NCBI GenBank assembly: GCA_027482195.1
Contig: JAIXWE010000018.1
Span: forward strand, 1 to 37,678
Direction: 5' to 3'
Source of the DNA: Alphaproteobacteria bacterium
GTDB taxonomy: Bacteria > Pseudomonadota > Alphaproteobacteria > Micavibrionales > Micavibrionaceae
DNA: 37,678 nt
The translations under genes and the position numbers were made by a program. Positions 1 to 37,678 of this stretch are shown here, in pieces; within the stretch, counting starts at the first letter, position 1; every line of letters starts with the position of its first letter. A model generated the notes under the pieces. It was not told where the DNA came from and searched no databases. It saw nothing but the letters and a program-made list of their open reading frames with translations.

Positions 1-443
1 AAAATACCGTTCTGGTATGCGCAATATTGATTTGCGAGTGAACATATTTCGTGCACCACCTCGTTCAACGGCCCACGCAAATTCGTAACCGTCACAGCAC
101 GCGACAAACCTTCATCGGATTCAAACGCAATCGGAATATCGGCGCCATCAAGAACAAGTTGCAACGCCCCAGCCAATGTTTCACCACGCAACTCAAACGG
201 CCCAACCAGTGTGTCGGGAAGCGGATCCCCTTTGTCCATCTCGGGTAATAAGACATCTTTTCCAAGCGGCAAATAAATAACCGGATCGGGGCGTTCATTC
301 AAAGCTTGCTGGCGCGCTTCCGCAGATTTTGGCGCAGGAATATTGACACTGCGTGCCTTTGGCCCATCGGCATCGGCGCACGATGTTAAAACAAAGGCCG
401 CCGCCCCCATCATCAAAACACTCCGTAATGATTTTTGCGTCAT
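1..443 (-). CDS. Lipoprotein secretin N-terminal part (type IV pilus / type II secretion), cut by window edge
   Basis: The first 147 residues of a larger protein are visible; the reading frame runs off the left edge without a stop. It starts with a lipoprotein signal peptide ending in LTSC (predicted lipidated Cys22, followed by Ala-Asp), so outer-membrane anchoring is likely. After a Pro/Ala/Glu-rich linker, residues of about 85-147 resemble a secretin/TonB short N-terminal (STN) domain: alternating hydrophobic residues, GALQLVLDG, then a strand-helix ending in a CSLANQYCAY segment. Lipidated secretins of the PilN/MshL/BfpB kind have this plan. The start follows an AAGGGG-type ribosome site, 13 bases after the stop of a response regulator gene, so the two are probably co-transcribed. 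The divergent prepilin peptidase nearby supports a pilus or secretion role. The secretin pore domain lies outside the window and cannot be confirmed. Confidence 0.6.
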   Translation of the reverse strand, partial: MTQKSLRSVLMMGAAAFVLTSCADADGPKARSVNIPAPKSAEARQQALNERPDPVIYLPLGKDVLLPEMDKGDPLPDTLVGPFELRGETLAGALQLVLDGADIPIAFESDEGLSRAVTVTNLRGPLNEVVHEICSLANQYCAYQNGI

Positions 444-456
444 ACTTCCAATCCCC

Positions 457-840
457 TTAATGCTCTTTATCCGCAACCTGAACAGCGCGCGTCACCATTT
501 TAATCAAACGATCTTTTTGCACTGGTTTCATTAACACAGCACTGACCCCCCATTTATTCGCCTCATTTAACAAATCAGGATTTTGATCACCCGTCACCAA
601 AATCACCGGCGTATTTAAACCCTTGCCGCGGATCGAGCGGATAAATTCAAATCCGTCAATTGGCTCCATGCGCACATCCACAATCGCCAGATCAATTTTA
701 TTTTGTGCAATCTGATCCAGCGCGGCTTTCCCATCTGCGGCCTCAACCACGTCAAAAGCAGCATCAGTGAGGTAACGCACAATTTGCATGCGCACAAAAT
801 CATTGTCTTCGACAATCAAGATACGGGAAGGAGCAGTCAT
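457..840 (-). CDS. Stand-alone CheY-like response regulator
   Basis: A 127-residue protein consisting only of a receiver domain. The acidic pocket is Glu11-Asp12, the phospho-acceptor is Asp55 (in IVDVRM), the switch residue is Thr83 (VTGD) and the conserved lysine is Lys105 (MKPV), so it should be phosphorylated by a histidine kinase. There is no output domain; such regulators act through protein contacts or as phosphorelay intermediates. It is the first gene of a minus-strand pair with the lipoprotein secretin, which suggests control of pilus or secretion function. No kinase lies next to it. The cognate kinase is unknown; the hybrid kinase at 26 kb is too distant to assign. Confidence 0.9.
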   Translation of the reverse strand: MTAPSRILIVEDNDFVRMQIVRYLTDAAFDVVEAADGKAALDQIAQNKIDLAIVDVRMEPIDGFEFIRSIRGKGLNTPVILVTGDQNPDLLNEANKWGVSAVLMKPVQKDRLIKMVTRAVQVADKEH

Positions 841-981
841 TGTTCTTCTGAAAAACCCAAAATGTTAAGACATGATTCGCAAGACGATATAAATCTTGAA
901 AAAGGTAAAACATCACTCAACGCTTTGCAATGGCTTCCCTTTTTCGCTTTTCTTTCCCAAAAGCCTTGTTAGACTCAAGGA

Positions 982-1488
982 ATGGATATTTTGGCATTTT
1001 GTCTTTTGGGTTTGGGCGTCATGGTGATGATCGCCTTGGCGGTTATTGACCTTAAAACATGGCTTTTACCGGATAAACTGAACGCAACCCTTGGGATTTT
1101 AGGGGTTGGCTTTCATGCCGCTTTGGGCTTTCAAATTTTTCCGCCCCATGAATTGATTTTTGCAGGCCTGATCGGCGCCGGGATTCTTTATGTCATTCGT
1201 TTTTTTGGAAATCGTGCCTATCAACAAGACACGTTGGGCTTGGGGGATGTGAAACTTTTGGGGGCGGCCGGATTATGGCTTGGGATTGATGGCGTGATTA
1301 TGGCTATGACCCTCGGCGCATTTGCGGGGATTCTTCACGGGGTTGGCGTTGCCACCTTTAAAACCCTGCGCCACAAGGAGCCCTTTAACTTAAGACGTCT
1401 TGCCATTCCCGCAGGCCCCGGTTTTTGCATCGGAATTTTTATCGCCATGATGTGGTATCTTATGCCCTTCTTAATGGAGGGGTTATGA
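982..1488 (+). CDS. Prepilin peptidase (A24 family), peptidase domain only
   Basis: A 168-residue polytopic membrane protein with about five or six hydrophobic segments. The two aspartates of A24 aspartyl proteases are visible: Asp23 in VIDLKTWLLPD and Asp89 in GLGDVKLL (the GxGD motif). The family cleaves leader peptides of type IV pilins and type II secretion pseudopilins at the inner membrane. Full-length PilD enzymes are about 250-290 residues and carry an N-terminal cytoplasmic methyltransferase domain; this protein lacks it and resembles the catalytic core alone. The ATG follows a CAAGG ribosome site. Its end overlaps the next gene by four bases (ATGA). The neighbouring secretin fits the role, although the next gene downstream is metabolic. 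Confidence 0.85.
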   Translation: MDILAFCLLGLGVMVMIALAVIDLKTWLLPDKLNATLGILGVGFHAALGFQIFPPHELIFAGLIGAGILYVIRFFGNRAYQQDTLGLGDVKLLGAAGLWLGIDGVIMAMTLGAFAGILHGVGVATFKTLRHKEPFNLRRLAIPAGPGFCIGIFIAMMWYLMPFLMEGL

Positions 1489-2699
1489 GCGCTTTAAAAG
1501 GCCTTCGCGTTCTTGATTTATCGCGCGTGCTCGCGGGGCCTTATTGCACACAAATGTTGGGCGATATGGGTGCGGATATCATCAAAATTGAAAAGCCTTT
1601 CGCGGGGGATGATACGCGCTTTTGGGGGCCGCCCTTTCACAAAGATGCACACGGACATGACACAAAAGAAAGTGCGTATTACCTCAGCATCAATCGCAAT
1701 AAAAAATCGGTCGCCATTGATATCACCAAAGCCGAAGGCCAAAATCTGATCCTCGGACTTTTAGAGTCATGTGACATTTTAATCGAAAATTTTAAGACCA
1801 GAAATTTGGCGAAATATGGTTTGGATTATGATCAGATCCGCCAAAAATTTCCAAAGCTGATTTATTGTTCCATCACAGGTTTCGGAACATCGGGCCCGTT
1901 ATCAACCGAGCCCGGATATGATTTGGTGGCGCAAGCCATGGGTGGATTGATGGCCACAACCGGAGAAGTGGACGGCGCGCCCATGAAATCCGGCATTGCG
2001 GTGAGTGATATTTTAACCGGCCTTCATGCGGCGATTGGAATTTTATCCGCGCTGCATGCCCGCACACAGACAGGATGCGGCCAACGTGTCGATGTAAATT
2101 TGTTGGATTGCACCATGGCCACCATGACCAATTTGGCACAATTTTATTTAACATCCCAAACACCCGCAAAACGCCAAGGCAATGCACATTCGACCATCGT
2201 GCCCTACCAAGCTTTTCGCACCAAAGATTCATGGTGTGTGATTGCCGTTGGTAACGATCACCAATTTCAAAGACTATGCGCCGTGTTAGGTGAGCCGTCC
2301 TTGGCACGCGATGAAAAATTTTCAACCAACGCAGCACGTCTTAAAAATCGCGATTCCTTGATTAAAATTTTAGAAAAACATATTGCACAATTTACAACCG
2401 AAGCTTTGGTCACACTGTGCCGTGATCAAGACATTCCCGCAGGGCCCGTCAACCGCATCGACCAAGCTTTTGCCGAACCGCAAGCCCAGCATAACGAAAT
2501 GAAAATTAATATGGACGGCGTTACCCTTGTCGGCTCACCTTTGAAATTTTCAGATACGAAAGTTGATTATCATCTCACCCCGCCGCCCCTGGGACGGGAC
2601 ACGCGCCGCGTACTGAGAGATATTTTAAACTTGCCCGACACCGCCATCACCGCCCTCGCGGCGCAGAGGGTTATTCAGTTGGAAAAATCTTCGATCTGA
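1485..2699 (+). CDS. CaiB/BaiF family (class III) CoA-transferase
   Basis: A 404-residue protein of the family III CoA-transferases, which move CoA between carboxylic acids (formyl-/oxalyl-, carnitine-, succinyl-CoA and others). Family features include the N-terminal GLRVLDLSRVLAGPY segment, MGADIIKIEKP, a SINRNKKS stretch, the PGYD segment at residues 143-146 (Asp146 is the best candidate for the catalytic aspartate), and a C-terminal PAGPVNRIDQ region. The exact substrate cannot be read from the sequence. The start at 1485 was chosen because it gives the usual family N-terminus, has a GGAGGGG ribosome site and overlaps the preceding stop by four bases. An in-frame ATG 60 bases upstream lies inside the peptidase gene and is less likely. 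Its 3' end overlaps a convergent small gene by 25 bases. Confidence 0.9.
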   Translation: MSALKGLRVLDLSRVLAGPYCTQMLGDMGADIIKIEKPFAGDDTRFWGPPFHKDAHGHDTKESAYYLSINRNKKSVAIDITKAEGQNLILGLLESCDILIENFKTRNLAKYGLDYDQIRQKFPKLIYCSITGFGTSGPLSTEPGYDLVAQAMGGLMATTGEVDGAPMKSGIAVSDILTGLHAAIGILSALHARTQTGCGQRVDVNLLDCTMATMTNLAQFYLTSQTPAKRQGNAHSTIVPYQAFRTKDSWCVIAVGNDHQFQRLCAVLGEPSLARDEKFSTNAARLKNRDSLIKILEKHIAQFTTEALVTLCRDQDIPAGPVNRIDQAFAEPQAQHNEMKINMDGVTLVGSPLKFSDTKVDYHLTPPPLGRDTRRVLRDILNLPDTAITALAAQRVIQLEKSSI

Positions 2700-2827
2700 G
2701 CTTGCCGCTCACGATAGTCAAGCGCGTAACCATGACTGCGCCAGATATAAAATTCAAAGACGGCAAGAATGATAATCGCGACCGCGAGCAAAATAACAAA
2801 GCTACGAAAAACAAGATTTGTTAACAA
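2675..2827 (-). CDS. Small single-helix membrane protein (50 residues, TTG start)
   Basis: An open frame of 50 codons from a TTG start to TGA. It encodes one strongly hydrophobic helix (about residues 8-27, SFVILLAVAIIILAVFEF region) followed by a short charged tail (WRSHGYALDYRERQAQ). The only in-frame start is TTG, preceded at a suitable distance by AAAGGTAGAG. It begins 14 bases after the stop of a small lipoprotein gene on the same strand, and its end runs 25 bases into the convergent CoA-transferase gene. Gene spacing, hydrophobic profile and ribosome site support a real gene; no family is recognised. The non-ATG start and short length keep confidence moderate. Confidence 0.45.
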   Translation of the reverse strand: MLTNLVFRSFVILLAVAIIILAVFEFYIWRSHGYALDYRERQAQIEDFSN

Positions 2828-2841
2828 ATTAAACTCTACCT

Positions 2842-3030
2842 TTATTCACATATTCTCTCGCTTTGTAGCACAGAGAACGCCGCGCCGTCAGAGTGTCTTA
2901 TTTTATTACAAATATGCACGCGCTGATCCTCTAATCCCCGAGAGTATCCCTCTTGGTATCTATCGGAAACATTTTCTTTTTCACAAGCTGTTAAAGCTAA
3001 AAATACAAAAGATAAAAATAAGTATTTCAT
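2842..3030 (-). CDS. Small Cys-containing lipoprotein of unknown function
   Basis: A 62-residue protein with a classical lipoprotein signal: MKYLFLSFVF core and a LTAC lipobox, lipidated Cys16. The mature part is about 46 residues, charged, with a YQEGYSRGLEDQ segment and two further cysteines (in HICNKI and the C-terminal RICE) that could form a disulfide in the envelope. Short glycine/tyrosine-spaced EGYxxGxxD segments recur in small alphaproteobacterial lipoproteins, but I cannot name a family. It is first in a two-gene minus-strand unit with the one-helix membrane protein 14 bases downstream. The upstream 195 bases to pyrB are AT-rich and presumably hold divergent promoters; no strong ribosome site precedes the ATG. 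Confidence 0.6.
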   Translation of the reverse strand: MKYLFLSFVFLALTACEKENVSDRYQEGYSRGLEDQRVHICNKIRHSDGAAFSVLQSERICE

Positions 3031-3225
3031 AAAAATTATTAAATACTGTTTTTTATAGCAAGCAAGAAAAATTTGATTTTAGTAGCATTAGAAATCTGAT
3101 TTTATCCCAACTTGATTTAGAATCCATACCACAACAATATCTGCATTATGTAAACAAATAACACCCCCCTCTGGACAAGATACATATAATAAGTGTTAGA
3201 AGAGAGGATAAGGGAGTGAAATTAA

Positions 3226-4137
3226 GTGAAACTGTCGGTTCCTCATCTTTTAGACATCGCTTCTTTGACAAAAGACGATATTCACCTGGTCCTTGATCGG
3301 GCGCGGGTGCACAAGCAAAATTTGGCGCATAACCGCGTGGCACCCCTTTTACAGGGCAAAGTCATCATGACCATCTTCACCGAAAATTCCACCCGCACGC
3401 GCGTGTCATTTGACATGGCCGCGCTTCGCCTTGGGGCATCCTTGATTCATTGGGATGAGAAAATAAGCTCCGCGCAAAAGGGCGAGACATTTTCTGATAC
3501 GATTGCGTATTTGAACGGATACAAACCCGATGCGATTATCACGCGCCATCATGAATATAATGCGCCGTCTTATATCGCCGCGCGTGTTGATTGTCCGGTG
3601 ATTAATGCGGGCGATAGTTACCGCGAACATCCAAGCCAAGCGTTGCTCGATGCGTTCACGGTTCACGAATGTAAAGGCCGCCTTGATAATCTGACCATCA
3701 CCATCATCGGAGACATTGCGCATTCGCGGGTGGCAAATTCCAATATCGCTTTGTGGGGGAAATTAAATTCGCGCGTGCATGTCATTGCACCGGAAAATTT
3801 ACAACCACAAAAAATACCGGATCATGTAAAAGTTTTTTCAAACTTGCGCGAAGGGTTGGAGGGATGTGACATTATCATGCCGCTTCGCCTTCAAAAAGAA
3901 CGCATGGAACAGGCCGATATTCCCGATGAAACAGCATATTTTCAAACTTATGGCTTAACTTTGGAGCGTTTAAGTATGGCCAAGAATGATGCGGTTGTCT
4001 TACACCCCGGGCCGATGAATCGCGGTGTTGAAATTGACGACATGGTTGCGGATGACCCGCATTTCAGTAAAATTTTTCAACAAGGCGCAAACGGCGTTCC
4101 CGTACGTATGGCGATTTTAGAAAGTTTATTAACATGA
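3226..4137 (+). CDS. pyrB: Aspartate carbamoyltransferase catalytic chain
   Basis: A 303-residue enzyme condensing carbamoyl phosphate with aspartate, the first committed step of pyrimidine synthesis, in the cytoplasm. The carbamoyl-phosphate loop reads ENSTRTRVSF, followed by a loop with SSAQKGET, the HPSQALLD motif, the aspartate-binding RLQKER segment and the closing HPGPMNRG motif. Length is normal. The GTG start is supported by AGGGAG nine bases upstream (3211-3216). It is the first gene of a long operon and overlaps plsY by four bases (ATGA). A TATAAT at 3185-3190 could be a -10 box but lacks a well-spaced -35. Unlike many alphaproteobacteria, no pyrC (dihydroorotase) gene follows it. 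Confidence 0.96.
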   Translation: MKLSVPHLLDIASLTKDDIHLVLDRARVHKQNLAHNRVAPLLQGKVIMTIFTENSTRTRVSFDMAALRLGASLIHWDEKISSAQKGETFSDTIAYLNGYKPDAIITRHHEYNAPSYIAARVDCPVINAGDSYREHPSQALLDAFTVHECKGRLDNLTITIIGDIAHSRVANSNIALWGKLNSRVHVIAPENLQPQKIPDHVKVFSNLREGLEGCDIIMPLRLQKERMEQADIPDETAYFQTYGLTLERLSMAKNDAVVLHPGPMNRGVEIDDMVADDPHFSKIFQQGANGVPVRMAILESLLT

Positions 4138-4748
4138 TAGATGTTATTTTTAATCACATTCAAATAACCGGCGTGATAGGTCTTGTGTTTGGATATCTCA
4201 TTGGTTCCATTCCCTTTGGCCTTATTCTCACGCGTGTTTTTGGATATGGTGATATTCGCACGATCGGGTCCGGAAATATTGGTGCGACAAATGTCTTGCG
4301 CGTGGGGAATAAAAAACTTGCGGCCGCCACATTGCTTCTTGACGCGCTCAAAGGTGTGGTTGCGATTTTGATCGCACAAAATTTTGGTGATCTTCATATG
4401 GTGTTTGGCGCGGCGTTGGGTGCGGTGCTTGGGCATAATTTTCCAGTGTGGTTGAAATTCAAAGGGGGCAAGGGTGTAGCCGTCACGCTGGGCGTGATCT
4501 TGATGTTATCTCCGTTAGTTGGTGTTTTAGCCTGTGCCACATGGCTTGTGACGGCTTTTTTATTTCGTATCTCGTCCCTTGCGGCTCTTGTGGCGCTTGC
4601 ACTCACGCCGCTTTACATCGCAAGCTTTGGTAACCCGAAACAAATTTATCTCATCGGCCTTATGTGTCTTTTGGGTTGGATCCGCCATCACGCAAACATC
4701 ACACGTTTATGGGATGGCACAGAATCAAAAATCGGATCAAAAAAATGA
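4134..4748 (+). CDS. plsY: Glycerol-3-phosphate acyltransferase PlsY
   Basis: A 204-residue inner-membrane enzyme that transfers an acyl group from acyl-phosphate to glycerol-3-phosphate, making lysophosphatidate for phospholipid synthesis. The three family motifs are present: SIPFGLILTR, GSGNIGATNVLR and KFKGGKGVAV, plus a C-terminal RHHANI-RL-GTE segment. Several hydrophobic helices match the family topology. It overlaps pyrB and dprA by four bases on each side, so translational coupling is likely. Confidence 0.96.
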   Translation: MIDVIFNHIQITGVIGLVFGYLIGSIPFGLILTRVFGYGDIRTIGSGNIGATNVLRVGNKKLAAATLLLDALKGVVAILIAQNFGDLHMVFGAALGAVLGHNFPVWLKFKGGKGVAVTLGVILMLSPLVGVLACATWLVTAFLFRISSLAALVALALTPLYIASFGNPKQIYLIGLMCLLGWIRHHANITRLWDGTESKIGSKK

Positions 4749-5857
4749 TTGATCAAGAGCGGATCAACTGGCTGACCCTCGCGCGCACAACCAATATCGG
4801 GGCGATCACCTTTCATCGTCTCATTTCAAAATATAAAACTGCGACAGATGCGCTGAATGCACTTCCGGATATTTTACGTGGCAAAAAATTAGAATTGCCA
4901 AATTCCGCATTGATTGAACAAGAATTAAAAACAATTGAGAAATTAAACGCACAATTGCTATGCGCTTATGACTCTGATTACCCCGTATCATTGGCGGAAA
5001 CCGAAGATGCGCCGCCCGTTTTGATTGTACGCGGTGATGTCACACATCTTAACCGCCCCGTGGTTGCGATTGTTGGATCACGCAATTGTTCGTTAAACGG
5101 GCGACGTTTTGCTTTTAAATTGGCGCAAGATCTTGGGGCACTTGATTATTGCGTGGCGTCCGGCCTTGCGCGCGGCATCGACACATCAGCTCATGAAGGA
5201 AGTTTACAAACCGGGACAATCGCGGTTGTGGGGGGCGGTGTTGATGTAATTTATCCGCCTGAAAATCAAAAAATTTATCATGAGATTTGTGAAAAAGGCG
5301 TTGTTGTTTCCGAACATCCTTGCGGCCTTCAACCCATGGCGCAACATTTCCCAAAGCGTAACCGCATCATCACCGGATTATCGGTGGGGGTTGTGGTTAT
5401 CGAGGCCAATCCAAAATCTGGATCACTTATTTCCGCCCGCACGGCCGCAGAGCAAGGCCGCGATGTCATGGCCGTTCCGGGTTTTCCCGCCGACCCGCGT
5501 TCGGCCGGAACCAATCAATTGATCCGCGATGGCGCAGCATTAGTGCGCAATATTGACGATGTGATGGAATGTATCTCCGGGTTTAAACGCGCCATTCCCC
5601 ACCAAACGCGTCCTCACGGCTTGGGCGAAGATGAGGCTGATATTTTTGAAAACCCGCCGTCACCACTGAATAAAGACGAGATTTTAAACCATCTGACCAC
5701 ATCCCCCACCGCCATTGATGAATTATGCCGTGCGTGCCACACATCTCCCGGGATTTTGGCGGGCAAGCTCTTAGAGCTTGAATTAGAAGGGCTTATTCAA
5801 CGTCTTCCCGGCAATCGCGTGGCAAAACTTGACACAACGTGGCGCGCCACCGCATAA
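4745..5857 (+). CDS. dprA: DNA-processing protein DprA (Smf)
   Basis: A 370-residue protein that in known systems binds incoming single-stranded DNA and loads RecA during natural transformation. An N-terminal helix-hairpin-helix-like region precedes the Rossmann-like DprA core, with IVGSRNCSLNGRRFA, SGLARGIDTSAH, VVGGGVDVIYPPEN, FPKRNRIITGLS, SGSLISARTA and GTNQLI motifs. A C-terminal winged helix (about residues 305-360) contains ILNHLTTSPTAIDEL and the ELELEGLIQRLPGN hairpin. The start at 4745 gives an ATGA overlap with plsY; a longer in-frame ATG at 4664 lies inside plsY. topA begins ten bases after the stop, a widespread alphaproteobacterial arrangement. No other competence genes are in the window. 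Confidence 0.95.
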   Translation: MIDQERINWLTLARTTNIGAITFHRLISKYKTATDALNALPDILRGKKLELPNSALIEQELKTIEKLNAQLLCAYDSDYPVSLAETEDAPPVLIVRGDVTHLNRPVVAIVGSRNCSLNGRRFAFKLAQDLGALDYCVASGLARGIDTSAHEGSLQTGTIAVVGGGVDVIYPPENQKIYHEICEKGVVVSEHPCGLQPMAQHFPKRNRIITGLSVGVVVIEANPKSGSLISARTAAEQGRDVMAVPGFPADPRSAGTNQLIRDGAALVRNIDDVMECISGFKRAIPHQTRPHGLGEDEADIFENPPSPLNKDEILNHLTTSPTAIDELCRACHTSPGILAGKLLELELEGLIQRLPGNRVAKLDTTWRATA

Positions 5858-5867
5858 AGGACACCTT

Positions 5868-8333
5868 ATGACCCAGAACCTCGTGATTGTTGAATCGCCC
5901 GCCAAGGCCAAGACGATTAATAAATATCTCGGCAAGGATTATCATGTTCTTGCATCCTTCGGGCATGTGCGAGATTTGCCGCCGAAAGACGGATCGGTGC
6001 GCCCCGATGATAATTTTTCCATGAGTTGGGAGTTATCAGACCGCGCGGAGAAAACCATGCGCGATATCCAAGCAGCCGCAAAAAAGGCGGATGCAATTTA
6101 TCTGTGCACTGACCCCGACCGCGAAGGTGAAGCCATTTCATGGCACGTTTTACAAATTCTCAATGAAAAAAACCTTACAAAAAATAAAACCATTCGCCGT
6201 GTGACATTTAATGAGATTACCAAACCCGCCATTTTGGAGGCGTTTAATCACCCGCGCGAACTTGACCAACCTCTGATCGAAGCTTATTTGGCGCGCCGCG
6301 CCCTTGATTATCTTGTTGGCTTTACGCTTTCGCCTGTTTTATGGCGCAAATTACCGGGTGCGAAATCGGCGGGGCGTGTGCAATCAGTTGCGCTTCGTTT
6401 GATTTGCGAACGCGAAGATGAAATTGAGAAATTTAACTCCCAAGAATATTGGTCGTTGCATGCAAAATTGCAAACTCCGGAAGGGGCAACTTTTCTTGCG
6501 CGCTTGACACATCTTGCGGGCAATAAACTTGATCGTCTTGATATTACCTCAGAAGATGCGGCTGTGGCGGCCGCCGCGCGTATTCGCAACAAAGCCTTGG
6601 TGGTTCAAAAAGTTGAAAAGAAACAGGTTCGCCGTAACCCCGCACCACCTTTTATTACCTCAACCCTTCAAATGGAAGGTTCACGCAAATTGCGTTTATC
6701 TTCCGCGCAAACAATGCGCTTAGCACAACAGCTTTACGAAGGGGTTGATATTGGCGGCGAAACGGTCGGCCTTATTACCTATATGCGAACCGATGGTACA
6801 ACGCTTTCGCAAGAGGCGGTTCAACAATGCCGCGATAAAATTATCAAAGATTTTGGCAAAAATTATTTGCCTGATGCGCCGCGCCTTTACAAAAGTAAAG
6901 CCAAAAACGCGCAAGAAGCGCACGAAGCCATTCGCCCAACCGACATGTCCCGCAGCCCCAAAGACGTCATCCAATATCTCGATGACCGCCAGGCTGCTTT
7001 ATATGAGTTAATCTGGAAGCGAACATTGGCGTCCCAGATGGAGAATGCTGTGCTGGATCAAGTCACGGCGGATATTTCAGACGGCACAGATGATGTTGTG
7101 TTGCGCGCAACCGGATCCACCATTGCGTTTGATGGCTTCTTGACCCTTTATCAAGAAGATGAAGATGACAGTGTCGAGGGCGAGAATAAAGACGATGAGA
7201 ATGCGGAACGCCGTTTGCCAAAACTTAATCCGCAGGATCCATTAAAAACAATGGATATTCAAACCGATCAACATTTCACCCAACCACCTCCGCGTTATTC
7301 CGAAGCGGCGTTGGTCAAGAAATTGGAAGAAATGGGAATTGGTCGCCCATCCACTTATGCCTCTATCATCCAAGTTCTGCAAGATCGCCAATATGTGATC
7401 CTTGATAAACGCCGCTTCACCCCCGAAGATCGCGGGCGCTTGGTTGTCACCTTCCTCAAAAAATTCTTTGAACGTTATGTTGATTATGATTTCACCGCGA
7501 ATTTAGAAGGTGAATTGGACGCGATCTCAAGTGGTGATGTAAATTACATCCAAGCCTTGCGTGATTTTTGGACCGGTTTCAAAGCAGCCGTTGATGACAC
7601 CAAAAATCTGACCATCACGCATGTCTTGGATCATCTCGACGCTGAATTGGGCCCGCACTTTTTCCCCATTACAAATGAGACACCGGATCCACGCAAATGC
7701 CCATCATGTGAAACGGGGCGCTTATCCTTAAAGCTTGGAAAATTTGGAGCCTTTATCGGATGTTCAAATTACCCCGAATGTAAACACACACGGCCCTTGG
7801 TTGTGCAAACACAAGATGCTCAAGACGAAGCGCAAGCAGGCGCACAGTTAAACGAGCCAAAAATTTTGGGAACGGATCCGGGCACAGGACGCACCATTTC
7901 GGTGCGCAAAGGTCCTTATGGTCCTTATGTGCAAATTGATGTGCCGTTAGAGAGCAAAGACAAACCAAAACGCCAAGGTATTCCGCGCGGCCTTCCCATT
8001 GATCAGGTTGATTTGGATGCGGCGTTAAAATTACTCGCCCTTCCCCGCCTTGTCGGACAACATCCCGAAACAAACGAGACGATTGAGGCGGGCATCGGCC
8101 GTTTTGGCCCTTATCTTAAACACCAAGGAAAATTTAAATCCATTCCGGCGGATGATGATGTTTTGACCATCGGGCTTAATCGCGCCGTCGATTTATTGGC
8201 ACAAGAATCAACCCGCAAAGGTTTTGTTCGTAAAGGCAAAACAGGTGGAAAAGCATCAGCAAAAACAACAAAAAAGACAGCCGCAAAGAAAACAGCACCC
8301 AAAAAACCAACGGGTAAAAAGAAAGCTTCATGA
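5868..8333 (+). CDS. topA: DNA topoisomerase I
   Basis: An 821-residue type IA topoisomerase that relaxes negative supercoils by cutting one strand. The TOPRIM domain is at the N-terminus ([14 protein letters not shown], then [13 protein letters not shown]). The central DNA-binding domain contains [16 protein letters not shown], and the active-site tyrosine is Tyr305 in [16 protein letters not shown] and a four-cysteine zinc motif (CPSC...CSNYPEC, about residues 608-640) follow, then TopA C-terminal repeats with KGPYGPYVQ and [12 protein letters not shown]. The tail from about residue 790 is lysine/alanine-rich. The start at 5868 (after AAAGG) gives the canonical [13 protein letters not shown] beginning. 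The stop overlaps queH by four bases. Confidence 0.97.
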
Positions 8334-9001
8334 CAACTCTTTCCACACTTGAGAACCGGATGATTCTTCCCATCCCTGATGGGGCGGAAAAAATTTTGCT
8401 TCATTCGTGTTGTGCGCCGTGTTCGGGTGAAGTGATTGAAGCGATGATCGCCTCAGGGTTAGAGGTAACAATTTTCTTTTATAACCCTAACATTCATCCG
8501 CGTGAGGAATACGAATATCGCAAGGAAGATAATATCAAATACGCCCAGCGTATGAATATCCCCTTCATTGATGCCGATTACGACTCCCGCAATTGGTTTG
8601 ACCGCGTCAAGGGATTGGAATGGGAACCCGAACGCGGCAAGCGCTGTACCCAATGTTTTGATATGCGTTTTGAACGTACCGCCCTTTACGCACATGAAAA
8701 TGGTTTCAACCTGTTTACATCCTGCCTTGGCATTTCACGTTGGAAAGATTTTGACCAGATTAACGGATGTGGCCACCGTGCCGCCGGGCGTTACCCCGAT
8801 CTTACCTATTGGGATTACAATTGGCGCAAAGACGGCGGATCAAAACGCATGTTGGACATCTCGAAGCGTGAGAATTTTTATCAACAAGAATATTGCGGAT
8901 GTGTTTTCTCTTTGCGCGACACAAACAAGCACCGCCTGAGCAAAGGGCGTGACAAAATTGAAATTGGCGTGCATTATTACGGGACAGAAACCGAAGTATA
9001 A
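8330..9001 (+). CDS. queH: Epoxyqueuosine reductase QueH
   Basis: A 223-residue protein of the QueH (former DUF208) family, which reduces epoxyqueuosine to queuosine in tRNA, the last step of queuosine synthesis, as a non-homologous alternative to cobalamin-dependent QueG. Conserved features are visible in order: [12 protein letters not shown] with clustered cysteines (Cys27, Cys28, Cys31), [25 protein letters not shown], the SRWKD segment and the C-terminal [17 protein letters not shown] motif. These cysteines bind the iron-sulfur cluster and metal in characterised members. It sits between topA (four-base overlap) and the first RNase R gene (nine-base gap). Confidence 0.92.
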
Positions 9002-9010
9002 GGCCACGCG

Positions 9011-11308
9011 TTGCATTCCTTTCCCAAAGATACTGATATCTTAAATTTTCTCAAAAAAATTGGCACCTCCGTTTCCAAACGTGAGTTAAATGACGCGTTT
9101 CATATTCGTGGTGAAGCCCGCATTCCTTTCAAAAGGCTTTTAAATTCTTTGGAATCGCAAGGCCTGATCGTGAAAGAGGACGGAAAAAATTACCGCCTCA
9201 GCGATGGGCTTCCTTCCGTATGTATTCTTGAAATTACCGATATTGATCTTGATGGTGATGTGTTTGCCCAGCCGGTTGAGTGGGATGAAGATAAAAAAGG
9301 CCAAGCGCCGCGCATTGAAATTCGCCCTGATAAAAAAGGCCATCCAAGCGTGAAAGTGAATGACCGTGTTCTGGCGCGCCTCACAAAAATTGGGGAAATT
9401 TTTGAAGCTGAAATTTTAAAACGTTTGGATGCGCCAAAATCGCGCGTGGTCGGTCAATTACGCCAAACCAAAAATGGTTATGTTTTGGCCCCGCTTGATC
9501 GCAAGGCAAAATTTGACTTTGAAGTTGCCGAACAAGATATGGGTGATGCCAAACCCTTCATGATTGTGGTGGGTGAAATTCAACCCGCGCGCGGGTCTTT
9601 GCGCCGCAAAGCACGCGTTGTCGAGGTGATCGGCAATGATGATGACCCAAAAGCGATCAGCGTCATGGCCATTCATGAAATGGGGCTGCGCACAGCTTTT
9701 CCCGATGACGTGATCATAAGCACAAACGACATGAATGTCCCGCCTTTGGGGGATCGGGTCGATTTACGTGATATTCCGCTTGTGACAATTGACGGATCGG
9801 ATGCGCGCGATTTTGATGATGCGGTTTTTGCCGAACGCGATACCGATCCGCACAATAAAAATGGCTATCATCTCATTGTTGCAATTGCGGATGTGGCACA
9901 TTATGTGCGCCCGTTCTCCCCGCTTGATAAAGAGGCTTTTGCGCGCGGAAACTCGACATATTTTCCTGATCGTGTTGTGCCGATGTTGCCGGAGCGTTTA
10001 TCGAATGATTTATGTTCCTTGCGCCCCAATGAGCCGCGCGCGACCTTGGCCGTGCATTTATGGATTGATGCTGAAGGGAATTTGTTACGCCATCAATTTG
10101 TGCGCGGGTTGATGCAATCGCGTGCACGCCTGACTTATGAGCAAGTACAAAAAGCCATGGATGGAGAGCTCGACTCCACCACTGCGCCAATTTTGGAAAA
10201 GGTCATTCAACCCCTTTATGCCGCATGGAAAATTTTGGATGATGCGCGTATAAAACGCGGAGCACTTGATTTAGATGTGCCGGAACGCAAAATTATTATC
10301 AACTCTAAAAATGAAATGGCGGGTGTTGCCGTGCGCGAACGGCTCAACAGCCATCGCGTCATTGAGGAGTTTATGATTCTTGCAAACGTCGCAGCCGCCC
10401 AAGCATTAGAGGCGAAAAAATTTCCCTGTATTTACCGCATTCATGATCGACCCACGGGCGATAAGCTTTCCTCCGCGTCTGCATTTCTCGAAGCATTTGG
10501 GCTTAACTTGCCAAAGGGTGGCGTTGCCAACCCCGGCCAGCTGAATAATATCTTGCTCAAAGCCAAGGAGATGAAAGCCGGGTTTTTGATACATGAAATT
10601 ATTCTGCGCTCGCAAGCACAAGCGGTTTACAGCCCCGATAATATCGGCCATTTCGGATTAGCTTTGCAAAAATATGCGCATTTTACGTCACCCATTCGCC
10701 GCTACGCCGATTTGATTGTGCACCGCGCGTTGATTAAAGCTTATCATTTAGGTGATGGCGGATTGGATGACACCGAGCGTGTGCGCTTAACCGAAATTGC
10801 CAGTCATATTTCATCCACCGAACGGGTCTCAGCCGAAGCGGAACGCAACGCAGTCGATCGTTTCACCGCGCGTTTTTTACAAGATCGTTTGGGTCACACC
10901 ATGACGGGGCGCATTGGGGGAGTCACACGTTTCGGATTATTTGTGCGCTTGACCGACACCGCGGCTGATGGCTTGGTTCCCATTCGCACCTTGCCGCAAG
11001 ATTATTACGTGCACGAAGAATCCCAACATGCCTTAATCGGCAAACGCACAGGGCGCGTGTTTCGTTTGGGCGCGCCCGTTTTGGTCAAGGTGGTTGAGGC
11101 AGACCCGCTGACGGGCAGCACCGTTTTGGAATTGGTTAACGGCGAAGACGGTGCAGATGTTGACGGATATAAACCAACCCGCGGTCGCAGTTTTCGTGGA
11201 AAAGCCTCTGGCAAAAGCTCAAAAAGCTTGCCGGAAGAGCGCGCGACAGAGTATAAAAAATCACAACGCCATAAAAAAAGAAATAAAAATAGAAATAAGC
11301 ATCGCTGA
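9011..11308 (+). CDS. rnr: Ribonuclease R (first of two tandem copies)
   Basis: A 765-residue 3'-to-5' exoribonuclease of the RNase II/R family, which degrades structured RNA and takes part in RNA quality control. Domain order is canonical: N-terminal winged helix (residues 1-65), cold-shock domains (about 70-230), RNB catalytic domain with TIDGSDARDFDD, S1 domain (about 627-705, GRIGGVTRFGLFVRL) and a basic lysine/arginine-rich tail. The four metal-binding aspartates are Asp261, Asp267, Asp269 and Asp270. TSPIRRYADLIVHRAL near residue 560 is also conserved. The start is TTG with AAGG seven bases upstream; no good ATG exists nearby. A divergent paralog begins 35 bases downstream. Confidence 0.95.
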   Translation: MHSFPKDTDILNFLKKIGTSVSKRELNDAFHIRGEARIPFKRLLNSLESQGLIVKEDGKNYRLSDGLPSVCILEITDIDLDGDVFAQPVEWDEDKKGQAPRIEIRPDKKGHPSVKVNDRVLARLTKIGEIFEAEILKRLDAPKSRVVGQLRQTKNGYVLAPLDRKAKFDFEVAEQDMGDAKPFMIVVGEIQPARGSLRRKARVVEVIGNDDDPKAISVMAIHEMGLRTAFPDDVIISTNDMNVPPLGDRVDLRDIPLVTIDGSDARDFDDAVFAERDTDPHNKNGYHLIVAIADVAHYVRPFSPLDKEAFARGNSTYFPDRVVPMLPERLSNDLCSLRPNEPRATLAVHLWIDAEGNLLRHQFVRGLMQSRARLTYEQVQKAMDGELDSTTAPILEKVIQPLYAAWKILDDARIKRGALDLDVPERKIIINSKNEMAGVAVRERLNSHRVIEEFMILANVAAAQALEAKKFPCIYRIHDRPTGDKLSSASAFLEAFGLNLPKGGVANPGQLNNILLKAKEMKAGFLIHEIILRSQAQAVYSPDNIGHFGLALQKYAHFTSPIRRYADLIVHRALIKAYHLGDGGLDDTERVRLTEIASHISSTERVSAEAERNAVDRFTARFLQDRLGHTMTGRIGGVTRFGLFVRLTDTAADGLVPIRTLPQDYYVHEESQHALIGKRTGRVFRLGAPVLVKVVEADPLTGSTVLELVNGEDGADVDGYKPTRGRSFRGKASGKSSKSLPEERATEYKKSQRHKKRNKNRNKHR

Positions 11309-11343
11309 GTTAAAAAATGCGGTGCACACAGGGATCGCGCCGC

Positions 11344-13878
11344 ATGAGTCATGTAACCGAGCACGATATTGACCACGCTCTCGCCCTGCGGATGTCCGCT
11401 TGGCTGGATATGTCACCAACCCCCTTATCTTTCCAACGCCTTGCCGCCGCCTTTCATCTTTCAAAAGAAGAACAAGATTTTTATTTAACCCCTGCCTTGG
11501 ATTACCTTGCGTCAGTTGGAAAAATAAAAATTCTCACCGATAAAAAAGGTACACAGCGTTATCAATCAACAAAGCCGAACAGCCCCGTCATGGTTGCACG
11601 TATCACGGGCCGTTTACCGTCCGGCCATATCGCGGCGGAGCCGATTTCATGGGCGGGTGATCATCCACCGCAAATTCGTATCAAGAAAAAACATCATACC
11701 GGCCTTGGTCTCGAAATTGGTGATCATCTTTTGGTGGCTGTAAGGGGTGCAGAAAAAGATCGATTGAATGCCCGCATTTTGCAACGCCTATCCGACTATA
11801 AAGAGGCCCGTTTAACAGGGCGTTTTGAAGATACACATATTGTTTGGGCGCGCGGAAAACTTACAACCTCTTTTGCAATTGCATCAAGTGAATGTAAGGA
11901 TGAAATCAATAAAGGTGACACGGTTGAATTTTCTTTGTGCGATGATTTACCGCAAGAATACCCCCAAGCTCATGTGCGGCGTTTTATTTTTGAGCCGGGC
12001 GGGCGCATTGATCGCCTTGGCGATATTGCCTTGATCAATCGCGGGTTAACGCGCCGTTATCCAAATAAATTTGAAGAAGCGGCCGCCGCCATCGCTGCAC
12101 AAGGGGTTAAGCCCAACGATCATTATTTCTCTGTCAATTTGCCGTTTCTGACCATCGACCCCGAACATGCAAAAGATCACGATGATGCGGTTTATGCATC
12201 ACCGCGCAAAGATGGTGGGTTTGATATTTTTATTGCGATTGCGGATGCGGCTTATTATGTGCGCTCGGGCACAGAGCTCGACAAACGCGCACGCATGAAC
12301 GGAACATCCCTTTACCCGATGGACCGTGTTGCCCATATGTTGCCCCAAGCTTTTGCCGAAAATCTGTTGTCTTTAAAGCAAAACCAGCTGCGCCGCGCGA
12401 TGATTCTTCATGTGACTTTAGACGGATTAGGACAGATGATTCACGCCGCACCCTATCGCGGTTTGGTGCGCGTTCACCGTAATATCAGTTATGATCGCGC
12501 CGAAGAAATTTTAAGTGGCCGTGATTCACACCCCGAATCTTTATACAAAATTTTGAAAGATTTGGAATCGGCCTATCATCTTCTTCGCCCAAGTTTACAT
12601 GATGACCGGGATCTGGAATTACTCAGCGGAAAAATTCTTCCCGTTATCGACCCCCAAACCGGGCGTATTACCGGATTTGAAGAAAAAATGCCCAATCATG
12701 CGCATGACATGATTGAAAAATTCATGCTGCTTGCCAATAAAACAGTGGCGCAGTTATTGGATGAAAAAAATATTCCTTATCTGCGCCGTGCGCATGATCG
12801 CCCCGATGCGCTTGCACTCCACACGGCGGAAGAAGCGCTTAAAAAACTTGGGTTTGAAATTCCAAGCAAAGGATTATCACACCCGTCTCAGTTTAATAAT
12901 TTTATCCTCAAAGCGGCCGCGCATCCGTCATTAAGTTTTGAGGTGCGGCAAATTATTGGCGGCCTTATTCCAAAGGCTTATTACACACAAATGGCGCAGG
13001 CACATTGGGGATTAAATTGTGATTCCTATACACATTTCACATCGCCCATACGGCGTTATGCTGACATCATAACTCACCGCGCGCTTATCACTGCCTATCC
13101 TAATTTGGGTGAAGGCGGTTTAAGCCAACGTGATATTGAGGAGTTGGATAAAATTTCCTCACACCTTAATCACGCCGAAAAACGCGCCCGTGATGTGGAA
13201 CATGATGTGCGCAATCTTTATACCCAAGCGTTGATGAGTTCTTATATTGGCCAAACAATTCCCGCGAATCTTATTTCCGTTCATAAAAAAGAAGCTTTTC
13301 TTGAAAGCCCGCTTATCCCCTTTCCCATCAAAATGCCGGCGGCTGATTTTCGTGATGCCGCACTTGGCACACAAATAGCGTTAAAAGTTTTTCATGCAGA
13401 TCCGTTGAGTGGACGTTTGGAATTTTTGCGTGCATCAAAAAATGTGGAAAAAGAAACCGGCTCAACCGGACAGTGCGGCGTATCTTATCTTCCGCCAAGG
13501 AAACACACCGGGCGCAAAGAAACAAATGATGTTGTCGAGGTGGTGGCGCTTCGCGCCTCAAAATCGGGCGGCATTCCAAAAACCGAAGCGATCTTAAAAA
13601 TTGGCCGCTCGCAAAAAACTCTGACTTTGCGCGTGGAACAGTTTTTGCCCGGAGCCTTAACCACCCGGACAGAGAATGGCCAAAACGGTATATATTGTTA
13701 TGAAAAAGGAATATTAATTATTCCTGGAACAAAATTCCGCCTTTATACGCAATCTTGTGAAAAACAGCCAGTCACCTACCGCGCCCAAGCCTTGAAACAA
13801 GGGATAATACATGCGGCCGCAAAACCTCGCGGCCAAGCCCTCAATAATTTGGCCGATTTGCAGCGTTTCATCGCCTAG
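11344..13878 (+). CDS. Divergent second RNase R-like exoribonuclease with degenerate S1 and novel C-terminal extension
   Basis: An 844-residue protein with the RNase R layout: winged helix (about 25-75), cold-shock-like segment (ARITGRLPSGHIAAEPISW), RNB domain and TSPIRRYADIITHRAL. The catalytic site reads TIDPEHAKDHDD; the four aspartates Asp272, Asp278, Asp280 and Asp281 are kept, but His275 and His279 replace the usual acidic and aromatic residues. The region where S1 should lie (about 634-699) lacks the GxVxxVTxFGLFV signature. It is followed by about 145 residues that I do not recognise. It is probably an active nuclease with altered RNA recognition; that is inference. Start at 11344 chosen because AGGGA lies nine bases upstream; the ATG at 11317 has no ribosome site. 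It follows rnr in the same operon. Confidence 0.8.
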   Translation: MSHVTEHDIDHALALRMSAWLDMSPTPLSFQRLAAAFHLSKEEQDFYLTPALDYLASVGKIKILTDKKGTQRYQSTKPNSPVMVARITGRLPSGHIAAEPISWAGDHPPQIRIKKKHHTGLGLEIGDHLLVAVRGAEKDRLNARILQRLSDYKEARLTGRFEDTHIVWARGKLTTSFAIASSECKDEINKGDTVEFSLCDDLPQEYPQAHVRRFIFEPGGRIDRLGDIALINRGLTRRYPNKFEEAAAAIAAQGVKPNDHYFSVNLPFLTIDPEHAKDHDDAVYASPRKDGGFDIFIAIADAAYYVRSGTELDKRARMNGTSLYPMDRVAHMLPQAFAENLLSLKQNQLRRAMILHVTLDGLGQMIHAAPYRGLVRVHRNISYDRAEEILSGRDSHPESLYKILKDLESAYHLLRPSLHDDRDLELLSGKILPVIDPQTGRITGFEEKMPNHAHDMIEKFMLLANKTVAQLLDEKNIPYLRRAHDRPDALALHTAEEALKKLGFEIPSKGLSHPSQFNNFILKAAAHPSLSFEVRQIIGGLIPKAYYTQMAQAHWGLNCDSYTHFTSPIRRYADIITHRALITAYPNLGEGGLSQRDIEELDKISSHLNHAEKRARDVEHDVRNLYTQALMSSYIGQTIPANLISVHKKEAFLESPLIPFPIKMPAADFRDAALGTQIALKVFHADPLSGRLEFLRASKNVEKETGSTGQCGVSYLPPRKHTGRKETNDVVEVVALRASKSGGIPKTEAILKIGRSQKTLTLRVEQFLPGALTTRTENGQNGIYCYEKGILIIPGTKFRLYTQSCEKQPVTYRAQALKQGIIHAAAKPRGQALNNLADLQRFIA

Positions 13879-13883
13879 TTTTC

Positions 13884-13911
13884 TTGACATTGTTCTTAAA
13901 AATCGTATAGT
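13884..13911 (+). promoter_or_regulatory. Sigma70-type promoter of rpmG
   Basis: A perfect -35 box TTGACA (13884-13889) is separated by 16 bases from TATAGT (13906-13911), a one-mismatch -10 box. It begins six bases after the stop of the second RNase R gene and lies 33 bases upstream of the rpmG start, so rpmG should have its own strong transcript starting near 13918. This is the best promoter by eye in the window. Confidence 0.8.
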
Positions 13912-13943
13912 GCCCACCTGAAATTCAAAAAAGGTTGTACAAA

Positions 13944-14171
13944 ATGGCGAAAAAAAGCGCGACCGTGAAAGTGCGTTTGGTCAGCACAGGCAAGAATGTA
14001 AAGGGCAATGCTACTGGCTTTACCTACTACATCAAAAAGAATCCGAAAAATATTACGGAGAAAATGTCGTTCCGTAAGTATGATCCCCGCGCGGTCAATG
14101 CGGAGACCGGCAAAGTGGGATGTCATGTGATGTTCGAAGAAAAGAAATTGCCACCGGCGAAGAAAAACTAA
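13944..14171 (+). CDS. rpmG: 50S ribosomal protein L33, extended
   Basis: A 75-residue ribosomal protein of the large subunit. The core motifs match alphaproteobacterial L33: TVKVRLVST near the N-terminus, then YYIKKNPKNITEKMSFRKYDP. Like others of the group it lacks the CxxC zinc pairs. It is longer than the common 55 residues: a short insertion (GKNVKGNA) follows the first strand, another (AVNAETGKVGC) follows KYDP, and a PPAKKN tail ends the protein. The start at 13944 gives the standard MAK beginning; an upstream in-frame ATG at 13935 would add three residues. It has its own promoter and a strong terminator. Confidence 0.92.
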   Translation: MAKKSATVKVRLVSTGKNVKGNATGFTYYIKKNPKNITEKMSFRKYDPRAVNAETGKVGCHVMFEEKKLPPAKKN

Positions 14172-14179
14172 GAATTTTT

Positions 14180-14207
14180 AAAACCCTCCATCTGGAGGGT
14201 TTTTTTA
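14180..14207 (+). terminator. Intrinsic terminator after rpmG, probably bidirectional
   Basis: The inverted repeat AAAACCCTCC-ATCT-GGAGGGTTTT is followed by a run of T residues, nine bases after the rpmG stop. On the minus strand the same hairpin also ends in TTTT and lies just past the pleD stop, so it can end both converging transcripts. Confidence 0.88.
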
Positions 14208-14215
14208 TAAGTTTT

Positions 14216-15646
14216 TTATGAGAGAAATTTGCGCCCCTCAAATTTGAAGTCATCGGGATCCAGGCGCCCCTTATCTTCAAAATGAACATTATTCCGCCCG
14301 TCGTGTTTGGCTTTATAAAGCTGTGCATCGGCACGTTTCAAAATATCTTGCTGGGTGACACCCATTAACCCATTTTCATCCACAACAACACCACCAAACG
14401 AAGATGTCACATTCAACGCTCCGGCGGATGTATCAAACGGCTTATCCGCTATGGTGCGGCGTAAACGTTCCGCAACGAAATAAGCAACATCAGGGGTGAC
14501 ATCTGGCAAGATTGCCACAAACTCTTCCCCGCCCAAACGTGCCACCAAATCAAAACTGCGCAAACTGTCTTTAATGCGGGCGGCAAAGCCTTTCAGAATA
14601 TCATCGCCAACCGCATGCCCATGCGTGTCATTGATCGATTTAAAATGATCGATATCCATGTAAACAAGGCCAAAATTTTTCTTTGCGGCTTGGGCATTTT
14701 GAATGACTTTTTGCAAGTGCACCTCAAAATAACGCCGGTTATAAAGCCCGGTCAAACTGTCGGTCAAAGCCATAGAGAGGCTCAGCTCATAATTCATGCG
14801 CAAGCGATCTTGAAAACGCTTACGGCGAATTTGTGTGCGCACGCGTGCCAATAATTCATTGCGGTCAATGGGTCTGAGCAAATAATCATGCGCACCAATT
14901 TCCAAGCCATGAGCAATGCGCGGCAAATCATCCTCATTGCCCAACATCACAATTGGAAGCGCGCGCGTTTTTTCAATCGACCTTAAATGCGAGCACAAGC
15001 GCAAACCATCTTCGTTCTTGAGATTCAAAGAAACGATAATTAACTCAACATCCATTTGATTGATAATTTGGATAGCTTTGACGCCGGTTTCAGCAATCTC
15101 AACCACATCACGGTCACGGGCAAGTGTATCACGGATTTTATTGCTTTCAAAACTCATATCCTCAACCACAACCACGCGCGCCTGGTCAACGGGCTGTGCC
15201 ATGACAGATGTATTTGTATCAACCACCCCAAGTTGCGAGGCCGTATTTTCCCGTGTTTGCCATTCATCCACGGTCATTTTAAGACGCACCAATGACCGAA
15301 CGCGTGCCATCAACGCCGTATCATTGACGGGCTTTGAGAGAAAATCATCCGCCCCTGACTCCAACCCGCGCACACGATCTTCCGTGTCGGTCAAGGCTGT
15401 CACCATCACGACCGGAATATGTGCCGTTTGGGGGTTGTCCTTAATGCGCCGGCATACTTCAAACCCGTCCATGCCGGGCATCATGACATCCAGCAAGACA
15501 ATATCAGGATTCGAGTCGATAATTTTTTTCAATGCCTCTTCGCCACTTTGCGCAGTGACAACGTCGTAATATTCGGCCAACAATTTGGCCTCCAATAATT
15601 TGACATTGGGCAAAATATCATCAACAACCAAAACACGAGTCGACAT
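14216..15646 (-). CDS. pleD: Diguanylate cyclase response regulator PleD
   Basis: A 476-residue REC-REC-GGDEF protein with the Caulobacter PleD architecture; it makes cyclic di-GMP when phosphorylated and drives the swarmer-to-stalked type transition there. REC1 carries Asp53 (LLDVMMPG), Thr84 and Lys105. REC2 (about 156-275) lacks the phospho-acceptor, with Ser206 at that place, as expected for the adaptor domain. The cyclase site is GGEEF (372-376), and the product-inhibition site RxxD is Arg363-Asp366, five residues before it. It lies 15 bases downstream of divK and is last in the eipB-divK-pleD unit. Confidence 0.95.
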   Translation of the reverse strand: MSTRVLVVDDILPNVKLLEAKLLAEYYDVVTAQSGEEALKKIIDSNPDIVLLDVMMPGMDGFEVCRRIKDNPQTAHIPVVMVTALTDTEDRVRGLESGADDFLSKPVNDTALMARVRSLVRLKMTVDEWQTRENTASQLGVVDTNTSVMAQPVDQARVVVVEDMSFESNKIRDTLARDRDVVEIAETGVKAIQIINQMDVELIIVSLNLKNEDGLRLCSHLRSIEKTRALPIVMLGNEDDLPRIAHGLEIGAHDYLLRPIDRNELLARVRTQIRRKRFQDRLRMNYELSLSMALTDSLTGLYNRRYFEVHLQKVIQNAQAAKKNFGLVYMDIDHFKSINDTHGHAVGDDILKGFAARIKDSLRSFDLVARLGGEEFVAILPDVTPDVAYFVAERLRRTIADKPFDTSAGALNVTSSFGGVVVDENGLMGVTQQDILKRADAQLYKAKHDGRNNVHFEDKGRLDPDDFKFEGRKFLS

Positions 15647-15661
15647 CGGTTTTTGCTTTCG

Positions 15662-16051
15662 TTACGCTGCGTCGCGATCAAGATATTTGCGCACCGTTTC
15701 CATGAAACGTGTCACAGAAATCGGCTTTGAGATATAATCTTCGCATCCCCCTTCGCGAATTTTCTGCTCATCCCCCTTCATGGCAAAGGCGGTTACGGCA
15801 ATCACGGGAATAGATTTTAACTCCGCATCATCTTTCAACCATTTGGTGATATCAAGACCTGAGACTTCGGGAAGTTGAATATCCATCAAAATCAAATCTG
15901 GCTTTTCATCACGCGCCAATTGCAAGACATTAAACCCGTCTTTGGTTGGCACGGTCGCAATGCCGTGTGCTTCCAAAAGATCGCGGAATAATTTCATGTT
16001 CAATTCGTTATCTTCGACAATCAACACTTTTTTCTGGGGTGTTTCTGTCAT
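15662..16051 (-). CDS. divK: Cell-cycle response regulator DivK
   Basis: A 129-residue single-domain receiver. Glu13-Asp14, Asp57 ([10 protein letters not shown]), Thr87-Ala-Phe and Lys109 (SKPIS) form the full phosphorylation site. In Caulobacter, DivK is controlled by the DivJ and PleC kinases, binds DivL and PleC, and so regulates CtrA. DivK assignment rests on the [20 protein letters not shown] start, the [10 protein letters not shown] region and its position directly upstream of pleD. It overlaps the upstream eipB stop by four bases (ATGA), indicating translational coupling. Confidence 0.93.
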
Positions 16052-16989
16052 GGCTTAATCTCCGTTTCCTTTTTTGGCGCGCCCGGTGCGCAAGACGACG
16101 CCGGCAAGCGTTGCAATCCTATCAGCTTTTGATGGACGGTAAAATCCGGATAATCAATCACCATATCGCTGATGATTCCGTTTTGATGAAATTTCATCGT
16201 CAACTCATAATCAGAGACCGATTCTTCCTTTTGCTCTTGCGGAAAGAACGCCAAGCGCACAACCCAACCTTCATCCAAAAGACGCTTATCAATCGGGGTT
16301 GTTGCGGCCTTATCAACCAAAGCGGGCGTTACCGCAAGCGCAACAGGATCAGGCTCAAACGCCTTGCCGATAAGGGCGCTGACCTCCACCGAACCTTCCT
16401 CATCAGACCCGTCAAAGGTTTCTTTGACAAGGAATTTCTTACCCTCTTGCGCAGCCTTAATGAGTGCGCGTGTATGTGTGGTTGAAAAAATGGTCGGTGA
16501 TGTGAACTCAAAACTCAAGCCGTCCGGAATGCTGAACACGGCCTTACCCAAACCTTTATCATCTAACGTGGCCACACCGCGCAATTCATCATAGGTGTTG
16601 CCATCTTTTTTCCGCCGCGATGAAAAATTTAATGTTCTTCCATCAAAACTTTCAAAGGTTGAAAAATCGCTATTGATAAACAGGGTTGGATTATCCGCAT
16701 AATCGTAACGCAAATTAAAACTGTGATTGGTGATATAGCCTTCGCAAGACGGTTTCCATTCAAACAACATCTTGCCCTTAATCGCAACGACTTGGGATCC
16801 ACTTTTTTGGGATACCATGCGCACATCGTAAATAGCCTTGTGCGCGACCAGCCCGCTTTGTGGTTTTTCAAGCGGCATGGCAAGGAGTGGCGAACTTGTC
16901 ACCACACACACAGCAAAAAGAAGGAACGTAAAACGTGACAAAATTGTGACCTTAAATATAAGAAAAGTGTAGCGGATGTTGGAACTCAT
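16048..16989 (-). CDS. eipB: EipB-family (DUF1849) periplasmic envelope-integrity protein
   Basis: A protein of up to 313 residues with an N-terminal signal peptide (hydrophobic stretch ending near SSPLLAMP) and a beta-rich mature part. Family features are HKAIYDVRM near residue 50, a [14 protein letters not shown] segment and a C-terminal cysteine in ASSCAP; the Cys82/Cys300 pair matches the conserved disulfide of Brucella EipB, a beta-spiral periplasmic protein needed for envelope integrity. The ATG at 16989 has no clear ribosome site. A TTG at 16941, preceded by AAGG, would give a shorter 297-residue protein with a more usual signal peptide and may be the real start. It is the first gene of the unit with divK and pleD. 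Confidence 0.82.
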
Positions 16990-17186
16990 GAAAAGGCTTA
17001 AGACTTTGTAAATCCTTCATAATCTGGTGATTTTTGCCGTGAACTTTCCGGCATATTTTGCCGCATATCAAGCATGATCACACGCTTAAAACCATAAGAT
17101 GCTGATTCTGCTTCCTTTTTTGGAAAATCATCTTGGCATCAAATTCGCAATTATCCTCACAAGGTCACAGGATCAGGAGCACATAA

Positions 17187-17909
17187 ATGACACTTATTAC
17201 CCCACACCAGCATCACCTTTTGGAATCGGCGCCCCTTGCCGCTTTGCTCAAAGCCGAGCAACTGCCAAACCGCCAAAACCTTAAGAATCTTTTGAATACA
17301 GCTTTGACACGCTTAAGTTCAAGTGAGAAAAAATTAGAAACCGCAGAACTGAAAATCAAAAAATTAGAAAGTCAAATTCAAACATTAGAACATCTCGCAA
17401 CATGCGACAGCTTGACCGGATTAACAAATCGCCGCGGGTTCGAGATTGCATTTGAACAAGAAATGGATCGCCTGAATCGTGGTTTAAGTCATGGCGGGGT
17501 TTTAGTCATTATCGACATGGATAATTTTAAAACAATCAATGATACGTTCGGGCATCTTGCGGGTGATTCTTGCCTACGCCTTATCGGTCAAACCTTGGCG
17601 AATGAAATTCGTACAATGGATACGGCTGCGCGTTTGGGTGGTGATGAATTTGTTGTGCTGATGGTTGGCGCAAATCGCGATGATATTTTGAATCGCATTC
17701 AATATTTGGCCCAGCAATTAAACGGCTTAAGCCTTATCTGGCAGGGCCATGAAATTCCGTTACACGCAAGTATTGGCTTAAAAGATTTTGCAAAAGGTGA
17801 CCGTGCGCAAGATATTTTCGAAGCCGCCGATCACGCCCTTTATACCAATAAAAAGCAACGTAAAATGAAAGTTGACCAGACAGTTTCCCCCGATGGCCGG
17901 CTCTCCTGA
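17187..17909 (+). CDS. GGDEF diguanylate cyclase with N-terminal coiled coil
   Basis: A 240-residue soluble protein. Residues 45-70 form a heptad-rich coiled coil (LETAELKIKKLESQIQTLE), which can dimerise the protein. A GGDEF domain follows: DSLTGLTNRRGFE, DMDNFKTINDTFGH and the active-site GGDEF at 151-155. The allosteric product-binding RxxD is intact (Arg142-Asp145), so an active, product-inhibited cyclic di-GMP synthase is expected. There is no sensor domain; the N-terminal 45 residues are not recognised. The ATG has a good AGGAG site (17174-17178). It is monocistronic with its own terminator and divergent from eipB. It is a second cyclase alongside pleD. Confidence 0.92.
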   Translation: MTLITPHQHHLLESAPLAALLKAEQLPNRQNLKNLLNTALTRLSSSEKKLETAELKIKKLESQIQTLEHLATCDSLTGLTNRRGFEIAFEQEMDRLNRGLSHGGVLVIIDMDNFKTINDTFGHLAGDSCLRLIGQTLANEIRTMDTAARLGGDEFVVLMVGANRDDILNRIQYLAQQLNGLSLIWQGHEIPLHASIGLKDFAKGDRAQDIFEAADHALYTNKKQRKMKVDQTVSPDGRLS

Positions 17910-17942
17910 CCCCCTGACCTGACCCGCCGGTCGTCTCACTTC

Positions 17943-17985
17943 AAGACCCGGATCTGTCCTCCACAGATCTGGGTCTTTTCTTTTT
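17943..17985 (+). terminator. Strong intrinsic terminator after the GGDEF gene
   Basis: Arms 17943-17957 and 17963-17977 form a 15-pair stem (AAGACCCGGATCTGT with ACAGATCTGGGTCTT, one G-U pair) around a CCTCC loop. The stem is followed by TTCTTTTT. It ends the plus-strand cyclase transcript just before the convergent aspS stop at 17989. There is no T run on the minus-strand side, so it serves mainly one direction. Confidence 0.9.
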
Positions 17986-17988
17986 GGG

Positions 17989-19797
17989 TTAAGACGCTTT
18001 GCGTTCCAATTTATCTTTCACGTCCAAACGAATGTGAAGATCTTTCAATTGTTGCGCGCTGACTTCGGATGGGGCATTCATCATCGGATCTTCAAACGCA
18101 CCATTCATCACAAAGGCGTAAACTTCACGCAAGTTTGGTTCATGCGCAAGCAACATGACAAGACGATCAACACCAAATGCACACCCGCCATGTGGCGGCG
18201 GGCCGTAACGGAAGGCGTTCAACATGCCGCCGAATTTCGCCTCTAATGCCTCTTTGCTGTATCCCGCAATGGCAAAAGCGCGTTCCATGATATCGGGGCG
18301 ATGATTACGAATAGCGCCAGAGCACAACTCATATCCATTGCATACGCAATCATATTGATACGCCAAAATATCCAATGGGTCTTTGGTGTTTAATACCTCA
18401 AGCCCGCCTTGCGGCATTGAAAAAGGATTGTGAGAAAAGTCGATTTTCTGGGTCTTTTCATCAAATTCATACATCGGGAAATCAACAATCCAACAGAATT
18501 TGAACACGCCTTTTTCACGAATATTCATGTCATCACAAATGCGATCGCGTGCCTTACCTGCCATTTTCGCGGCTGTTTGTTCTTTGTCACACACGAAAAA
18601 TACGGCGTCACCGTCACCGCAATTCATTAATCTGCGCAATTCCTCTTGTGCTGCTTGCGGGATGAATTTTGCAATTGGCCCTTTGCCTTCTGAGGCCTCA
18701 AACAAAACATAACCCAAACCCGGCGCACCTTCGCCGCGCGCCCAATCATTCAACTTGTCAAAGAAACTGCGCGGCTTGTCGGAAACTTTCGGTGCACAAA
18801 TCGCGCGCACCACGCCGCCTTTTTCAAGAACAGCTTTGAACGCGTTAAACGTGACATCATCGCGTTTGAAAATTTCCGTGACATCACGAATTTCCAAAGG
18901 ATTGCGCAAATCTGGTTTATCGGATCCAAAGCGCATCATCGCATCTTTATAGGTCAAGCGCGGCCACGGCCAGTTGGTCACACTGTGTGAAACACCTGTG
19001 TAATCATTATATTTTGTGAACAGCTCACCAATCACGGGTTCCATTGTTGCAAAGACATCTTCTTGGGTAACGAATGACATCTCCATATCAAGTTGGTAAA
19101 ACTCCGCCAAACGATCGGCACGGCCATCTTCATCCCGAAAACATGGCGCAATTTGAAAATAACGATCAAAGCCAGAGACCATCAAAAGTTGCTTAAATTG
19201 CTGTGGCGCTTGGGGGAGAGCGTAAAACTTTCCCGGATGAATGCGTGATGCCACCAAGAAATCGCGCGCGCCTTCGGGTGATGAGGCGGTCAAGATGGGT
19301 GTGTTAAATTCTTGAAATCCTTGCGCCCACATGGCTTCGCGCAAATGACGAATGACATTGTTGCGTAAACGCACGCGGCCATGCATGCCCGGACGGCGCA
19401 AATCAAGATAACGGTAACGCAAACGAATATCTTCACCGGCTTGGTCTTCCTCCGCCACCTGGAACGGAATGACATCAGCTTGCGTTTGCAAAATGGCGTG
19501 GGTGACATAAACCTCAATCGCACCGGTCGGAATTTTCGTGTTCGCCGTATCATTCGGGCGGGGGCGCACCGTGCCATCAATGGTCAAGACCGATTCGTTG
19601 CGCCACTGTGATGCTTGCTCCAAAAGGGGGGAATCTTGGTCGATCACACATTGGGTAACACCATGCGTGTCGCGTAAATCAATGAATAAAACGCCGCCAT
19701 GATCGCGAATTTTTTGAATCCAGCCCGAGAGGCGGACATTTTGCCCCGCGTGATCGGCGCGTAAATCAGAACAAGTGTGGGTACGGTATTGGTGCAT
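17989..19797 (-). CDS. aspS: Aspartyl-tRNA synthetase (probably Asp/Asn type)
   Basis: A 602-residue class II bacterial-type AspRS that charges tRNA-Asp. It has an N-terminal OB-fold anticodon domain ([21 protein letters not shown]), motif 2 ([23 protein letters not shown]), a GAD-type insertion and motif 3 ([11 protein letters not shown]). His33 in RDHGGV matches the histidine typical of non-discriminating AspRS that also charge tRNA-Asn; such enzymes need GatCAB. The second signature position (PEGT in characterised cases) reads PNDT. The start follows AAAGGAAAG, and a TATAAC at 19826-19831 may be its -10 box. It is divergent from rnd. Confidence 0.97.
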
Positions 19798-19863
19798 CTT
19801 GCTTTCCTTTGTATCTTCTGGTCAGGTTATAGCAGTGTTTGCACTTCAAAAAAAAGACTTTTC

Positions 19864-21060
19864 ATGACCCTGATTACCACAAATGCCGCTTTAAAATCCT
19901 TATGCGCCACCCTGAAAGACGCCCCTTTTGTCACGGTGGATACGGAATTTTTGCGCGATAAAACCTATTACGCGAAATTATGCCTTCTGCAACTCTCTGG
20001 CCCGGATAAAAACGCCTTCGCCATTGATGTCTTAAGCAAGGACGAAGACCTCGACCTGACCCCCGTGTGGGATCTTTTGTGCCACACACCGAATTTGAAA
20101 GTTTTCCACGCGGCGCGCCAAGATTTGGAAATCATTTATCAAATGTCCGGTCATATCGTGCACCCTCTTTTTGATACGCAAGTTGCGGCAATGGTGTGCG
20201 GGTATGGGGATCAAATTGGTTACGATTCCTTGGTCATGGAAGTGACGGGTGAGAGGCCCGATAAATCATCCCAATTCACGGATTGGTCTTATCGCCCTCT
20301 CTCCGCGCGGCAAATGACCTATGCCCTCAATGATGTGATTCACCTTGTTGACATTTACGTGATGCTTCAGAAAAAATTGGAACAGAGCAAACGCGAAAGC
20401 TGGGTGCGGGAGGAGATGGAATATCTGACCGATCCAAACATTTACACCATCATTCCCGATCAATCCTGGGAGCGTTTGAAAATTCGCAGCGCAAAACCAA
20501 AAGATATGGCCGTGATCAAGGCGTTATCAAGCTGGCGCGAGCATGAAGCGCAACGCCGCGATGTGCCGCGCGCGCGTATTTTAAAGGATGAAACGCTTCT
20601 TGATCTTGGCTATCAAAAACCGCGCACACCAGAAGACCTTACGCGTATTCGTGGCATAAGCGCGGACATGGCCCAAGGAAAATTCGGCACAGCACTTTTA
20701 AATGTGATTGAAACTGGCCTCAACATGCCAAGCGGCGACATTCCCATCTTGCCGGAGAAAAACCCCTTGCCGCAAAAATTGGCTCCGGTTCTTGAGATGT
20801 TAAAAATGTTGTTACGCATTCAAGCCGCACAACATGATGTCGTGGCACGTTTGATTGCCGATAATGATGATCTTGAATCTTTTGTTCGCAACCCCGGGAA
20901 TAAAAATATTTCTTTTCTTCATGGATGGCGTTTTGATGTGTTTGGCCATGCGGCAACCGCGATGGTTGCGGGAAAAATTGCGCTGAGACTTTTGAATAAT
21001 CAACTTACTTTGATGACTCTGCAAGACGCGTCATCACCTGACGCAAAAGTGGAATTGTAA
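19864..21060 (+). CDS. rnd: Ribonuclease D
   Basis: A 398-residue 3'-to-5' exoribonuclease of the DEDDy type that trims tRNA and other small RNA precursors. The catalytic residues are Asp26 and Glu28 (VDTEF), Asp87 (ARQDLE), and Tyr153/Asp157 (YALND). An HRDC helical domain (about residues 225-300, containing WREHEAQRRDVPRARIL) follows. The start at 19864 gives the family N-terminus; upstream in-frame codons run into the aspS leader. Only a weak ribosome site is seen. Its last 56 bases overlap the convergent end of hdaA. Confidence 0.94.
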   Translation: MTLITTNAALKSLCATLKDAPFVTVDTEFLRDKTYYAKLCLLQLSGPDKNAFAIDVLSKDEDLDLTPVWDLLCHTPNLKVFHAARQDLEIIYQMSGHIVHPLFDTQVAAMVCGYGDQIGYDSLVMEVTGERPDKSSQFTDWSYRPLSARQMTYALNDVIHLVDIYVMLQKKLEQSKRESWVREEMEYLTDPNIYTIIPDQSWERLKIRSAKPKDMAVIKALSSWREHEAQRRDVPRARILKDETLLDLGYQKPRTPEDLTRIRGISADMAQGKFGTALLNVIETGLNMPSGDIPILPEKNPLPQKLAPVLEMLKMLLRIQAAQHDVVARLIADNDDLESFVRNPGNKNISFLHGWRFDVFGHAATAMVAGKIALRLLNNQLTLMTLQDASSPDAKVEL

Positions 21061-21706
21061 TTTTCCGCTTATCGGCCAACGATTCTTGGTCCAACATTTC
21101 AACCAATGTTTTCACGGATAAAAATGTCCGCTCCATGCGGTCAAGTGCGTAAAAAACGATCTCGGGCGCGATATCCATGTGGCGATCTGCACACAATTTC
21201 ACCATCACGGCGGCCAAAGTTTGCTCATCAGGTTTGGTGATTTCCAAAATCGGCGCAGCTTGCAAACGTGACGCCAAATGCCCACCATGCGCATAAGTAA
21301 ACTGCGCGGGGTGGGTTTGCATGGTGAGGAAAAGAAAAATATTTCCTTGATGTGCGTGATTGTAAAGATGGAATAATTTTTCTTCCTGTGCCACATCCCC
21401 GATAATAAAATCGGCACGTTCAATCACGAAATTTTTTTGTTGTGAAATCAACTCTTCCAACGGGGCTTCAAAAAACTCTGTGACAGATAAAATACGCGCC
21501 TGTGCGCGGTTTGCCCATAAACTTGCAAGATGATGTTTCCCCGATGCAGGCGGGCCAAATAACGTCACAAGCGGATAACCGCTCCAATCCGGCCAGCGAT
21601 CAATCATGCCAACGGCCATTTGATTGCATGACGCCACCACCAACGAATCTCGCCCGTAAGATGGACGAAATGTGAGATCAAGGGGGATTTGCCGCGCGGC
21701 ACTCAT
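21005..21706 (-). CDS. hdaA: DnaA-related replication regulator HdaA
   Basis: A 233-residue AAA+ protein of the Hda/HdaA type. With the replication clamp it stimulates ATP hydrolysis by DnaA and prevents over-initiation. A clamp-binding motif, QIPLDL (residues 6-11), is at the N-terminus; Walker A is GPPASGKHHL (51-60), the Walker B region FIIGDVAQEE is relaxed, and LASRLQAAPILEI fits the sensor region. The order DUF2066-permease-hdaA next to purMN is typical of alphaproteobacteria. It starts three bases after the permease stop, and its last 56 bases overlap the rnd end in antisense. Confidence 0.9.
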   Translation of the reverse strand: MSAARQIPLDLTFRPSYGRDSLVVASCNQMAVGMIDRWPDWSGYPLVTLFGPPASGKHHLASLWANRAQARILSVTEFFEAPLEELISQQKNFVIERADFIIGDVAQEEKLFHLYNHAHQGNIFLFLTMQTHPAQFTYAHGGHLASRLQAAPILEITKPDEQTLAAVMVKLCADRHMDIAPEIVFYALDRMERTFLSVKTLVEMLDQESLADKRKITIPLLRQVMTRLAESSK

Positions 21707-21709
21707 GGC

Positions 21710-22780
21710 TTATTTTCCATTGTAATATGGGCTTTTTCGGTATTGATCAAGCCCGAAGACGACCAACACGCTGATCACGGCCGCAACCGGCACGGCCAAA
21801 AACATTCCCAACAATCCCAACAATGCGCCGCCCGCCATCAATGCAAAAATAATCCACAAAGGATGAAGCCCGACACTATCTCCCATTAATTTTGGCGTGA
21901 CAAAATTTCCTTCAACAAATTGTCCCACGGCGAAAATGGCACCGATGATCGCAACATACATAAGATCACCACCCGTCTGAAACGCCGCCACCGCCAAACT
22001 TGTGACCAAGCCAATGGTGGAACCAACATAAGGGATGATGGTCAACAGACCCGTTGAAAGACCAATCAGGAATCCGTAATTCAACCCCGCAATCGTGAGA
22101 CTGAGCGCATAGAAAAATCCAAGAAGAAGACACACGGTAATTTGCCCGCGAATAAATCCAGCGATTTTTTCATCAATTTGTACACCCAAACGGCGAATGG
22201 TTTCGCGGTGTTTGCGCGGCAATAAATCATCGACATTCCGATGAATGGACGGCCATTCCATCATCATAAAATAAGCCACAATCGGGATCAGAAGAACAAA
22301 AACGATGAATTTTATAATCGCCTGACCGCCGCTTAAAATTCCGCCCAAAATTCCACCCGCAACAGTTTGACCAAATTGCAAGGTGCGCCCCAAATTATTT
22401 TTGACCAATGTTTGAATTTCATCCGCCGATGGCGTGCCGAACCGTGTTTGTAAATCCGTAATATAAGGACCCAAGAAACTTTGAAGTTGCACAAAATATC
22501 CCGGCAATGCATCAACAAGTCCCATTGCCTCACGCAACAAAATGGGGAGTAAAAGAGCAACGAACAAAACAAACACTGTTACAAAAGCCGCAAGAATGGA
22601 CAACACACTTAAACGGCGTGATAACCCGGCGGCACATAATTTTGTCACGAGAGGATTAAGCAAATAAGCCAAAACTGCGCCAATGACAAAAGGCAAAAGA
22701 ATGGATTGGAAGGCTAAGATAAGAAGAATAAAAAGAACAAAAGCCCCAGCCCAGAATAAAAATTGCGCTTGCAACACCAT
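21710..22780 (-). CDS. AI-2E family (PerM-type) transporter
   Basis: A 356-residue polytopic inner-membrane protein of the AI-2E/PerM family. It has about eight hydrophobic segments, a long soluble segment between helices (about 115-180) and typical motifs: LLPFVIGAVLAYLLNPLV, LLTIIPYVGS and VTPKLMGDSVGLHP. Substrates are varied and mostly unknown; some family members are Na+/H+ antiporters or autoinducer exporters. The start at 22780 (MVLQAQ) is preferred because of AAAGG upstream and because it clears the DUF2066 stop at 22800; a longer frame to 22894 would overlap that gene. Confidence 0.9.
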   Translation of the reverse strand: MVLQAQFLFWAGAFVLFILLILAFQSILLPFVIGAVLAYLLNPLVTKLCAAGLSRRLSVLSILAAFVTVFVLFVALLLPILLREAMGLVDALPGYFVQLQSFLGPYITDLQTRFGTPSADEIQTLVKNNLGRTLQFGQTVAGGILGGILSGGQAIIKFIVFVLLIPIVAYFMMMEWPSIHRNVDDLLPRKHRETIRRLGVQIDEKIAGFIRGQITVCLLLGFFYALSLTIAGLNYGFLIGLSTGLLTIIPYVGSTIGLVTSLAVAAFQTGGDLMYVAIIGAIFAVGQFVEGNFVTPKLMGDSVGLHPLWIIFALMAGGALLGLLGMFLAVPVAAVISVLVVFGLDQYRKSPYYNGK

Positions 22781-22799
22781 GAATAACCTTTCAAAAAAA

Positions 22800-23981
22800 C
22801 TAACGGCCGCGACCGAGATTATAGACATTATCACCCAACGGGATGAGAGTAAAACCCCGTGCCGCAAGGGCAGATTGTAACGATGCCCAATCACTGTAAC
22901 TGACAGTCAAAATTGCTTCATTGCCGCGCAGCGCTGTGATCTTTAAATTCCGAATGGCCGGAATCTCGTTTAAAGCACGCCGCGTGACCAACCAATCATT
23001 CATCGTCGCAAAACGCACATTCAATGTGGCTTGTCCATCTTGAGCTTGATAAGTCTGCGCCGGCATTGTGTTTTGCTCATCTACTGAAAGTGTCTCGGAT
23101 GATTTATCCTCAGTTAATGTTTTTTGTGTTGTATCAGGCGACGAACCGCTCTTCCAATTCGTTTGCAACGCCTCTTCCACTTTTGGCACAGCTGTCTTTA
23201 GCAAATCACCCAAACGCCGCGCATCACCAACCGGAATTTGAAGTGTTTGCGCAAGGGTAAAAATTTTTCCGTCATAATGATAAAGGTCAATATGAAGAGG
23301 TGTTTGCACCGAGGCCCGATCAAATTTTGCAACCGCCACCACAACATCGCGCACATCATACCGCGCCAATAATCTTTTCAACCCAGCCGTGTTTATTTTG
23401 CTCACGTCTTGCACTTCGCGCACATCAAAAATATCGGATGAATCCCCTTTTGGAATCACAATTCCTTGGGAAGACGATTCCCGCCACGCACTGAGCCACG
23501 GGTTTTTATCACGTGCCCATAAGCTGAGAGTTTGATCTTGTTGGAAAAAGGGAAGAAGAACAATCCGTGGATCCGTTTGTGCAATAGTGGCATTTTGAAA
23601 TTCGGGCAAAGGCTCCCGCCCGAAATAATTCCTGACAACGCCTTCTTTGAATCGAAAGACATAGGTTCCGATGTAACGCCGGCGCGATGTTTGCTCCGAC
23701 ACTAATTCAAAATCTTGAACCATGCCCGCTACGCGGTCGGGGGATGGAAGCGGTTTTCCTTCCCGCTCCGCCTCATTTAAAAAACGGGTGCGCAGCATTT
23801 CAAACGCTTTCATCTGCGCTTGGGCAAAGGCTTTTTCCCGTGCGCGCACCGCCGACTCTGAGACCATATCCACCGTGACATCACGCACGATGTAAGGATT
23901 ATCCATGCTTTGTGCGACGGCTCTATGACCTGCGCCCATAATGATCATCACAAAAAGTGAAAAAAGAAAGAAAAGCCGCAC
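22800..23981 (-). CDS. DUF2066 domain protein, probably periplasmic
   Basis: A 393-residue protein with a signal peptide (hydrophobic [14 protein letters not shown], cleavage likely after AVAQ). The mature N-terminus with [16 protein letters not shown], and the YRF-type [12 protein letters not shown] segment, fit DUF2066, a family found upstream of AI-2E-type permease and hdaA genes in alphaproteobacteria. Its function is unknown. The middle is alpha/beta ([22 protein letters not shown]), followed by a Ser/Thr/Gln-rich linker and a C-terminal beta-rich region. It is the first gene of this minus-strand unit, 64 bases from divergent purM. Confidence 0.82.
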
Positions 23982-24045
23982 GAATGTCTCTTGCCAAAAT
24001 TGGGGTTTATCCCGTTTATATAGCGTGAGAAAGGGACAAATTTCA

Positions 24046-25077
24046 ATGAAGCGAAGTGCGTATCATCAAGCGGGCGTTGATATTGCCGCCGGAAACACCC
24101 TGGTTGAACGGATCAAACCTTTGGCCAAGGCAACGGCACGCGCGGGCTCCATGGGGGGCTTGGGTGGATTTGGGGCTTTTTTTGACCCAAAAGCGGCGGG
24201 GTTTCATGACCCGGTTCTGGTGGCCGCAACGGATGGCGTTGGCACAAAATTGCGCGTGGCGATTGACGCCAAAATTTTTAACACGGTGGGCATCGATTTG
24301 GTTGCCATGTGTGTGAATGATTTGATTGTTCAGGGGGCCGAACCACTTTTCTTTCTCGATTATTTTGCAACTGGCAAATTGGACGTCGATCACGCCGCCG
24401 ATGTTATTCAAGGTATCGCGCAAGGATGTCATGAATCGGGCTGTGCCCTCATTGGTGGTGAGACGGCAGAAATGCCCGGCATGTATATGCATGATGATTT
24501 TGATCTTGCCGGTTTTGCCGTGGGTGCAGTGGAACGTGATCACATTCTTACCGGCGCGGATATTCAAGACGGAGATTGCGTCTTGGGCTTAGCCTCTTCC
24601 GGGCTTCATTCCAACGGATTTTCATTGGTGCGGCATGTGATGGCACAGCATGAAATTTCTTACGACTCCCCCGCACCTTTTTCAAAAAATCAAACTATTT
24701 CTGAAGTCTTGTTAACACCGACCATGCTTTATGTGCGCCCTCTTCTTCCCTTACTCAAAGCAAAGATGATCAAAGGTTTGGCGCATATTACGGGCGGCGG
24801 GTTGTTGGAAAATATTCCGCGCATTTTGCCCGACGGGCTCATGGTTGAAATTCAAAAAAATGCATGGAATATGCCCCCGGTTTTTACATGGCTTCAAGAG
24901 TTGGGGAATTTGACACAAGATGACATGCACCGCACCTTTAATTGCGGAATCGGCATGGTGATTATTTGTGACCCATCACAAAAAGAAAACCTGATGACCC
25001 TGTTAAAAGATACAGCCGTTTTTGAAATTGGCCGTGTCACGCATCACCAAAGCGGGGAGCGTGTGATCATCGCATGA
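24046..25077 (+). CDS. purM: Phosphoribosylformylglycinamidine cyclo-ligase
   Basis: A 343-residue ATP-dependent cyclo-ligase of purine synthesis (FGAM to AIR). Family motifs are the N-terminal [12 protein letters not shown], the glycine-rich [42 protein letters not shown], and [10 protein letters not shown]. The start at 24046 has AAAGGGA upstream; an in-frame ATG at 23941 lies inside the divergent DUF2066 gene. A possible promoter is TTGCCA (23991-23996) with TTTATA (24015-24020). It overlaps purN by four bases. Confidence 0.97.
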
Positions 25078-25685
25078 CGCTCAATCTCGCGGTGCTTATT
25101 TCCGGATCGGGGAGCAACCTCAAAGCAATTTTAAATGCGTGTGAAGATCAAAACTTTCCCGCAAAGGTGCGCGTGGTCATCAGCAATAAGGAAGACGCAA
25201 AAGGCCTTGCCCATGCGGCAGATCATAAAATTCCACATCATGTAGTTGATCACAAAAATTTTGCAACGCGTGATGATTTTGACAATGCCCTTCATGAAAT
25301 TCTCACAACATACCCGGTTGATGTTATATGCCTTGCGGGGTTTATGCGTGTTTTGGGGGCGACGTTTATTTCCCATTGGGCGGGGTGCATTCTCAATATC
25401 CACCCGTCACTTTTGCCCCTGTATAAGGGGCTTCACACTCATCAACGCGTGATCGCAGATGGTGAAAAATTCAGTGGTTGTTCCGTTCACTTTGTAACAC
25501 CCGGCCTTGATGATGGCCCGGTGATCTTACAAAAAACGGTGCCGGTTCTTAGCGATGACACGCCGGAGATTTTAGCCGCGCGGATTTTAAAAGAAGAACA
25601 TCGCGCCTACCCCGAAGCACTTCGTTTATTGGCTGAAGGTCGTGTGTGCTTCACCCCGCACGGCACGGTTGAAATTAAAAACTGA
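25074..25685 (+). CDS. purN: Phosphoribosylglycinamide formyltransferase
   Basis: A 203-residue folate-dependent GAR transformylase of purine synthesis. [14 protein letters not shown] marks the nucleotide-binding start. The catalytic residues are Asn108 and His110 in [14 protein letters not shown], and Asp146 in GLDDGPVI. It is translationally coupled to purM through an ATGA overlap. Confidence 0.97.
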
Positions 25686-25727
25686 TTTTTGTAAGATTTC
25701 AAAAAATGATATGAGGTTTTATTTTCC

Positions 25728-25874
25728 ATGGCACAATCATCACACCCGATCCCTCCTGATCCTCAGGCCATTTCACGCGCCCACTCCGATTGGAACAGCT
25801 TCACGCGTTTCAGCAGCTACGCCATTATCGGGGTGATCGCCATTTTAATCTTGATGGCTGTATTTCTTCTGTAA
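25728..25874 (+). CDS. Small membrane protein like aa3 cytochrome oxidase subunit IV
   Basis: A 48-residue protein: a proline-rich start, then AHSDWNSFTRFSSY leading into one hydrophobic helix (IIGVIAILILMAVFLL). This pattern (His, aromatic, short polar segment, a helix ending in LILMAxFL) is that of the bacterial aa3-type cytochrome c oxidase subunit IV family, tiny proteins that pack against the oxidase core. No oxidase genes are nearby, so the assignment rests on this short pattern. The ATG is 42 bases after the purN stop, with TGAGG upstream. Confidence 0.6.
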   Translation: MAQSSHPIPPDPQAISRAHSDWNSFTRFSSYAIIGVIAILILMAVFLL

Positions 25875-25991
25875 AATACACTCATAAAGACGCATAAATA
25901 TAAGTACAGATTTATCCCTTTCTTAAGTTTTCTCGGCGATTCTGATGGGATCAAGGGGCGTTTGCGCGCCCTCTAACCGTGCGAGAATTTC

Positions 25992-28900
25992 ATGCGCCTT
26001 TCGCGTTCGTTGCATATTTTTATGATGATCTTTGTTTGGGGGATGCTGTGCGTCATAACCCCCAAAATGTCGCATGCCGATGACAGCGTTTTAAATCCGG
26101 CGTTGCTCAGCAATGAAAAAGCCGAAGTGAACCTCAAACGCCATCTTTATGTCATTCCGGACACGCAACGCAATTTAAATTTCCGCAGCATTATCTTCCG
26201 GCTGAATGATGGAAGTTTAATGCGCCACCGTGTTGCAGAAGATGTTTTGCGCCTTCCCGAAGATGGAACACCCATATGGGTGGTGATCCCGATCCAAAAT
26301 CAAAGTGCAGCTGAGTATTGGACACTTGATTTCGGCGGCGCCATGAATGGGCGTTTTGGTTTTCTTTCGCAAGCGATTTTATATTTAAAACAAGGGGAAA
26401 CGGGCCGCACCATTTTCAACGCCAGTGACACCAGCAACAATAACGACATTCGCATTCTGCCCACATCTATCCCCATCCGCCTCACCCAAGGACAAACATC
26501 TTATCTTATTCTTTATGCGCAAGGTGCGGCCAATTCTTTTGTGACGTTAAGTCCGCGCTTTCGCAACACGATCCAACATGTGGAACCGTTAAAACCCCTC
26601 ACCCAAATGGGGAGCTTGTTATTCCTTCTCTCTGCGACCCTGTTGTTATGCAGTTTTTTCTTAAAGCTTGATAAGGCCGCATTATATTTGGGGCTCATGT
26701 GGCTTGTACTTTTTATACATCGGGTTGTGATTGATTCTTACATGTTGATCTCTGGCCCGCTTGGGCTTTATGCGACACCCCTTGTGTGGACGCTTATTCC
26801 GTTATTATTTTTATATGCGCTCACCCATGTTGAATCTGTGAAAGAAAATATTCCAACATCTGTGTTTTGGGGATTGGGGGGGCTCAGCCTTGTATGTATC
26901 GGAATTGGTTTGGGGATGGGCAATATCGACTCGTCTTTGGCGCTCTTTCTCACCTATGGTCCGGTTTTGATTATTGCGACGGCTGTCGCGTTTATCGGCT
27001 GGCCTTTTGTTCTTTTGGGACGCGGGGAAGATGTCGCAAGCTTTGTACTTGTTTCATCCGTCTTTATTTTTTGTGGTGTGTGGATGGCGGCTGAAGTTGT
27101 TGTTGGCTTTAACTCCCTACAAAATCTCAGCGATTTGGTTCCGTGGCTTTTGGCGTTGACTGCACTCGCAAGTGCGCTGTTGCATGTGTGGTTAACAGCA
27201 GATCATAAAATATTTGCACAACAAGCCGCGCAAAATTCCTGGCCTGATCGCGGCTTATCACAAGATGAATCGGATATCCGCACCGTGCGCGAAAATGCCG
27301 AACATAAACGCTTGATGCAAGTTTTGGATCAAGAACGCGCAACCATGCGCGAACTTCAGATTAAAGAAGCAAAACGCGCCGATGAAATGCGGCGTGCGAA
27401 GGAAGCCGCCGACGAAGCCAATCGTGCGAAATCGGCTTTCTTGGCTGTTGTTTCGCATGAAATTCGCACGCCAATGACGGGCATTATGGGCATGGTGCGG
27501 TTATTACAAGAAACGTCTCTCACGCGGGAACAGAAAAATTTTGCTGTGACCATTCAAGATTCCGGTGAAGCCTTGATGGCACTTTTGAATGACATTCTTG
27601 ATTTTGAAAAAATCGAAAGTGGGAAGATGGAGCTTGAACATATTCCATTCGACCTCACACGTTTGTTACAAGGTATTCAAACATTGATGAATGGCCATGC
27701 CGCCAGCAAAAATATTTCCTTAGAACTTCATATGGATCCCGATATTCCAACTTATATGATGGGCGATCCGACAAGGCTGCGCCAGGTACTTTTGAATCTT
27801 GTCAGCAATGCCATTAAGTTCACAGCGCGCGGCAAGGTGCGCATTCACGTCAAAGATGTCACCGCCGCCGATGATAAAACCGGATCTATACGGCAAATTT
27901 ATTTCAGCGTCCAAGATTCCGGCATTGGCATGACCCAAGAGATTCAACGCAAACTTTTCATGCCCTTCGCACAAGCGGATGCAAGTACCGCGCGCAAATA
28001 TGGCGGAACTGGCTTGGGCCTTGCCATTTGCAAACGCCTGATCGAAGCCATGGGCGGATCTATCAGCATCTCAAGCCGCGAGGGCGAAGGCAGCACGTTC
28101 TTCTTCTCACTCAGTCTTGCGGAAGCGGAAAATGACACCGCACACATCCCACCCCCCACTTCGCAAAAAGAAGTTATGGCGGCAATTCCCGCTTTGCGCG
28201 TTTTGGTTGTCGATGATAACGGCATTAATCAAAAAGTTCTCACCTCACTTTTGAACAAACACCATCATGCCGTGACCTGTGCGGCAAATGGCCAAGACGC
28301 ATTAAAAGCTTTGCAAACAATGGCTTTTGATGTGGTGTTGTTGGATGTGGAACTTCCCGATATTTCCGGTGTCGAAGTGACAAACATCATTCGCAATGAT
28401 CCCACCCATCCGGCACATCATTTGCCCATCATCGCGATCACCGGAAATGTTGGAACGGAAGATATTGCGCATTATCGCGCAGCCGGTATGCAAGATGTTC
28501 TGGCCAAACCCGTGACACCCGAAACGCTTCATGATGTTTTGCGCCGCGTGGCCGCGCATGAATTTTCTGATACCGCGCGTGATCAAAGCAAAACATCACT
28601 TGAAACAAATGATCCCGATGAGGTTGATGATTTTGAGAATCTCATCAAAAACATGGAAGACGCTGATCCCGCCCTTGATATGGCGCAGGCCGGAATTACA
28701 CAAGCCACTCTCACCTCCTTGCTGACAAGTTTGGGCAAAGCAACAACGCGTGATCTTTTGCAAGGCTTCTTTGAAAAAGGTGATGAATTGGTGCGCAGTA
28801 TTGGCGTTTGTTATGTTGAAAAAGATCTCGCGGCCTTGGCGGCGCGGGCTCATGAATTGCGCGGCATGGCGGGGAATTTTGGGTTTGATGCGGTTGCCAA

Positions 28901-29033
28901 TTTGGCCGGTGCGATTGAGACAGCGGGCAAAGCGCAAGATCTCGCGGAGGCCACCGAACCAGTTGCGCATATTGCCGAAAAATATGCGGTGGCCAAGACC
29001 ACCGCACAAAATTGGTTAAAATCTCACGATTAA
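25992..29033 (+). CDS. Hybrid sensor histidine kinase with 7TM-DISM-like sensor, REC and HPt
   Basis: A 1013-residue hybrid kinase. It has a signal peptide (cleavage near SHADD), then an extracellular beta domain of about 160 residues resembling 7TMR-DISMED2 (WVVIPIQNQSAAEYWTL, ILYLKQGE), about seven transmembrane helices (roughly 205-405), a coiled coil (about 430-480), HisKA with the phospho-His at His489 (SHEIRTPM), and an HATPase (NAIKFTA, DSGIGM, GGTGLGL). A receiver with Asp785 (LLDVELPD) and a C-terminal HPt domain with His954 (AHELRGMAGNFG) complete an in-molecule phosphorelay. The final target is not adjacent. The gene is monocistronic; its stop is three bases from the convergent ndk stop. 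The ligand is unknown. Confidence 0.93.
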   Translation: MRLSRSLHIFMMIFVWGMLCVITPKMSHADDSVLNPALLSNEKAEVNLKRHLYVIPDTQRNLNFRSIIFRLNDGSLMRHRVAEDVLRLPEDGTPIWVVIPIQNQSAAEYWTLDFGGAMNGRFGFLSQAILYLKQGETGRTIFNASDTSNNNDIRILPTSIPIRLTQGQTSYLILYAQGAANSFVTLSPRFRNTIQHVEPLKPLTQMGSLLFLLSATLLLCSFFLKLDKAALYLGLMWLVLFIHRVVIDSYMLISGPLGLYATPLVWTLIPLLFLYALTHVESVKENIPTSVFWGLGGLSLVCIGIGLGMGNIDSSLALFLTYGPVLIIATAVAFIGWPFVLLGRGEDVASFVLVSSVFIFCGVWMAAEVVVGFNSLQNLSDLVPWLLALTALASALLHVWLTADHKIFAQQAAQNSWPDRGLSQDESDIRTVRENAEHKRLMQVLDQERATMRELQIKEAKRADEMRRAKEAADEANRAKSAFLAVVSHEIRTPMTGIMGMVRLLQETSLTREQKNFAVTIQDSGEALMALLNDILDFEKIESGKMELEHIPFDLTRLLQGIQTLMNGHAASKNISLELHMDPDIPTYMMGDPTRLRQVLLNLVSNAIKFTARGKVRIHVKDVTAADDKTGSIRQIYFSVQDSGIGMTQEIQRKLFMPFAQADASTARKYGGTGLGLAICKRLIEAMGGSISISSREGEGSTFFFSLSLAEAENDTAHIPPPTSQKEVMAAIPALRVLVVDDNGINQKVLTSLLNKHHHAVTCAANGQDALKALQTMAFDVVLLDVELPDISGVEVTNIIRNDPTHPAHHLPIIAITGNVGTEDIAHYRAAGMQDVLAKPVTPETLHDVLRRVAAHEFSDTARDQSKTSLETNDPDEVDDFENLIKNMEDADPALDMAQAGITQATLTSLLTSLGKATTRDLLQGFFEKGDELVRSIGVCYVEKDLAALAARAHELRGMAGNFGFDAVANLAGAIETAGKAQDLAEATEPVAHIAEKYAVAKTTAQNWLKSHD

Positions 29034-29036
29034 AAT

Positions 29037-29459
29037 TTAGCCGACAATTTCGGTCTCAGCAAAAAAGAATGCAATCTCGCGCGCGGCGTTTTCCAAGCTG
29101 TCTGATCCGTGGACGGAATTTGCTTCGATGCTTTCTGCGAAATCTTTACGAATGGTTCCGGCATCCGCATTGGCGGGGTTTGTCGCACCCATAATTTCGC
29201 GGTTGCGGACGACAGCATTTTCGCCTTCCAAAACCTGAACCACAACCGGACCTGAGATCATGAAATTGACAAGGTCGTTGTAGAAAGGACGCTCTTTGTG
29301 AACTTCATAAAAACGACCCGCAACATCGGCCGTCATGTGAATGCGTTTTTGCGCAACAATGCGCAAACCTTTTTCTTCAAAACGCGCGTTAATCGCTCCG
29401 GTTAAATTTCTCCGGGTCGCATCGGGCTTGATAATTGATAATGTACGCTCTGAAGTCAT
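29037..29459 (-). CDS. ndk: Nucleoside diphosphate kinase
   Basis: A 140-residue enzyme that transfers the gamma-phosphate of ATP to nucleoside diphosphates through a phosphohistidine. [10 protein letters not shown] begins the fold, and the active site is His117 in NSVHGSDS. The start at 29459 (MTSERTL) was chosen because GAGG lies upstream at the right distance; an ATG at 29471 would add four residues on top of that site. Its promoter is at 29499-29527. Confidence 0.97.
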
Positions 29460-29498
29460 GGTCATCCTCATAATGGTTAAAATTCGTCACTTGCGCGG

Positions 29499-29527
29499 GT
29501 TATAGCGGTTGCAACCAACTCTCGCAA
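29499..29527 (-). promoter_or_regulatory. Promoter of ndk
   Basis: Read on the minus strand, TTGCGA (29527-29522) and TATAAC (29504-29499) are separated by exactly 17 bases, about 40 bases upstream of the ndk ATG. The spacing and boxes fit a housekeeping promoter. Confidence 0.6.
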
Positions 29528-29676
29528 GCCTCAAACCGCATTAAATATCGGCTAAAGACCGACAAACTTTGTAAAAAAGCAATTTTATGATTGTTTTTCT
29601 CCTTGCTTTTCTCTTCGCGTTTATTTTATCATAGATGAATAACAGGGATACATAATTACAAAAAGGTTTTCATAAA

Positions 29677-30714
29677 GTGAATTCAATTATTGTTTCTCCT
29701 TACGATGCCGCCCAAGACCCGCACTATCAACAGCGTTTCATCACCTGTCATGCCCCCATCCTTGTTAAAGAATTGGTTCAGCCCACAGATGATCTTCGCG
29801 CGCTTTATGACCTTGCCCATAAATTAAAGCCACAATTCGAAGCCACCGTTCAATCCTATGCCAAGCGTATTGGTTGTGGGTTTGAGATAGCTGAGATCAA
29901 ACCTTTTGAAAGTGCGCTCAGCAAATCTTTACGCAAGGGAAGTGCCGCGGCCGTTTTTGATTTCTTGCGCGCAAGCCTTCATTTAAGAACGCCTAATCAA
30001 ATCTCGGAAACAGCGCGTATTACCTCACCGGGTACAAATTCAGAAATTGGCACTTTGGAAAATTCTTTTGCACGCCCCAATATCGATACGGGCATGCGGC
30101 GTTTGCAATCTGTTATTAGAATTTCTGACGGCACAGATTTCATGTATGCGGAGATTCAAGGCCGCCACGCAAAATTCGAAGCGGCGTTGGATAAAACACA
30201 TCGCATTCACGAAGCGCAACGCAACTTGAGAACATCGTTGCAAATGGAAAAAATTCTTGTCGATATGGCGAGCACGAAAAAGATACGTGCCCGTATTGAG
30301 AAATTAGATTTAAAACGCCTTTCCATTCATGCGGGCGCAGCGATTGCTCATGGGCTTGATCGCATGGAAGAACAACGCGTGTTTTTCGCGGTCAACCGCG
30401 ATGGCGAAACTATTCCCGCCTTTGCAACTTACCGCAGCTTTGACGGAGCCTTCAGCGTGATCCGCCCCGACGCGGAATCAGGATGCTTTGTCATTGACAA
30501 TAGCTTGATCCACCATGTGCGCCCCATCATCAGCAAAAAAGATGGGAGTTTGCGTTTTGAATTACGTGATTGTATCGACACCAGCAATGATCGCACGCGA
30601 TTCATCCAAGCATCAGAAGCCATTGCAAGCGGCGCACCGCCTTATATCATTGCCGGATTTTATGGCCAGCACACAGCCGATATTATGCCGTTCCCGAGCC
30701 GCGCGCTTGGTTAA
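29677..30714 (+). CDS. Unfamiliar protein with RelA/SpoT-like nucleotidyltransferase features
   Basis: A 345-residue soluble protein, GTG start with AAAGG upstream. No characterised relative is recognised. Residues 73-182 show the order expected for a RelA/SpoT synthetase fold: IKPFESALSKSLRKG, then VFDFLRASLHL (Asp95 as the metal-binding aspartate candidate), a loop, DTGMRRLQSVIRISDG at the usual GYRSLH place, YAEIQGRHAKFEAAL (Glu159 at the EIQ glutamate) and THRIHEAQR at the usual H..YE..R place. The aromatic of GYR is Met140 here. The C-terminal 150 residues (a VFFAVNRDGETIPAF segment and others) are not recognised; there is no TGS, ACT or HD domain. It may be an alarmone synthetase, a modifying toxin or effector, or an inactive homologue. 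It stands alone between ndk and alaS. Confidence 0.45.
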   Translation: MNSIIVSPYDAAQDPHYQQRFITCHAPILVKELVQPTDDLRALYDLAHKLKPQFEATVQSYAKRIGCGFEIAEIKPFESALSKSLRKGSAAAVFDFLRASLHLRTPNQISETARITSPGTNSEIGTLENSFARPNIDTGMRRLQSVIRISDGTDFMYAEIQGRHAKFEAALDKTHRIHEAQRNLRTSLQMEKILVDMASTKKIRARIEKLDLKRLSIHAGAAIAHGLDRMEEQRVFFAVNRDGETIPAFATYRSFDGAFSVIRPDAESGCFVIDNSLIHHVRPIISKKDGSLRFELRDCIDTSNDRTRFIQASEAIASGAPPYIIAGFYGQHTADIMPFPSRALG

Positions 30715-30734
30715 GCTTGATTAAATAAATTTTC

Positions 30735-33377
30735 TTAAACCGCGAGTGATTTTTCAACAGCCGCCAACGCGTCATTCGCGGCCGTGACATTCACACCACC
30801 CGCTTGCGCCATATCGGGGCGTCCGCCGCCGCCCTTGCCGCCCAAAACTTCCGCACCAATGCGCACTAAATCCACGGCACTGAATTTCTGGGTTAAATCA
30901 TTGGTCACCGCAACCACGATCGACGCCTTGCCATCAGATGTGCCGACAAGAACGATCACGCCAGAACCGATCTTAACCTTCATATCATCCGCCATCGCCT
31001 TTAAATCTTTGGCGGGCACATCTTCCAACACGCGGCCCATGAATTTGACACCGTTCACATCGCGCGTAACTGTGCCTTCGCCGCCACCGCTGGCCAACTT
31101 ACGGCGCAAATTCGTAAGGTCTTGTTCCAATCTTTTCTTTTCCTCGACCAAAGCCTTCACCCGCTCCACCACATCATGGGGCGTTGTTTTTAATGCTTCC
31201 GCCGCTTGGCGCAAATGATCTTCTTGAGCCTCAAACCATTTTAACGCAGATTCTCCTGCGACGGCTTCGATACGGCGAATGCCTGATCCCACAGCACCTT
31301 CGGTAATGATTTTAAACAAACCAATTTCACCCGTTTGTTTCACATGCGTGCCGCCACATAATTCAACCGAGAACGGAATTTTGGCACCCGCGGCCATGCG
31401 CCCCATACTCACCACACGCACTTCATCATCATATTTTTCGCCAAATAAGGCGCGCGCGCCCAATTCCCGTGCCTCTTCCAATGGCAAGACGCGCGTGACC
31501 ACGGATGAGTTAGCACGAATTTCTTCATTCACAATCATCTCAATTTTTTTAACATCATCTTGCGTGATCGCATTCGGGTGCGAAATATCAAAACGTGTGC
31601 GATCTTCGGTCTGCAACGATCCTTTTTGCGCGACATGGTCACCCAATGTTTGCCGCAAAGCTTCGTGCAATAAATGTGTCACCGAGTGATGTGCCTTAAT
31701 TGCAGCACGGCGGGCAATATCCACACGGCATTCCACCGCATCATTGACGCTCAACACACCGTTTGTAATTGTGCCGACATGAACATGTAATTTGCCTAAT
31801 TTCTTTTGGCAATCTGTCACATCGCATACATTCTTCCCCGCGATCAAAGATCCATGATCGCCAACTTGCCCACCCGATTCCGCATAAAACGGCGTTTGGT
31901 TCAACAAGATCATCCCCGTTTCGCCCGCTTTTAATTGCGTCACAGCTTTGCCGTCTTTGAGTATGTGAATAATTTTTGCTTCCGCCACATCTTGGTCATA
32001 GCCCAAAAACTCGGTTGAGCCATGGTGATCCAAAATATCAAACCAGAATTTTTCGAACGCCGTCTCGCCCGATCCCGCCCACGCTTTGCGTGCCTCAGCC
32101 CGTTGGGATTCCATCGCCGCGTTAAACCCGTCCGTATCCACCGCAATGTCACGCGCTTTTAATGCATCTTGAGTGAGATCAAGCGGGAATCCATACGTAT
32201 CATAAAGTTTAAACGCCACCGCGCCCGATAATTTTCCGCCCGCATTGATGGAGGATGTTTCTTCATCCAGCAATTTCAATCCGCGCTCAAGCATGTTTTT
32301 GAATTTTGTTTCTTCTTGCTTCAAGGTTTCGGAAATCAACGCGCCAGCACGATGAAGTTCGGGATACGCTTCACCCATCATGCTTTGCAAAGTGGGGAAC
32401 AGGCGATACAATAACGGCTCCTTCGCTCCCAATAAATGGGCATGGCGCATTCCGCGGCGCATAATACGGCGAAGCACATATCCGCGGCCTTCATTCGATG
32501 GCATCACGCCATCCGCAATCAAAAACGCGGCCGCACGTAAATGATCGGCAATCACACGGTGTGATGCGGCTTGGGTTCCATCCGCAGCGATATGGGCGAG
32601 GTCGGCCGAATGTTCAATAATCGCGCGCAATAAATCGATATCGTAATTATTTTGTTTGCCTTGCAAAACATGGGTCACACGTTCCAATCCCATGCCGGTA
32701 TCAATGGACGGTTTTGGCAAATTCACGCGCGTGTTTTTATCAATTTGTTCATATTGCATGAACACCAAATTCCAAATCTCGATAAAACGATCGCCGTCTT
32801 GATCATCAGACCCCGGAGGTCCACCCGGAACTTTATCCCCGTGATCATAAAATATTTCGGAGCACGGCCCGCATGGCCCCGTGTCCCCCATCATCCAAAA
32901 ATTGTCCGATGTTGAAATGCGAATGATTTTATCATCCGAAAATCCCGCAACTTTTTTCCAAATTTTTGCGGCGTCTTCATCTTCGGAAAAAACAGTGACG
33001 AGAAGTTTTTCTTTCGGCAACGCGAAATTTGTCGTGAGCAATTCCCACGCGAAGGCAATGGCATCTTCTTTGAAATAATCCCCGAACGAAAAATTTCCTA
33101 ACATCTCAAAAAATGTGTGGTGGCGTGCGGTGTAACCGACATTTTCAAGATCATTATGCTTGCCGCCTGCGCGCACACATTTTTGCGAGGTGGCCGCCCG
33201 CACATAGGGGCGCGTTTCCGCACCGGTGAAAACATTTTTAAATTGAACCATGCCCGAATTGGCAAACATCAAAGTCGGGTCATTTTGCGGCACCAAAGGG
33301 GATGACGCGACAGCCGTATGCCCTTGTTTTTCAAAATAGCCTAAAAATTCCGAGCGGATCTCTTTTACAGTTTTCAT
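30735..33377 (-). CDS. alaS: Alanyl-tRNA synthetase
   Basis: An 880-residue class II enzyme of normal length. The N-terminus ([34 protein letters not shown]) and [18 protein letters not shown] form the aminoacylation core. [15 protein letters not shown] follows. The editing domain carries [14 protein letters not shown] and [13 protein letters not shown], the HxxxH and CxxxH zinc ligands that remove Ser and Gly. The C-Ala domain has [16 protein letters not shown]. It is downstream of the lytic transglycosylase on the minus strand, with a 63-base gap. Confidence 0.98.
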
Positions 33378-33440
33378 GTGTGCCTCAAAGGTTGAAGAGA
33401 AATACCTTAGCGAGGCCGGAAAATTTATGCAATTCTTGAG

Positions 33441-34958
33441 TTAGCGGGATGCCATTTTTGGCGCAGTCCCATCATGCTCGCGCGCCGCATCTTCCAAAGC
33501 GGGGGATTGCGGATCAGCCAAAGCATCCAACATGCGCACATCATCCCCGGCTTTCAGGCGGTAAATCCAATAATTAGCCATGACCCGTTCGACAAAGGCA
33601 CGGGTTTCCGCAACCGGAATACTTTCAATGAACAAAAGCGGATCATTGATATCTTTCAATTCACGTTGCCATTTTTGCAAATTGCCCGGCCCCGCATTAT
33701 AGGCAATCGCCATCGCGAATAAATCATGATCAATCATATTATTGCCCAACAGACGGCGAATATAACGCTGACCCAGCGCGATATTTTTCTCCGGGTTGGT
33801 TAAACGATCTTGGCTTCCGCCGATGTAAGACGCGGTTGACGGCATGAGTTGCATCAATCCGGTTGCACCGGTTGCATTTTTCGCATGCGGATTAAAACGT
33901 GATTCCTGACGCACCAGCGCCTTAATCAACGCGCGGTCAACGGCATAACCATTCTCGGGCTCCCACGGTAAATCGGGATATAACGCCGCATCAAAGACAC
34001 GTCCGTCGCTGCTTAGTGTCATGCGCGCAATGTGCAATGAAAGTGCGGGCACACGTTTGTCCGTAATATAAGCCAATAAGGATTCGCGGCGTTTTGCGGT
34101 TCCCAACCATCCGGATGTCGCCAATAAACGCTCGGCCTTTGTGACATTGCCCGTACGCGCCACAATGCGAATGGCTTCTTGAACAAGTGCGGAATTTTCA
34201 AGTGCCTTGCGGTCTGTGCGTGACATGCTTGGCTTGTCCCAATTCAACGCGACATCACGATTCAGTGCGCGCGTGGCAATCAAGCCGTAAAATGTGCGCG
34301 GATGTTCCGCCGCTTTTTCAAACCAAGTTTGCGCATCATCGTCTTGTCCCAACACGCTGGCCGCGCGCCCCGCCCAAAAAGCGGCACCGGATTCAAACCA
34401 TGGGGAAATCTCTTTCGCGTGAGCGGCATGGACAAAATAATCATAAGCTTTGGCAATATCATCATTGCGCCATGCGGCAATGCCGGCAATCCACGCCGCA
34501 ACCGGGGCCTTTGACCCGGAACGATCAACAGCTTGCGCCGCCACTTCGGCCGCGCGGGTGACATGACCTTCGGCCATGTAAGATTGAGCGATCAAACCGC
34601 GCAGGCGGTCATATTCATGGGGGGCCAATTTAAGTGCTAAGTTATCTTTTTTCAGAATCTTCAAAGCCGCACTCGGGCGTCCTGCCGCGGTCTCAGAGCG
34701 GATGGTCGCCGCAACCAAGCGGTAAGCACTGGAACCACGAAAACCGGACAGGCCTTCGTCCGCCGCTTGGATACGGCTGTCCAATGGTTGAACTTGGCTT
34801 ACTGTTATTTTGTCTTCGGGGGCAATCACCGTTTGCTCAACGTGGAGGGGCTCCATCTTTTCAGGCTTACCTGAAAGGATCATACCCGCAATACACCCCA
34901 GCACCATCACCGCAATTAATAAGACCGGTGAGCTGCTTTTTTCTTTTATCGTGCTCAT
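33441..34958 (-). CDS. Lytic murein transglycosylase (Slt70-type)
   Basis: A 505-residue envelope protein that cleaves glycan strands of peptidoglycan to 1,6-anhydro products. An N-terminal membrane segment (about 11-28, PVLLIAVMVLGCIAGMIL) may be an uncleaved anchor or signal. A long helical TPR-like region (about 75-330) precedes the catalytic SLT domain. The catalytic Glu352 lies in RQESRFNPHAKN, followed by ATGLMQLMPSTA, NIALGQRYI and AIAYNAGPGNL. This is the usual layout of the family 1A enzymes. Confidence 0.92.
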   Translation of the reverse strand: MSTIKEKSSSPVLLIAVMVLGCIAGMILSGKPEKMEPLHVEQTVIAPEDKITVSQVQPLDSRIQAADEGLSGFRGSSAYRLVAATIRSETAAGRPSAALKILKKDNLALKLAPHEYDRLRGLIAQSYMAEGHVTRAAEVAAQAVDRSGSKAPVAAWIAGIAAWRNDDIAKAYDYFVHAAHAKEISPWFESGAAFWAGRAASVLGQDDDAQTWFEKAAEHPRTFYGLIATRALNRDVALNWDKPSMSRTDRKALENSALVQEAIRIVARTGNVTKAERLLATSGWLGTAKRRESLLAYITDKRVPALSLHIARMTLSSDGRVFDAALYPDLPWEPENGYAVDRALIKALVRQESRFNPHAKNATGATGLMQLMPSTASYIGGSQDRLTNPEKNIALGQRYIRRLLGNNMIDHDLFAMAIAYNAGPGNLQKWQRELKDINDPLLFIESIPVAETRAFVERVMANYWIYRLKAGDDVRMLDALADPQSPALEDAAREHDGTAPKMASR

Positions 34959-35244
34959 AGCGAGGAGACAGATAGGTTATTTCAAAGAGAATGTCCAGAA
35001 TTTTTAAGAAAACATAAAGTGATCCTGAATCAAGTTACCGGTTAAGGCACTGATTTTGAATAAAAATTCCAATTCTTAACACAGTAAATTTTCTGTTCAT
35101 TTTAATCTTTTTGTTGCCGTTACATGGCCCGGGTGGGTGATTTCATCCAGCACCCCAAAACATGGTAAACCATTACTCATGATTACTTAGATTTATTGTA
35201 TTTATTTTCTGAATACTGAAAAACCATTTATAAAACGCCCCGTT
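34959..35244. other. AT-rich intergenic stretch between transglycosylase and glycosylase genes
   Basis: These 286 bases separate two minus-strand genes. The sequence is AT-rich. I see no convincing RNA gene, no terminator with a T run, and no open frame longer than a few codons with a ribosome site. A GGGTG/CACCC inverted repeat near 35130-35156 is weak. It presumably holds the transglycosylase promoter. Confidence 0.4.
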
Positions 35245-36114
35245 CTAGTGTTGTGTGCGGTGCGACAACACTAATTGCAGATCGTGCCAAGCCAGCCGTT
35301 TATTTTGCGGGGCGCGGAGCAAATAAGAGGGGTGAAAACTTGGGATCACGGGAATCTCGGCATCCCCCAACTCTTTTATTTGCGGTGACCATGTCGTGAC
35401 GTGGCCGCGCAAACGGGTGATGCTGTCCCCCTGGGGGATCACGGCTTTGGCCGCCACACCGCCCAAACAAAAAATCAGCTTTGGTTTAATCAGAAGAATG
35501 TGTTTTTCCAAAAACGGAAGCGAGATGTCAATCTCAGCCGGGGACGGTGTGCGGTTTCCGGGTGGGCGCCAGTTTAAAACATTGGTGATATAAACGGAGG
35601 CCTCTGGGTCTTGCGCGTTACGATCAAGCCCAATGGCCGCAAGCATTTTATCAAGCAATTGGCCCGATGCGCCAACAAACGGCTTGCCTTGCGCATCTTC
35701 TTCCAAGCCTGGGGCTTCGCCGATAACCATGATGGGTGCTTGTGGATTGCCGTCACAAAACACCATCTGGGTTGCCGTGCGCTTGATCGCAAGCCCGTCA
35801 AAATTTTGGATCGCGGTCGCCAATTCCTCACGGCTTGTGGCCGCTTTTGCCAAGGCAATGGCTTGATTTTTCGCTTCTGGCGATCCCAAAGGGAGCGCTG
35901 CGGAAGTTGGAATGGCCGAACTTGCGGCAAGTTTTGATGGTGTTTTTGAGGACGCGGCCGCAACGGGTGCGGGTTCTTTTATTTTTAATGCCAAAAGATT
36001 TTGTGGCGCATCAGACAACGGCACATCCACCCCCGCCTCCACGTACCAGCTTAAAACGGCATGGGCTGTGGCGGGATCAAGGATCTGTTGCGCTGCGGGA
36101 TCATCTTTCTTCAT
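35245..36114 (-). CDS. Uracil-DNA glycosylase, family 4-like
   Basis: A 289-residue DNA repair enzyme that removes uracil from DNA. The Ala/Pro/Ser-rich N-terminal 95 residues are probably flexible. The catalytic domain shows GEAPGLEEDAQGKPFVG (motif A, 132-148), YITNVLNWRPPGNRTP, LPFLEKHI and the HPSYLL motif near 262. The alphaproteobacterial subgroup usually has FDGC-LK and a Cys before LPFL; here these positions are Leu108 and Ser198, and only Cys120 and Cys216 remain, so a 4Fe-4S cluster looks unlikely. The minus-strand box TATAAT (36140-36135) may be its -10. It is divergent from the ETF-QO gene by 68 bases. Confidence 0.88.
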   Translation of the reverse strand: MKKDDPAAQQILDPATAHAVLSWYVEAGVDVPLSDAPQNLLALKIKEPAPVAAASSKTPSKLAASSAIPTSAALPLGSPEAKNQAIALAKAATSREELATAIQNFDGLAIKRTATQMVFCDGNPQAPIMVIGEAPGLEEDAQGKPFVGASGQLLDKMLAAIGLDRNAQDPEASVYITNVLNWRPPGNRTPSPAEIDISLPFLEKHILLIKPKLIFCLGGVAAKAVIPQGDSITRLRGHVTTWSPQIKELGDAEIPVIPSFHPSYLLRAPQNKRLAWHDLQLVLSHRTQH

Positions 36115-36182
36115 AACTTCATGATTTTTAACGGATTATAAGATAAGATAAAAGAAAAACCGCAAGATTATACAGGCTTATC

Positions 36183-37678
36183 ATGACCGAACCCGCTCCA
36201 ACGTCCCGCGATTCCATGTCTTATGATGTTGTCATTGTGGGTGCGGGGCCGGCTGGATTATCCTGCGCCATCCGCTTAAAGCAACTTGACCCCGCACTGA
36301 CCGTCTGTGTTTTGGAAAAGGGGTCGGAAGTGGGTGCGCATTTATTATCGGGGGCGGTGTTTGAGCCGCGCGCCTTGAATGAATTTATTCCCGATTGGAA
36401 AGAGCGCGGCGCACCCCTCACCGTAGCAGCCACATCGGATGAATTTTTATTTCTGACCGAAAGCTCCGCCTTTCGTTTGCCCACGCCGCCGCAAATGCAC
36501 AATAAAGGCAATTATATCATCTCGCTTGGTGCGCTTGGAAAATGGCTGGCGGTTCAGGCGGAAAATTTGGGTGTTGAAATTTATGCGGGCTTTGCGGCAA
36601 CAGAAATTCTTTTTGATGATCACGGCGTTGTCAAAGGTGTGGCCACCAATGATATGGGTGTGAACAAAAATGGGGAACGCACGGCGCATTTTCAAAGCGG
36701 GATTGAATTACATGCACGGCAAACTATTTTCGCCGAAGGATGTCATGGATCTCTTACCAAGCAATTGATTGCTCATTTCAAATTACGCGATGAAAGCAAT
36801 CTACAAACTTACGGATTGGGTGTGAAAGAAATTTGGGAGATTGACCCCAAACATCACCGTCAAGGCCACACGGTACATTCGATCGGTTGGCCGATGGATC
36901 AGAAAACTTATGGCGGTTCATGGCTTTATCACATGGAGAATAATTTAATCTCAATCGGATTTGTTGTGGGGTTGGATTACGAGAATCCGTATTTATCACC
37001 TTTCGAGGAAATGCAGCGTTTTAAAACACATCCCGCGATGAAACCTTTATTCGAAGGTGCGCGGCGCATCTCCTATGGGGCGCGTGCCTTGGTTGAAGGG
37101 GGCTTGCAAGCTCAACCAAAACTGACCTTTCCCGGCGGGTTGCTTATTGGTGATACGGCCGGATTTTTGAATGTTCCCAAAATTAAAGGCAACCATACGG
37201 CCATGAAATCAGGCACCTTGGCGGCCGAAGCTTTGGTCACACATTTAAAAACATCGGATCACGAATGCACATCTTACGCAGATCTTTATCGTAACAGTTG
37301 GCTTTATGATGAACTTTATAAGGTGCGCAATATTCGCCCCGGCTTTCATCATGGGCTTTGGTTTGGATTACTGCATGCGGGGTTTCAAACATTGGGTGGG
37401 TGGCGTTTGCCTTACACCTTGAAACACAAAGCCGATCACAAAAGTTTAAAACCGGCCGCCGCGGTTCAACCGATCCTTTATCCAAAGCCGGATAATGTTG
37501 TGACCTTTGATCGACTTTCAAGCGTGTATCTTTCCAACACCAATCACGAGGAAGACCAACCCGTTCACCTGAAGCTAACCGACCCCACCATTCCGTTGCG
37601 TGTCAATTTACCCGAATGGGCGGAGCCAGCCCAGCGTTACTGCCCCGCCGGGGTTTATGAGATTGTGGGGGACGGCGA
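36183..37678 (+). CDS. Electron transfer flavoprotein-ubiquinone oxidoreductase, cut by window edge
   Basis: The first 498 residues are visible; the frame runs off the right edge, and family members are about 550 residues. The enzyme passes electrons from ETF, reduced by acyl-CoA and other dehydrogenases, to ubiquinone at the inner membrane. An FAD-binding VIVGAGPAGLSCAIRL opens the protein, GAHLLSGAVFEPRAL follows, and GDTAGFLNVPKIKGNHTAMKSG is the family hallmark. The first 4Fe-4S cysteine, Cys487 in RYCPAGVYE, is present; the other three should lie beyond the window. It starts with ATG after AGG and is divergent from the glycosylase. Confidence 0.94.
   Translation, partial: MTEPAPTSRDSMSYDVVIVGAGPAGLSCAIRLKQLDPALTVCVLEKGSEVGAHLLSGAVFEPRALNEFIPDWKERGAPLTVAATSDEFLFLTESSAFRLPTPPQMHNKGNYIISLGALGKWLAVQAENLGVEIYAGFAATEILFDDHGVVKGVATNDMGVNKNGERTAHFQSGIELHARQTIFAEGCHGSLTKQLIAHFKLRDESNLQTYGLGVKEIWEIDPKHHRQGHTVHSIGWPMDQKTYGGSWLYHMENNLISIGFVVGLDYENPYLSPFEEMQRFKTHPAMKPLFEGARRISYGARALVEGGLQAQPKLTFPGGLLIGDTAGFLNVPKIKGNHTAMKSGTLAAEALVTHLKTSDHECTSYADLYRNSWLYDELYKVRNIRPGFHHGLWFGLLHAGFQTLGGWRLPYTLKHKADHKSLKPAAAVQPILYPKPDNVVTFDRLSSVYLSNTNHEEDQPVHLKLTDPTIPLRVNLPEWAEPAQRYCPAGVYEIVGDG

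Follow-up and report, generated by a model that had tools for sequence, protein, structure and literature searches.

The non-catalytic domains of RNase R help to decide which RNAs are degraded. RNase R (TIGR02063), with solved structures from E. coli, B. subtilis and M. genitalium, has a winged helix, two cold-shock domains (CSDs), an RNB catalytic domain, an S1 domain and a full catalytic set, and a K/R-rich extension after S1 is typical of it (PMC12320835). RNase II (rnb) has the RNB catalytic core and S1, and lacks the winged helix. Directly behind the rnr gene described here (product P0001) we found a second RNB gene, whose product, P0002, resembles RNase R in its domains, its catalytic set and its structural match (Z 46-48 over about 530 residues). 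It differs from RNase R in an S1 domain about 20 residues shorter, in having an orphan 147-residue C-terminus and no K/R-rich tail, and in reading HMLP for PMLP. With RNase II it has in common the RNB core and S1, and differs by its winged helix.

We analyzed one stretch of DNA of 37,678 nucleotides (the window), which is contig C6 in a draft genome of 1.80 Mb with 99.8% completeness and 3.6% contamination. Its gene order is topA, queH-like, rnr, second RNB gene, rpmG, pleD and divK (Table 1). As the first-pass annotation had proposed, rnr and its neighbour are two tandem RNase R-type genes: both ORFs are complete, encode RNB proteins, and stand head to tail on the plus strand with a spacing of 8 bp. 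Neither a promoter-like nor a terminator-like match was found within this gap. The site in front of rpmG is the best of ten promoter-like sites found by the promoter scan, where 9.6 were expected. Since rpmG has a strong promoter-like site of its own, the second gene is probably the last of the operon. The GC content of the P0002 gene is 0.470 versus 0.476 for the window, a composition equal to that of its surroundings.

Table 1. Features of the rnr region, with positions in the window
Feature	Position	Strand	Evidence or remark
queH-like gene (presumed name, by sequence), between topA and rnr	8330..9001	+	Upstream in the same gene run
rnr (P0001), canonical RNase R, 765 aa, TTG start	9011..11308	+	TIGR02063 685.8 bits; Pfam CSD2, RNB, S1; 18 K/R in last 50 residues
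Second RNB gene (P0002), 853 aa, divergent RNase R-like	11317..13878	+	PF00773, TIGR02063, AlphaFold2, structure alignment
P0002 alternative start	11344	+	Internal ATG, nine residues in
Winged helix, P0002 residues 20-84	11374..11568	+	AlphaFold2, pLDDT about 90; PDB winged-helix matches at residues 17-88
Two cold-shock (OB) domains, P0002 residues 91-158 and 165-225	11587..11991	+	AlphaFold2 beta-barrels; aligned to RNase R CSDs; no Pfam CSD match
RNB catalytic domain, P0002 residues 234-643	12016..13245	+	Pfam, AlphaFold2, structural alignment
Catalytic Asp loop TIDPEHAKDHDD, P0002 residues 279-290	12151..12186	+	D281, D287, D289, D290
Short S1-like domain, P0002 residues 646-706	13252..13434	+	AlphaFold2, alignment; about 20 residues shorter than RNase R S1; no Pfam S1 match
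Orphan C-terminal extension, P0002 residues 707-853 (147 residues)	13435..13875	+	Low-confidence beta region and C-terminal helices; replaces K/R-rich tail
Promoter-like site TTGACA-16-TATAGT before rpmG	13884..13911	+	Sigma-70-type, 11/12 match; consensus match only
rpmG (ribosomal protein L33)	13944..14171	+	Conserved right border of slot; synteny table

Both proteins scored above the Pfam gathering threshold for PF00773 (29.3 bits), with 343.6 bits for P0001 and 255.1 for P0002. Regarding the RNase R equivalog TIGR02063 (cut-off 597.85), P0001 passes and P0002 stays below with 328.4 bits, about half the cut-off. With the RNase II model TIGR02062 (cut-off 641.9) P0002 gave only 104.9 bits. 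Pfam detected RNB alone in P0002, with no CSD and no S1 match. The AlphaFold2 model of P0002 (31-row alignment, mean pLDDT 81.5) presents the predicted RNase R order of winged helix, CSD1, CSD2, RNB and a short S1, in agreement with the earlier claim that both genes encode the same domain order. Compared with the solved RNase R chains, the alignment runs through residue 707, with Z 47.2 over 534 residues at 4.5 Å for the E. coli enzyme and Z 47.5 over 533 residues at 3.7 Å for that of M. genitalium. Yeast Ssd1 also has this fold according to structure alignment. Among the PDB matches listed, none reached past residue 717 of the model. Pfam gave no match in the C-terminal region, and residues 632-853 compared with 104 genomes of the family returned chance-level matches with stops and no convincing relative. 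The last 50 residues contain 8 K/R in P0002 versus the 18 of P0001, and a K/R-rich extension is missing from P0002. By eye, we observed no obvious signal peptide at its N-terminus.

The four metal-binding aspartates are kept in both proteins, as previously annotated, at D261/267/269/270 in P0001 and D281/287/289/290 in P0002 (the earlier numbers 272/278/280/281 count from the internal ATG). All nine catalytic and clamp residues that we mapped from E. coli RNase II (D201, D207, D209, D210, Y253, Y313, E390, R500 and E542) are conserved in P0002, as D281, D287, D289, D290, Y333, Y392, E467, R579 and E628. The first-pass annotation had linked the catalytic loop, PEHAKDHDD in P0002 against GSDARDFDD in P0001, to a possible new role, and this idea had to be given up. 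A scan of the genome collection with KDHDDAVY among its patterns retrieved ordinary Rhizobiales RNase R, and in the alignment TIDPPDAKDHDDAVYA is present in Bartonella, Tardiphaga and others. Hence, given that AKDHDDAVY is normal in Rhizobiales RNase R and that the four aspartates are unchanged, the loop of P0002 is ordinary variation. At the sequence level, a better marker is found where VVPMLP..LSNDLCSL becomes VAHMLP..FAENLLSL in P0002. The M. aeruginosavorus and g8 second copies carry the same His (PMLP to HMLP) and the same Glu (for Asn, in the next motif), and the tree group of P0002 described below mostly shares these changes.

We looked for RNB genes across the family, which includes the predator Micavibrio aeruginosavorus (G022 and G076). 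At least one RNB match was found in 95 of the 104 genomes of the family, and at least two in 29 of the 95. Outside the family, at least two matches were found in 8 of the 297 RNB-positive genomes of the class, some of which look like split genes (Fisher p 3e-13, on genomes that are not independent). The other 289 have one match, which bears out the earlier statement that a single gene is the norm. Other families of the same order also have second copies. Asked whether neighbours keep the pair, the family gave a patchy answer. Besides the window, nine of 94 rnr loci (G063, G023, G003, G112, G113, G018, G022, G076 and G020) carry a second RNB gene directly downstream on the same strand, with gaps of 11-72 bp; including the window, this makes ten genomes from seven genera, with spacings of 8-72 bp. 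In two of the 94 loci (G012 and G032) the second gene lies upstream of rnr. In g3, the genus closest by rnr, the second gene is absent; presence is therefore patchy, and gain by transfer is possible. Extra RNB copies recur patchily in the family and are rare in other alphaproteobacteria, where the pair, which the first-pass annotation had allowed might be common, is uncommon. The Rhizobiales order rnr-DUF983-Nudix-rpmG was found in Aureimonas, in line with the DUF983/Nudix genes that the first-pass annotation had placed in this slot for many alphaproteobacteria.

The second copies beside rnr in M. aeruginosavorus and other genera resemble P0002 in their slot (rnr to rpmG/pleD), strand, tree group and shared motif changes, with catalytic residues kept. 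The M. aeruginosavorus protein differs in its size (580-583 aa), shows neither a winged helix nor cold-shock domains in the alignment, and is about 25% identical to P0002 over the full alignment length. The RNB paralogs of genus g8 (G085 and G007) are similar to P0002 for the greater part of their length, which in G085 takes in the winged helix. They differ in lying away from rnr, in identity (28%), in a Lys at the Glu390 equivalent and in a longer S1. The AlphaFold2 layout of the G085 paralog is that of P0002, with S1 followed by another beta region and a helix at the C-terminus. In BLASTP, the P0002 and g8 C-termini gave nothing significant and do not match each other in sequence, and the common layout of these two models, both of low local confidence here, is suggestive only.

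P0002 and P0001 are about 31% identical, while P0001 and the RNase R of genus g3 reach 64%. In three trees, P0002 falls outside the alphaproteobacterial RNase R clade, on a long branch. The 63-row RNB tree places it with the M. aeruginosavorus second copy, two g8 paralogs and G018b (support 95/82), and P0001 beside genus g3 within the ordinary RNase R clade. After removal of the longest branches, a 50-row tree unites P0002, G022b, G085x and G007x with 97/92. A scan of the genome contigs with P0002 found no ortholog, and retrieved ordinary Rhizobiales RNase R at 28-33% identity. Together with its score of half the RNase R model's cut-off, these results fit the earlier view of an old, divergent second copy. 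Every second copy lies on a long branch, and their grouping may be partly long-branch attraction; for this reason we consider it likely, rather than proven, from the sequences that P0002 is an old paralog and not a recent copy. Regarding selection, omega between two M. aeruginosavorus strains was 0.049 for the second copy versus 0.052 for rnr, and in genus g4 it was 0.043 versus 0.018. According to these low values, the second copies are kept by selection in both (strong purifying selection in M. aeruginosavorus). The values are those of relatives, P0002 having no close ortholog among the genomes compared.

Intactness, catalytic residues, fold, divergence and family recurrence were computed for P0002. 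We put at roughly two in three the probability that P0002 is an active cytoplasmic RNase R-like 3'-5' exoribonuclease, an old tandem rnr duplicate of the Micavibrio lineage, co-transcribed with rnr. The duplication would have occurred once, in tandem and long ago in this lineage, followed by many losses, and rnr and the second gene would share one transcript. P0002 would degrade RNA in the 3'-5' direction by the usual RNB two-metal hydrolysis, with its four aspartates binding Mg2+ and Tyr333, Tyr392, Glu467 and Arg579 gripping the RNA 3' end, so that the RNA is threaded into the enzyme and leaves as nucleotides. The feeding end would be altered: the CSDs have diverged, S1 is shorter, the basic tail is gone and the C-terminal extension is new. 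As the feeding domains differ, the likeliest consequence would be a different or narrower substrate choice, and P0002 probably prefers structured RNA less than the neighbouring RNase R does. A distinct substrate or role, which the first-pass annotation had read from the loop and the RNA-binding domains, is made plausible by three features of P0002: its short S1, its orphan C-terminus and the loss of the K/R tail. On this reading P0002 is a fast-evolving, lineage-specific protein whose relatives are kept by selection.

One could argue that P0002 arose recently by duplication of the rnr gene next to it, diverged very fast and shares its whole history with that gene. The head-to-tail position and the fast evolution of second copies would suit this origin, and in the AU test the 63-row set, which has more long branches, did not reject placing P0002 with its own rnr (p 0.18). 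The same constraint was rejected in the reduced set (p 0.020), so of the earlier proviso that P0002 might fall inside ordinary RNase R as a recent copy, the trees show otherwise and the test sides with them in the smaller set only. An identity of about 31% within the pair against 64% between P0001 and the g3 enzyme, and motif changes common to P0002 and the second copies of other genera, also argue against a recent duplication, which we find quite improbable. The gene might instead have been transferred from another lineage of the Micavibrio family, or from an unsampled donor, and lodged beside rnr. This would agree with the patchy distribution, with the lack of the gene in g3 and with the g35 copies, adjacent to rnr in G063 and elsewhere in G034. 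It is at odds with a GC content equal to that of the window and with a slot and strand that are the same in seven genera, a pattern that transfer by itself would not predict, and viral contigs yielded no relative. We regard such a transfer as unlikely. As for the downstream copies forming a single clade, the AU test (p 0.10) neither demonstrates nor rejects it.

The activity of P0002 can be doubted too, if it merely bound RNA or regulated RNase R as its partner, with no activity of its own, like yeast Ssd1. The fold common to both proteins, the D to E change at the second Asp in G018b and G020b and the presence of a 344-aa RNB remnant in the genome speak in favor of this reading. However, none of the catalytic and clamp residues tested has been lost in P0002, although a protein without activity could have dispensed with them at about 31% overall identity, and a loss of activity seems very improbable to us. 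We also considered P0002 as a stand-in for a missing PNPase and rejected it, since PNPase is present (1054.8 bits). The anti-phage defence library gave no hit.

Regarding what such a second enzyme might serve, the ARL-13 paper includes four RNases in the hydrolases that it expects partly to serve prey digestion (PMC3189940). The passages in point do not single out the second gene beside rnr, and no obvious secretion signal is seen in P0002; hence, a role in the use of imported prey RNA is only an idea. It is doubtful, though conceivable, that the Micavibrio family repeatedly builds and remodels RNB exoribonucleases from an rnr-adjacent duplicate as a lineage-specific RNA-processing kit tied to predatory or epibiotic life, each genus fitting the feeding domains. 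If so, the kit might recycle nucleotides from imported prey RNA or ribosomes, and with an obligate predator in the group the link to prey RNA use is testable. A normal RNase R next to a repeatedly reshaped second one offers natural variants for the part of the winged helix, cold-shock domains, S1 and tail in substrate choice. A literature search of limited scope returned no paper on RNase R in Micavibrionales or on 'two RNase R' homologs in bacteria. The enzyme family is known; the lineage-specific, patchy variant is new, as a paralog expansion and no new kind of system.

Several other RNB arrangements were observed. The near-complete genomes of genus g11 (G010, G116, G117 and G118), which belong to the same family, have no PF00773 match, and the whole genus seems to lack RNase R. 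In genus g35, related second RNB proteins adjoin rnr in G063 (L035) and lie at another locus in G034 (L052), which suggests gene movement within the genus. In the second copies of G018 and G020 (L040:5028-6863 and L044:1435-4101), the second catalytic Asp is replaced by Glu. The RNB remnant in the genome of the window (L062:8197-9231, on contig C100 of G000), a few genes past lon and an HU-like gene, scores 30 bits with PF00773 over 43 residues and has mostly lost the catalytic Asp loop; it is possibly a pseudo-nuclease. Finally, G033 and G115 each encode one protein (1148 and 1152 aa) in which two RNB domains stand in tandem (L045:4238-7681 and L046:4700-8155), with an omega of 0.077 between the pair at a dS near saturation.
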